46,632 nt of DNA from a virus. Location of the stretch: positions 1 to 46,632 of IMG/VR virus record IMGVR_UViG_3300046543_000361; one strand, given 5' to 3'. Every line of letters begins with the position of its first letter. Position 1 is the first letter of the stretch. Under the pieces are notes generated by a model, which was given only the letters and a program-made list of their open reading frames with translations, did not search any database and had not been told where the DNA came from. Below are positions 1 to 46,632 of this stretch, one piece after another. A program made the position numbers and the translations under genes.

Positions 1-132
1 CTCAGTCGGGCACAATGCAACAATATAGAGCCTGTATTCGTCGTGATCTTCCTTCACAACGCGCCAGCACTCTTGTGGGACATCATGGCGTATTATACCA
101 TGAGGATCTTTTTGGTGTGTGTATGTTATCAT
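1..132 (-). CDS. Partial small early protein, runs off the left edge
   Basis: An ATG at 132 opens a leftward frame that stays open for 44 codons to the window edge (begins MITYTHQKDPHGIIRHDVP). It follows the zinc-ribbon gene ending at 169 in the same direction, as expected for one more gene of the early operon. If the window is a circular genome, the frame would continue into 46632 and stop after 13 more codons (57 residues in total), overlapping the GTG start of the 46373-46615 gene. No family recognised. Confidence 0.5.
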   Translation of the reverse strand, partial: MITYTHQKDPHGIIRHDVPQECWRVVKEDHDEYRLYIVALCPTE

Positions 133-168
133 AGTAAAATTAGAGTGTCGCCACACTTTGGGAGTCGG

Positions 169-324
169 TCATTTTACTGGTTTCTCTTTTGACTTTTCGA
201 TGTATGGTTTACCACAATTTAGACATTCTGGTATTCCGTAAACATCTTTTGTTCTGATCGTAATTATAGCTTTTGCTGTAAGGCACGAACATTGCTTGAC
301 CCAAGTCTTTGTTTGTGAATTCAT
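169..324 (-). CDS. Small zinc-ribbon-like early protein (51 aa)
   Basis: The protein has a CxC pair (KQCSCLTAK) and, some 20 residues later, a CxxC pair (PECLNCGKPY), the usual spacing of a small zinc ribbon; the tail is basic. The frame is open up to 375, but the start at 324 is preferred. It overlaps the stop of the upstream gene as ATGA and has GGAG 5 nt before it. Function unknown; one of several tiny Cys-pair proteins of the early region, presumably a host-takeover or nucleic-acid-binding factor (inference). Confidence 0.7.
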   Translation of the reverse strand: MNSQTKTWVKQCSCLTAKAIITIRTKDVYGIPECLNCGKPYIEKSKEKPVK

Positions 325-488
325 AGTGTCTCCAACAATTCCGCTTTCCTCACCTTGCGTGGTTTGAAATTCCACTTTGGCTCATATCGTGGTAATTCCA
401 GATCCTCTTTACCAAGGATATTATTCCCTAGTGGGCGTGGCGCGCCATTGTAGGCTGGCCTTGCCAATCCAACTTTTATGTTATCCAT
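321..488 (-). CDS. Small hypothetical early protein (55 aa)
   Basis: The frame begins MDNIKVGLARPAYNGAPRPL and ends in a basic, Lys/Arg-rich tail followed by a Leu/Glu-rich end. It overlaps the next gene by ATGA, which supports both frames. No Shine-Dalgarno is evident; the leader is A-rich (TAAATAAACCC). It sits just downstream of a strong hairpin that ends the previous transcription unit. I do not recognise the family. Confidence 0.55.
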   Translation of the reverse strand: MDNIKVGLARPAYNGAPRPLGNNILGKEDLELPRYEPKWNFKPRKVRKAELLETL

Positions 489-542
489 TTGAACTATTGG
501 GTTTATTTAACCATCAGTAACCATCGAAACTTTCCAAATTTT

Positions 543-581
543 CTGACTCCTGCCCCCCACCGAAGTGAGGAGCAGAATCAG
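543..581 (-). terminator. Strong UUCG-capped hairpin after the 590-1087 gene
   Basis: Read on the minus strand, a ~17-bp stem (a few G-U pairs, one bulged G) closes a C(UUCG)G tetraloop, one of the most stable RNA loops known. It starts 9 nt after the stop codon at 590. The sequence after it is AAAATTTGG, so there is no U-run. It may be a 3'-end stabiliser or attenuator rather than a classical intrinsic terminator. The UUCG loop forms only on the minus strand (CGAA on the other), which fits leftward transcription. Confidence 0.6.
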
Positions 582-589
582 GAAACTTC

Positions 590-1087
590 TTAAACTTCCT
601 GTAGTCGGCGCACCTTGTATGCTTTGACTGCTTTGAGGAACTCTACGTTCTCCGGATTCAGGTCGCCTTCGCCCGTGAATCCAACCACATCTGACGCCCA
701 TGTCACAATGTCCTTCGCGTCGATGTGCCGTTGCACGATCAACTTCTCATCCCGGTAAACTGGCTCTGCTCCTGCGCCGATTTCGTGAAATTCGACTTTG
801 TCAATTACCGGAGTAATCGAGTCGTTTTTTGCGATTTCGGCCTTTGCTCCTAACAGAGCGGCCAATTTATCCGCATTTGCTTGGGTGAAGTCGATGGACT
901 TGCGCTCGAACTTAGCGGGACGCTTCTCATAACCAGCCAGCGTTTTCTCCGCATTGCTCGATGGACTCCGCTGCATTATCCAAAGGAATCCAAGATTCGC
1001 AAGAACCACTGCTTGCGCGTCTGTAACTTCTGCATGGCCAAACCACTTGAAATTACCGAATGTGCTATTTGCTTCTACTTTGCTCAT
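590..1087 (-). CDS. Hypothetical early protein (165 aa)
   Basis: First leftward gene on the left side of the divergent control region, so probably among the first expressed after entry if leftward transcription is early. The N-terminus (MSKVEANSTFGNFKWFGHAE) is followed by an Ala-rich helical stretch and a mixed alpha/beta C-terminal half without cysteines, membrane segments or any motif I recognise. GGAG lies 12 nt before the ATG. The gene ends directly before a UUCG hairpin, suggesting a monocistronic unit. Confidence 0.75.
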   Translation of the reverse strand: MSKVEANSTFGNFKWFGHAEVTDAQAVVLANLGFLWIMQRSPSSNAEKTLAGYEKRPAKFERKSIDFTQANADKLAALLGAKAEIAKNDSITPVIDKVEFHEIGAGAEPVYRDEKLIVQRHIDAKDIVTWASDVVGFTGEGDLNPENVEFLKAVKAYKVRRLQEV

Positions 1088-1410
1088 TTGTTTTTTCTGC
1101 TCCAGAATTACTTAGAGGACAATGATTTCGTGGCGTATTTGCCTCGCTATCAAATCTCTAAGCAAGAGTCGGAGCATACTTGAACACCGACTATTTGCAA
1201 GCTATCTTTTCTCAGGCCGATCGCCCTTTGGTCTGTCAGTGTGCTTTTATCTCAGCGGTCACACTCTAACTTCTGCCGCTCCCTCATCTGGCGCAGGCCT
1301 CGCCTAACTCCTCACGGCCTGATTCTATTCCATCCCTCTCATATATGGCGCAGGAACTATGGCTGGGAAAATTCTGGCTCGGGGTTACCTTTGCCATTAG
1401 CTTAGGTCCT

Positions 1411-1439
1411 ATTATCTAATAGTGCCACATAGCACCCAA
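1411..1439 (-). promoter_or_regulatory. Candidate leftward sigma70 promoter
   Basis: On the minus strand TTGGGT (1439-1434), a 17-nt spacer and GATAAT (1416-1411) make a fair -10 with a weak -35. It would drive the 590-1087 gene through a ~315-nt leader, which is long. It overlaps a GTGC/GCAC small dyad. Low confidence; it is only the best leftward match in this stretch. Confidence 0.3.
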
Positions 1440-1517
1440 CCCACTTTTACATCCCTGTTAGTTTAGGCTCATTATGAATCTACTCTTTTTCAATTTTCCC
1501 TGGTTGTAACATAGGCA

Positions 1518-1533
1518 AATATCCTAGGATATT
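1518..1533. promoter_or_regulatory. Perfect 16-bp palindrome, operator-like
   Basis: AATATCCTAGGATATT is a perfect inverted repeat without a spacer. It ends 3 nt before the -35 box of the late promoter, so its centre lies near -45 from the expected start. That position fits a dimeric activator, or a repressor that blocks polymerase. I did not see the full site anywhere else in the window. Confidence 0.55.
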
Positions 1534-1535
1534 AC

Positions 1536-1564
1536 TTTACAATCCCATCGTCCCGTGCTATATT
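1536..1564 (+). promoter_or_regulatory. Late-block sigma70-type promoter
   Basis: TTTACA (1536-1541), exactly 17 nt, then TATATT (1559-1564): five of six matches to each consensus box. Transcription would start near 1571, about 26 nt before the ATG of the 43-codon frame and 126 nt before the small terminase start. No other equally good rightward promoter is seen before the packaging and lysis genes. Confidence 0.65.
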
Positions 1565-1596
1565 CCACGTGGATTTGGAGTATTTTCTCTTTTACT

Positions 1597-1728
1597 ATGG
1601 CAAAGCGATTGGTTAGAAAAGTAACTAAACAATTACCAGCGAAAGCCTTTAGCGTTACCGCAAGGAAGTCCTTGTACACTCAGCTCCCCGCCTCAAGTGC
1701 CCTGCGACCTAACACCGACGCTCACTGA
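1597..1728 (+). CDS. Possible small basic leader protein (43 aa)
   Basis: First ATG after the late promoter; begins MAKRLVRKVTKQLPAKAFSV and is strongly basic. It overlaps the putative small terminase start by 32 nt in another frame. A weak GGAG lies 16 nt upstream. It could be a real DNA- or RNA-binding peptide, a translated leader, or an unexpressed frame; composition (10 Lys/Arg in 43) slightly favours a real gene. Confidence 0.35.
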   Translation: MAKRLVRKVTKQLPAKAFSVTARKSLYTQLPASSALRPNTDAH

Positions 1729-2269
1729 GCTACGTGATCAAGTGAACGGTCAGTCGACCGCTCCAGCCTCCGAACTTTCTCCAGAAGCCCAGACGAATGT
1801 CGGGACACTTCATGGTAGCAGACCACCGGTATGGGAGGTTCAGTCTGAGCAACCGTGGCATAGGATTGCTGCTTACCTCTTTGCTACTGGTTGCACGTCT
1901 TGTAGACAGGTCGCTGAAATCATCGGGGACATTACGGAGAAGACCGTTCAGAATTTACTCCGGAACAAATGGTTTCAAGAACGTGTCACCAAGCTACTTG
2001 CTGAGAATGGTGGTAAGGACATAATGGCGTTACTGCGCGCCGAACAGTTCAACTCACTGATTGTTCTGGTCGAAATCCGTGATGACACTAAGATGCCACC
2101 CGCAGTTCGCTCGGGTATCTGCAAGGACATTTTGGATCGCACATTGGGCAAGCCAATTCAACGAATTGAAACTTCCGACGTTGCAACCTCGAGTGATCCC
2201 GTGGGTGAAGCTAAACGACTCAATGAGGAGTTAGAAAGAGAACGTAAAAATGGCATTGCCGTACCATAA
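1697..2269 (+). CDS. Terminase small subunit (TerS)
   Basis: 190 residues if the GTG at 1697 is used (another in-frame GTG is at 1742; there is no ATG until codon 109). A helix-turn-helix-like region (around residues 60-90, SCRQVAEIIGDITEKTVQNL) is followed by helices and the segment ICKDILDRTLGKP, a pattern common in phage small terminases that bind pac DNA and form the oligomer handing DNA to TerL. A charged C-terminus would contact TerL. It is first in the late block, but separated from TerL by the lysis genes, which is unusual. Assignment rests on the HTH and context, not on a diagnostic residue. Confidence 0.6.
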   Translation: MPCDLTPTLTELRDQVNGQSTAPASELSPEAQTNVGTLHGSRPPVWEVQSEQPWHRIAAYLFATGCTSCRQVAEIIGDITEKTVQNLLRNKWFQERVTKLLAENGGKDIMALLRAEQFNSLIVLVEIRDDTKMPPAVRSGICKDILDRTLGKPIQRIETSDVATSSDPVGEAKRLNEELERERKNGIAVP

Positions 2270-2426
2270 GCTTTTGAAGAACGACCCACATCCTGGGTTT
2301 GCAGCGTTAGTAAAGTCGGGAGTGCCCGCTGGTGCTCTCGCAGAGACGAGCCGCAATGCTAGTCCTGCAGCAAAGAAACAAAACCCTAACTTGAAAAAAG
2401 TCAAAGGAAAACCAACAAACAAATAA
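2250..2426 (+). CDS. Small basic hypothetical protein (58 aa)
   Basis: Begins MALPYHKLLKNDPHPGFAAL and ends in a Lys/Asn-rich basic tail. It overlaps the end of TerS by 20 nt in another frame and stops one base before the next ATG, the tight spacing typical of this block. No SD is obvious beyond AGAAAGAGAACG. Family not recognised. Confidence 0.6.
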   Translation: MALPYHKLLKNDPHPGFAALVKSGVPAGALAETSRNASPAAKKQNPNLKKVKGKPTNK

Positions 2427-2427
2427 A

Positions 2428-2847
2428 ATGCACTCATATAGATCAGATCGTTCAGACGAAGTTTACGCATCAACACCGGGGCCAGCCATTGTGGCGGGTG
2501 ATCGGCAAGGTAGTCCACCTGCAGATGGAACAGCGGATACTGGTCGTGTTAAACAGTATCTGCTCGACGGAGCGATTGACGTCAGGTCGCACACAGCAAT
2601 TCTGACGAAGGGATCAGCTGGAGCGTATACGCTGGCAGCTCCTACGGCAGATGGTATTGTAATCACAATCACCGCAGGAACCGCGTTTGCGCACGTAGTG
2701 ACAATGACCGGACTCTTACAGGATGGTGTCACTGGTGGTGCTAAGAACACGTGGACATCGGCGGCATTCGTGGGCTCAAGTGCCACGTTTGTAGCCTACT
2801 CGGGTAAGTGGAATTTGGTCTCCAAGAACCTTGGATTAACTGCCTAG
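2428..2847 (+). CDS. Small structural-type protein (139 aa)
   Basis: The C-terminal ~95 residues are beta-rich and Ala/Thr/Gly-rich. The pattern around HTAILTKGSAGAYTLAAP and VVTMTGLLQDGVTGGAKNTW is of a type I remember from short phage proteins encoded near head genes, usually unnamed and possibly decoration or fibre proteins. The N-terminal 45 residues are polar and probably disordered. AACAAATAAAATG precedes the gene without an SD. Function is inference. Confidence 0.6.
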   Translation: MHSYRSDRSDEVYASTPGPAIVAGDRQGSPPADGTADTGRVKQYLLDGAIDVRSHTAILTKGSAGAYTLAAPTADGIVITITAGTAFAHVVTMTGLLQDGVTGGAKNTWTSAAFVGSSATFVAYSGKWNLVSKNLGLTA

Positions 2848-2865
2848 TCCCGGCTCAATTTGAAT

Positions 2866-2896
2866 CAAGACCATGGAGCTATTCTCTGTGGTCTTG
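2866..2896 (+). promoter_or_regulatory. 8-bp hairpin before the spanin gene
   Basis: CAAGACCA (2866-2873) and TGGTCTTG (2889-2896) are perfect inverted repeats around a 15-nt loop, 18 nt before the ATG at 2915. No T-run follows, so it is not a classical terminator. It could limit translation of the lysis genes or mark an RNA-processing site. Confidence 0.4.
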
Positions 2897-2914
2897 TTCA
2901 CCATCTATGTCTAA

Positions 2915-3292
2915 ATGTCCGAAGTTGAACATGAGATTAAGATTAACGGTCACCGATTTAAGTTTGGTTTGCGAGACGTTGTCCAGACTGTTGTTACGAT
3001 TCTAGCTGCTGTTGGTCTTTACTTTAGTCTGAGTATAAAAACAAGTCAAAACTCACAAGACATTGAATCAAGTAAAAAAGATCGTGATAAAATATGGGCT
3101 ACAATTCAGTTAATGCAAGAACATGGAACAACACACTCACATGAAACTGATGAAAAGCAACAACAGACAATTGACTCATTGGTCGATAATTACCGAAGCC
3201 TAAACCACGAAATGCGCGACCTCTCCCCTAAGGTAGACAAGATTGACACAAACGTTTTATGGCTCATGGCCAAACAGCTCGAGCATCGTTAA
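2915..3292 (+). CDS. Inner-membrane spanin-like protein (Rz-like)
   Basis: 125 residues. A short cytoplasmic N-terminus is followed by one membrane helix (about 22-41, VVTILAAVGLYFSLS) and then a ~80-residue charged helical, coiled-coil-like periplasmic part. This is the architecture of i-spanins, which link the inner membrane to an outer-membrane lipoprotein and fuse the membranes at lysis. The next gene, a proline-rich lipoprotein, starts inside its 3' end in another frame, as in many Rz/Rz1 pairs. A generic membrane-anchored coiled coil is the alternative. Confidence 0.6.
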   Translation: MSEVEHEIKINGHRFKFGLRDVVQTVVTILAAVGLYFSLSIKTSQNSQDIESSKKDRDKIWATIQLMQEHGTTHSHETDEKQQQTIDSLVDNYRSLNHEMRDLSPKVDKIDTNVLWLMAKQLEHR

Positions 3293-3525
3293 CCGCCTTC
3301 GCCGTATTTTTTGTTGGCTGCACCGTTACAATCACGCCTATACCTCAGAAACAGTTACATCAGAAACCTTCACACCATGCACGTCACCAGCTTTTTCATC
3401 GGTCGTCACCTACTCCAACTCCCCACCTTACACCGATCCCTGGCCCACCAAATCCTAGTGTAAGTCCATTGCCACCTGACCCACGGATTATTGATATCAT
3501 TCGACAGCTTGAAGAACACCGATGA
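3259..3525 (+). CDS. Outer-membrane spanin-like lipoprotein (Rz1-like)
   Basis: 88 residues. The start MAHGQTARAS leads into a hydrophobic segment ending in a lipobox-like FFVGC (Cys at 21), so lipoprotein processing is expected. The mature part is very rich in Pro, Thr, Ser and His, as in Rz1 o-spanins. It overlaps the i-spanin candidate by 34 nt out of frame and overlaps the next gene by ATGA. Together they would complete lysis of a Gram-negative host by disrupting the outer membrane. Confidence 0.6.
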   Translation: MAHGQTARASLTAFAVFFVGCTVTITPIPQKQLHQKPSHHARHQLFHRSSPTPTPHLTPIPGPPNPSVSPLPPDPRIIDIIRQLEEHR

Positions 3526-3674
3526 CACAACATTCAAATGAGGTATTACGCGTTCTAGCTAATGTTATTGGTATGATCATAGGTGGAATAATTCTGGCGT
3601 TGTGGGTTGCTGATTGTAAGGAACGTCGAGAGACTCACGATACAGTTATTGAACTTAAGCAGAAATTGAGGTAA
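3522..3674 (+). CDS. Small single-span membrane protein, holin-like (50 aa)
   Basis: Begins MTQHSNEVLRVLANVIGMII. One hydrophobic helix (about residues 9-31) is followed by a short, highly charged C-terminus. Size and position between the spanins and the endolysin suit a class III holin or antiholin. ATGA overlap with the spanin and TAATG with the next gene indicate translational coupling. Confidence 0.55.
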   Translation: MTQHSNEVLRVLANVIGMIIGGIILALWVADCKERRETHDTVIELKQKLR

Positions 3675-3967
3675 TGGATCAACCTGACACAAACAAAAGC
3701 ACCATCAATGTTGTTACAATTACAGTAGCACTATTAGCTGCATTATGTGTTGCGACTATTTGTTGGATGTCAGATAACAATGTTAAAATCCCACCAGAAC
3801 TCAATACCCTTACAGGAACATTGTGCGGTTACCTAACTGGTGTTCTTTCAAAGACTGCACCAACACAAACAACACAAACTACTCCAGTTCCCGTTACGTC
3901 CCAAGTCCACGTAACAAACAAACCGGGTGATCCGGTTCCAACAACAGAGGAAACAAATAAAATATGA
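3674..3967 (+). CDS. Small membrane protein in lysis cassette (97 aa)
   Basis: One N-terminal hydrophobic helix (about residues 12-31, VVTITVALLAALCVATICW), a second weakly hydrophobic stretch around 45-60, then a Thr/Pro/Gln-rich polar tail. This resembles a holin-like or phage membrane protein of unknown family. It is coupled by ATGA to the next membrane gene. Confidence 0.55.
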   Translation: MDQPDTNKSTINVVTITVALLAALCVATICWMSDNNVKIPPELNTLTGTLCGYLTGVLSKTAPTQTTQTTPVPVTSQVHVTNKPGDPVPTTEETNKI

Positions 3968-4116
3968 TGATACTACAAGCAATCGCAATCGTGGTGGGCG
4001 TTCTTATGTATGCCTTATCAGCAAACCCAAAACTACAAGAGTGCGGTCGAATCATGTTTGCAGCTGGAATATTCTCGTTCCTTTTGACAGCACATACTCT
4101 ACCATATGTTCACTAA
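3964..4116 (+). CDS. Two-span hydrophobic peptide, holin candidate (50 aa)
   Basis: Begins MMILQAIAIVVGVLMYALSA. Two hydrophobic helices flank a short loop, NPKLQECGR. Small two-span proteins with a similar NPK..E.GR loop are, as I recall, frequent in phages of Proteobacteria but have no assigned function. Position next to other lysis genes makes holin activity plausible. It overlaps the lipoprotein gene by 11 nt. Confidence 0.55.
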   Translation: MMILQAIAIVVGVLMYALSANPKLQECGRIMFAAGIFSFLLTAHTLPYVH

Positions 4117-4471
4117 TATAAAGAAGCTAACACTTTTCGTAATCTTCTTCGGTGGGTGTGCACAGCTACAAACACCAACTGGTCAAGCCGTGCTAAGTAC
4201 AAGTCAGGTTATCGCTAAGACCGCAGTTGAGGCAGCAGCTACAACCTACGGTGGACCTCTTGCGGGTCAGTTAGCAGGTGCTGGTCTTGACGCCCTTGCT
4301 ACTGTGGTTCAAGGTTACATTAACAAACCGGTGCCAACCCCAATCGTGAAGGCATCCCCTGGAGTTGCTGGCGTTGGCTCCGCGGTTGCGAAGCTTCTGT
4401 CCAACACGAAACCGGTTACCCAGACAGATGTCAACATTCTGTACCAAGCAGCTAAAGATGCGTTGAAATGA
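4106..4471 (+). CDS. Predicted lipoprotein (121 aa)
   Basis: The N-terminus MFTNIKKLTLFVIFFGGCAQ is a basic start plus hydrophobic core ending in FGGC, a lipobox with the lipidated Cys at 18. The mature part is Ala/Val/Thr-rich and probably helical. In a lysis cassette it could be a second outer-membrane partner or a superinfection-exclusion lipoprotein; the sequence does not decide. ATGA overlap with the next gene. Confidence 0.6.
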   Translation: MFTNIKKLTLFVIFFGGCAQLQTPTGQAVLSTSQVIAKTAVEAAATTYGGPLAGQLAGAGLDALATVVQGYINKPVPTPIVKASPGVAGVGSAVAKLLSNTKPVTQTDVNILYQAAKDALK

Positions 4472-4680
4472 ATACTCTTTTACAATGGATACTTGATGGT
4501 ATACGCATCATAATGCGTCAGCTCCGTCACATTGAACACAAACAGGATATTCTACTTCAACACCTTGGTGCGCAGCTTCCTCCAGAGTTGGTGCAAGCTG
4601 GTGTAGACCTTGCTACTAAGGCAAAAACTTTACAGGCGGCGTTAGATGCGCAGGCCTCACAACCAATAACCAAGGAGTAA
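4468..4680 (+). CDS. Small amphipathic helical protein (70 aa)
   Basis: Begins MNTLLQWILDGIRIIMRQLR, an amphipathic helix, followed by Leu/Ala/Gln-rich helical sequence. No signal peptide or cysteines. Coupled to the lipoprotein gene by ATGA. Family not recognised. Confidence 0.55.
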   Translation: MNTLLQWILDGIRIIMRQLRHIEHKQDILLQHLGAQLPPELVQAGVDLATKAKTLQAALDAQASQPITKE

Positions 4681-4681
4681 A

Positions 4682-4921
4682 ATGGCAACAGGACAAGAAC
4701 AACTTGCAGTTTTGACAACGGAAGTTCAAGCTACTGAGGGAGTGATTGATAGTGCAACCACGTTTATCAATGGCGTTGCACAGAAGATTGCTGACGCCGT
4801 TGCTGCGGCTATGGCTGACGGTTTGACCGCCGCACAGTTACAACCGTTCAGTGACCTCGGTGCTGAGATGAAGTCGAAGGCTGATGCACTAGCCGCTGCG
4901 ATTGCAGCGAACGGTGGATAA
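4682..4921 (+). CDS. Small Ala-rich helical protein (79 aa)
   Basis: An SD (AAGGAG) lies 5 nt before the ATG and overlaps the end of the preceding gene. The protein is almost entirely helical (Ala, Gln, Glu, Asp), with two predicted helices around GLTAAQ. Short helical proteins of this look (TEVQATEGVIDSATTFINGV) are recurrent beside phage virion genes, in my memory without function. Confidence 0.6.
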   Translation: MATGQEQLAVLTTEVQATEGVIDSATTFINGVAQKIADAVAAAMADGLTAAQLQPFSDLGAEMKSKADALAAAIAANGG

Positions 4922-4933
4922 AAATTAACACCC

Positions 4934-4960
4934 GCTGGTAGACCGGTCTAAAGTCTACCA
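4934..4960 (+). promoter_or_regulatory. Hairpin immediately before the endolysin start
   Basis: TGGTAGAC (4936-4943) pairs perfectly with GTCTACCA (4953-4960) around a 9-nt loop; TTTACTTT and the ATG follow 8 nt later. There is no SD between hairpin and start, so the hairpin may act as a translation-control element or weak terminator. A related hairpin with the same GCTGGTAG and CTACCATTT ends precedes the start at 38896 on the other strand. Confidence 0.55.
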
Positions 4961-4968
4961 TTTACTTT

Positions 4969-5478
4969 ATGAAGTTAATGTTCACATTTCAATCACGAGA
5001 GAATGCTCAGTATACTTACTGGGCCAACGTGATCCGTGATGATGACCTTAACATCGCAAATCGACCGTCCTTCTTTTGGTTCGGTGATGCTGACAATGAT
5101 GTGGATGGTTCTCCATATTGGTCAAAAGATCCAGCAGGACAACCTGGAACAAGGTGGACGCTCCATGGTGCCCCAATCAACGGTGACATTTTCCCATTCA
5201 TCGTAGTGCCACCTCAAATCATAAAGGTTACTGATGAAATCGTTGGTTGTTGTCAGGGTGAAGTCACGTATCAAGGGATCGTTGTTCCATGTGTGGTTGG
5301 TGATAGTGGACCTTTTAGTAAGATTGGTGAACTAAGTCCAGCGGCCTTACGTGGACTTGGCCTCCCTGCACCACAGAATGGCAACGGTGGTTTGGACAGA
5401 CAAGAAATTTTGTATCGAATCTGGCCGGGTGTTCCAGCCAATGTAAACGGAATTCAATTCGAGTTACAACATAGTTAA
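4969..5478 (+). CDS. Endolysin candidate, GH75 chitosanase-like
   Basis: 169 residues. The segment VVGDSGPFSKIGELSPAA has the Asp112-x8-Glu121 arrangement of glycoside hydrolase family 75, whose catalytic pair is an Asp and a Glu nine residues apart in a G-D-x-G-P-x3-IGE context. Upstream beta-strand segments (GTRWTLHGAPINGDIFPFIV and the GCCQGEV region) match the general layout of that family. In a phage lysis cassette the natural substrate would be the glycan strands of peptidoglycan rather than chitosan (inference). There is no signal peptide, so release through a holin is expected. It ends directly at the terminase start. Confidence 0.6.
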   Translation: MKLMFTFQSRENAQYTYWANVIRDDDLNIANRPSFFWFGDADNDVDGSPYWSKDPAGQPGTRWTLHGAPINGDIFPFIVVPPQIIKVTDEIVGCCQGEVTYQGIVVPCVVGDSGPFSKIGELSPAALRGLGLPAPQNGNGGLDRQEILYRIWPGVPANVNGIQFELQHS

Positions 5479-7104
5479 ATGCACGGCACGACAATAAATC
5501 CAGTTGAACTCGCACGTTTGAGACAACAAGTCTCCGTGGTCCGTCGTGTTAAGGAACTGAAAGAAGCTTATGGACTCAACTTTTACCGCCCGCACTTCAA
5601 GCAACACATGTTCCATGTTAATGGTTGTGCTACTGGCCGTTATAGTCGTTTCGGTAACCGAACTGGTAAGACCGTTTGCGGGGCGGCCGAGGACGTTTCG
5701 TGGCTCATCGGTGGGCGGTTGTTCTATCGTGAAACATTCGACATTATCACAGGGAACGAGCGAAAGGTTGTGGGACGACACGTTGGAACAAGAGACCACG
5801 AGCTCGTTACGAAAGGCGTCCCGGACTACCCGGTTAAGGGTCTACTAGTATGTAGCGACTGGGACAAGGCGAAGGAAATTTTTACGAACCGAGAAGGCTC
5901 GTATGATATGTGGGGTGATCTGTTTCAGCTGATACCACGTGAATCACTTGGCAAGCCTCACGTCAGTCGTGGTGGTCATATTGACCAAATACCGGTCAAG
6001 CGGTTGACAGAATTTGGTGGCGGGGAGTCGCTCCTCTACGTTGATACAGTGGAAAGTTACAAGCATGCTCGATTGTCTCAGGAGTCGTCCGACTGGGACT
6101 TTATTCACTATGACGAACCGCCACCTCAAACTATGTTCCTTGCGAACAAACGTGGACTGAGTGACCGCCATGGTAAGTTCTGGATCAATGCGACTGCGCT
6201 CGAGGAGATGTGGGTGAATGATGAGTTCTGTCCGCCGAAGCAACAGACGCTTTTGAATGTTCCTCAGGATGGTCTAGTTTTCAACAAAGCCGACGGAGTT
6301 TCACGCTATGTAATCTCAGCCTCCATCTACGATAATCCATACATAAGTCCTGAGGGCGTAGCTGAGTTCGCGGCAAGTTTGAACAAGGACGAAAAAGAGT
6401 GTCGGCTCCATGGTCTTCCAATGGCAATGGCGGGACTTATTTATAAGGAGTTCGAGTATGACCAACACGTTTTGGGTGAACTGCCTGACGAGTGGACGGA
6501 GTTTTGGATTGCTCCGAAAAACTATACAATTCGATGGTGGTGGGATTACCATACGAGATTGCCTCAGGCAGTTCTTTTCTTTGCAACTGACCCGAAGGGT
6601 CGCATCTTTGTATATGATGAGCTATTTGACGATAACCTGATTGATCCTGTTTGCAAGTCGATCATTGGTAAAACAAAAAATTATTTCGTGGCTGATACGG
6701 AAATCGACCCATTTGCAATCATTCCACATCCAGTCACAAAGGAGTCAATTCAAGATGAACTAATGAAGTATGACATCTTCGTTGATCCGGCGACTAAGGA
6801 TTTATCTACAGGAATCAATCGTGTCCGTGAGAAGCTCAAAGAACGTGACGCGCAGGGGAATCCCACGATTTACTTTTCACCTCGGTTGACGCAGACCCTG
6901 TTCGAGTTCTCTCACTATATCTACGATCTGAAAAAACAGGAACCGAAAGACGAGAACAACCACATGATGGAAAATTTGTATCGGGCTGTGTTGAATGGTC
7001 TCCCCTATGTCGAGCCACCGCAGAAGTCCTACAAGCCAAAGACCTTTGTGGTCAAGGATAATGTCGATCGTGAAATGGCCGCACCAAAGAACATACTGAA
7101 ATGA
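5479..7104 (+). CDS. terL: Terminase large subunit (TerL)
   Basis: 541 residues. The N-terminal ATPase carries a Walker A FGNRTGKT (residues 58-65) and a Walker B DFIHYDEPP (207-215). The C-terminal RNase H-like nuclease begins near residue 350 with IRWWWDYH (candidate metal-binding Asp356) and continues with TDPKGRIFVYDEL and YFVADTEID (candidate second acid around 406-410). This is the motor that cuts concatemeric DNA and pumps it into the procapsid through the portal. The start follows the endolysin stop without a gap and the end overlaps the portal gene by ATGA. Confidence 0.92.
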   Translation: MHGTTINPVELARLRQQVSVVRRVKELKEAYGLNFYRPHFKQHMFHVNGCATGRYSRFGNRTGKTVCGAAEDVSWLIGGRLFYRETFDIITGNERKVVGRHVGTRDHELVTKGVPDYPVKGLLVCSDWDKAKEIFTNREGSYDMWGDLFQLIPRESLGKPHVSRGGHIDQIPVKRLTEFGGGESLLYVDTVESYKHARLSQESSDWDFIHYDEPPPQTMFLANKRGLSDRHGKFWINATALEEMWVNDEFCPPKQQTLLNVPQDGLVFNKADGVSRYVISASIYDNPYISPEGVAEFAASLNKDEKECRLHGLPMAMAGLIYKEFEYDQHVLGELPDEWTEFWIAPKNYTIRWWWDYHTRLPQAVLFFATDPKGRIFVYDELFDDNLIDPVCKSIIGKTKNYFVADTEIDPFAIIPHPVTKESIQDELMKYDIFVDPATKDLSTGINRVREKLKERDAQGNPTIYFSPRLTQTLFEFSHYIYDLKKQEPKDENNHMMENLYRAVLNGLPYVEPPQKSYKPKTFVVKDNVDREMAAPKNILK

Positions 7105-9191
7105 TCGAGTCCGTTACACAAGAGCTCAACAAGAAAGATCCATCGGACTTCCATAAGGCCGTGTTGGACCACACGTTGTCTCTTGTTAAAATGTCCCGCG
7201 GTAAAATCTCACAGAACTTTCGTAAGTGGGATATGCAAGACCAGGTTTTTCATGGTGTGCGCTACCCCGATGTCGAAGATGCTCGACAGGCACAGAAGGG
7301 TGATCCAGTTAAAATGGTTGTGCCTAACACCTTTGCGCAGGTTATGACCTTTACGAGTTTCTTGTTCCTATTATTCAATCAGAACAAGACGTTCTTTGAG
7401 TTGATCCCAACAGGTGATGAGGATTATGGTGATAAGCAGAAAGACTGTGAGCTCACACTTCAACGTGACATTCGACAAAACGAATTCAATGCGATACTGT
7501 TTCAGCTCCTGTTGGATATTGGTCGATTTGGTTCAGGAATCATGGAAGATTGTTGGACGAGGGATATCGTTCATGCATATGTGCCAGGGACTCAGACAGC
7601 GCTAAACTACAACAATGTAGATGTTCAATCGAATCCTGGTAGTGAATGGCAAGAGTTCACTCGGTTCGAAGGGAACTTGATTCGCTCAGTAAGTCCGTAT
7701 CGCTTCTTCCCTGACACTCGATATCCTTTAAGTGATTTCCAACGCGGTGAGTTTTGTGCGTGTGAAGAAGAATACTCAATTAGTCAACTTCGTGGAATGG
7801 AAGAATCTGGTGAGGTTGCGGGCATTGATAACATTGGTGAGTTCAGTTCGAACTTGATTCAGGGTCGTGGAGACAAAGACGCATCAAGGTTTTCGTTTGA
7901 TATCGTGACGGATGTGAAACGAGTTTCGGGTTTGTTGTGGAAACCGGGGCAGTCTGAAGGAACAGTCATTGTCACGAAAGCCCAAGTAAAACTTACCCCT
8001 TCCAAGTTCACAATGGGTAATGGAACCAAAAAACTTGGCCCAGAAGAATACCCTATCCTGTATCATGTATGGTATGCTAACGATAACCGTGTTATACGAC
8101 TTGAGCCAGCCTATTACTGGCATAACAGATTTAGTTGGTCTGTCGGTGAGTTCACACCGGATATGCAACACACCGTCAACTTTGGCCTTGCAGACCTTAT
8201 TTATCGACTCCAAGATGTCATTACTTGGCACATTAACTCCCGCATTACTGATGTTCGAAGGAACCTAAAGGGACGATTTATAATTGATCCCGGTGGTGTT
8301 GATACGTCGAGTGTTGATGGCGATGGTGACATTTATCTGCGCTCGAATGTTTCTAAGGCTGGTGTGGACCGTTGGATGAAACAGTTGGATACTCGAGACA
8401 TTACACAGGCTCATTTGTCCGATGCTGATGTTTTGGGTAAGATTATGCAGACGGTTACAGGTGTCAATGACAACATCATGGGTCAGTATAATACTGGTCG
8501 CCGAAGTGCACAAGAGGCTAGAACGGTTCTGAGTGGCGCTGCTGGACGAATGAAACTGCATGGGTTCTTGATATGGGAGAAAGCGTTGCAGCCATTAGGT
8601 AAACGAATGTTGTCGAATCTTCGTCAGTCGTTGCCCTTTGACGCATTTGCTCGCATCATTGGTGGAGCAGCCGACCCACAAGACCAGCAAACTCGGTATC
8701 AAGCCTTTCAAGGAACGCCAGAGGAAATCATTTGTGGTGATGATTACTTTACGTTTGATTCGACACTCTCAAGTGAAAAAGGATTCATGGCTCAGTCATT
8801 ACAGGATCTTCTGTCGGTAATCCTCCAAAGTGATCCTGTGGCTGCCTCACAAATTGCGCAGAACATTAACCCTGTTAAGATTGTGGACGAAATCCAATAC
8901 TTGAGGGGTGCTGGGAATGTTAAACGATTCCAATACACACCTGAAGAACAGGCTGCAATACAGGCACAGCAAGAACGTCAGCAACAGGCCGCCGAAGCTG
9001 CGAATAAACCCAAGATCGCATTGTCCTTGGCTGGTAAAATGACACCGGAACAAGAAGCGGCTGCAGCGAACAGTGCTCTTGGAATTAACTCGAGTCCTGG
9101 AATTAGTCAGGACGGAGGAGAGAAGGTAATTGCGGACCGCATGAAACCAGTTCAAGTGCCAAAACCTGCGTCAAACGGAGCGTCTAAGTGA
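7101..9191 (+). CDS. Portal protein
   Basis: 696 residues directly after TerL with an ATGA overlap. Length, a long mixed alpha/beta body and a Gln/Ala-rich helical C-terminus (about 610-640, EEQAAIQAQQERQQQAAEAA) fit the large portals of podoviruses, which form the dodecameric DNA gate at one capsid vertex. Segment MGQYNTGRRSAQEARTVLSG is of the conserved type found in podoviral portals. Assignment is by order and size plus this look. Confidence 0.8.
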   Translation: MIESVTQELNKKDPSDFHKAVLDHTLSLVKMSRGKISQNFRKWDMQDQVFHGVRYPDVEDARQAQKGDPVKMVVPNTFAQVMTFTSFLFLLFNQNKTFFELIPTGDEDYGDKQKDCELTLQRDIRQNEFNAILFQLLLDIGRFGSGIMEDCWTRDIVHAYVPGTQTALNYNNVDVQSNPGSEWQEFTRFEGNLIRSVSPYRFFPDTRYPLSDFQRGEFCACEEEYSISQLRGMEESGEVAGIDNIGEFSSNLIQGRGDKDASRFSFDIVTDVKRVSGLLWKPGQSEGTVIVTKAQVKLTPSKFTMGNGTKKLGPEEYPILYHVWYANDNRVIRLEPAYYWHNRFSWSVGEFTPDMQHTVNFGLADLIYRLQDVITWHINSRITDVRRNLKGRFIIDPGGVDTSSVDGDGDIYLRSNVSKAGVDRWMKQLDTRDITQAHLSDADVLGKIMQTVTGVNDNIMGQYNTGRRSAQEARTVLSGAAGRMKLHGFLIWEKALQPLGKRMLSNLRQSLPFDAFARIIGGAADPQDQQTRYQAFQGTPEEIICGDDYFTFDSTLSSEKGFMAQSLQDLLSVILQSDPVAASQIAQNINPVKIVDEIQYLRGAGNVKRFQYTPEEQAAIQAQQERQQQAAEAANKPKIALSLAGKMTPEQEAAAANSALGINSSPGISQDGGEKVIADRMKPVQVPKPASNGASK

Positions 9192-9490
9192 GTGCTGAAC
9201 TTACAGAGAAACGAAAGCATCTTGAGACGTTGAAAACGTTCCTACAGTCGCCGGCGTATGTTGGGTATTTGGCCGCGATTGACATTGAAATCGAACGAGC
9301 AAAGAATACTATTGTCACAATTGCCCCAATTAGTCGTGAAGACACGGCAACACTTTTGATGGAACACGGAGAACTCCGTTGTTTGGAAGGAGATAAAACA
9401 CGATTCGAGGATGCCCGCGTGAGCCTTGAAGCCCAGATCGACGAGATGGCCGAGCTGGAACTAAAAAACGCGACTGAAACAAAGAAATGA
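9188..9490 (+). CDS. Small helical head-morphogenesis protein (100 aa)
   Basis: GTG start overlapping the portal stop as GTGA; the next gene starts inside its last codon. Almost wholly helical and charged, with a likely coiled coil at both ends and a short TIAPISRED linker. Small proteins between portal and scaffold occur in podoviruses and may help portal incorporation; no family recognised. Confidence 0.65.
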   Translation: MSAELTEKRKHLETLKTFLQSPAYVGYLAAIDIEIERAKNTIVTIAPISREDTATLLMEHGELRCLEGDKTRFEDARVSLEAQIDEMAELELKNATETKK

Positions 9491-10425
9491 AAATAAACAA
9501 ATACAAAAACATGATGTTCTTCGCACCTGATGAAGGTGGCGGAGAGGGTGGTGGTCAGGGAACTGGTGGACCCGCGGATGGCGGTGGTGGTGATGCAGGC
9601 TTGTCACGTGGTGCAACTGCGTTCGAGCCGATAACAAAACAAACAACGGGAGATCGTCCCCTACCAGGCGAGAAGCCCTCAAGTGCAGGCTCAAAAGGAG
9701 CCGGAACTGAGAAGCCAGCCGCAGGTGAGGGAGAACCGACAGTTCCAAAAGGTCCAGAACCGTTTGATCCGACAAAGTTTGCGAAGGACTTTGGCACGAC
9801 GTTGAGTGAACAGCTCAAACCTATTCTAGCAAAGAATGAACCAGCTCCCAAAATGACGGCTGAGGAAGCTCGTGCGTTGCTAAAGATATGGGAACCGGGG
9901 GATGAATGGTACAAGAAGTACGATAACCTTGAAACCCGCAAGGACGCAGTAGCAGAAATGCGTGATGCGTTGATGACACAAGCTGATACGCTGAACCAAT
10001 TCCGTCTACGTGAGGCAATGGCTGATTTGCGTAAGGAGTTCATGCCCGGACTCGCATCTGTGCAGGAGACTGCGAATCAGCAACGGGAACAACGTCTCCA
10101 TACGTCGTATCCAACATTGTCAAAACCTGAAATGCAACCGTTGGTAACTGCAATCGCGAACGATTTCGTGGCCAAGGGTCAAAAATTTGCCAACGAAGCT
10201 GAACTATTTAAGGCACTCGCAACTGGGGTAGAGGCCGTAATGAAAGTAAGTAACCCAGAGTTTAAGCTGGAAACTGCCACGAACGGCAATGGACAGCAAC
10301 AGGAGAATGGTCGAAGCGGACGCTCCCTACCGGTCTCAACCCCGGGTGGTGGCGGAGGCACTGGTCGATCTGAGAGTGGAAGCAAACCTGAGGTAAAGCG
10401 AGGTATCGCTGTATTCGGTAAGTAA
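9487..10425 (+). CDS. Scaffolding protein
   Basis: 312 residues just before the capsid gene. A Gly-rich N-terminus (residues 15-40) and a low-complexity Pro/Ala/Gly/Lys segment (60-100) lead to a helical, charged centre (100-255). A Gly/Ser stretch precedes a basic end (KPEVKRGIAVFGK), suited to binding capsid protein. This composition is typical of phage scaffolds, which direct procapsid assembly and then leave. No protease is encoded nearby, so exit without cleavage is likely (inference). Confidence 0.8.
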   Translation: MKINKYKNMMFFAPDEGGGEGGGQGTGGPADGGGGDAGLSRGATAFEPITKQTTGDRPLPGEKPSSAGSKGAGTEKPAAGEGEPTVPKGPEPFDPTKFAKDFGTTLSEQLKPILAKNEPAPKMTAEEARALLKIWEPGDEWYKKYDNLETRKDAVAEMRDALMTQADTLNQFRLREAMADLRKEFMPGLASVQETANQQREQRLHTSYPTLSKPEMQPLVTAIANDFVAKGQKFANEAELFKALATGVEAVMKVSNPEFKLETATNGNGQQQENGRSGRSLPVSTPGGGGGTGRSESGSKPEVKRGIAVFGK

Positions 10426-10476
10426 CCGTTCAAAGTCGCCCGTCGATCGTAACAACCAAAAAGGAAAGAAAAACAA

Positions 10477-11865
10477 ATGCCACTCGGACTAATATCATCC
10501 GAACAGATTGATGATTATTGGGTTCAGAACACGCGGAGACGTATCTTTTATGCGTTTCCGAATGGGACGGCCCCACTAACAGGTCTGTTATCCTTGATGG
10601 AAAACAAGGACACGCCACTACCGGAATTCGGTTGGAACGAAGAACGGTGGGCGACAATCAAGACACAAACAGCCCAAGGACCCACGACCAACGTGGTGTT
10701 CTACACCGCGGGAACGACTACGCCTGTCGCTGACCCGTATACGATCGTGCAGTTTACTGCACTTCGTATGTATGTTGCAGACGCGTCGAACTTCCAAATC
10801 GACGATACGATCACAATTTTCAGTCTGGACTTGACGTCCGGCACTGCGGATTTGAATGGTCGTGTTACATTGGTGCAAGCTGCAGCATCACCCTACTACA
10901 TTGAGTTTGAGCCGATCAACGTGCCACTCTCAACGATCAAAAATACGGCCGCACAGAACCTTCTAAAGTGGGTCTACCTCACAGGTAGTGCTTATGCAGA
11001 AGGTGCACGGTCGAGGACTGGACGTCAAAAGTTCCCGTCGGAGATTAAGAATTATACACAAATTCAAAAGACTCCGTTCGAACTCACACGCACAGCGTTG
11101 AAAGAGCCATTGAAGTATGATGGAACAGGTGCTTACAAAGACGTTGCCAAAAGTAACGGTATTGATCACCTTTCGCAGATTGAGTTGACTGCGTTCTTCG
11201 GCCGACGAGCGAAAACAACCGCGGTTGATCCTGATACGGGCCAGACGGTTCGAAGAGGGTATACTGGTGGCCTCCGCTGGTATCTCGATCAATGGGAGTT
11301 GGGTTCGGTTGCCAATGGTGGCGCGTTTGACTATGGTCAAGCGAACGTCTCCACGCAATCGGATTATACAACCTACACCACGAAACGTGTGATTAAGTTG
11401 GCCGGCGCCACGATTACGCGAACTCAGTTCAACACCTTGATGAGCAATTTGTTCGCAAGAACGAACAGCTCTGATTGGAGCAAGTTGGGCTTGTGTGGTG
11501 CGGGATATCTCGGTAAGGTAGCCGACATGTTCGAACGACAGATTCAGTGGACCTCGCTACGCGATAGTGGGTTCGACGGATTCGACTTCGAGCTGGCTTG
11601 GCATCGTAGCAATGCGGGTTCTGTTTACTACAAAACCCACCCCTTGTTCAATGATCCAATCATGAACAACAGTTGCTTCTATGTTGACCTCGGTTACATG
11701 GGGTATAGACCTCTCACCGATACGGATACGGACATTCAACCAATGATCCAGTTGCCTGACGCTGACAAGCGGAAGGACCAATGGCTGACGGAGTACGGAT
11801 TTGAAGTTCCGTTCCCAGAAGCATTCATGTATGTGGAAAATCTCGGTGGAATCACCTTGACCTAA
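10477..11865 (+). CDS. Major capsid protein
   Basis: 462 residues following the scaffold, with AAAAAGGAAAG upstream serving as a spaced SD. Mixed alpha/beta composition without low complexity, long beta segments and many aromatics fit an HK97-fold capsid subunit. Position between scaffold and adaptor and its length are the main evidence; no residue-level signature is claimed. Confidence 0.82.
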   Translation: MPLGLISSEQIDDYWVQNTRRRIFYAFPNGTAPLTGLLSLMENKDTPLPEFGWNEERWATIKTQTAQGPTTNVVFYTAGTTTPVADPYTIVQFTALRMYVADASNFQIDDTITIFSLDLTSGTADLNGRVTLVQAAASPYYIEFEPINVPLSTIKNTAAQNLLKWVYLTGSAYAEGARSRTGRQKFPSEIKNYTQIQKTPFELTRTALKEPLKYDGTGAYKDVAKSNGIDHLSQIELTAFFGRRAKTTAVDPDTGQTVRRGYTGGLRWYLDQWELGSVANGGAFDYGQANVSTQSDYTTYTTKRVIKLAGATITRTQFNTLMSNLFARTNSSDWSKLGLCGAGYLGKVADMFERQIQWTSLRDSGFDGFDFELAWHRSNAGSVYYKTHPLFNDPIMNNSCFYVDLGYMGYRPLTDTDTDIQPMIQLPDADKRKDQWLTEYGFEVPFPEAFMYVENLGGITLT

Positions 11866-11866
11866 T

Positions 11867-12193
11867 ATGGCTGACCTGGCTGCAACATCAGTTAGTTTCT
11901 CGCCAACGGACTTGCGATCTGCGGAGTTTTATCCGGAAGGTCGTTTGATCGTTACGAGACGACTCAAACTGACGAGCGTCAGCGTGGGAGGAGCCACAAA
12001 CCGAATTATAGCGAGTGCGCTAGGCTTTACAAAGCTTGTCGGATGTGGCTCTTTCTTCGATTCCACTAACAACAAAATCATACCTGCAGCGGTTGATCCG
12101 GTTAATAACATTATATTGTTGGGCGCCGGCTCAAGTCTTGCTGTGGGAGACCTTAGTAGCGTTACCGGTTACATAACCGTGTGGGGTTATTAA
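11867..12193 (+). CDS. Small virion protein, possible head decoration (108 aa)
   Basis: Starts one base after the capsid stop. Beta-rich with Gly/Ser/Val repeats (TSVSVGGATNRIIASALG) and no cysteine pairs or membrane parts. Decoration proteins commonly sit here, so this is a candidate capsid-surface protein; the family is not recognised. Confidence 0.55.
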   Translation: MADLAATSVSFSPTDLRSAEFYPEGRLIVTRRLKLTSVSVGGATNRIIASALGFTKLVGCGSFFDSTNNKIIPAAVDPVNNIILLGAGSSLAVGDLSSVTGYITVWGY

Positions 12194-12215
12194 GTTAACA
12201 ACAAAGGAGGAGTAA

Positions 12216-12413
12216 ATGCCAGGTGATCTAACAGCACCAATTGCAAACAAAACAATCGACCCGTCAAACGCGCCTAACAAGAACGCGAAATTGATGAGTC
12301 CGAATGCGAAGGAAGACCCTGATACTGTAACAAGTAACAACGTCCAAAAGGCGTGGATGCCAGGTGGTTCCAAACCTAAGGGACCGTTTGGTCAGCAAGG
12401 TCGAAACTTCTAA
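12216..12413 (+). CDS. Small disordered protein (65 aa)
   Basis: Preceded by one of the best SDs in the window (AAAGGAGGAGTAAATG). The protein is rich in Asn, Pro, Lys and Gly without hydrophobic core, so likely disordered. Between capsid and adaptor, it may be a minor head protein. Function unknown. Confidence 0.65.
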   Translation: MPGDLTAPIANKTIDPSNAPNKNAKLMSPNAKEDPDTVTSNNVQKAWMPGGSKPKGPFGQQGRNF

Positions 12414-12442
12414 CCGACAGCAATGTCAATATCTCTCGCCCG

Positions 12443-13168
12443 ATGACACTAGACGAAATCATTACTGCAGCGGCGCGCTACCTTGAAAAGGATCGTGGCG
12501 ATCTTGTGATCGACGACCTCGATTATGGGTTAGTTGCAATTAACCAAGTTCGGCGAACTGCTGAACAACAGAATGATTTCAACTTCACGAGGAAACTCTT
12601 ACAGTTGAGTGTCAACGGTGTTACGGGCGGGAGTCTTGACAATACAGTTGTGTATGGTGGGTCATGTTCCGGTGGGTCTATAAAGACAATAGTGGATGTG
12701 GGTATATTTGACGCGAATGGAAATTTTCGTGCGGTAGAGTGGACCACGACAGCGGATAGTTTAAACCTAATGCGGCAGGATAACCGTAGGTGGACGCCTA
12801 GGTTTCCAACAGATGGTGAAGTAATGTGTGGTCCGATTGGTCAGCGAAGGTTTACATTTTCAGGTCGGATGGTTTACTATTTTCCCAAGACTACAGATCT
12901 CACAATCACGTTGGGAATCGAAGCTTACACGTTCACTGACGATTGGGACGATGATGATTTGGACAGTGATCGCGATACTTGGTTGCAACAAGGAGCTCAG
13001 TATTTGCAATGGCAAACAGTTGTTCAACTTAATCACCTTTTCAAAGGCTTCGTATTTCGCCAAGAGGGTAACCTGCCACCACCTGAAAAGTTGGCCGAAG
13101 CTGGGTTGGATGCAATACAAAAGTGGGATACATTCCAATTTGAACAATTTAGGAGGCATAGTAGATAA
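12443..13168 (+). CDS. Head-tail adaptor (tail tubular A / gp4-like)
   Basis: 241 residues. The N-terminus MTLDEIITAAARYLEKDRGD with the following VAINQVRRTAEQQNDFNFTR helix and an aromatic beta-rich middle is the pattern of podoviral adaptor proteins, which form a ring under the portal and dock the tail machine. The C-terminal helix (around 195-240) contains PPPEKLAEAGLDAIQKWD. Order after the capsid supports the call. Overlaps the next gene as TAATG. Confidence 0.7.
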   Translation: MTLDEIITAAARYLEKDRGDLVIDDLDYGLVAINQVRRTAEQQNDFNFTRKLLQLSVNGVTGGSLDNTVVYGGSCSGGSIKTIVDVGIFDANGNFRAVEWTTTADSLNLMRQDNRRWTPRFPTDGEVMCGPIGQRRFTFSGRMVYYFPKTTDLTITLGIEAYTFTDDWDDDDLDSDRDTWLQQGAQYLQWQTVVQLNHLFKGFVFRQEGNLPPPEKLAEAGLDAIQKWDTFQFEQFRRHSR

Positions 13169-13563
13169 TGTCTGTTGCACGAATAATTCCAATGGTGTTG
13201 CCCATTAAATTTGGTGTTAAGATATTTGGGACTGATAGCTTTGAGCTGAACCTTAACTGGAAAGACTCAGATGGAAATACGTTTGATCTTACAACATGTT
13301 CAGGCAATATGTATTTCTACACATCTAAGAGTGATCGAACGTTGTTAAAAACAGTAACTACGACAGGTTTAACAACGGGAACTCGTATGGAGTTATCCGA
13401 CGTAAGCCCAAACATTTATGTTCGTATCGTTGATACTGAAACACAAATTGGTTCACCACCAGACTTTACAGATACACCAGGATATTTCGTGTTAGATATA
13501 TCCTCACCAGATACAGAACTTACAGTGCGTTTAGCCGAAGGTAAAGTAACTTATGAGCTGTAA
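13168..13563 (+). CDS. Beta-rich tail-associated protein (131 aa)
   Basis: Two beta-domains with the segment FELNLNWKDSDGNTFDLTTC, which resembles the 'strand-SDG-strand-DLT' layout seen in baseplate or fibre-base proteins of many phages. Its place just before the tail fibre suggests a fibre adaptor. The next gene starts 11 nt before its stop in another frame. Confidence 0.5.
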   Translation: MSVARIIPMVLPIKFGVKIFGTDSFELNLNWKDSDGNTFDLTTCSGNMYFYTSKSDRTLLKTVTTTGLTTGTRMELSDVSPNIYVRIVDTETQIGSPPDFTDTPGYFVLDISSPDTELTVRLAEGKVTYEL

Positions 13564-13753
13564 TTGTGGAACATTAGAACTAATAACGGAAAACTTACTT
13601 ATATGTTTTCCAGTGGTTGCCCCAACAGTTTTGGAAATTGTGCAACGTGGTCCACAAGGTCCAGCGGGTTCTGGTATTGATCCGTTATCAGATAGACCAA
13701 CAACTTTGAATGAGGTAATAGCAGGAGGTGTAACGTTAGGATTGTGGCCATGA
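13553..13753 (+). CDS. Small collagen-like linker protein (66 aa)
   Basis: Begins MSCNCGTLELITENLLICFP (three Cys), then a short collagen-like run GPQGPAG and a hydrophobic end. Squeezed between the fibre-base candidate and the tail fibre with overlaps on both sides. Possibly a trimeric fibre joint; weakly supported beyond the clean overlaps. Confidence 0.5.
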   Translation: MSCNCGTLELITENLLICFPVVAPTVLEIVQRGPQGPAGSGIDPLSDRPTTLNEVIAGGVTLGLWP

Positions 13754-16140
13754 AACTATTTTTACTTTGTTTACTTTTTCCCTTAGTAGTTGAAGCTAGT
13801 GGTCCAGCACCATTTGGCGACATACCTGCAAATTTGTCTATTGGTGTAGGCCAGAGTGTTAGGCGTAATGCTGCGGGGACTTTGTTTGAAGCTTATACAC
13901 CTGGTAGTGGTGGTGGAACGTGGGGAAGTATCACCGGCACGTTGAGTGATCAGACGGATTTGCAGTCAGCGTTGGATGCAAAAGTTGGAGTCTTGCGCTC
14001 GGTTTCTACTACTGCGCCGATTAGTGGCGGTGGAAATCTGAGTTCTAATCTAACGTTATCTATGCACGTTGCAGATGCTACGCATGATGGTTATCTTTCT
14101 TCGTCGGATTGGAGCACGTTTAATGCTGGTGGTGGTGGAACTCCAGGTGGAAGTAATACGCAAGCTCAGTATAATAACTCTGGGGTTTTTGGCGGGATTC
14201 CATCTATCACTTACGATGGATCAACTACGTTTTTAGTAAGTCCGGTAATTTCAGGTGACGCAATTCAGGGAGTTGTGCTGAATAACGCCGGCGGGTATGG
14301 AAGTTTGGTTGCCCAATCTACAGCGATAAATACAGGACTCAGTTGGGCATTTGTCCCTCACGATACAGCCCCCTCTGTGCGTCCAACCAATATTGGACTT
14401 TATTCAGCGCCGGATACTGGCAATAGTAATTTGTTAAGCATATCTTCCAAGGGAACAGGAGATAATTACAATCTAATTGCTAGTTACGCTATGGGGACTG
14501 CTACAATCGCCCCAATAGGAATTGAGGCTAATTCAAGTCTTGGCACAACTCCGCAGCTTGTCATCGGCACAGACGGCGGCGTGAGTATTGGAACTGGTAC
14601 GGCTGCAGGTAGCACGAATTTGAAAGTCGCTGGAACTGTCACGGCATCGAATCTGAGTGGGACGAATACGGGAGATCAGACAATAACCCTCACGGGCAAT
14701 GTTACGGGTAGTGGAACGGGAAGTTTTGCAACTACGCTTGCGAGTATTCCCGTGGTAGCAGGAACGAATCTTACTGGAACCGCCGCGAGTTTTACGGCTG
14801 GTCATGTCACAACAAACGCCAATTTGACGGGTGATGTGACAAGTGTTGGAAATGCGACCACGCTTGCGAGTATTCCAGCGATTTCGGGAGCTAATCTAAC
14901 GGGGACGGCAACAAGTTTGACGGCAGGGAATGTTACGAGCTGGACATTAGCAGAGGGACCAAGCACGACAGCGAGCGCATTACTAGGCCGCACAAGTGCC
15001 GGTGCTGGGATTCCACAAGAAATCACGCTCGGAACAAATCTTTCGATGAGTGGTCAAACACTGAATGCCACGGGTGGTGGTGCGTCTGTAGCTAATCCAG
15101 GGTCACAGGTGCTCGGTTTGACGGCAATCAATGGCTCTGCTTCCACGGCAATGCGTAGCGACGGAGCACCGGCATTAGATGTATCCATAGCGCCTACGTG
15201 GACGGGATTGCACACATGGAAATATGCTGGTGATTCGGTCACTAATACGGCGACAAATATTCTCACCATTGGTCATAATTCGTCCGGCACACCAACAACG
15301 AGTTATGGCACTAGACTATTACTACAAGGAAAAAGTAGCACCACCAATGACAGAGATATGGGGGCGTTAACAGCAAGGTGGTCAACAGCCACCGATGGAA
15401 GTAGAGCATCAAATGTTGAGGTTGAAGCAGTTAGTTCTACGACTACTGGAAAAGTTGCAACATTTGGTGGTGCTGGTAGTTTTGCTGTTGGTGGATTTGC
15501 TGCTATTCCTAATGCTGACGGAGTAGCTAATTTCGGGACTGGCTTCCGAATTGCTGGCGCTGCCGCTGCTGGATCAATACCAATAGGGAACGGGACTAAT
15601 TTCACTGGCTCTAGTATAACATACCCATCCAGTGCTACGATAGGGAACGTTCCGTATGCAACGGGAGCATTTGCTTACACCGATACAGATATTGGTGCAT
15701 GGACAATCGTAAAGATTACGGGATCAGATGCAACAACTACGGGACAGGCATTCACGAGCTTTCTAACAACCAATACGCTAACAGCAACCACTCTGTATGA
15801 GTTTGAAGCCGTATTGCTTTGCACAACGAGCGCGGTCACCACCGGAACGCAATACGCGATCACGGGTAACGGAACGGGAACCGCCGCCACGGTGTTCGCT
15901 ACCGTGTCAGGAAATTCTTCGGCAGCTAACACCGCTCAAACCATCGCCTACAACACCATCGCGTCGGCAAATGGGGCTACGTGGCTGACTTACAGCAGCG
16001 GACAGGGCACGATAATTATGAAGGGTTTTTTCACGTCAAATAGCACTGGAACGCTCACCGTCTCACTTCAACATCTTAAAGTAACAAGCGGAACCAGTAC
16101 GGTAAAAATAGGTTCAATTTTCAAATACCGTAAAGCGTAA
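13750..16140 (+). CDS. Tail fibre with N-terminal signal-like segment
   Basis: 796 residues from the ATG at 13750, which overlaps the previous stop as ATGA (a GTG at 13744 would add two residues). Begins MKLFLLCLLFPLVVEASGPA, a good Sec signal-like segment. Then come a GGGTWGSITGTLSDQTDLQ segment with the typical fibre heptad part and Gly/Thr/Ser/Asn-rich beta repeats including NLTGDVTSVGNATTLAS, common in trimeric phage fibres. The C-terminal ~130 residues form a different beta domain ending in YRKA and may bind the host. A true signal peptide on a virion protein would be odd. Confidence 0.75.
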   Translation: MKLFLLCLLFPLVVEASGPAPFGDIPANLSIGVGQSVRRNAAGTLFEAYTPGSGGGTWGSITGTLSDQTDLQSALDAKVGVLRSVSTTAPISGGGNLSSNLTLSMHVADATHDGYLSSSDWSTFNAGGGGTPGGSNTQAQYNNSGVFGGIPSITYDGSTTFLVSPVISGDAIQGVVLNNAGGYGSLVAQSTAINTGLSWAFVPHDTAPSVRPTNIGLYSAPDTGNSNLLSISSKGTGDNYNLIASYAMGTATIAPIGIEANSSLGTTPQLVIGTDGGVSIGTGTAAGSTNLKVAGTVTASNLSGTNTGDQTITLTGNVTGSGTGSFATTLASIPVVAGTNLTGTAASFTAGHVTTNANLTGDVTSVGNATTLASIPAISGANLTGTATSLTAGNVTSWTLAEGPSTTASALLGRTSAGAGIPQEITLGTNLSMSGQTLNATGGGASVANPGSQVLGLTAINGSASTAMRSDGAPALDVSIAPTWTGLHTWKYAGDSVTNTATNILTIGHNSSGTPTTSYGTRLLLQGKSSTTNDRDMGALTARWSTATDGSRASNVEVEAVSSTTTGKVATFGGAGSFAVGGFAAIPNADGVANFGTGFRIAGAAAAGSIPIGNGTNFTGSSITYPSSATIGNVPYATGAFAYTDTDIGAWTIVKITGSDATTTGQAFTSFLTTNTLTATTLYEFEAVLLCTTSAVTTGTQYAITGNGTGTAATVFATVSGNSSAANTAQTIAYNTIASANGATWLTYSSGQGTIIMKGFFTSNSTGTLTVSLQHLKVTSGTSTVKIGSIFKYRKA
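14734..14985 (+). repeat. Two tandem 126-bp (42-aa) fibre repeats
   Basis: ACGCTTGCGAGTATTCC occurs at 14734-14750 and again at 14860-14876, and the following bases remain similar; the protein repeats TTLASIP, then two residues, then a Gly-x-NLTGTA core. A single recent duplication inside the fibre shaft explains it. Such repeats are normal in fibres and allow length change by recombination. Confidence 0.7.
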
Positions 16141-16144
16141 AATT

Positions 16145-16678
16145 ATGAAAACATTATTCATTTCACTCTTGTTTATCCCTCAACTTGTTTGGTCTGCAAA
16201 CTTCGATGTAAAATGCAAATCCACAGTATTGAACGACACTCAGGTAAAATCTTTGCCAACGGGGGCTGTCCAGATTTTACCATCAGCGCCAAGCGGTTCG
16301 TTTTACTTATTACAACGCATCATTGTAGCACCAAGGCAGGGCAATCTTGACTATGGTAACTTCGATCCAACTCCGGTTATTTTATTTAGCTATGGTGCGC
16401 GGAATCTCTATCGTTGCGTTTTAACACACTTGGTCGGTTCGGCATACGATCCTGACGATATTCTGGACTTTTCGGGTGATCGTATATGGTCGTTTCCGGT
16501 TGGTTCATACCAACCTTTCGTGGATAACGATGGTCTTGTGTTTCCGATACTAACACCAGCAAACGAACATGTGCCCCTGTATGTATGGATGATTAACAAT
16601 TTCGGAAACCTGACTGGTGGCGATTCACGCAATAGCATGACGATAACAGTGATTTATTCTACGTTGCCTATCCCGTAA
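16145..16678 (+). CDS. Secreted-looking protein beside the tail fibre (177 aa)
   Basis: Begins MKTLFISLLFIPQLVWSANF, with a clear signal-like segment and a likely cleavage after SA. The rest is beta-rich with four Cys or so and aromatic residues, without a known motif. Being placed 4 nt after the tail fibre, which has the same kind of N-terminus, suggests a fibre partner or receptor-binding accessory; a protein exported by infected cells is the alternative. Confidence 0.55.
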   Translation: MKTLFISLLFIPQLVWSANFDVKCKSTVLNDTQVKSLPTGAVQILPSAPSGSFYLLQRIIVAPRQGNLDYGNFDPTPVILFSYGARNLYRCVLTHLVGSAYDPDDILDFSGDRIWSFPVGSYQPFVDNDGLVFPILTPANEHVPLYVWMINNFGNLTGGDSRNSMTITVIYSTLPIP

Positions 16679-16729
16679 TTACGACCGCAACCAATCGAAA
16701 TGAGCTACGGATTTCAGGGTTAAGTCTAA

Positions 16730-16758
16730 GCCCAATCTGAGCTCGAACTTATGGCACT
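16730..16758 (+). repeat. Leader repeat, copy 1 (before 16751 gene)
   Basis: GCCCAATCTGAGCTC followed by RAACTTAT and the start ATGGCACT recurs at 22686-22716 with one substitution and a 2-base insertion just before the start. Thus both downstream proteins begin MAL. There is no SD in the repeat. A shorter match of the same core (AGCCCAATCTGAGC) is at 28671-28684 inside the giant gene. Confidence 0.6.
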
Positions 16759-18910
16759 TCAAAAGAACCCAGGTCCTCCACTAACTAGCATCCTAAAAGG
16801 TGCTGTGGAAGCAATTCCGTTAAGATGGAGGACGAAACTTGGGTTTACCAAAGTTGTTCAGGAACAACCGACTGATATTCCGCCCACAGCACTTTCGGGC
16901 TTGCTCGTGGCTTCTGCTGTTGAACAAGAACGAACCGACGAACGAAAGAAAACTGATGTAACAATAGCTGACCCAACTGGTCAGACTATGGTTGAATACA
17001 TTAGGACGAAAGATGGTCAAGTTGGAACACGGACGGTTTCATATGTGCCGACAGGAACGGCGCTTCCTTCGTTTGATGAGCTCACAGTCGACGCCAATCA
17101 AGACGCAAGTGGTAATGGATGGTCAGAGCAGATTGTTATCACAGTTCCAAATCTCTTTGGTGCTAATGATTATCGTGTTGAGCGACCTGATCGAACACCA
17201 CCTGATTTTGGTGCGCTTCTTGAGACTACAGAAACGGCTGAAACTGTTGCTGGAACTGCAGCTTTACCCACATTGGGCACGGGTGAGCTCATGCGTGAGG
17301 AGCAACAGGTTACGGAGCAGACTAAACGAGTAACTGTTCGTTCGAGAGACATTGCAGAGTTACCCAAGGTTCTAACGAGTTATGACACGGACGATCACAA
17401 GGAGATTATTGCTATTGTTAGGACGTGGCAATTAGACTCGGTTTCCCCTGATGTCCCAACTGCAACAGAGGACACGAAATATGAACCCCTTGGTGATGGA
17501 ACAGTAATTGCAACTATTTCGGCTAAGGCAGTCTTTCCAGGACCAGTGTATGGGAAGTCAATTGAGAATTTAATCCCACCTAAATTTCGCGCACATTTAC
17601 CAACTAAAACGTCGGAGATTACAGATACAGGAACAGCTGCTTATCGTACATTGGCTACTGGTGAGTTAACACACCAAGAACAACAGATCGATAGATTTAA
17701 TCGTCGGATTAAAAGTGAGTCTTTTGACGATATTGTTGGTGAGGTTACTTTTACAGATACTGAGTTAACGGAACAATTTGGTGGTGGGGTTCTTGATGTT
17801 ACCTATAAATTAAATGTAAGTGGAACTTACACAATTGATCAAGGTCTGTTGGTGCTTGAATCCTCGATTACGGATTTGGGTAATGGGTATGAAATTAAGA
17901 CAACTAAAGAACGCCAAGGTTCTGAATGGCCAGCACTTGACGGTCAGGACTATGATGAACGATTGGATGTAGTTTTACCTTTTGAACAACAGGTGGTTGA
18001 TGCAGGCACTGGCCTTGGTGATGCGAGGACGTCAATTAAACCTATTGATGCATGGCGTCAAGAGAATCGGACCATTGACATTACGGCTATTGGTGAGTTA
18101 CTGGATGCGTTCGTATTAGCATATCCGAGTAAAGTTAATGTTGAACTACCGGATGTGCTAAAAAGTGTTGATTGTATAATGGAGTCAACATCGGGTGAGG
18201 GCACACAGACTGAGGATGGGACTGTTTCACCTTTAGGTGATTATTCAATCTCAATGTCGTTGAGGGCATCAGCTCAGTCTAGTGCGACAATTATACCAGA
18301 TGCGAGTTTTGTCATTAAACAGTTCTGGGGTAATAATATTGATTCGACAAATATACAATTTTTCTTGCCGAGTCCGGTAGTTGGTTCAGATGTATTGACT
18401 AAAATTGCTGCAATACTTGGTGTTAGTGTAACAGCTTGGCCAAAGTTCAGCCCTGAAATGGTTATACTAAAAGCTGTGGGACAAAAACTATCACTCCAAG
18501 TGGTCGCAACAAGCCAAGGAAGTGATTCGGTTTCTGGCACTGGAAGCGCGAGCACGACGGCAGGTGGTGTTGGAGTTTCACAGGAAGCGAGTTTGACTTT
18601 GAAAACTATTCGTATAAGTCCGACAATTCATGACAATATAACTGTTGGTGGTGATACAACACCTGATAGCGTTACAATTTCAGCTACTGCAAACTCAGAA
18701 GCGGTTGGGTTAGGGCCAGCTGAAAGCTCGTCAGAGAGTGGAACAGTTAATGGTTCATTAACCCCAACATCAATTTCAGCTACAAGTGGTCTAGTTGACT
18801 GGGCAACAATGAGTGGAAAGTATTTGATGCGGGTGGATGCGGAACCGTATCGATTTGGTTACATTCAATTTCACTGTATCGTGGTTGATGCGGGTGACTT
18901 TCCAAGTTAA
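16751..18910 (+). CDS. Large tail or virion structural protein (719 aa)
   Basis: No family recognised. The protein is Thr/Glu/Asp-rich and beta-rich, and contains an internal duplication. TAALPTLGTGELMREEQQVT (about residue 178) and TAAYRTLATGELTHQEQQID (about residue 297) align, each followed by a similar basic-hydrophobic segment. The C-terminal 100 residues are Ser/Thr/Gly-rich. Placement among tail genes and size suggest a tail hub or tailspike-like structural protein. No SD; the leader is the repeat at 16730. Confidence 0.65.
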   Translation: MALQKNPGPPLTSILKGAVEAIPLRWRTKLGFTKVVQEQPTDIPPTALSGLLVASAVEQERTDERKKTDVTIADPTGQTMVEYIRTKDGQVGTRTVSYVPTGTALPSFDELTVDANQDASGNGWSEQIVITVPNLFGANDYRVERPDRTPPDFGALLETTETAETVAGTAALPTLGTGELMREEQQVTEQTKRVTVRSRDIAELPKVLTSYDTDDHKEIIAIVRTWQLDSVSPDVPTATEDTKYEPLGDGTVIATISAKAVFPGPVYGKSIENLIPPKFRAHLPTKTSEITDTGTAAYRTLATGELTHQEQQIDRFNRRIKSESFDDIVGEVTFTDTELTEQFGGGVLDVTYKLNVSGTYTIDQGLLVLESSITDLGNGYEIKTTKERQGSEWPALDGQDYDERLDVVLPFEQQVVDAGTGLGDARTSIKPIDAWRQENRTIDITAIGELLDAFVLAYPSKVNVELPDVLKSVDCIMESTSGEGTQTEDGTVSPLGDYSISMSLRASAQSSATIIPDASFVIKQFWGNNIDSTNIQFFLPSPVVGSDVLTKIAAILGVSVTAWPKFSPEMVILKAVGQKLSLQVVATSQGSDSVSGTGSASTTAGGVGVSQEASLTLKTIRISPTIHDNITVGGDTTPDSVTISATANSEAVGLGPAESSSESGTVNGSLTPTSISATSGLVDWATMSGKYLMRVDAEPYRFGYIQFHCIVVDAGDFPS

Positions 18911-18918
18911 CAAATAAA

Positions 18919-19632
18919 ATGAAACGTCCTATGATTAATTATACTCAACTATTAAAAGCACCAGCAACTCCAATAAACCCTCAAAAGCCCTATGATGGTG
19001 GCTCTAGTGGAAATTTTAACGAAGCTTGGGGAAATTTACCTTATGGTAATGGTTCATCAGGCAATACAAACGCTGAAGTAATTCATGCTTACGAAACAGG
19101 TGATCCTTCTGGTTTACATCCAACTGCCGCTAATTATGCAGCACCGCTAAGTGCTGATGGTGGTGGTGGAGGTGCACCAGTTGCAGTGCCTAACCAAGGT
19201 GGTAATCCAGTTGCGAATTCTGTATCACCACCTGCTTTTGGTTCACACCCACAATTAACACCGGAACTTATGGCACAATTTTCTAAACTATTAGGTGAAA
19301 ATACGTATTCAGTGGAAGCTGGTGGGTATATTCCTTCGAACCAAGCTGAAAATGCTAACTCGTATTGGAATAAGTTTGGAGCTGGTTCAGGTGGTGATCC
19401 AGCAGCAAATAAAGCAATGGGTGACTTTTATGCAACGTTGGGAGATCAACCAACAGTTGCAAATACAAGTCCAGCACTTGCACAATTCAATGCGTCAACA
19501 GGAGCAAGTCCTACGTTGGGGCCGTCTTTGAACTCTACACTTGGTAGTTTAATAAGTGGCCCAAATGGACCAACAATTGAGAAAACGTTCGGACCAAAAT
19601 ATGAAGGTCCATTTAAGATACCGGGTTACTAA
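18919..19632 (+). CDS. Gly/Asn/Pro-rich virion-type protein (237 aa)
   Basis: Low-complexity sequence rich in Gly, Asn, Ala, Pro and Ser with a GGGGG run near residue 83 and no strong hydrophobic core. It is probably an extended virion component or accessory of the internal proteins. AACAAATAAAATG precedes it instead of an SD. From here to about 22.6 kb the DNA is visibly more AT-rich than the capsid region. Confidence 0.6.
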   Translation: MKRPMINYTQLLKAPATPINPQKPYDGGSSGNFNEAWGNLPYGNGSSGNTNAEVIHAYETGDPSGLHPTAANYAAPLSADGGGGGAPVAVPNQGGNPVANSVSPPAFGSHPQLTPELMAQFSKLLGENTYSVEAGGYIPSNQAENANSYWNKFGAGSGGDPAANKAMGDFYATLGDQPTVANTSPALAQFNASTGASPTLGPSLNSTLGSLISGPNGPTIEKTFGPKYEGPFKIPGY

Positions 19633-19833
19633 ATGACACGCGAAGACTTACTTGCGGATATCGACAAAGCGACACAGTCGTTCGCTGCCCGTATTATGGA
19701 ACAGACTGTGCAGACTAGTGGTATACCTAGACCACCTAAAATTGATATCACGGAAAGTCAATCACAAACAACTACAACAAATATTGGTCTTGATGGAGAC
19801 ACACCACCACCTGTGGCACCTATTGTTGTATGA
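19633..19833 (+). CDS. Small hypothetical protein (66 aa)
   Basis: Starts directly after the previous stop (TAAATG). N-terminal helix (MTREDLLADIDKATQSFAAR) followed by a Pro/Thr-rich polar tail. Coupled to the next gene by ATGA. Function unknown; the conserved tight spacing supports expression. Confidence 0.6.
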   Translation: MTREDLLADIDKATQSFAARIMEQTVQTSGIPRPPKIDITESQSQTTTTNIGLDGDTPPPVAPIVV

Positions 19834-20594
19834 ATGAGCTCCAACCAGGTGAACGTAGACAGTTTGGGACTGGTATACCACCAGCTCCTTTTATCGAGGT
19901 CAATGAAACGACTATAGATACCTCACCGTTCAATTTTCAAATTGGACGTGGACCAACAGCACAGGTGGTACCAAAAAGTATTAGTGGTGGTGGTGGGCCA
20001 CCGTGTGATCCGTGTGCAATGCGACATTTGTCAATTAAGTTTCGTATTGCGGGAAGTCTTCAAACTGATGGTTGCTTTCCGAACTCGGACTTAGTTTCGT
20101 GGGATTGTGGGTTATTTGGTAGTCCTGATCCTTATGAGGTTGACATTCTTCCATGTTCGGGCGAATCACAAATCAACCAAAATTTTACCCGTGATTACTC
20201 AGATGATGTATGCACAGATTGGGAAGTTTGTGGTGGTAGTGGTGATCCTAATGTATGTGCGTGGCATGGTGGAATGACAGTAAGTTATGATGGTATTAAC
20301 ACTTTTCATTTTGGGTATGGTTCTAATACTTACACCGCTTCAGTTATTACAACACGAATTTGTAATGATATACCAACTGATGTCTCAGCTATTTATGATG
20401 CGTCGGTTCTTGGATATCCTGACCTGCCACCTGATATTGTTGTAGATGATTGGTGTGCAGCGATAGGAACGGAGTTATTTAGTTATAACTTTGCTTGGTT
20501 TATTGACTACATGACTGGCACATGTGATTGCTTTGGTGGTGATAAACGAATTATAGGCATTTTTGGTTTATACATTTATATTGATGTCACTTAA
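19830..20594 (+). CDS. Cys-rich protein (254 aa)
   Basis: About a dozen cysteines, many in close pairs (PPCDPCAM, DVCTDWEVC, TGTCDCFGG), and a hydrophobic aromatic C-terminus (IGIFGLYIYIDV). The first 60 residues are polar and Pro/Gly-rich. No signal peptide. Paired cysteines could make disulfides on a virion-surface protein or bind metal. No family recognised. Neighbours on both sides are coupled by overlap. Confidence 0.6.
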   Translation: MNELQPGERRQFGTGIPPAPFIEVNETTIDTSPFNFQIGRGPTAQVVPKSISGGGGPPCDPCAMRHLSIKFRIAGSLQTDGCFPNSDLVSWDCGLFGSPDPYEVDILPCSGESQINQNFTRDYSDDVCTDWEVCGGSGDPNVCAWHGGMTVSYDGINTFHFGYGSNTYTASVITTRICNDIPTDVSAIYDASVLGYPDLPPDIVVDDWCAAIGTELFSYNFAWFIDYMTGTCDCFGGDKRIIGIFGLYIYIDVT

Positions 20595-20866
20595 TGCAAC
20601 CAATACCCTGTGGTAGCTGTTACAAAACAGTCCGAAATTATGAACGATGGTTAGAAATAAAACAACAAGGAAAACAAATGACATATTTAGCACAAGTAGT
20701 TATTGAAGCTGATACACTTAAATTAGCAGTCGATAAAGCAGCTACAGTGGGTGAGCTTCTTTCAGTTAATGTTTACACACCACTAAAAGCAAAAGTCCCA
20801 GAACCACCAACAGGAGCAACAACAGAAGCATTAACAAAGTTCAATGAAAGACAACAAAAACAATGA
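20594..20866 (+). CDS. Small hypothetical protein (90 or 62 aa)
   Basis: The long form begins MQPIPCGSCYKTVRNYERWL with a CxxC pair; an internal ATG at 20678 has a better SD (CAAGGAAAACAAATG) and would give MTYLAQVVIEADTLKLAVDK, a compact alpha/beta protein. Both products may be made. Ends in a Gln/Lys-rich tail; overlaps the next gene as ATGA. Confidence 0.55.
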   Translation: MQPIPCGSCYKTVRNYERWLEIKQQGKQMTYLAQVVIEADTLKLAVDKAATVGELLSVNVYTPLKAKVPEPPTGATTEALTKFNERQQKQ

Positions 20867-21048
20867 TAATAAAAACCTACGAAATCCGAGTTCAGGCAGT
20901 TGATAATGGTTATACCGTTAACTGCAATTCAAATGTTCAAGGAACAGCAAAACGTCGCGTTGCCGTCAATGACGATGACTTGAAGAAAACAATGCACGAT
21001 ATGGTTGATCACATGTTTGATGAACCAGCAAAGAAAGGACCACAGTAA
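20863..21048 (+). CDS. Small alpha/beta protein (61 aa)
   Basis: Begins MIIKTYEIRVQAVDNGYTVN, reading as a beta hairpin or meander followed by a helix (DDLKKTMHDMVDHMFDEPAK). No catalytic motif. It resembles, only in outline, small phage proteins of unknown role. ATGA-coupled to the gene before. Confidence 0.6.
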   Translation: MIIKTYEIRVQAVDNGYTVNCNSNVQGTAKRRVAVNDDDLKKTMHDMVDHMFDEPAKKGPQ

Positions 21049-21049
21049 T

Positions 21050-21226
21050 ATGGACGGACAAGGAGACAGCTATAATGCAGGATGTGATTGTCCCTCATCG
21101 GGACAAAAGGAACACAACGATATGCGCACTGATAAGTTCCAAAAGGACATTGGTGATGCAGATTTGTCAAATGATAAGGACGATAACTTGATGCAACCAC
21201 AAACAGGTAAAAACCTAGATGGCTGA
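21050..21226 (+). CDS. Small acidic hypothetical protein (58 aa)
   Basis: Chosen start ATG 21050 lies one base after the previous stop (TAATATGG); an upstream in-frame ATG at 21005 would overlap the previous gene and looks unused. Begins MDGQGDSYNAGCDCPSSGQK with a CxC pair; Asp/Asn-rich and probably disordered. Overlaps the next gene by 8 nt. Confidence 0.55.
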   Translation: MDGQGDSYNAGCDCPSSGQKEHNDMRTDKFQKDIGDADLSNDKDDNLMQPQTGKNLDG

Positions 21227-21383
21227 CACGGCGCAACCGCGGTCAATACCAGATCGGAACGCATTGATGCAGGCGTTAATTGATACCAATGACGTTCCAG
21301 CACAAACGCCAACACCTAGTCCTACTCCAGTTCAAAGTGGATTGGGACATTTGTTGGCGCGGTTACTTGGATTAGGAGGTTAA
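21219..21383 (+). CDS. Small Pro-rich hypothetical protein (54 aa)
   Basis: Begins MADTAQPRSIPDRNALMQAL and ends in a Pro/Thr linker and an amphipathic Leu/Gly helix (HLLARLLGLGG). Followed after one base by the next ATG, whose SD (AGGAGG) lies inside its last codons. Unknown function; may associate with the internal virion proteins that follow. Confidence 0.55.
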   Translation: MADTAQPRSIPDRNALMQALIDTNDVPAQTPTPSPTPVQSGLGHLLARLLGLGG

Positions 21384-21384
21384 T

Positions 21385-22680
21385 ATGGCAATCAAAACAA
21401 GTGGAACAGGTGGAGCAGAGGCTGATTTGACGGCGGCACAGATTGCAGCACTTCGTGCACAGACAGGTCTGTCGCAGGCTCAAATTAACCAAATGGCTGC
21501 TGAGAACGCGTTAAAGGGACAAGAACTCCAACAACGTGGTCAAATTGCAACTGAAGGTTTCAAAGTTGATCGAGAGAAAATTGGTCTTGGTCAGCAAGAA
21601 ATGACATCGAAGGATAAACAAGCAAAGTTAGGTGCAGCGTTGGAACTATTAGGTCAAGGTTCAAAAGAGAAAATCGCAGGTCAAAGTGAGAAAGCTGGTT
21701 TACAAGCAGACTTATCACGACGAACTGATATTCCACAAGATGTATTAGCTCGAACCTTGGCAGCTGGTGGTAATCCAGAATTGTTTAATGCACTTGCACA
21801 AGCAAAGTTGGATAAACAGAATACCGCAATTCGGTCATTTATTCAGCCTTTACAAAGTGCTAAAAGTGATGCAGATAGAGAGAAGAAACTAAAGCCTGCT
21901 CTTGAGTCAATTCGACCTGGTGCGTATCAGGAAGCTCTTGCGTTAGCTTATCCAAAAGCTGGACAGGCTGCGCCAACGGCTACACCAGAGCCAGCTCCGA
22001 CACCTACGACACCTGCTGCTAGTGGTGGTGAGACAACGAATCCATTGGCTGCGGTTTTATTGGCTGCCGCTGGGTTTGGTGATGGGAATAATGGTGCTGG
22101 TGGTGGGAATGGTGCTATGGGTAAAGTTGCACCAAGAGTAGCAAATGTTGATCCTAATTATCCTGTGTTACCGAACACCCCTGAGGTTGCGTATACTGGT
22201 CGTGGACATGGGTCGCTTGAAGGTTCGATACCAGTTGCTGGTGGAATTCAAACACCAAGTGGTGGGTTTATTGGTCTACGTAATGGCATTAGTCGAAACT
22301 TAGCTGAGTTAATTGCACCACGTGGAACTGATCCATCTAGTTTAGTTGGCCCAACAGTAGCTACTCCAACAATTCCTTATAACGATTCTGGCGAAACACC
22401 ACAAGTAATGGCAAATGGTGGACTTAGTGTTCCAATACCTGTTGGTGATGAAGTGACTGGTGGTCAAGAGGTACCAAAACCTAATATTCCGTTAGTGTCT
22501 CCTGCACCTTTTGATTTTGGAAAACTGTTATCAGCTAACCCTAACCCAACTCCAGTTCCTGTTGCTCCAACTGTAACACCAGCTCCTAATATAAGTGCTG
22601 AACAAGCTGCTCAACTTGCAGAAGCAGAACGTCAACGGCAGCTCCGTGCAGCACTTGCAGCACAACAAAATCAACAATAG
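21385..22680 (+). CDS. Putative internal virion (ejection) protein (431 aa)
   Basis: Strong SD (TTAGGAGGTTAATATG). The N-terminal 150 residues are helical and Gln/Lys-rich (around 30-110). The middle has a Pro/Thr linker (about 190-215) and a Gly/Ala-rich hydrophobic stretch (220-250), then Pro-rich sequence and a final Ala/Gln helix. Ala-rich helical proteins directly before the giant internal protein in podoviruses are usually ejected with the DNA. No enzymatic motif seen. Confidence 0.6.
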   Translation: MAIKTSGTGGAEADLTAAQIAALRAQTGLSQAQINQMAAENALKGQELQQRGQIATEGFKVDREKIGLGQQEMTSKDKQAKLGAALELLGQGSKEKIAGQSEKAGLQADLSRRTDIPQDVLARTLAAGGNPELFNALAQAKLDKQNTAIRSFIQPLQSAKSDADREKKLKPALESIRPGAYQEALALAYPKAGQAAPTATPEPAPTPTTPAASGGETTNPLAAVLLAAAGFGDGNNGAGGGNGAMGKVAPRVANVDPNYPVLPNTPEVAYTGRGHGSLEGSIPVAGGIQTPSGGFIGLRNGISRNLAELIAPRGTDPSSLVGPTVATPTIPYNDSGETPQVMANGGLSVPIPVGDEVTGGQEVPKPNIPLVSPAPFDFGKLLSANPNPTPVPVAPTVTPAPNISAEQAAQLAEAERQRQLRAALAAQQNQQ

Positions 22681-22685
22681 TTCTG

Positions 22686-22716
22686 GCCCAATCTGAGCTC
22701 AAACTTATATGGCACT
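22686..22716 (+). repeat. Leader repeat, copy 2 (before the giant gene)
   Basis: Second copy of the GCCCAATCTGAGCTC...ATGGCACT leader found at 16730-16758. It starts 6 nt after the stop of the ejection-protein gene and runs into the start codon of the 2,419-codon gene. The likely roles are a regulatory site or a recombination joint left by gene shuffling. Confidence 0.6.
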
Positions 22717-25700
22717 CGACTACGGTAGCGTAAAAGACATGTATGATACCCTGTATGATGCAGGGGTCACAACGAAAACATTGCCTGAGTGGTCTCAGGA
22801 CATGAATGAGTTGACGAATACCCAATTATACAATGCAGGATTGCATGATAACTGGATTAAAAGAACGTCACATGGGATTGATAAGATACTAGAGTCGACA
22901 GGGTTACCAGGATATGGAGAGCAGTTGGGAAGATCTGTAGGTGGGTTGGTCGGAGCACCAGAGGCAGGAGCTGAAGTGGGGCATGGGCTTCCACGGTCAG
23001 TATTAAACTTTGCACCATTGCTTATTCCTGGTGGTGGAGTGCCTGCAGTCGCAGCGAAGTTGGGCCTTACTGGAGCATTAACCGCGGGTGAGACGTATGA
23101 GAAAACTGATAGTCCACTTGCCTCACTAATCTCAGGTGGCGTTGCTACGGCATTGCCTGGAGTTGCTGGAAAAGCCTCAGACGTGGTTGGAAGTCTATTG
23201 AGCAAATCCATTGGTGTTCCTTCGATTGCAGGTCCTGTGGCAGACCTTGAAGGGAATGTGTTGAAAAACATAACTCAGTATTTCCCTGAGACATTTGCAC
23301 AGAAGGCTATTCCTAAAGTGGGTGGAGAGTTAGCTGGACAAGCTGCGGCCGCGGGTGTAATGGGTGCGGCTCAACCGTTACAACAGCTCGCTGAAGGTGA
23401 GACACCGACTTCACCATTTACAACCGAGAACGCACTGAATCTCACGTTGGGTCAGCTCCCGTTTGCAGCACTACATATTGGTGGGAAGGCATTAGGCCTA
23501 CATGGAGAAGCTCCTGAACCAATGAAAGCTGACGATCTACAGAAGATCATTGATATGTCAGCGGCGAGGATCAAGTTGAAAACGGCCGCGGATGACCTTG
23601 CAAATAAGACAGAGATTGAAAAGGGTAGTGATGGAGTTGCTGATGAAACACAGCAGCCTGAGGTTTCCTATGAGACTAAACGACAAACCCGACTCCTGTT
23701 GCAATCTGTCCGCGGTGAACAGATAGCTTTGAAGGACGATCCTAATTTGACCGATGAGCAAAAGGTCGAACGGATGAATGATCTGTTGAATCAGGATTTT
23801 GACCTTCAGAAGAAGAACACGGCTGAGGATACCAGCACGATTTTGGGCAATGGTATCAATGAGGACACTACACGACAGGAAATTGTAGGGAAACAGTTGG
23901 CCGAGAATCGTAGTGGCACATGGCGTGCAGTTCAAGTGCTGGATGATCCTACGAATCCGCCAGATTTGGTGGGTCGCGTAATAGGTTACTCAACGAAAAG
24001 TGAACCTTCACCACAGCATTTTGGTCTTTCGACGTTAAATACGAGTCCTATCAATCCCGTTGGAAAATTTAGCCTACCTGATCCTCAATGGTGGTCGCAC
24101 AACAAAACCGTTGACGAATGGAATCAACGCTACGTGAAAAAACAGGGTGAGATTGTATCACCGTGGGACCAGCCACCTGAACTTCCTACACAGGAACGCG
24201 AACTGACAGATGAGCAAGTCAGTATGCATTTGAACGAGCTGAAAAATATCTATGATGCAGCTGACGCAGCTGATTCACCTGGTGATTTGCAGTCCGCGGT
24301 GGTCCATCTAAATGGAGTAGAAGCTGAGAATAACCTCCCTACAACAAATGACGCAACAATCTCGAGAAGTGCGAATCAACTCATCAACGCGGGCTTCAAT
24401 CCCGATGACGCAGTCAAAGCAACCGTTAAAGCCAGAACACGCAGAGTTGCTCGAGAGCTTACTGCAGGTGCTACGGCTACCAAAGCCCAAGTCACCCGAC
24501 TGTTGAAGGCTGGGTTTGATCAGGAAACGATTGATAAGATGGATGGTGAGCAGAGGGCAGACGCTCTAGGTGCTATTAAGTCACTGAGAGAAACTGAGCG
24601 TGGAGCACCGAAGCCCACCAAAGAAGAAGCTGCAACGGTCTCTGCTCAGTTCGAGGCGGGCAAGGGAACGAATCCGGGGTTTTCGGTTATTACTGCGGAT
24701 AAATTGTCACATTCGCATGAGGAGGACACGACGGAGAATCAACCCCTAAAGGATCTAGTTACAGACGCGGCAGTAGCCGCTGCTAAGTCACCCGAGGCGA
24801 CAGCCGCATTTCAGGGTTGGGAAGGGCACGAGGACACCACGATTGGCAAGGACTTCACAGATTTTCTTGATCTTGTTCAGAACTATACTTCGTTAAAAAA
24901 TGTCGATCCTGACGAGGCAGCTAAAACTTTGAACGATCGGTTTGGCACTACGACGTGGGATGCTCAGGAAGTTAAGGACTTCATCAATCGTCCACATGTG
25001 CAAGAGTGGTCGAAAGGGTTGGATGCTGAGTTGGTAAGAATGCAGACTGGGAACGGGTCACCATTCACTTATTATCACGGAACGCAACTTCCAGTTGAAA
25101 AATTTGTTGCTGGTCATCCAGTATATTTAACGTCTGATATTGAAGCCGCGCGTAGTTATGCACGTAATAGTGAACGTGCTAGTGAAGGTGCAAGAGTGCC
25201 ACCAAGAGAAGGTCAACCAACAGTTTTGAATGTTAAAACAGATTTTCAAAATGTTGCAAAAGTAGATGATGTTGAAAATGTTATTAAAGAACTTGGAGTT
25301 AAAGATTCTGTTGATGATGTGCTTTTTGGGACTAGTATAGATTCTGGTAAGGTGTTTGATGAGTTATCGAACCGTGGTTATGATGCAGTAGATTATCATG
25401 ACCAAAACGCTGAAACTGGAGATGTTATTCCTGCTGTGCTTTCGTTGAAACCTGAGGATTTACAAGTTGCAGATCAAACTAAAATTGCAGCACCAGGAAC
25501 GGTAGGTCGTGCAGATGCACCCGAATGGGTTCCAGATGAGCAGCGTGACATTGATAAGATTCAACAAATGGGAATTGCACAGGGTGGGAAGGGTATGCTA
25601 CAATTTTTGCAGAATAGTGGAAACCCACTTTTCACGGCACTTGCGAAGGACTTATCCAAGTTCGGAGATTCGCTTTCTCGTATTAGGGGATCAGTCAGGG

Positions 25701-28700
25701 ACATTGAGAGTGGAGCTCTGACTCGAAGATTACCTGGTGACCAATTTGAAATCTCACTATCACCAGCTGTGTTGCGGGAGCCAGATTTTGAACAGAATTA
25801 TACAGTAGCACATGAGCTCATTCATGGTCTTACAATGGCTGAACTTGGGAGGCCCACCAATAGTGCAATCTATGATGGGATGAACGACCTACGTGAAAAG
25901 GTCATTGCGAAGTTGCCCAAGGACATGAAGGCGGCTTACAACAACGCAATTGAAAACGGTTGGTATGACAAATACATGTCAGCAACACGACCTGAGGACG
26001 GGTCGGTTGAGTCCCTGATGCCAAAGGGAACGTCGGAGCAGCGAGCCACACTTTATGCGTTACTTAACACGGATGAATTTGTAGCTCAAGGCTTGAGTGA
26101 GAACTCATTCCGCCAGTTTTTGAAAGGTATAAAGTCGGATGGTGGTGGTTGGTATCATAGGTTTACCAACTATGTGAAAACCCTGTTGGGTATTGGTGAA
26201 AACATTTCCAATACCGCGTTCGAGGAGTTCCTTTCCAAGACGGATCAGTTGCTCACACGTGGTAATTACGTCTCAAGTTTCAAGAACTTCTCTGATCGTT
26301 ATTTTGAGAACCTCGGACATGCGGATCAATATGTTCGATCTAATACTCAACGAGCTATGGCACTCATGTTAGGTGCTGAGAGCACAGACTCTCCAATGGT
26401 TACACTATCAATGCTACGAGCTGGTGTAGGAGCTGTTCGTTCACCTGAATGGGCTACCTCGTATCGGGATGCAATTCGGATGTTTAATGAAAAGGGTGAT
26501 GACGCTGCGGTGACCCATTCGGTCTTGGATGAAACTGGACACCAGTCGAACTTGAATGGGTTAAATGACATGACCGATTCACTAATGCTAGGTGAAACGT
26601 CACACGATGCATTGGAGCTGTTGCCGGAAGCTGCTGCCCGCTACATTTTTGAAACTGCTAAGGACGCACAGAATATTCTAGGTGTTATACGGGCAGCCAC
26701 ACTCGAACACAACAAGGGTATTGTAAATATTGCTGACCCAGGGTTCATTCGTAACATTGCAAAGCAAACGTTAAAAGGTGTTGATGCGGTTGTGGGACAA
26801 TCTCGCTTACACGATATGCAGATTCGTGATATGCAAGGACTGTTGGGAATGACGCCTGACAACTACCTTCAGGACATGATTCGCGGAGCGTTGGAGAAGG
26901 GCGATACAAAGTCACCTGAATGGGCAACTGACGAAACTAAACGCTCGTGGGGTCAGGCGATCCAAAGGTTCATTGAGCCTATTGGACAGCTTGCGAGAAG
27001 GGTGGGACCAGAGGCTTCTGAGGCGTTTGCAAGGGGTTGGCAACTCAACGCTAATATGCGTAAGATGATGAGTGAGTCCGTCAAAGCTTTTGGTATGGAT
27101 TTGTCCACAATGACGTTGACCAAAGAGACGGTCAAAAACATGCAACGTGCGTTAGTGGAACCACGTATTACAGATGCAGTTAACAAATGGATCTACGAGA
27201 ATCAACTCGCTGGTAAAAGGACTGGAGAAACCCGAGTAATCGAAGCTGACGATCCGAGGATTGTTAACGTGATTGGGAACCTCAGTAAAGCTGATCGAGA
27301 CGTAGTTGAGGATATTGTCAATAAACATCAAATCTCCATGCAACATATGCAGGAGCAAGTCCTTGAGAAGGGCCTACAAATTGCCTCTACCAACGGAGCA
27401 GTTATAGCTCAACGTTTGAATGGTGGCAAGTTGAAGGACAATGTGGCACTGAGTGAGCAATTGTTAAAAGCCTTCACCGCAGACCGCTCAGACCCCAACA
27501 TGTCGGCGATAGCTGATCAGCAAATTGCACAGGTTCAGGCCAAGATGGACCCAGACTCCTTCTTAGCGTTAGCAAGGTTTACAAAGTCTGCTGCTGACTC
27601 GTGGCAGGCGCAGCGTGAATGGTTCAAAACAAATCCTGCGTGGAGCACAGCACAACGATATGGAAAACTACTTGTTGAATACAAAAAGAATGGTAAGACT
27701 TTTACAGCTGGGGTTGACACAAAACAAGAGGCGGAACAGATCACGGGAGGGCGTCCGTTCAAACTCACGAAGAACTCCCAATACGACGAAGACAGACCGC
27801 CAATCCTTGGACCAGACTCGGTTGGAATAGTTAACCGATTGAGAGAGTTGGAAGGGACCCAACTGGATATCCTACGAAGCAGTGGTGCGTTCAGTCCTGA
27901 CCAGATTGCCCAAATTCAACAATATAGCCCCTCAGAACAGTTTGCAACTGAAGAAACCTATCGGGGTGGAGTTCCTGGATTGACACCTCCAACAAGGGGT
28001 CTGACAAAGGGCGCGTCAGAGTTACCTTGGTTACGCAACCACTTTTCGTGGGTATCAAAAACTGCCAACTACTGGAGTAGACAACTGCTTCGAGCCCAAG
28101 CACGAGCGCATTTGTTGGACCCTGAGATAGCTCAAAACGAACAACTTCGACGTGACCTACAAACGCATTACGATAATATCCTACAGCCTGACAGTCAGGT
28201 AGGTCGATTAGCACAACGTGCTGCGATGACATGGTTTATGGGATTCAATCCTGCGTCCGCAATGATCAATGCAACGCAACCATTTTTAACACATGTTGCG
28301 GAGCTAACCTCCATGTCGGGCAAGCCGTTGGATTCGTATCGGAGGGTTTTGAGTGCAATAAAGGACGTTTTTGCCAATAAGTTGGGTAAGGATCAATGGT
28401 CGGATGAGGGTGTGGGTAACATGATTCATGAAGCCTACCAGTCGGGGGAACTCGACCTGTCGAAGTATGATGACCAAGCAGAAGCTCAAGAGTCAATCCA
28501 CACAAACTACAAACGATTATTATCAGGCAACCGAACACAAACAACTGGACAACGTCTTTCGACTCTGGCTGGTTCATATAGCACATGGGGTTTGGCTATG
28601 TTCCGAACGGTTGAGGAAATGAATAACATGGCGGCGTTGATAGCGTCATACAAATATTACCGAGAGTCTGAGCCCAATCTGAGCCAAGACCAGCTTGTGG

Positions 28701-29968
28701 CAAAAGCGTTCGAGTTCAATCATGCAGTCAATTACGGGGGCGGACGAGCCGCAAGACCTATCGGAGTATTCTCTGGTCGTGGAGCCTTTCCGCGTACTGC
28801 AGCAATGCTCGCCACTTCGATGCAGTCATATAACCTTGGAACAACTTTTCAACTTGTACGCTATATAAAGTCAGGGCTCTTTCGTCCAGAAGGGGCAACG
28901 CCTCATGAAGTCTGGTCAGCTCGAAAGGCGGCAGTTCAAATGTTGGCCACTCAGTTCGCTGCCGCAGGCGTACTAGGATTGCCCTTCGTATCAGGAATGC
29001 TCTCTGTGTTGAATTCAGCGTTTCCCAACCTAGAAGTGAATCGACACTTGAGGGAATGGATGCAGGACATAACGGGGGGTGACGAGCAAAACGGTCACGT
29101 ATTGAACGATATAGCAATGACAGGTGCACCTTCAATGTTAGGGTGGGATTTACAATCACGATTGAGTATGGGGAATACGGTTCCAGGCGTTAGTGAGATC
29201 AATGGGTTTCAACCGGAGAACCTTCTCGGCGCACCATTCAACCTCGTATCCAACTTCGTCAAGGGCGGCGTACAACTCGCCTCGGGTAACATACCACAAG
29301 CCGTCGATGCCTTCGCTCCCAGTGCATACAAGAAGCTTGAGCAACTCCTGAGGTCCAACGGACAGGTCTTGGATTACCGCAACAGACCAATTTTTACGCC
29401 AACGATCGGAGAAACTGTAGGGATAGGTTTGGGGTTCCAACCAAAACGCCTTTCCGATTACAACGCTGCGAGCCGTATGGCCAAGCAGAGTGACGACAAT
29501 ATCAAACGTCGAGAGGGAGATTTTCATCAACAGATGGCGGGAGAAGTGTTGAAAGGGAACTTTGGAACTGTTCGTCAGGCCCTACAACAACGCTCACGAG
29601 AGGACAAAACTTATGACCCTCGGGAGGCGGTTCGTTCAATTGCAGGTGCAGCCGAAGAACTGACTTTCCCGCGGGATCTACGACGAGAAGGTACAGTTGG
29701 CGGCTCGGATGTTCGAGATAAACTTCTTGCAACATTTAATCTTCCTCCGGTTGGTCAACCATCAGAGGTGGACCGACTGAACTTTCGTCAGAATGTTCAG
29801 CAACGACTTGGGTTAGTGGGATCGTCACCCACGGATTTATCGACGGCAACGGTGATTGATCAGCTAAGGCAACAGAATCCGGCGTCGAGTCGGGCTGAGC
29901 TACGCCAACAAGCGACCCTCCTTTTGCACGGACGGCGGCTGCAAACTTATCCATTACAGCAGGAGTAG
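22709..29968 (+). CDS. Giant polyvalent virion protein (ART and metallopeptidase domains)
   Basis: 2,419 residues. Residues ~65-260 are Gly/Ala-rich with hydrophobic helices. Around 785-930 a segment begins TYYHGTQLPVEKF and contains VYLTSDIEAARSYA, the H-G-T / Y-x-T pattern of ADP-ribosyltransferase-like (ART) domains. At 1035-1039 is HELIH (VAHELIHGLT), with Glu1123 (NTDEFVAQ) as a possible third zinc ligand, a zincin-like peptidase. The C-terminal third is helical with MGFNPASAMINATQPFL, reminiscent of large polyvalent-protein-associated domains. Such proteins are known from phages and conjugative elements and are thought to enter the cell with DNA. Here it probably also serves as the ejection conduit. 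Its last 233 bp overlap the helicase gene on the other strand. Confidence 0.75.
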   Translation: MALDYGSVKDMYDTLYDAGVTTKTLPEWSQDMNELTNTQLYNAGLHDNWIKRTSHGIDKILESTGLPGYGEQLGRSVGGLVGAPEAGAEVGHGLPRSVLNFAPLLIPGGGVPAVAAKLGLTGALTAGETYEKTDSPLASLISGGVATALPGVAGKASDVVGSLLSKSIGVPSIAGPVADLEGNVLKNITQYFPETFAQKAIPKVGGELAGQAAAAGVMGAAQPLQQLAEGETPTSPFTTENALNLTLGQLPFAALHIGGKALGLHGEAPEPMKADDLQKIIDMSAARIKLKTAADDLANKTEIEKGSDGVADETQQPEVSYETKRQTRLLLQSVRGEQIALKDDPNLTDEQKVERMNDLLNQDFDLQKKNTAEDTSTILGNGINEDTTRQEIVGKQLAENRSGTWRAVQVLDDPTNPPDLVGRVIGYSTKSEPSPQHFGLSTLNTSPINPVGKFSLPDPQWWSHNKTVDEWNQRYVKKQGEIVSPWDQPPELPTQERELTDEQVSMHLNELKNIYDAADAADSPGDLQSAVVHLNGVEAENNLPTTNDATISRSANQLINAGFNPDDAVKATVKARTRRVARELTAGATATKAQVTRLLKAGFDQETIDKMDGEQRADALGAIKSLRETERGAPKPTKEEAATVSAQFEAGKGTNPGFSVITADKLSHSHEEDTTENQPLKDLVTDAAVAAAKSPEATAAFQGWEGHEDTTIGKDFTDFLDLVQNYTSLKNVDPDEAAKTLNDRFGTTTWDAQEVKDFINRPHVQEWSKGLDAELVRMQTGNGSPFTYYHGTQLPVEKFVAGHPVYLTSDIEAARSYARNSERASEGARVPPREGQPTVLNVKTDFQNVAKVDDVENVIKELGVKDSVDDVLFGTSIDSGKVFDELSNRGYDAVDYHDQNAETGDVIPAVLSLKPEDLQVADQTKIAAPGTVGRADAPEWVPDEQRDIDKIQQMGIAQGGKGMLQFLQNSGNPLFTALAKDLSKFGDSLSRIRGSVRDIESGALTRRLPGDQFEISLSPAVLREPDFEQNYTVAHELIHGLTMAELGRPTNSAIYDGMNDLREKVIAKLPKDMKAAYNNAIENGWYDKYMSATRPEDGSVESLMPKGTSEQRATLYALLNTDEFVAQGLSENSFRQFLKGIKSDGGGWYHRFTNYVKTLLGIGENISNTAFEEFLSKTDQLLTRGNYVSSFKNFSDRYFENLGHADQYVRSNTQRAMALMLGAESTDSPMVTLSMLRAGVGAVRSPEWATSYRDAIRMFNEKGDDAAVTHSVLDETGHQSNLNGLNDMTDSLMLGETSHDALELLPEAAARYIFETAKDAQNILGVIRAATLEHNKGIVNIADPGFIRNIAKQTLKGVDAVVGQSRLHDMQIRDMQGLLGMTPDNYLQDMIRGALEKGDTKSPEWATDETKRSWGQAIQRFIEPIGQLARRVGPEASEAFARGWQLNANMRKMMSESVKAFGMDLSTMTLTKETVKNMQRALVEPRITDAVNKWIYENQLAGKRTGETRVIEADDPRIVNVIGNLSKADRDVVEDIVNKHQISMQHMQEQVLEKGLQIASTNGAVIAQRLNGGKLKDNVALSEQLLKAFTADRSDPNMSAIADQQIAQVQAKMDPDSFLALARFTKSAADSWQAQREWFKTNPAWSTAQRYGKLLVEYKKNGKTFTAGVDTKQEAEQITGGRPFKLTKNSQYDEDRPPILGPDSVGIVNRLRELEGTQLDILRSSGAFSPDQIAQIQQYSPSEQFATEETYRGGVPGLTPPTRGLTKGASELPWLRNHFSWVSKTANYWSRQLLRAQARAHLLDPEIAQNEQLRRDLQTHYDNILQPDSQVGRLAQRAAMTWFMGFNPASAMINATQPFLTHVAELTSMSGKPLDSYRRVLSAIKDVFANKLGKDQWSDEGVGNMIHEAYQSGELDLSKYDDQAEAQESIHTNYKRLLSGNRTQTTGQRLSTLAGSYSTWGLAMFRTVEEMNNMAALIASYKYYRESEPNLSQDQLVAKAFEFNHAVNYGGGRAARPIGVFSGRGAFPRTAAMLATSMQSYNLGTTFQLVRYIKSGLFRPEGATPHEVWSARKAAVQMLATQFAAAGVLGLPFVSGMLSVLNSAFPNLEVNRHLREWMQDITGGDEQNGHVLNDIAMTGAPSMLGWDLQSRLSMGNTVPGVSEINGFQPENLLGAPFNLVSNFVKGGVQLASGNIPQAVDAFAPSAYKKLEQLLRSNGQVLDYRNRPIFTPTIGETVGIGLGFQPKRLSDYNAASRMAKQSDDNIKRREGDFHQQMAGEVLKGNFGTVRQALQQRSREDKTYDPREAVRSIAGAAEELTFPRDLRREGTVGGSDVRDKLLATFNLPPVGQPSEVDRLNFRQNVQQRLGLVGSSPTDLSTATVIDQLRQQNPASSRAELRQQATLLLHGRRLQTYPLQQE

Positions 29969-31169
29969 CGTAGACGCTGTCCTGATATGCGGAGCCACCG
30001 CCCAAAAACATGTCGGCTTTTATTACTCTTTTACTGTCAATAAGAAATTGAAGACAATCTTCAAATTCGTTGGGTGGCCGACACAAGGTAAAGAAGTTTA
30101 TTTTGAGGTCGCGTTTAGAGACGGGAATGTCACGGGCTTCAATAAACTCGCCTATTTTTAAGGCCACGGCTGCAAGCTCGTTTCGTCCTACACCACCGAA
30201 TATACGAATGAGCTCATGTTCCAGGATTGCGAGAAACTCTAGGGTTGTCTCGAAGTGTTTTATTTTGAGTTTTAGGTTAAAGTCCTCGCTCAAACAGGTT
30301 AGCATCCCCAGTTTCAATACTTGAATCGACTTGGATGCGAACCACGATTGGAGAGCTGGAGGTTGTTTGGGAACTTCCACAAGGTAGGATTTATACCACT
30401 CTGTCCACCACACATCTACCTCGTCCGACCACGCAAATGCGCCACCAGTTTTCTGAAGCTGTTTAAGATGCGTGACACAACGGTCTCGGGCTGCTTTTTG
30501 GTGAGCGTCAAATGTAGGTTTAGGGTGGGGATCGTCCCATCTACGCTCACCATATTGAAAGAGAGTTCGACGGGCAAGTCCAGTGGATATAATTCTAGCC
30601 TTTTGTAAATCGCTAGCAACCTCGTTAGTAAGTGCTCCGAGAAGGACAATGTAGGGTCCGATGAGGACATCTTCACCCATATTTTTCGTTCGGTATCTGT
30701 ATAGGTCTTCGTCATATATATCGTTGAGTGCATTAATCCAACCATTTGCGTCTATTGAAATAAAGTTGATGAATTCGTTTGCGACGATTGTCATGGGATG
30801 AACCTCACGGACTATACCATCGGGCCACCTTGCTGGAAATGCTACAGGAGAAGGTAAAGGTGGATCGGCTTTGGGATTACCCATCATGAATCGCCACAGA
30901 CCCGGCGGTGTTTCGACTGACCCTGAGATTGGGACGTCAGGTAATTCAGCAAGGACCCTTTTAACTTTACGCATCGCCCACGTTTTACCGTTTCCTGCTG
31001 GCCCCACAAACATAACATATATGTTTGGAAAGATCGCTGTGTCCTCAAAGGGCAACCAAACGCGTCGTGAAATAGCAACAGAGAGAGCTGTGTAACCTCC
31101 CCACACATGGAACATTTCAGGGGCTTCGTTGCCACTGGCGTATTCGAGGTAGTCATGAAGAAATGCCAT
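29736..31169 (-). CDS. Replicative helicase-like P-loop ATPase (DUF3987 type)
   Basis: 477 residues. The N-terminus (HVWGGYTALSVAISRRVWLP) and the Walker A VGPAGNGKT (residues 55-63) follow the pattern of DUF3987/YfjI-type proteins found as the helicase half of phage primase-helicases. TIVANEFINFISID (about 127-140) is the likely Walker B region. No primase or zinc domain is attached and no separate primase was recognised. The C-terminal ~90 residues are Pro/Ser-rich and lie in the convergent overlap. TAATG coupling to the preceding gene. Confidence 0.75.
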   Translation of the reverse strand: MAFLHDYLEYASGNEAPEMFHVWGGYTALSVAISRRVWLPFEDTAIFPNIYVMFVGPAGNGKTWAMRKVKRVLAELPDVPISGSVETPPGLWRFMMGNPKADPPLPSPVAFPARWPDGIVREVHPMTIVANEFINFISIDANGWINALNDIYDEDLYRYRTKNMGEDVLIGPYIVLLGALTNEVASDLQKARIISTGLARRTLFQYGERRWDDPHPKPTFDAHQKAARDRCVTHLKQLQKTGGAFAWSDEVDVWWTEWYKSYLVEVPKQPPALQSWFASKSIQVLKLGMLTCLSEDFNLKLKIKHFETTLEFLAILEHELIRIFGGVGRNELAAVALKIGEFIEARDIPVSKRDLKINFFTLCRPPNEFEDCLQFLIDSKRVIKADMFLGGGSAYQDSVYATPAVMDKFAAAVRAKGGSLVGVAQPDSTPDSVALADQSPLPSINPWVTIPLTQVVAEHSDESSVGPPLMVDQPEED

Positions 31170-31345
31170 TAGCGTAGATAATCTTCGGCTTTAACTAGAG
31201 GTCCCATTTGACGAAATCTATAAATCGCGTTTTCACGTTTAGCGAGTTCACGTGCAGCGACTTCACGAATTAGAATATCTTCACCTTCGTTCCGAGCTAT
31301 TCGACTAAGCTGCTCCATGGACATTAGATTTGTTTTTAGTTTCAT
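31169..31345 (-). CDS. Small helical early protein (58 aa)
   Basis: The frame is open from a GTG at 31393, but the ATG at 31345 (MKLKTNLMSMEQLSRIARNE) is the first plausible start; a further in-frame ATG follows at residue 8. Helical, with charged heptads (REVAARELAKRENAIYRFRQ). It overlaps the helicase start as TAATG. Possibly a helicase partner by position only. Confidence 0.55.
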   Translation of the reverse strand: MKLKTNLMSMEQLSRIARNEGEDILIREVAARELAKRENAIYRFRQMGPLVKAEDYLR

Positions 31346-31408
31346 AAATAAGTAGCAGACTATTTTCGTAGAGCCCAGTCTCCTGAGATACACCCGGTCT
31401 GCTGGCGG

Positions 31409-32275
31409 TCAAAGAACTGCAATTACTGTTGGGTTAAAAGGGATTCCATCGGAGGTTAGACAAAGGTATTTTACTTTTATCATTCGTCCAATGGGTGGAT
31501 TTTCGTTATATTGAATACACTCAGCTTCGGTGAGACCAGAACCAACACCAAAGTGATGACCATTTCCAACTTCACAGATTAGTGCACCAACCATTCCAGC
31601 TCGTTTGCCTTCGCCTTCTGAGGTTCCAACGCATAGGAATTCGTGGTCTTGCCAATCTTTGCGTTTGAGCATATGCCAAACACGGTTGTTTTTGTCGGAC
31701 AAAAAGCGTGAACGACCCTGGCCATTTGTTCGTTCTTGTTTAGGTTTAGTATAAGGGCATGCACTAATACGATACATAATACCTTCATACTTTTGTTCTA
31801 TTGCTGTGGTGTAAAAATCGTTGGCATCCCATTCGTTGAATACCCTTACAGTTCTTACAAATTTGATTGGAACATCAGCTCCTATGAGTCCCCGTTTTTC
31901 TGCTACCATGTTTACATAACGTTCTTCTATTCCTTTGTTATAATCAACACGGTCAAAGATGTGATACTCCACATTGGGGGTGTCTTTGTTAGCTCCGCGA
32001 ACTGTAGCATTAACTGCAACAGCTTGATTGATCCGTTGAAGTGGCCAGCCATGCACGTAGAGTTCCCCATCAAGTATCCATTCCGGTGGGAACATTTCCT
32101 TCATGTAAGTCTCGAGATGTGTAAGCATACCCTTGGGCCATGGTAGTTCATCACGGGACTGGAAGAATCCACCTTGACTTAGAGCTCGAACTCCGTTAAG
32201 TTTGTCCTGAAGCCACACGCCAGAGGAGTAATCGACGCGATGGGGTTCGTATATGTGAGCGAGTAGGGGTTTCAT
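31409..32275 (-). CDS. ATP-dependent DNA ligase
   Basis: 288 residues. Nucleotidyltransferase motifs occur in order: I (DKLNGVR, Lys25 the adenylated residue, Asn in place of the more usual Asp), the ILDGELY motif (Glu71), YHIFD, KYEGIMYR, and motif V WHMLKRKD with two lysines. An OB-like C-terminus ends KVKYLCLTSDGIPFNPTVI. Length matches short phage ligases without an N-terminal DNA-binding domain. It seals Okazaki fragments and nicks during phage replication. ATGA-coupled to the 37-aa membrane peptide. Confidence 0.92.
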   Translation of the reverse strand: MKPLLAHIYEPHRVDYSSGVWLQDKLNGVRALSQGGFFQSRDELPWPKGMLTHLETYMKEMFPPEWILDGELYVHGWPLQRINQAVAVNATVRGANKDTPNVEYHIFDRVDYNKGIEERYVNMVAEKRGLIGADVPIKFVRTVRVFNEWDANDFYTTAIEQKYEGIMYRISACPYTKPKQERTNGQGRSRFLSDKNNRVWHMLKRKDWQDHEFLCVGTSEGEGKRAGMVGALICEVGNGHHFGVGSGLTEAECIQYNENPPIGRMIKVKYLCLTSDGIPFNPTVIAVL

Positions 32276-32385
32276 TTTCGAAATATGACTTCTTTAAGAA
32301 AACTAATTATGCCAATAAGTAGTAATAGGCCCAAGACTATTGCACTACATACACCATCAAATGTCCAGACAAATAAGCTAATCAT
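32272..32385 (-). CDS. Single-span membrane micropeptide (37 aa)
   Basis: Begins MISLFVWTFDGVCSAIVLGL, a single hydrophobic helix through residue 30, then a basic end (KEVIFRK) that should stay in the cytoplasm. A strong SD (AAGGAGTTAGAATG) and ATGA overlaps on both sides show it is a real gene despite its length. A membrane micropeptide inside a replication operon may act in exclusion or membrane takeover (inference). Confidence 0.65.
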   Translation of the reverse strand: MISLFVWTFDGVCSAIVLGLLLLIGIISFLKEVIFRK

Positions 32386-32768
32386 TCTAACTCCTTCCAA
32401 TGTTTATTAAACAGTATTTTCATATAGTTACATAGAGCTACATCTTTTATTTCTACACCGAGGTCATTGATTGTGGGGAAGGTTAGGTTAAAGGAGGTCA
32501 CTAACATACTCCGTTTATGTATGTAACATTTCATATGGGTATTGTTAGCAATGCGCACCTGTTTCGCTGGAACACCTTGGCAGGATATAAGTTTGTCGAA
32601 ATGCTGCCAAAGACTACATAGCCGATTGAAGTTGTAGGTCCAACCAATAAGATTCTCGCGGGTGTGAATCCATTCGTAGGAATCGGTTGCATTTAGTAGG
32701 TAGCCTTTTGACTTGAACTCTGAAAGTCCAAAACGTAATTTTACCTTACTTAGGTTTAGCTTGATCAT
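32382..32768 (-). CDS. Half-PLD (HKD) phosphodiesterase-like protein
   Basis: 128 residues. The C-terminal half has HMKCYIHKRSMLVTSFNLTF then NDLGVEI, matching one phospholipase D repeat: HxK (His78, Lys80), a hydrophobic strand, S-x-N (Ser92, Asn94), and the LGV strand. The usual Asp four residues after the Lys is replaced by Lys85. One motif per chain means a dimer would form the active site, as in Nuc-type nucleases. A DNA-processing role in the replication operon is likely; the Asp loss leaves activity open. Overlaps the preceding gene by 23 nt. Confidence 0.65.
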   Translation of the reverse strand: MIKLNLSKVKLRFGLSEFKSKGYLLNATDSYEWIHTRENLIGWTYNFNRLCSLWQHFDKLISCQGVPAKQVRIANNTHMKCYIHKRSMLVTSFNLTFPTINDLGVEIKDVALCNYMKILFNKHWKELE

Positions 32769-33066
32769 TTAGTTTCTTTAAGATTAAACGTAGAAGTTCT
32801 GCCATTGCGTCCATGCGTTCAACAAGTCGATCATGACGTGAGGTTTCTTGTTTTCGTGGTCTAATGGGAGATTCAATTCGTGTGACTTTTGTGTAACCAT
32901 CGTCGATCTTAGTGCATTGAAGCCATACACCATACCGCGTTCCATACATAGACGCAGCTGATCGTATGTTTTGTTCGACTCCACATACTTCCATTGACTC
33001 ACCAATTTCAAGGTCTTGGAAATGGTATTTGTTATGCCAAGTACCATCAACGGAAAGTGACGCCAT
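32746..33066 (-). CDS. Small early protein (106 aa)
   Basis: A short beta domain with IGESMEVCGVEQNIRSAASM and a YGVWLQCTKIDDGYTKVTRI segment. This 'IGES...RSAA..YG...(T)..vDGG..v.R' outline recurs in small early phage proteins in my memory, without known function. The C-terminal 35 residues are a basic coiled-coil-like helix. It overlaps both neighbours slightly. Confidence 0.65.
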   Translation of the reverse strand: MASLSVDGTWHNKYHFQDLEIGESMEVCGVEQNIRSAASMYGTRYGVWLQCTKIDDGYTKVTRIESPIRPRKQETSRHDRLVERMDAMAELLRLILKKLNDQAKPK

Positions 33067-33370
33067 GTTTTTCGAGAGCTCGGTTGACTGCCATTTCAGG
33101 TGACGGTGCAGCCGCAGTATGACTCATGCCATTTGTTGAAACGATTTCGGCGTTGTAGTAGTTGGCAATCCAAGCTCCGTCAATCCAATGATTGTGACGT
33201 TCGATTTTGAGTAGATGAAATTCTGTGTTCTTACCTTTGATAATTAAGTTCCTTGCGTATCGTGATGTTACTTGTTGTGGTGCGTTCATACTTTTTCTTT
33301 TGAATAGTTTTAATAGCCCGATTAGTGGTGACATTCCATTTGGATAACATTTAAGTGAATCAAAGTTCAT
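33047..33370 (-). CDS. Small early protein downstream of the polymerase (107 aa)
   Basis: The chosen ATG at 33370 lies inside the last codons of the polymerase gene (11-nt overlap); an internal ATG at residue 28 (MNAPQQVTS) is possible. The compact second half, IDGAWIANYYNAEIVSTNGM ... SPEMAVNRALEKHG, looks like a small alpha/beta domain with aromatic residues. No motif recognised. Confidence 0.6.
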   Translation of the reverse strand: MNFDSLKCYPNGMSPLIGLLKLFKRKSMNAPQQVTSRYARNLIIKGKNTEFHLLKIERHNHWIDGAWIANYYNAEIVSTNGMSHTAAAPSPEMAVNRALEKHGVTFR

Positions 33371-35864
33371 TGTCTAACTCTCCCCACGATCGTCCGAACC
33401 GACCATCAAAAGGAATAATGAGTGGGATTCCGGCGATAGTGAGAGTATTTTGAAACCAACCTCTAATCTTGTGTCGTGCCCATTCTCGCACCGCACTAGG
33501 GTATTGCCCGAGTAAAGCATCGTGAACTTGGTGGAGTGGCTCAACGATAAGACTGCCGTTAGGTCGTCTGTTCTCAGGGTCGCTCCACAAGTTAAGCATT
33601 GCAAGATTAGTGGCATAGGTGGTGTTTTGTTGGGGCTCGTCAGCTAGGAGTTCCTTGACAGTGTCCTCTATTCCGTTTCCAAATCGTCGACCAAAGAATA
33701 TTCTAGTGTGTCCACTTGCACTAGTAAGATTCCCTCCGGAGACAATGACCGAGTAACCCCAATTATGATAAAGTTGCACTCCACGGTAACGGGATTTGTA
33801 GGAGTCCTGGAACGCTCGGCCTTCACGTTGTTCGAGATAGATTGGTTCACCGGATTTTTTGTAGCTATCCTTCATTACCTGGGTGCATATGGTGGGTACA
33901 CCGACAAGATAATTAGTGGAGTGTTGAACTCGTTTACACGCAAAGTATCGCCAGTCTTTTTTATCCACAACCCGCATGAGATTGAGTAGTGATACTCGGT
34001 CAAGTTGGTTAACTTCAATACCGAGATCGTAAAGAAAGACAATAAGTTTTGCGACTTGGAGTCCATACAGTAAATCGTCCAGCATAGTCCGTTCTCCAAG
34101 TGATGCAATCCGTGCCGCAACCGTCCACCCGTCAGCACCTTTAAGATCGCATTGGAACATGTCCATGCCTTCGTCCGCAATGTAGTTTTCACGTTCACTT
34201 TCAGTAATAGTGGTTAAATTCGCACCGGAACCTGTCGGACTCGTGTAACATGTGAGCCGGCCGGTTTCAGTCCCAACGACGTTATATCCACAGCGCACTC
34301 GACCATCAGCGTCTGGCTTGATGTTGAGTGTTTCAATAACTGATTCAATATGGCGATGTTTAAGTATAAGCGACAAGAACCTGTCGTCTTTGTCTTTCCT
34401 CTTGAGAGTAAGAAGAGCTTCAACATCGGTTGTAAGCTTGTCAGTTTTCTTTCCTCGTTCTTTTTTGAATTGTTTAGGATACTTGCCCGTGTCATACATA
34501 ACTTTGACGAGGCGTTGAGGCACGAGAGATCCTTTGGGTCCACGGAGTTCTGTACCTGCAATTTGACAGAGTTCTTCACCGAGGCTACTGATTTCTTTTT
34601 TACGTTCTTCGAGCTTTTGGTTGACTTTGTTTTGATCATATCGTATACCGCGTAGCTCCATGTATAGGAGCGGGTTTAACATTTTGATGTTGAAATCGTA
34701 ATGACCGCGAGCAGCTCCGGTTAGGACATTATCCTGATTGTTGCATATCTCGATCGTGACCGCGGAGTCAATCGCACAGGCTTTGTATTTGTTCTCACGT
34801 TCAGTGGCTGGGTCAACTCCTGCGAGAGCTCGTTTCTTCTGCTCTCGTTTGGAATACGCTATCATGTATTTCCATTGAGGTTGTCGGGTCCATATACTTG
34901 CCTGTGTGTCTAGTCCTTTTGGAAGTTCGCAGTAAATCTCCCACCCCTTCAACATTGTGTCTTCTCTGACGTTGGCAATGGGGATTCCGTATCCATAGGA
35001 GAGAACGAAATTGTCATAGAGACTATTTTGCAAGACCTTGGGGACATCGTTTCTTGCCATGAGTCGTGCAAAAGCTTGCAGAACACGAGCGTGGTCGGTT
35101 GAGTTGAACTTCCCCCATGCAATTGTGAATCCCTTTGAGGGTCGTGCTGATAAAGAGACACATGACCATCCTCCCAATCGACCCTCAATATCAACGGAGC
35201 ATCGCTGGCTAGTTGGCCAGGAATTAAGAATGTAACATAGGGTGGAGGCGTCATAGTTGGTTATAAGTTCACGTTGGGGAAGGATGAGTTGAGAGCTGAG
35301 GCTCTCGTCTTTAGCCCGTTTAAGGTCAAATTTAAGCAAAGGAAACCCACTCCATTCACGAAGAACGAAAGCAGGATGTAGGGATGGAACGCACTTTCGT
35401 CCAAACATAGGAGAGCTGAGTAGAGTACATTCAAACAAGCTCCCACGCCACTCACTAATTTTAGAACCTTGACCCATTGCAGCACATAGTGGAGTGTTGC
35501 CCAACAGGACCGTAATGTTTGGTTTGAACTTGGTGAGATCTTCATTTAACTTTTGGAGTCCTTCCTGTATTTCTGGGCCAATCCAACTGAACGCTTCAAT
35601 TCGGTTAGCGGGTGGGCGAACCTGACAAACATTCCCAAGGAAACATTGATTCCGCTCAATACCAATGTCGCGCAAAAGATTGGTAAGGAAGTTACCCGAT
35701 TTACCAACGAAGGGTCTTCGGTGATTTTCTTCATCTTCACCAGGAGCTTCACCAACAAGTGCAATTCTGCTTTCAGTAGGATCAATAATTGGGAACTCAT
35801 TTGGAACAGTTCGTCGTTGGGTTACGATTTTTGGGAACTCGATTGTGGGTGCTGTCGTTTCCAT
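33360..35864 (-). CDS. Uracil-DNA glycosylase / family A DNA polymerase fusion
   Basis: 834 residues. Residues ~30-190 match family 4-type uracil-DNA glycosylase: GEAPGEDEE (38-46), RPFVGKSGNFL, NVCQVRPP and SLHPAF (His163). Next is a 3'-5' exonuclease-like domain: DIEG (Asp225, Glu227), NSLYDN (280-285) and ACAIDSA (Asp366), the usual Tyr four before the last Asp being Ala. The polymerase has motif A around QCDLKGADGW (Asp573), motif B DWRYFACKRVQHSTNYLVG and motif C HQVHDALL (Ala where many have Glu). It is the replicative polymerase; the fused glycosylase may check templates for uracil. The start overlaps the upstream gene by 43 nt. Confidence 0.9.
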   Translation of the reverse strand: METTAPTIEFPKIVTQRRTVPNEFPIIDPTESRIALVGEAPGEDEENHRRPFVGKSGNFLTNLLRDIGIERNQCFLGNVCQVRPPANRIEAFSWIGPEIQEGLQKLNEDLTKFKPNITVLLGNTPLCAAMGQGSKISEWRGSLFECTLLSSPMFGRKCVPSLHPAFVLREWSGFPLLKFDLKRAKDESLSSQLILPQRELITNYDASTLCYILNSWPTSQRCSVDIEGRLGGWSCVSLSARPSKGFTIAWGKFNSTDHARVLQAFARLMARNDVPKVLQNSLYDNFVLSYGYGIPIANVREDTMLKGWEIYCELPKGLDTQASIWTRQPQWKYMIAYSKREQKKRALAGVDPATERENKYKACAIDSAVTIEICNNQDNVLTGAARGHYDFNIKMLNPLLYMELRGIRYDQNKVNQKLEERKKEISSLGEELCQIAGTELRGPKGSLVPQRLVKVMYDTGKYPKQFKKERGKKTDKLTTDVEALLTLKRKDKDDRFLSLILKHRHIESVIETLNIKPDADGRVRCGYNVVGTETGRLTCYTSPTGSGANLTTITESERENYIADEGMDMFQCDLKGADGWTVAARIASLGERTMLDDLLYGLQVAKLIVFLYDLGIEVNQLDRVSLLNLMRVVDKKDWRYFACKRVQHSTNYLVGVPTICTQVMKDSYKKSGEPIYLEQREGRAFQDSYKSRYRGVQLYHNWGYSVIVSGGNLTSASGHTRIFFGRRFGNGIEDTVKELLADEPQQNTTYATNLAMLNLWSDPENRRPNGSLIVEPLHQVHDALLGQYPSAVREWARHKIRGWFQNTLTIAGIPLIIPFDGRFGRSWGELDNEL

Positions 35865-36049
35865 ATTATGTGTTCAATTTGGTTCTGTGGATACGGAGGG
35901 ATATCGCTAAGGTTCATATAGTGAATCTTTTCACCATTGACTTCACCACCAACTGAGCGGAGAGCCGCTTCGAACTCACCCGTTACGTCGTCAGTATAGA
36001 CCTCGTAGAGATCGCCGTAACGATCGTCGAAATATTGTATGTAGGCCAT
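35822..36049 (-). CDS. Small early protein upstream of the polymerase (75 aa)
   Basis: Start at ATG 36049, overlapping the previous stop as TAATG; the frame is open to 36145 but that part shadows the upstream gene. Begins MAYIQYFDDRYGDLYEVYTD, acidic and aromatic, with a C-terminal Gln/His/Lys tail. No motif recognised. Confidence 0.6.
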   Translation of the reverse strand: MAYIQYFDDRYGDLYEVYTDDVTGEFEAALRSVGGEVNGEKIHYMNLSDIPPYPQNQIEHIIWKRQHPQSSSQKS

Positions 36050-36366
36050 TAGACTTCGTCCTTCCAAGGGTTGAGTGTTCGCAGGAACGCTTCGGCGCGT
36101 TGAGCAGCGGTCGCGTAAACGATTGCGGCATATCCTTCGTTGCAAACACGCTCTAAAGTCTCCCGATACTCCATGTCGTAATGCCCGCGAATTGCCACCT
36201 TCTCCGCTTCGTGCATGGCGTTTAGGTCGTGCAACGGATCGACTGATGATCCTTTGCGTCCATCATCGTTTCGGTAAAGTTGTGTCAGTCCAAACGATGA
36301 TGCGCCAACTATAAATAGGCTTGGGCACGCTTCCGCTATCGCTATCCGTTGAGATTCAGGTGTCAT
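36049..36366 (-). CDS. Small early phage protein with DLNAMHEAE motif (105 aa)
   Basis: Begins MTPESQRIAIAEACPSLFIV and contains DPLHDLNAMHEAEKVAI. The 'Q(R)IAIAEA ... D.L.DLNAMHEAE' pattern is one I remember from many phage and prophage hypothetical proteins, with no assigned activity. Coupled to the ParB-methyltransferase gene by ATGA and to the next gene by TAATG. Confidence 0.65.
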   Translation of the reverse strand: MTPESQRIAIAEACPSLFIVGASSFGLTQLYRNDDGRKGSSVDPLHDLNAMHEAEKVAIRGHYDMEYRETLERVCNEGYAAIVYATAAQRAEAFLRTLNPWKDEV

Positions 36367-37811
36367 GTGAAAAGGACAGTTGAGCCCAGTTCCTTTCTGT
36401 AGTATGTTTGTAGGTTATGTAAAAGACCATGATAGTGATCGGGGTTCGTTTCGCTCCCCACCGGACGAAGCCCCCACTTCGCACCCGCAATAGCTGACGA
36501 ACCCCGACCAACAAAAGGATCATATACAGTTTGGCCTTTGAGACAGATAGCGCCATAAATCCACTGCCAGATTTCATAGGGTTTGGCGAATGGATGCCCT
36601 AACTCTTTGGTGATTGTTCCAGTTGCACATTGATACACTGAGGAGTTTTGGCCCTTGACAAGAACCGCACCTGGTTTGCGGCACACCATAGCATACTCGA
36701 TGTTTTTTGTGAAGTTACATTGGGGTGACGCATTAGACCTATAGTCCGTCTTGACCCAAATCAATGGCCAACGTTGAACAGCCCACCCAACACCTGTTGC
36801 CAGCTTCTGTAGTTTCTCATGATGGTCAAGATCATACCAGAACACAAGGAATGAGCTAGGTTTTGTAACTCGCCACGAGATCTCAATGAATGTGGCCATG
36901 TCCTTTAGTGAGTCCTCGACAGATAATTGTTTGACACCGGCAGCGGCACCACCAACAGATGCCTCAAGTCGCTCGACGGCGACACCATAATCAGGATCAG
37001 TTATGATGTGGTCGAACTGTCCATTGGGTAAGCCATACATGTATTCCAATGCGTTGACGTTATTGAAGAAATTCGTTAATGGAATCGTGATCGAAGGTTT
37101 AGGCTCATCTTGAGCTTCGACAAATTCCTCACCCACCACAATTTGTTTGACCTTGAGTGGGGTTATAGCAATGGACTTGAGAGCTTGGAGCTTGGTTAGT
37201 TCTTCAGCGTTGTACAATAGAAGTTTGGAGTAAGCTGCCCGCATACCATTGCAGTCTTTATATCGGTCGGGATTAACAATAAGGTCATCATGCACTGCAA
37301 CCGCGGCTTGGAGGTCCGAGTAGCCAACACCTAACGATGCACCAAAGTCACGCATTAGTATTTTTTGGCCAGCACTGTCAGCATTGGTCTTGCTTAGACG
37401 CCAGGCCTTTGTGAGTAGGGCGACTTCGTCACGCCACGGCATATTCTCACGGTCAAGATTCTCAGCTATCTCGGTGAACAGACGCTTCAATGGTGTGGCC
37501 TGATCCTCACCCTTGAGAACAAATCCTGGACGACCGGGTTCGCTAGTAGTGGCATGGTATAACTGGGTGTAACCAAGAAGTTTGCAAGCGCGTAACCGTC
37601 GACCACCAGCATCGAGACCATACTGAGAAAAACTAATTTTACTTCCATTCACCTGTTCAATTACACCATTTTCAATGGGAACTAGTACAATAGGCTGTAT
37701 CAATCCATTGTCGTGTATGCTCTGCGACAACTCTTCAATCCTAGAGTATTCAGTTCGCCCACGGTCGCCTTCGGTTATTTGGTCGATTGAGATGGAGTCG
37801 GGGATGTTCAT
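36363..37811 (-). CDS. ParB-like domain fused to DNA methyltransferase
   Basis: 482 residues. Residues 8-90 are a ParB/sulfiredoxin-fold domain (RIEELSQSIHDNGLIQPIVL and the GGRRLRA box at 69-75), followed by a helical ParB-type DNA-binding part (105-235). The C-terminal amino-methyltransferase has motif IV DPDY (272-275; DPPY is usual), HPFAKPYEIWQWI and the SAM-binding DPFVGRGSSAIAG (431-443). This circularly ordered beta-class layout suits N6-adenine or N4-cytosine methylation, guided by the ParB part. Likely roles are anti-restriction or marking of phage DNA. No partner restriction enzyme is present. Confidence 0.85.
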   Translation of the reverse strand: MNIPDSISIDQITEGDRGRTEYSRIEELSQSIHDNGLIQPIVLVPIENGVIEQVNGSKISFSQYGLDAGGRRLRACKLLGYTQLYHATTSEPGRPGFVLKGEDQATPLKRLFTEIAENLDRENMPWRDEVALLTKAWRLSKTNADSAGQKILMRDFGASLGVGYSDLQAAVAVHDDLIVNPDRYKDCNGMRAAYSKLLLYNAEELTKLQALKSIAITPLKVKQIVVGEEFVEAQDEPKPSITIPLTNFFNNVNALEYMYGLPNGQFDHIITDPDYGVAVERLEASVGGAAAGVKQLSVEDSLKDMATFIEISWRVTKPSSFLVFWYDLDHHEKLQKLATGVGWAVQRWPLIWVKTDYRSNASPQCNFTKNIEYAMVCRKPGAVLVKGQNSSVYQCATGTITKELGHPFAKPYEIWQWIYGAICLKGQTVYDPFVGRGSSAIAGAKWGLRPVGSETNPDHYHGLLHNLQTYYRKELGSTVLFT

Positions 37812-37966
37812 TTGACCTTTGGTTGAAAAGTTATTAGCATTAAACGATTGACTTCTTTAATATCTTCGTATGCTCGTTCGATTACATTAATTCCGTCTTT
37901 GTTAATAGTAACATGGTAGCTACCATTGGGTAAGTTAGTGACTGTGAAAATAAATATTGGGTTCAT
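37808..37966 (-). CDS. Small beta protein (52 aa)
   Basis: Begins MNPIFIFTVTNLPNGSYHVT: three predicted strands then a short helix (ERAYEDIKEVNRLM). ATGA overlap with the ParB-methyltransferase gene. Its DNA holds a 14-bp perfect palindrome (37913-37926). Function unknown. Confidence 0.6.
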   Translation of the reverse strand: MNPIFIFTVTNLPNGSYHVTINKDGINVIERAYEDIKEVNRLMLITFQPKVK

Positions 37967-38224
37967 TTAATTAGCTCTAAGGTTTCGTTTGATTGCTCGT
38001 TGAGCAAAAGTTAGATCGCGCTTTTCATCGTAGGAAAGAGCTTCGTATTCGGGTTCAGTTATTAACATAGTGCCTGTTAAACTGACCTTTGAAATAAATC
38101 CACAACCACCACATACTAATAGGTCTCCGATTTGTGGTGGAGTTCGAACGAGGTCGACCTGTTTGAGTTCCAAAAGGTCCATGTGGCATTTTGGGTTGGC
38201 ACATTTAAGCGGTTGAAATTTCAT
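37967..38224 (-). CDS. Zinc-ribbon early protein (85 aa)
   Basis: Begins MKFQPLKCANPKCHMDLLEL; the pairs CANPKC and CGGC (LLVCGGCGFISKV) form a four-Cys ribbon. The first seven codons are identical in DNA to those of the 38397-38720 gene. Its start overlaps the upstream stop as ATGA. Nucleic-acid or protein binding is the general expectation for such ribbons. Confidence 0.7.
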   Translation of the reverse strand: MKFQPLKCANPKCHMDLLELKQVDLVRTPPQIGDLLVCGGCGFISKVSLTGTMLITEPEYEALSYDEKRDLTFAQRAIKRNLRAN

Positions 38225-38394
38225 AGACGCGACTCATACTTCTTTTTCATTCGTTCAATTACTTCAAATTGTTTTTCAGTAAAAGTGTCGCGTGAATAGT
38301 TAGATTCAATAAACTTTGCTTCCCAATCGGTAAGATTGATATGATCAGCGTCATCAAGATCTTTTAGGAACTCTTTAGCTACTTCATTAGTCAT
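38221..38394 (-). CDS. Small acidic helical early protein (57 aa)
   Basis: Begins MTNEVAKEFLKDLDDADHIN; helical, charged, with C-terminal basic residues (ERMKKKYESRL). Starts 3 nt after the previous stop. The sequence LTDWEAKFIES ... FTEKQFEVIERM is like the small 'end-of-chromosome/helical' phage proteins of the DUF type that cap other domains; no confident family. Confidence 0.6.
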   Translation of the reverse strand: MTNEVAKEFLKDLDDADHINLTDWEAKFIESNYSRDTFTEKQFEVIERMKKKYESRL

Positions 38395-38396
38395 AT

Positions 38397-38720
38397 TTAG
38401 TTTGCACTTTGCATTGCACTTGTTCCTTTGATTTCACCTGTTACTTTATTTACGTATATCTTCGCTCGACTCAAAAGTGATCGTGGAACATGAACAACTA
38501 TGGCTGTTCCATATAAAGTTAGTGGTTCTGTTTTATCTTTACCAAAAAGAAAGTCTTTAGGTGACACTGAGATTTGGTTTTTAAGATCACCACATAACAC
38601 ATCGAATGTGCATATTGGTCGGAAACCAACAATTTTGTTGTAGTTATCTTTAGCCCAACGTTGAACATACTTACGTCGTTTCTCTTTATCTTTATAACCT
38701 TTAAGCGGTTGAAATTTCAT
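38397..38720 (-). CDS. Small early protein (107 aa)
   Basis: Begins MKFQPLKGYKDKEKRRKYVQ with a strongly basic first helix, then a beta-rich domain (VPRSLLSRAKIYVNKVTGEI). The first 21 nt are identical to those of the 37967-38224 gene. ATGA-coupled to the 59-aa gene upstream. No motif recognised. Confidence 0.65.
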   Translation of the reverse strand: MKFQPLKGYKDKEKRRKYVQRWAKDNYNKIVGFRPICTFDVLCGDLKNQISVSPKDFLFGKDKTEPLTLYGTAIVVHVPRSLLSRAKIYVNKVTGEIKGTSAMQSAN

Positions 38721-38896
38721 TTTGTTACATTTTCACAGTAGTAGTCAAGGATTGCGTGTATCTCACTTAACGAAAGTGCAAAAGGTAATTTACCAGCTTC
38801 AATTAAACAATCACGAATAGCAAGTAATGGTTGTTTTAAACCTTCTACGTATTGTTTGTTATAGGTTACTCCATCAAGAACTAATGGCTCAATCAT
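38717..38896 (-). CDS. Small early protein behind a hairpin leader (59 aa)
   Basis: Begins MIEPLVLDGVTYNKQYVEGL; mixed strand and helix, ends DYYCENVTK. No SD: the start follows TTTTATATTT directly after a hairpin (38907-38933) similar to the one before the endolysin gene. ATGA overlap with the next gene supports the frame. Confidence 0.6.
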   Translation of the reverse strand: MIEPLVLDGVTYNKQYVEGLKQPLLAIRDCLIEAGKLPFALSLSEIHAILDYYCENVTK

Positions 38897-39012
38897 AAAT
38901 ATAAAATGGTAGCGGTTTGCTGCCGTCCTACCAGCGCAGTGATCGACGAGTGTTACGTCCCAGTTAGCTCGTCAAACATTCTTGATTTACCTATTCGATT
39001 ACCTTGACGAAT
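38897..39012 (-). promoter_or_regulatory. Two-hairpin intergenic leader
   Basis: Between the SSB-like gene and the 59-aa gene. GACGAG (38945-38950) pairs with CTCGTC (38968-38973), and TGGTAG (38907-38912) with CTACCA (38928-38933), the latter extended by CGG/CCG inside. On the minus strand the second hairpin has the ends GCTGGTAG and CTACCATTT also found at 4934-4963. No T-run. May separate expression of the recombination genes from those downstream. Confidence 0.5.
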
Positions 39013-39498
39013 TCAGGCCGCGATATCACCTGGGAATGTGACAGTTTGGATACGGTTTCCAGTGAAGTTCGCATCCTGTTGGACTTGCATTTTGGCTACC
39101 AACTCTTTACCTATGAGTTGTGGCACAAGCTCAGCCGACAAATTCGGGCGAACCTGTTTGCCTTTTTTGTTGCCTTCATCTCCAGTTCCGAGAAGTGCAT
39201 CAATGCGTTTGGCAATGTTCTTCTCGAACCATTTGGGATCTTTGGCGTCTGGCTTTGCATACATGGCGATTTGTTCGAAGATTTTCGAACCAAATGCACC
39301 AGGTTGTATTGTGCCACCTTCACTGTCAGGAGCTGGCTCAACGAGGTCGTATTCCCATTTGAGACTGGGACCTTTTTCACCGTTGAGTTGAACGAGTGAG
39401 ATGAGACGAAGCCTCACCATTGCACCGTCTTGCACCATCGGAACTGCAGTTTTCGTGCCGCTCAAGTTGAGCGATATACTTAATGGTTGATTATCCAT
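39013..39498 (-). CDS. Single-stranded-DNA-binding-like protein
   Basis: 161 residues. The N-terminal ~60 residues are strand-rich (AMVRLRLISLVQLNGEKGPS LKWEYDLVEP split here), followed by a GSKIFEQIAMYA helix and a C-terminal strand pair with KMQVQQDANFTGNRIQTVTF. This matches the OB-fold, DUF669/SSB-like proteins that phages encode beside a Sak4-type ATPase and Cas4-type nuclease. It would coat ssDNA during replication and recombination. There is no acidic DDIPF-type tail as in bacterial SSB. A-rich leader (AACATAAATATGG). Confidence 0.6.
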   Translation of the reverse strand: MDNQPLSISLNLSGTKTAVPMVQDGAMVRLRLISLVQLNGEKGPSLKWEYDLVEPAPDSEGGTIQPGAFGSKIFEQIAMYAKPDAKDPKWFEKNIAKRIDALLGTGDEGNKKGKQVRPNLSAELVPQLIGKELVAKMQVQQDANFTGNRIQTVTFPGDIAA

Positions 39499-39500
39499 AT

Positions 39501-39707
39501 TTATGTTATTGGGTTTTCATTTTGTGTTGGTTGTGTTTGTGGGACGTTTATAGGTTGACCTTGAGTTAGCGAGGGTCGCTGCCAAGGTGCAACTGAAAGA
39601 ACTTGGAAACCGGATTTGTCTAGGTCGTCGGAGATTTCTGCTGAGACACCAGGAAGGTCACTCAGGTCGTCGAGGTTTAGAGCGACTAGAAATGTTACTT
39701 GTGGCAT
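39501..39707 (-). CDS. Small early protein (68 aa)
   Basis: Strong SD (AAGGAGACAAAATG). Begins MPQVTFLVALNLDDLSDLPG; a short strand-helix domain (SAEISDDLDKSGFQVLSVAP) with a Pro/Gln tail. Similar short 'VALNLD....... i...L...GF.v.sV.PW' proteins occur beside phage SSBs in my recollection. Function unknown. Confidence 0.65.
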   Translation of the reverse strand: MPQVTFLVALNLDDLSDLPGVSAEISDDLDKSGFQVLSVAPWQRPSLTQGQPINVPQTQPTQNENPIT

Positions 39708-40324
39708 TTTGTCTCCTTCACATTCGCGAGTGCGTCACTAGCCTTCATTCCACCGTCTTGATTTATCTCAGACGACCCCTCGACCTCACTACTTCCATCA
39801 GACAGTCCTAGAACATCATTGACGTAATTTTCCTGATCTGCGTAAAACTTCAGCGCATCCACAAGCGGCTGTTGTGCTGCGGCTATCTTTGCCTCCAGCA
39901 CATCAGTCCAATCACGGTCAGCCTCTTTGCGCGCATGGTCGTATGCTTCGGTTATGGCTGCGTCGAGTGCGGTGGTGTCGTCGGGAAAGTCTAGCGTATG
40001 ACCATAGGCTCTTTTGTGTCGCTGTATCGCCGCCTGTGCTGCCGCCAGTTGTGATCGGAGTTGCTCCGTTGCTTTGTCTAATATCGCAAGCGTCCGCTCG
40101 TGCTTCTCACGCTCGGCGGCGAGTGCGGCGTTGTGGGCGTTGGCTATCTCTTTGCAAACGGCAATCATTAGCCGTCCGTTCGGAGTGGTTGGATTAAACG
40201 CTCTTGTCTCTTGGCGTGTCTCGTATGCAAACTCACAAGCATAGCTTTCGTAGAGTTCGTGAAACTGTCGCGCGAGTGCTTCCGCCGTCCATTCGCCTGT
40301 TGTGGGTTTGGGTTGGTCGATCAT
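39695..40324 (-). CDS. GC-rich coiled-coil protein, likely acquired (209 aa)
   Basis: Start at ATG 40324 (MIDQPKPTTGEWTAEALARQ) overlaps the ATPase stop as ATGA; the frame extends 10 codons further without need. The middle (about 65-165) is a long Ala/Arg/Glu coiled coil; then comes ALKFYADQENYVND, a short motif familiar from prophage hypotheticals. Local GC reaches about 67% (40081-40140) against roughly 45% in the SSB gene, so this gene looks recently acquired. Function unknown. Confidence 0.65.
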   Translation of the reverse strand: MIDQPKPTTGEWTAEALARQFHELYESYACEFAYETRQETRAFNPTTPNGRLMIAVCKEIANAHNAALAAEREKHERTLAILDKATEQLRSQLAAAQAAIQRHKRAYGHTLDFPDDTTALDAAITEAYDHARKEADRDWTDVLEAKIAAAQQPLVDALKFYADQENYVNDVLGLSDGSSEVEGSSEINQDGGMKASDALANVKETKCHK

Positions 40325-41046
40325 GCTGATAACTTTCCTTTGATTAAGTTCCAATCGAATCCAAGTTTAGCTGGTAACTCAATGTCATTTTTGAGACCAT
40401 GATGCTGTGTGTCTTGAATTGTTCGGATAACTCGTTTGTATTTTGGTGGGAAGCCTTCCGACTCAACTTCGCAGCGCCACACATTGGTGAAAAACGCACC
40501 CATGTAATCGCCAAGTTGACCTGGCCAAGCCAAACGATACTGAATAATGTTGGTCATTGCGTCTTGCTCGATTTTCTCGTGCATTGTGAGGATAAAGTTC
40601 TTCCGCATTACAGTTATCTTGGCAATGAACGTTCGAGTTGCGAGCAAAAAGAACTGATAGATTTGGCGACCGTCCTTGAGGGATGGTTGCTGACGATTGA
40701 CTTCGGCCATTATTACAGGCGCGAGTCCGGTTCCACTATCAATGACTACGGTTTCAATATCAGGGTTGACTGAGGCGTCAGCTACGAGCTTATCCAATCT
40801 AAGGTATTGAGCTGATGCAGGAACTGGTTTTCCAGTTTCGTCAACATCAAGTCGATCATACCCTACTGGGGTAACAAGGTTGTGGTTCTTACAATATCGT
40901 ATTGGTCCCCCAAGGTTTACATCAGCGTCAATGATGTAGGCTTTGGGGAACTGACATGCGGTTGTGCTCTTACCAGAACCCGGTGGACCTTGTAGTAGGA
41001 GACGAATGAATTCTTCTTTGGTGCTGTAGTTTGTTATTGGTTGCAT
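40321..41046 (-). CDS. Sak4-like P-loop recombination ATPase
   Basis: 241 residues. Walker A LLLQGPPGSGKSTTA (residues 17-30), then FPKAYIIDAD; Walker B ETVVIDSGTG (98-107). Compact RecA-like core without a sensor domain, as in phage AAA/Sak4 annealing-associated ATPases. Neighbouring nuclease and SSB genes make a recombination or end-processing module. TAATG coupling to the 52-aa gene upstream and ATGA to the gene downstream. Confidence 0.8.
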   Translation of the reverse strand: MQPITNYSTKEEFIRLLLQGPPGSGKSTTACQFPKAYIIDADVNLGGPIRYCKNHNLVTPVGYDRLDVDETGKPVPASAQYLRLDKLVADASVNPDIETVVIDSGTGLAPVIMAEVNRQQPSLKDGRQIYQFFLLATRTFIAKITVMRKNFILTMHEKIEQDAMTNIIQYRLAWPGQLGDYMGAFFTNVWRCEVESEGFPPKYKRVIRTIQDTQHHGLKNDIELPAKLGFDWNLIKGKLSA

Positions 41047-41204
41047 TAGGACATTAGATACAATCGTGTATCAATTTTTTCAATTTCGTTTTTCAATGCT
41101 GGATCAGGACTGACCCATTTAGCAACAAGTAGAAGAATACGTAACGATACTTCTAAACGTTTACTAAGTTTATCTGGAACTTCTATGGTTATGGTTTCTT
41201 TCAT
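41046..41204 (-). CDS. Small helical protein between nuclease and ATPase (52 aa)
   Basis: Begins MKETITIEVPDKLSKRLEVS: a beta strand then helices, the outline of a short ribbon-helix-helix-like or dimerisation protein. It sits 1 nt after the nuclease stop and overlaps the ATPase start (TAATG), so all three are co-translated. A small accessory to the recombination module or a regulator are both possible. Confidence 0.6.
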   Translation of the reverse strand: MKETITIEVPDKLSKRLEVSLRILLLVAKWVSPDPALKNEIEKIDTRLYLMS

Positions 41205-41205
41205 A

Positions 41206-42279
41206 TTATCGTCCAATAGTTGGATCCCAAGTCACATTTTTGAATGCGTCAGAGTGGAGCATTTTCAATCTTACATCGGGGTTATCCAAAGTGTCCACAT
41301 CGAAGTATGGACAGCGGCCGTATTTGTTGAAGCAGTGGTTGGTATAGAGTGGATAAAAGTCACGCACCATGCAATGAACGAAGTCCTCGATTATCGTGAG
41401 CATATTGTGCTGCCACTGGTCGATGCGTTCTTGTCCATAATCGAAATAGGCACGGAAGAATTGGAGCGGTGGCTCACCACCACGAGGACCACGGGACATG
41501 AGACTGTCGAGGGCGAATCCCGACTTGGAGGGCTTCTTCAAGTGGATTGCATCAAGACCAAAGGAGCGCATTTGTAGGTCTGGCCATATCTGCTGACCAG
41601 CCCAGACATATCCAATAGTTTGAGTTGAGAGCTGGAACGACTGGATGAATTGGTCACCGCCCATTGACGTGGTTTTGACATCCACATCTCGGTTGAGGCC
41701 TTGCATAAACGATACGCGGTCGATTCGTCCGGACCAAGCGACGTGGATTTGATTTACGAACTGTGGTTCATTCCAATGTGGGAGCTTTAGCTTAGAACCA
41801 ATTTCCAATACTCCTAACGGAATCTCAAAAGCGCGTTCGATTATTTTACCGTCCTTATCTTCGAGAACCTTCTCACTGGAGTAGTCTTCACGAATAAGAC
41901 ATTGCTCACGGTAGTGGTGAAGAACTTGAACTGCCATCATTGGAGTTCGATATTCGTCTGGAGGAGCTGGATTGTCCACGAAATACTGAATGATACCTTT
42001 GTTTTGGTCTTCGACTGTTCGGCCTTGAAGGTAAAGCTCGATGCCTTCATGAACAGCTCCTCCAAATGTCAACGCTGCGTTCTTAGCGTGTGGTTCACGA
42101 CCATGGATGAGATAGTAATAGCCGGCAGTTGGGCAGCGGATAACTTTCTCAGCTGCTGTGTTGTCCATCACGAGAAGGTAGTTGGCTGGTTCGCCTTCAA
42201 TCGGGGTCAGGAACTCGCGTTTCTTGAACTCCGCGGTTGGCGGAATTACTTGGGTTTCGGATAGGGTTAAGTTTATCAT
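41206..42279 (-). CDS. PD-(D/E)XK exonuclease, Cas4/RecB type
   Basis: 357 residues. Motifs in order: TFGGAVHEGIELY (His77), IIERAFEIPL, GRIDRV (Asp187), DVKTTS (Asp200, Lys202) and STQTIGYVW (QxxxY-like, Q220 and Y224). Cys49 and a C-terminal pair in NHCFNKYGRCPYFDVD resemble the iron-sulfur cluster cysteines of Cas4/AddB proteins, but the last expected Cys is Asp, so a cluster is doubtful. Probably a DNA exonuclease working with the ATPase and SSB. Confidence 0.85.
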   Translation of the reverse strand: MINLTLSETQVIPPTAEFKKREFLTPIEGEPANYLLVMDNTAAEKVIRCPTAGYYYLIHGREPHAKNAALTFGGAVHEGIELYLQGRTVEDQNKGIIQYFVDNPAPPDEYRTPMMAVQVLHHYREQCLIREDYSSEKVLEDKDGKIIERAFEIPLGVLEIGSKLKLPHWNEPQFVNQIHVAWSGRIDRVSFMQGLNRDVDVKTTSMGGDQFIQSFQLSTQTIGYVWAGQQIWPDLQMRSFGLDAIHLKKPSKSGFALDSLMSRGPRGGEPPLQFFRAYFDYGQERIDQWQHNMLTIIEDFVHCMVRDFYPLYTNHCFNKYGRCPYFDVDTLDNPDVRLKMLHSDAFKNVTWDPTIGR

Positions 42280-42449
42280 TGAAGCAAAACTCTTATTGTT
42301 TCTTTTAGTTTAAAAATTATATTACGATCTGCAATGCCCATCAACTCCCATTCTTTCCAACCGTTACGAGTTGCCCATGTAGTAATTAGATTTGCTGCGT
42401 CAATTATTTCATTAGGCACATCATAAAGTGTTAAGTCAAAGTTTTTCAC
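42276..42449 (-). CDS. Small early protein (57 aa, GTG start)
   Basis: GTG start with a strong SD (AGGAGATAAAGTG), overlapping the previous stop as GTGA and the nuclease start as ATGA. Reads KNFDLTLYDVPNEIIDAANL after the initiator; helical with aromatic residues (TWATRNGWKEWEL). Real by all spacing criteria; function unknown. Confidence 0.7.
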   Translation of the reverse strand: MKNFDLTLYDVPNEIIDAANLITTWATRNGWKEWELMGIADRNIIFKLKETIRVLLQ

Positions 42450-42670
42450 TTTATCTCCTGAAAAGGTTTAGGCTCACTTTGTGCTCGAACTATGAGCTCT
42501 ATATTGAACGGATCCCACGGGACGTGGGAAGTCTCGACCACCTTTGCAACGCGACCAAGGATATCTGAGGTCAATTCATCCCGAGTCATTGCGCCATTGA
42601 TAACGCAGACGCCCTGAATACAGACACCGGAACGACTGCAACAGCTGTATCTTAGTTGGTGGATTGTCAT
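42446..42670 (-). CDS. Cys-rich early protein (74 aa)
   Basis: Begins MTIHQLRYSCCSRSGVCIQG, with four cysteines in the first 25 residues (CC, C, C), then a helix and a VPWDPFNIELIVRAQSEPKP end. ATGA overlap with the preceding gene. A metal-binding knuckle is likely; no family recognised. Confidence 0.65.
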   Translation of the reverse strand: MTIHQLRYSCCSRSGVCIQGVCVINGAMTRDELTSDILGRVAKVVETSHVPWDPFNIELIVRAQSEPKPFQEIK

Positions 42671-42930
42671 AGGGACTCAAGAAGATCTTTGCGTTTCTTT
42701 TGCGCTTCGGTCATTGGCCGACGTTTACTGTCGCGGGAAATCGTTGCGGTTAGAGTTTGAGGACTTGTGGCGTTCGCTCTCAACTTCATCACCAACGCGG
42801 TTAGCTGCTCCGTCGTCATGTCTTTGACCTTCGGATTGTGCATTACAGACAACAAATGTGATATGGGTGCCTCTGGGTCGAGAGGGTCAATATCGTCTAC
42901 AATTACTTGTGTTTGTTCAAGGTCGTTCAT
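42667..42930 (-). CDS. Small early protein (87 aa)
   Basis: ATG at 42930 chosen over a TTG one codon upstream. Acidic N-terminus (IVDDIDPLDPEAPISHLLSV), a helix KDMTTEQLTALVMKLRANAT, and a basic C-terminus (RDSKRRPMTEAQKKRKDLLE). The 'LTALV.KLR..A.SP.TL.A' centre is familiar from early phage hypotheticals without function. Overlaps the previous gene by 14 nt. Confidence 0.65.
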   Translation of the reverse strand: MNDLEQTQVIVDDIDPLDPEAPISHLLSVMHNPKVKDMTTEQLTALVMKLRANATSPQTLTATISRDSKRRPMTEAQKKRKDLLESL

Positions 42931-43213
42931 CAAAGTTAAGTCGGTTAAGGATTTCTAGAAGTTTGTCTGCGCTTCCTTCGTCCCATACAGGTGGTATACC
43001 TTCAATGAGACATTGTTCGTAAAGACGTTGAAAGAAGAAGTTGATTATGACTTGGCGTGAGCCATGAGTATAAGCAATGACGTGAAGGAAAAAGTAGTTC
43101 CATACATTGCGGTCGATGTCGCCTTGGACACGGTTAACGTTTACACCACAATGTTCGTGGACGTTTTGCTTTAGGTTTTGGAGGGTTGTTTTTTCAAATG
43201 GTGGGGTTTCCAT
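42917..43213 (-). CDS. Hypothetical early protein (98 aa)
   Basis: Begins METPPFEKTTLQNLKQNVHE; helical, aromatic-rich (NVWNYFFLHVIAYTHGSRQV), ending in a Leu-rich helix. Its ATG follows TTAATATGG without an SD, at the end of a 256-nt leader containing hairpins. First gene after a gap, so it may head the recombination sub-operon. Confidence 0.65.
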   Translation of the reverse strand: METPPFEKTTLQNLKQNVHEHCGVNVNRVQGDIDRNVWNYFFLHVIAYTHGSRQVIINFFFQRLYEQCLIEGIPPVWDEGSADKLLEILNRLNFDERP

Positions 43214-43469
43214 ATTAAGTTGGGGCGAGCCACCACATTATCAATCACCGCAGGTTGCTCAGTCTCAGTGGTAACATTGAGTTACTTCAGACTAGTTTTC
43301 GCATTGATGTAATCGCCTCGTTAAGGATGACATAGTCGCACCCTGCTGGAGTGACCCCAGCACCTCGTGGCTGTTGGCCTTTTTACGACGGAGGTCGTCG
43401 CTATACTTCTCATAGTTATCGACGCGCACAGTATAGTCATTCGTCGTTGGGAACAGTAGTCCCCAAATC
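43214..43469 (-). promoter_or_regulatory. Gene-free leader with hairpins
   Basis: No frame longer than about 13 codons with an ATG on the coding strand. Minus-strand hairpins include TGCTGG/CCAGCA with a 7-nt loop (about 43350-43370) and ACGAC/GTCGT with a 4-nt loop (about 43385-43400, just after the previous stop region). A GTAAC/GTTAC pair lies near 43270. I see no convincing promoter, but the length suggests transcript processing, attenuation or a promoter I cannot score. Confidence 0.4.
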
Positions 43470-44081
43470 TTACTCTTGCGACAGCATGTGGTCAAGATAC
43501 TTTCCGACCAAACGCGCAAGCGATGTGCGCTCGGGTTTGCCGGTGGTCTCGTCTGTTTCGAGGTCGAAGCCTTCGGCAACCGACAGATACTTGTCGACCT
43601 TGGCTTGAAGCTGGTCGGCTGGGAGTGTAAGCAACGAGTCAGCTTTCGCCAACAGGTCTTTCCCTGGTCCAGCAACACGCTTGGAAGGACTTGCGTCGAT
43701 CTTGATGGTTGCTGCGAGTGCACGAGCTGCGGCATCCAGTGCTTTGAAGTCGGCGTCGGACAATCCGGCCTTCACCCTGTTCGCATAGGTAATAAAGGAC
43801 TCGGGAACGTCCACGACTTTCGAGGGATCTTTCGCACGAGACTTGGCGCGAGCTGTGGCTTCCGCATTGACTCCACGTTTGACACTTGATAACTGTTCCA
43901 TCTGGGGCGTGAACGCCTTGTGGAACTCAGGGAGTGTGGAACGATACGCAATGGAAGTGTCACCTTCCTCAACGCACGCACCAACGACTCCGGCTTCGCG
44001 GTCGAAATCTTCGGCACTGTCGTGCCCTTGGAACGCGAGATCGCGGAATGGTCCTGTTGATACTGTAATGTTTTTTGCCAT
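43470..44081 (-). CDS. Hypothetical early protein (203 aa)
   Basis: Begins MAKNITVSTGPFRDLAFQGH. The centre and C-terminus are helical, Ala/Lys/Asp-rich (LSDADFKALDAAARALAATI), ending LVGKYLDHMLSQE. GC-rich relative to neighbours. No Cys or motif. Its abundance of helices and length suggest a structural or DNA-binding early protein; not recognised. Confidence 0.7.
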   Translation of the reverse strand: MAKNITVSTGPFRDLAFQGHDSAEDFDREAGVVGACVEEGDTSIAYRSTLPEFHKAFTPQMEQLSSVKRGVNAEATARAKSRAKDPSKVVDVPESFITYANRVKAGLSDADFKALDAAARALAATIKIDASPSKRVAGPGKDLLAKADSLLTLPADQLQAKVDKYLSVAEGFDLETDETTGKPERTSLARLVGKYLDHMLSQE

Positions 44082-44096
44082 ATTTATCTGTTGTTT

Positions 44097-44306
44097 CTAT
44101 GTTGTTGGTTGTGTTGTTTGAACTGGGACAGCTGTTTCGGTTTTAACTGTTTCACCGTCTACCATGTCATGTGTTTTCCAGTAGAACTGAAAGCGACATG
44201 ATGGTTTACAAAATTCTTGCCATGAACGATAGGGAACATATGAAGTTCCACAGTTCTTGCAACTGCGGTCGGCTAATGGTGTCTTGAGTGTGCGGGGTCT
44301 GGGCAT
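44097..44306 (-). CDS. Zinc-finger early protein (69 aa)
   Basis: SCKNCGTSYVPYRSWQEFCK then PSCRFQFYWK: CxxC ... CxxxC with a FCKPSCR second half, as in treble-clef-like fingers of small phage and prophage proteins. The C-terminus is a Thr/Val/Gln-rich tail. SD AGGAG before the ATG, below a plausible promoter (44326-44353). Confidence 0.7.
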   Translation of the reverse strand: MPRPRTLKTPLADRSCKNCGTSYVPYRSWQEFCKPSCRFQFYWKTHDMVDGETVKTETAVPVQTTQPTT

Positions 44307-44325
44307 ATACTCCTGTCGGGATAGG

Positions 44326-44353
44326 AATATAGCCTAAACGCTTAAAATTGCAA
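44326..44353 (-). promoter_or_regulatory. Candidate leftward sigma70 promoter
   Basis: Minus strand: TTGCAA (44353-44348), 16-nt spacer, TATATT (44331-44326), about 12-15 nt before the SD of the 44097-44306 gene. It lies in one of the few gaps of the early block. A CCTGA/TCAGG hairpin just upstream may end the preceding transcript. Confidence 0.4.
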
Positions 44354-44383
44354 GATATATCCTGATTGATTTTCAGGTTTGAT

Positions 44384-44575
44384 TCAATCAAGACCATATT
44401 TACGATTAGTTGCTTCTCGGTCTTCCAACAGACTTGGATCGGTTGCAATGTGACCATCAATGTTGATCCACATATGAGTTAATCCTGTAGCTTTTGCTTT
44501 TTGCCGGTTAGCTTCACAGTATTCACAGTCATATATTTCTATTTCGTGAATAGGAATTTGTTTACAATGTTTCAT
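44384..44575 (-). CDS. Small Cys-pair early protein (63 aa)
   Basis: ATG at 44575 overlaps the preceding stop as ATGA; the frame is open to 44608 but that start would intrude on the gene before. Begins MKHCKQIPIHEIEIYDCEYC, so HC and CEYC may form a zinc site. A GLTHMWINIDGHIA segment with two His follows, and the end is basic-acidic. Function unknown. Confidence 0.65.
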   Translation of the reverse strand: MKHCKQIPIHEIEIYDCEYCEANRQKAKATGLTHMWINIDGHIATDPSLLEDREATNRKYGLD

Positions 44576-44745
44576 ACAGGATCTGTGTCCTCTGAGCCAC
44601 AGGGACATCGGTTTAGGGTTTTACTATTATGCACCTTCTCGTAGAATTTTTCACAATCATTGCACCAGAGACGGACTTTCGTGCGTGTTTCCAACCTCAG
44701 GTGTTTGAGATTGAGCTGCACCTTTAGGGGTTTGGGTTTTGACAT
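44572..44745 (-). CDS. Zinc-ribbon micro-protein (57 aa)
   Basis: RLWCNDCEKFYEKV ... LNRCPCGSED gives CxxC and CxC pairs 18 residues apart, a complete small ribbon. The ATG at 44745 (MSKPKPLKVQ) overlaps the preceding gene by 89 nt in another frame, which is long. In-frame GTG (44721) or TTG (44700) starts would shorten the overlap. Coupled to the next gene by ATGA. Confidence 0.6.
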   Translation of the reverse strand: MSKPKPLKVQLNLKHLRLETRTKVRLWCNDCEKFYEKVHNSKTLNRCPCGSEDTDPV

Positions 44746-44899
44746 AGGCTTGAATCATTAGTAGGGTTTTTGATAGACCAAATTCTTCGCGTAGTGAACA
44801 CCATGCATCCGATAGTTTGAGCTCCACGAACTCCATTTCCTGACAGATGTCAGCGAGGTTCAGAAGTTTTTTGATTTTCTGTTGGTCGATTTGAGTCAA
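44657..44899 (-). CDS. Small helical early protein (80 aa, TTG start)
   Basis: TTG start overlapping the preceding stop as TTGA, with AAAGGA 4-6 nt upstream. Begins MTQIDQQKIKKLLNLADICQ; helical, with a Pro/Thr/Gln-rich tail. The nearest ATG would remove 21 residues. Its 3' part overlaps the zinc-ribbon gene. Unknown function. Confidence 0.6.
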   Translation of the reverse strand: MTQIDQQKIKKLLNLADICQEMEFVELKLSDAWCSLREEFGLSKTLLMIQAYVKTQTPKGAAQSQTPEVGNTHESPSLVQ

Positions 44900-45123
44900 A
44901 GGTTCCTTTCTGAATTTGTTGGTTGATCGAACAAAGGCCCGGACTCACCAATGACGGTGAAGTCGTTTTCGTTTAGGTAGAACGTGATTGCTTCTTTAAC
45001 TGCATCACGTTGTGCGTGACTAAACCGAAAATCCCATGTGGATTGGCAAACTGGGTCACCGCATTTACAGTTGCCTGGGAGTGTTATTGTTTTGAGTTGG
45101 GTAACTACTTCATTTGGGTTCAT
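44896..45123 (-). CDS. Small Cys-containing early protein (75 aa)
   Basis: LPGNCKCGDPVCQSTWDFRF gives three Cys (CxC, x4, C) before a helix (AQRDAVKEAITFYL) and a hydrophobic strand (DFTVIGESGPLF). Possibly a metal knuckle plus small fold. Tight spacing to both neighbours. Confidence 0.65.
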   Translation of the reverse strand: MNPNEVVTQLKTITLPGNCKCGDPVCQSTWDFRFSHAQRDAVKEAITFYLNENDFTVIGESGPLFDQPTNSERNL

Positions 45124-45124
45124 A

Positions 45125-45400
45125 TTATCTCCATTGACTTATCAATTCCTCTTGTTCGTCTTGACTGACTGTTGAGAGGACACGGAACTGAGAGCGAACA
45201 TCGTTAGCTCGTCGCTTCATGTTACGAATGAGCTCGAAGTCAGGGTTTGGGGTTTTCTCGTGGGTTTGGATTAAAGCTTCTAACATCTCGAGCTTTTGTT
45301 TCTTGGCCAAAAGTGCGTCGAGACGCTGTTGGTGACGTCCGGCTGTAAATGGTTTGGGTTTCTTGTATTTGGTTATGCCCTTTGGTCGACCAGCTTTCAT
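45125..45400 (-). CDS. Basic DNA-binding-type early protein (91 aa)
   Basis: Begins MKAGRPKGITKYKKPKPFTA; the GRPKG core is AT-hook-like and would bind the minor groove. Then a coiled-coil-like helix (QRLDALLAKKQKLEMLEALI) and another helix. Ends ISQWR. It starts 93 nt after the preceding gene, so could have its own regulation. Possible transcription modulator (inference). Confidence 0.65.
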   Translation of the reverse strand: MKAGRPKGITKYKKPKPFTAGRHQQRLDALLAKKQKLEMLEALIQTHEKTPNPDFELIRNMKRRANDVRSQFRVLSTVSQDEQEELISQWR

Positions 45401-45493
45401 AGTGAAGGCTCAAACTGCGCCCGCACGAAGGCGGAGCGTGTGTTGAACCAGTAGAGATAATGACTTAGCCATTTGATTCGTGAGTGTTTACGC

Positions 45494-45676
45494 TTATTGA
45501 CCGATTTCATTTAACTCTTTTTCTCCTTCCAGTTCAGTTATACGACGACTAATTTGCCGATGTTGATCAGCATCGAACACAACTGGTGATTTGTTTGAGA
45601 CTAACCATTGCAATCGTTCAAGTGCATTCTTACAGGTGCACTCGATCATGTGTGCACCACAAACTGTGCAACTCAT
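45494..45676 (-). CDS. Small zinc-binding early protein (60 aa)
   Basis: MSCTVCGAHMIECTCKNALE carries CxxC and CxC within 15 residues, then a helix and an Arg/Glu-rich end. Overlaps the previous gene as ATGA. A gap of 93 nt without a believable gene (only a 20-codon frame) follows. Confidence 0.65.
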   Translation of the reverse strand: MSCTVCGAHMIECTCKNALERLQWLVSNKSPVVFDADQHRQISRRITELEGEKELNEIGQ

Positions 45677-45972
45677 GAAACTTCCTCAGTTACTGGTGCG
45701 AAATGATGTGGATGCCGGCGCATGAAACGTCGATCGCGGCTATTACCAGCACAACTGTAACGTTTGATACGTGCAGTTCTGTCTGGCCAAGGAGCAACGA
45801 AGTAACCGCCTTGGTTACCAAATGCTCCTGGAGTTCCACGACGAAGGACTTTGCCAGAGTATTCGTTAGCTTGGGCAAGAGCTTTTAACGTTTGCCCAAG
45901 TAGTCGTGCTTGATTGCGCAACGCGCCAAAGGCAACGTCGTAGAGTTTGTGAATCTTGTTAGGTTGGGTCAT
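45673..45972 (-). CDS. Basic early protein (99 aa)
   Basis: SD-like GGAG lies inside the end of the previous gene (GGAGTTTAATATG). A helical N-terminus (IHKLYDVAFGALRNQARLLG) is followed by a Gly/Arg-rich basic half with SRDRRFMRRHPHHF. Likely nucleic-acid binding by composition; no family recognised. Confidence 0.65.
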   Translation of the reverse strand: MTQPNKIHKLYDVAFGALRNQARLLGQTLKALAQANEYSGKVLRRGTPGAFGNQGGYFVAPWPDRTARIKRYSCAGNSRDRRFMRRHPHHFAPVTEEVS

Positions 45973-45973
45973 A

Positions 45974-46150
45974 TTAAACTCCTTTGATTGTGATTGTGGT
46001 TTCGTCCCATTCGAGAACCACTTGAGCTTCGTTCGCGAGCTTGTGGTTTTTATTTATATAAACGGACGAGATGGGCCCGTTTTCGTTTTTGGTCTTAAAT
46101 GGAGTGCTATGAACGCAATCCTTGACCTTCGCCATTACTACTGTGTTCAT
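45974..46150 (-). CDS. Small beta-type early protein (58 aa)
   Basis: Begins MNTVVMAKVKDCVHSTPFKT; strand-rich, ending EWDETTITIKGV. AAGGAA lies 10 nt before the ATG. It is the first gene after the structured 46201-46363 element, so that element lies in its 5' leader if both are on one transcript. Function unknown. Confidence 0.65.
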   Translation of the reverse strand: MNTVVMAKVKDCVHSTPFKTKNENGPISSVYINKNHKLANEAQVVLEWDETTITIKGV

Positions 46151-46200
46151 TTGGGTTTGTTTCCTTATGTGTGGGTTTACTGTGGGTTAAATGGACTAGA

Positions 46201-46363
46201 GAGCTCACTCTGTGTGAGCGAAGGCTACACGACACACGGTTTCGGTTCCGGTTTCAAGCGACCGACCAAACTCATTAGGCTACCACTCATAACGTCGCTT
46301 GTGCCGTATTACACATGGTAGCTTTCACCGATAAGTGTCGTGTGCCCTCACAAGAGTGAGCTC
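46201..46363. ncRNA. Candidate structured RNA with pseudoknot
   Basis: Watson-Crick helices, outside in: 46201-46210 with 46354-46363 (10 bp); 46213-46218 with 46347-46352 (6); 46223-46225 with 46344-46346 (3); 46227-46235 with 46335-46343 (9); 46237-46240 with 46327-46330 (4). Inside lie CAAGCGAC/GTCGCTTG (46255-46262 with 46294-46301) and GCTACCA/TGGTAGC (46279-46285 with 46316-46322), which interleave as an H-type pseudoknot. There is no open reading frame across it. It lies between two leftward genes, so minus-strand transcription is expected, though helices do not fix the strand. I cannot match it to a known family. Confidence 0.65.
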
Positions 46364-46372
46364 AAAGTCAGC

Positions 46373-46615
46373 TTAATCCATCACTGTTCGTTCTTGCTGA
46401 GCGAAGTGGTCGAATTCACGAACGCGTCCGATCTCCCAGATACCCGGCTCGAGGAGCTGTTCGTTGTGTTCTTCGTGTTTTATCCTGACTGGATTTTTTA
46501 CATTCAGGAGCATTTGTTCCCCAATTTGGATCAGTTCCGCGTCACTTTCGTCGGCATCAATGAGGTGAGTATGACCGCTCTCACCGTGTGCTACGACGAT
46601 TTTACCCTTTGACAC
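46373..46615 (-). CDS. Small early protein with GESGHTH / HEEH motifs
   Basis: 80 residues, GTG start, with AAGGAG 11 nt upstream at the window edge. The sequence VVAHGESGHTHLID, HEEHNEQLL and GIWEIGRVREFDHF matches a small family I remember from phages and bacterial islands ('GE.tGH.H ... L.HEEH..i.l..G.Y.v..qREyd'), function unassigned. The clustered His and Glu could bind metal. It stops 9 nt before the structured element. Confidence 0.65.
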   Translation of the reverse strand: MSKGKIVVAHGESGHTHLIDADESDAELIQIGEQMLLNVKNPVRIKHEEHNEQLLEPGIWEIGRVREFDHFAQQERTVMD

Positions 46616-46632
46616 GAGTGTGGGCTCTCCTT

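Follow-up and report, generated by a model that had tools for sequence, protein, structure and literature searches.

A 163-nt structured element flanked by small early genes in an uncultured phage

The early-gene locus

The window, which is the whole stretch of 46,632 nt that was analysed, is a contig of an uncultured phage with its early genes on the minus strand. These encode DNA polymerase, ligase, DUF3987, ParB-methyltransferase, Sak4 and PD-(D/E)XK exonuclease; the polymerase, ligase, DUF3987, Sak4 and exonuclease genes match those of relatives in strand and order. Between two small early genes lies a 163-nt structured element, which nearly fills the intergenic gap (226 nt): the stop codon of the upstream gene is followed by 9 nt, the element, 50 nt and the ATG of the next gene. 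This spacing agrees with a preliminary description of the stretch, which had placed the element directly after the GESGHTH gene and ahead of the next early gene.

46373..46615, minus strand: upstream gene, GESGHTH (GHxH) protein, phrog_27831-like; start probably beyond the contig end, GTG at 46615 doubtful
46201..46363, minus strand: whole structured element; −75.3 kcal/mol, z −6.8
45974..46150, minus strand: downstream gene, 58-aa protein, no relatives detected; AAGGA ribosome site outside the element

The reading frame of the GESGHTH gene is open to 46632, and homology with a 109-aa protein of the relative G042 (QQGDVL...GE) extends through the outermost codons of this frame; judging by the open frame and this alignment, the start of the gene probably lies off the contig, whose two ends (46632 and 1) are probably not neighbours in the genome. 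The AAGGA ribosome site of the 58-aa gene lies 30–40 nt outside the stem of the element and is predicted to be mostly unpaired. Searches of IMG/VR with the flanking proteins returned no match, nor did an alignment of the GHxH protein against GTDB; a back-translated HGESGHTH pattern gave two matches, both by chance and in another reading context.

No minus-strand ORF of at least 60 aa overlaps the element, as expected from its preliminary description as noncoding. A sigma70-like promoter was not found on the minus strand in the 269 bases upstream within the contig, although the sigma70 consensus may not be the type used by this phage, and a scan for a hairpin plus U-run detected no terminator after the element, which is followed by no U-run. 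Since neither signal was detected nearby, the simplest reading is that the element belongs to a longer transcript; strand and spacing suggest that it would be transcribed together with its neighbours.

Several other features of the contig were recorded. A noncoding gap of ~470 bases (1088–1560) separates divergent early and late genes, contains a perfect 16-base palindrome (1518–1533) and is likely a divergent promoter region or origin. The 23-base repeat GCCCAATCTGAGCTCRAACTTAT, with 0 copies expected by chance, occurs at 16730–16752 and 22686–22708 (also 28673–28684), directly before two late genes (16751, 22709), and is a possible late promoter or control site. Three minus-strand gene starts (33348–33370, 38202–38224 and 38698–38720) have a conserved 23-base stretch, which encodes the nearly identical first residues of three early proteins (MNFDSLKC, MKFQPLKC, MKFQPLKG) that differ in the remainder. 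The DNA polymerase (33360–35864) has an N-terminal extension, common to relatives, with a motif (VGEAPG..E...PF.G.SG) resembling uracil-DNA glycosylase, which points to a possible fusion.

Fold, strand and significance of the element

The preliminary description listed seven complementary segments of 10, 6, 3, 9, 4, 8 and 7 bp, all of which are present in 46201–46363 at those lengths. On the minus strand, from 46363 to 46201, the element reads GAGCUCACUC-UUGUGAGGGC-ACACGACAC ... GUGUCGUGU-A-GCC-UUCG-CUCACA-CA-GAGUGAGCUC, and its parts, all on this strand, are as follows.

46354..46363, minus strand: P1a, 5′ strand GAGCUCACUC, 10 bp; pair probability 0.99–1.0
46201..46210, minus strand: P1a, 3′ strand GAGUGAGCUC, pairing with 46363–46354
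46347..46352, minus strand: P1b, 5′ strand UGUGAG, 6 bp, pairing with 46218–46213
46213..46218, minus strand: P1b, 3′ strand CUCACA
46335..46346, minus strand: P1c, 5′ strand GGC-ACACGACAC, 3 + 9 bp; pair probability of the 9 bp 0.97–1.0
46223..46235, minus strand: P1c, 3′ strand GUGUCGUGU-A-GCC, A46226 bulged; then the UUCG bulge 46222–46219
46327..46330, minus strand: P2, 5′ strand CGGU, 4 bp, pairing with ACCG 46240–46237; pair probability about 0.8
46237..46240, minus strand: P2, 3′ strand ACCG
46279..46322, minus strand: P3 hairpin, stem GCUACCA/UGGUAGC, 7 bp plus U-G, 30-nt loop L3; pair probability 0.98–1.0
46241..46270, minus strand: P4 hairpin, UUUGGUCGGU / ACCG..ACCGAA, loop L4 CGCUUGAA; probability of outer pairs 0.5–0.8
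46294..46301, minus strand: pseudoknot (loop-loop pairing), 5′ strand CAAGCGAC, within L3
46255..46262, minus strand: pseudoknot (loop-loop pairing), 3′ strand GUCGCUUG, within L4 and the uppermost pairs of P4; P 0.001–0.007

Stacking of the four outer segments (10 + 6 + 3 + 9 bp) gives an almost unbroken closing stem, interrupted by single-base steps and the four-base UUCG bulge; it comprises 28 pairs in the listed segments and 29 in the fold. An eleventh P1a pair, U-A (46353–46211), is possible, and P1c consists of a 3-bp part (46346–46344 / 46225–46223) and a 9-bp part (46343–46335 / 46235–46227). P2 leads into a three-way junction with hairpins P3, whose 7-bp stem is formed by 46322–46316 / 46285–46279, and P4, a 10-bp hairpin of the minus-strand fold (46270–46261 / 46252–46241) that was absent from the preliminary list.

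Folding of both strands, as the preliminary description had proposed, favoured the minus strand (−75.3 vs. −69.3 kcal/mol). The inverted repeats also fold strongly on the plus strand (z −6.4), where the U-G pairs of the minus-strand fold become A-C mismatches; the RNA of the element is assigned to the minus strand, on which the early genes lie. The plus strand of the contig folds most strongly elsewhere, at 40800–41020 (z −4.4); this fold is antisense within the Sak4 gene and is probably a coding by-product because pieces of the Sak4 gene DNA match relatives.

The nested fold (−75.3 kcal/mol) was compared with 2000 dinucleotide shuffles, which had a mean of −47.5 kcal/mol (sd 4.1; z −6.8) and a best value of −64.3, so that none reached the energy of the element; no other minus-strand window of the contig folds as strongly. 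Fitting a Gumbel distribution to these shuffles gave only P 3e-4 for one window; since the lower tail of this fit is heavier than that of the data, z and the empirical minimum are preferred. Without its two outer helices the core scores z −3.1, and for the apex by itself the value is an ordinary z −1.8. The significance of the fold therefore sits nearly all in the closing stem, and the preliminary statement that the structure cannot be chance holds for that stem (z −6.8 for the whole fold) but only moderately for the apex (z −1.8) and the pseudoknot (P 0.001–0.007).

The pseudoknot itself had been described as two interleaved helices, and the 8-bp helix (46301–46294 / 46262–46255) does interleave with the 7-bp P3 helix; a better description, however, is a kissing contact of 6–8 bp between the loops of two hairpins of a three-way junction, with 6 bp available when P4 is intact and 8 bp if two P4 pairs open. 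When the nested fold was held fixed and the loop letters alone were shuffled, the pairing had P = 0.001 for L3 against L4 and P = 0.007 for L3 against the whole stretch behind P3. A genome-wide pseudoknot descriptor was not discriminating and was set aside, similar sizes being common by chance: across 46 kb the best closed pseudoknots totalled 22–25 bp in shuffles vs. 26 bp here. Because closed pseudoknots of nearly this size are common by chance, this one matters only through its location; as modelled within the fixed fold, the L3–L4 pseudoknot is likely real.

The element is single-copy in the contig. Rfam 15 gave no match at gathering and only two irrelevant chance matches at E up to 10, in agreement with the preliminary remark that no family with this layout was known. 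As a structured element it is real and unusual, and it has no known family. Three other identities were considered and rejected: a mobile element (MITE), as the flanks carry no direct repeat or target-site duplication and the contig holds a single copy; a retron or Y RNA, as Pfam found no reverse transcriptase or TROVE-domain protein in a scan confined to 20 of the early proteins; and a tmRNA or tRNA, none of which was detected in the contig.

Relatives and the clade-wide folding pattern

Within the phage collection the contig has no close kin: the matches to its polymerase and terminase were all below 60% identity, at about 21–27% among the best 20 polymerase records and the 14 terminase records listed, and blastn against 50,697 phage records found no match to the element. 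A scan of IMG/VR with a DNA polymerase alignment recovered a clade with polymerases up to 56% identical, whereas Sak4 and the exonuclease as single queries gave no match. For comparison, thirteen whole genomes, the window among them, were put together from separate pieces; in the closest relatives the core early and structural genes are colinear.

Blastn of the element against 14 and 50 relative genomes found no copy, and its core pattern (P3 plus the pseudoknot) had no match in IMG/VR or GTDB. The covariance search suggested in the preliminary description, run with a single-sequence model including the structure over 193 sources (3.36 Mb) of relatives, found the element alone. No homologue having been found, there are no compensatory changes to count; the sister contigs of G038 and of G045/G046, at 99.95–99.99% identity, are uninformative on this point. 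The preliminary description had also made poor conservation in relatives a mark against its reading, and this mark may apply. The element and both flanking genes were not found in the nearest sequenced relatives (polymerases 50–56% identical), but G042, with a polymerase only 38% identical, alone carries a homologue of the GHxH gene (55% identity, E 1.8e-24). On a circular reading of the G042 contig, this homologue lies ~10 kb upstream of the polymerase. It is followed by a 200-nt gap that folds strongly (z −5.2), into three separate hairpins that share no alignable sequence with the element. More distant GHxH homologues, in a Manatee Spring phage and in Microcystis phages, have other genes closely behind, those of L214 and LMM01 leave no room for such an element, and the combination of a GHxH gene and an RNA is a lead, not a rule.

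A broader pattern emerged when 160-nt windows were ranked by folding energy corrected for G+C and the top five non-overlapping windows per strand were taken from each of the 13 genomes. In the variable upstream early zone, defined as running from the exonuclease gene to the divergent junction with borders that we set from tblastn positions, lay 34 of the 65 top windows of the early-sense strand vs. 13.7 expected by length, and 22 of the 65 of the opposite strand, in a count that includes overlapping genera and hence non-independent genomes; this enrichment may partly reflect the larger share of noncoding DNA in the zone. The nearest relatives, G001 and G015, show little enrichment and few strong elements, of which there are one in the window and one to three in some relatives. 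The elements of the zone are mostly long hairpins of 70–240 nt, with no sequence match among the hairpins of the clade's early zone; examples from relatives are the following.

G038, 29109–29259: long hairpin
G017, 21893–22120: long hairpin
G017, 23623–23729: long hairpin
G004, 39680–39889: long hairpin

A BLAST-based count of inverted repeats was discarded, as it misses the bulged element of the window and gave no clear genome-wide excess in most genomes. Palindromes of 150–200 nt were seen in the early regions of relatives at L197/L202–L204 (G038 29109–29259), L217 (G016) and L208 (G018 19–219); the sister contig G016 starts at the position equivalent to G038 29200, inside a palindrome, and G018 begins beside another. 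Such long palindromes may break assemblies.

Function and comparison with known systems

The best explanation, which we put forward tentatively, is that the element is an intercistronic RNA of an early polycistronic mRNA, most likely a site of RNase III-type cutting or insulation. The elements of the clade have in common a long stem, a location between early genes on the sense strand and a lack of sequence conservation, which together fit processing or insulation signals. Host RNase III or a similar double-strand nuclease would cut the closing stem P1, separating and protecting the two halves of the mRNA; the GHxH mRNA would retain a base-paired 3′ end and the 58-aa mRNA would begin afresh. 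The freed apex, a three-way junction held by P3, P4 and the L3–L4 pairing, may endure as a stable small RNA. We infer that the element is transcribed and cut, and likewise the stability of the apex and whatever role it has. The observations that support processing are a z of −6.8 dominated by the closing stem, the early-sense strand with its better fold and U-G pairs, the early gene order shared with relatives, the failure to detect a promoter before the element or a U-run after it, the mostly open downstream ribosome site, the clade enrichment and the structured gap of G042. Against it stand the fact that a plain processing hairpin needs neither a three-way junction nor a loop-loop pairing, and the limits of the enrichment, to which noncoding DNA may contribute and which is slight in G001 and G015.

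Those two features are central to the main rival, a possible but less probable reading in which the element is a dedicated noncoding RNA, in which the pseudoknotted three-way-junction core is what functions, whether as a decoy, in antidefence or directed at the host, and the stem only defines its ends. The element almost fills its gap, its fold is strong and well defined, its loops pair at P 0.001, and phages do carry ornate noncoding RNAs with kissing loops (PMC12286853); its own promoter and terminator were not seen, however, in the scans for a sigma70 consensus, which may differ from the promoter type of this phage, and for a hairpin plus U-run, its apex alone is unexceptional (z −1.8), and the absence of a homologue from about 193 loci (3.36 Mb) and from the IMG/VR and GTDB patterns leaves no covariation. 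A bolder form of the idea is rather unlikely: a compact class of early phage noncoding RNAs, with a loop-locked three-way-junction core of ~100 nt excised from early mRNA via its own stem, in a clade with lineage-specific, fast-changing structured RNAs that perhaps contest host nucleases or defence. The preliminary suggestions of a plan like that of large phage noncoding RNAs and of a packaging or priming role fared less well: kinship with such RNAs (a ROOL/GOLLD-like plan) found no support in sequence, size or covariation, and packaging or priming no evidence.

The remaining readings rank behind. A cis-regulator, either a leader controlling the 58-aa gene through a ligand or protein (perhaps the GHxH protein) or a termination/antitermination site of the early operon, is unlikely. 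The element does lie in the leader of the next cistron, a three-way junction with loop-loop contacts is the plan of several riboswitches, and the G042 gap after the GHxH gene is also structured; yet the fold of that gap differs in plan, the homologues in L214 and LMM01 leave no space for such an element, the ribosome site is predicted to be mostly open and outside the stem, no terminator follows, and with so long a closing stem there is no obvious partner for switching. Still less probable is a DNA-level palindrome (a cruciform, replication origin or protein site) with the RNA fold as a by-product. Inverted repeats that fold on both strands (plus-strand z −6.4) would suit it, as would the long palindromes that relatives carry in this zone, two of which lie at the ends of contigs, but the minus strand folds better and with G-U pairs, the sense strand has the greater excess across the clade (34 vs. 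22 of 65), and the site shows no GC-skew switch, iterons or direct repeats. That the element is a mutational relic, a functionless inverted repeat born by chance or duplication, is highly improbable: it is not conserved in any relative searched, and other early elements of the clade are unconserved too, which would suit a relic, but its 29-pair stem is built of several segments with bulges and not of one recent perfect inversion, it fills the intergenic gap exactly, and such folds are enriched across genomes.

If the processing reading is right, the early mRNA of an abundant clade of uncultured phages is organised by long structured elements between cistrons, which change faster than the neighbouring genes, and at least one of them has a pseudoknotted core that could act as an RNA itself. 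The element would also be a place to look for phage RNAs invisible to covariation surveys, which miss them because they lack homologues.

Among known systems, ROOL and GOLLD resemble the element in being noncoding, structured and phage-borne with loop-loop pairing, but both are much larger than the 163 nt of the element, with GOLLD often running to more than 800 nt; both are defined by covariation and often lie near tRNA islands, whereas this contig has no tRNA, and the element is unmatched by their Rfam family models. The phi29 pRNA has a long closing stem, a three-way junction and two loops able to pair, features that the element shares; the loops of the element, however, match within one molecule, phi29 is a 20-kb protein-primed phage whereas here a 46.6-kb contig carries a terminase-like gene, and Rfam gave no pRNA match. 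Purine-class riboswitches likewise combine a closing stem, a three-way junction and two arms with pairing loops, as the element does, but its arms and loops have other lengths, no expression platform was seen and Rfam gave no match to E 10.

RNase III-type cutting of stems is known from the T7 early transcript and from rRNA precursors. Like T7 R-sites and rRNA-precursor stems, the element is a long double-stranded stem placed between cistrons of what is, by strand and spacing, probably one early transcript, its 29 pairs lying between two same-strand genes. Most members of the clade may carry two or more strong hairpins in their early regions, against one in the window and few in G001 and G015. 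T7 R1.1 is a 60-nt substrate that yields products of 47 and 13 nt, whereas the element is a predicted substrate of 163 nt, branched and with a probably pseudoknotted apex.
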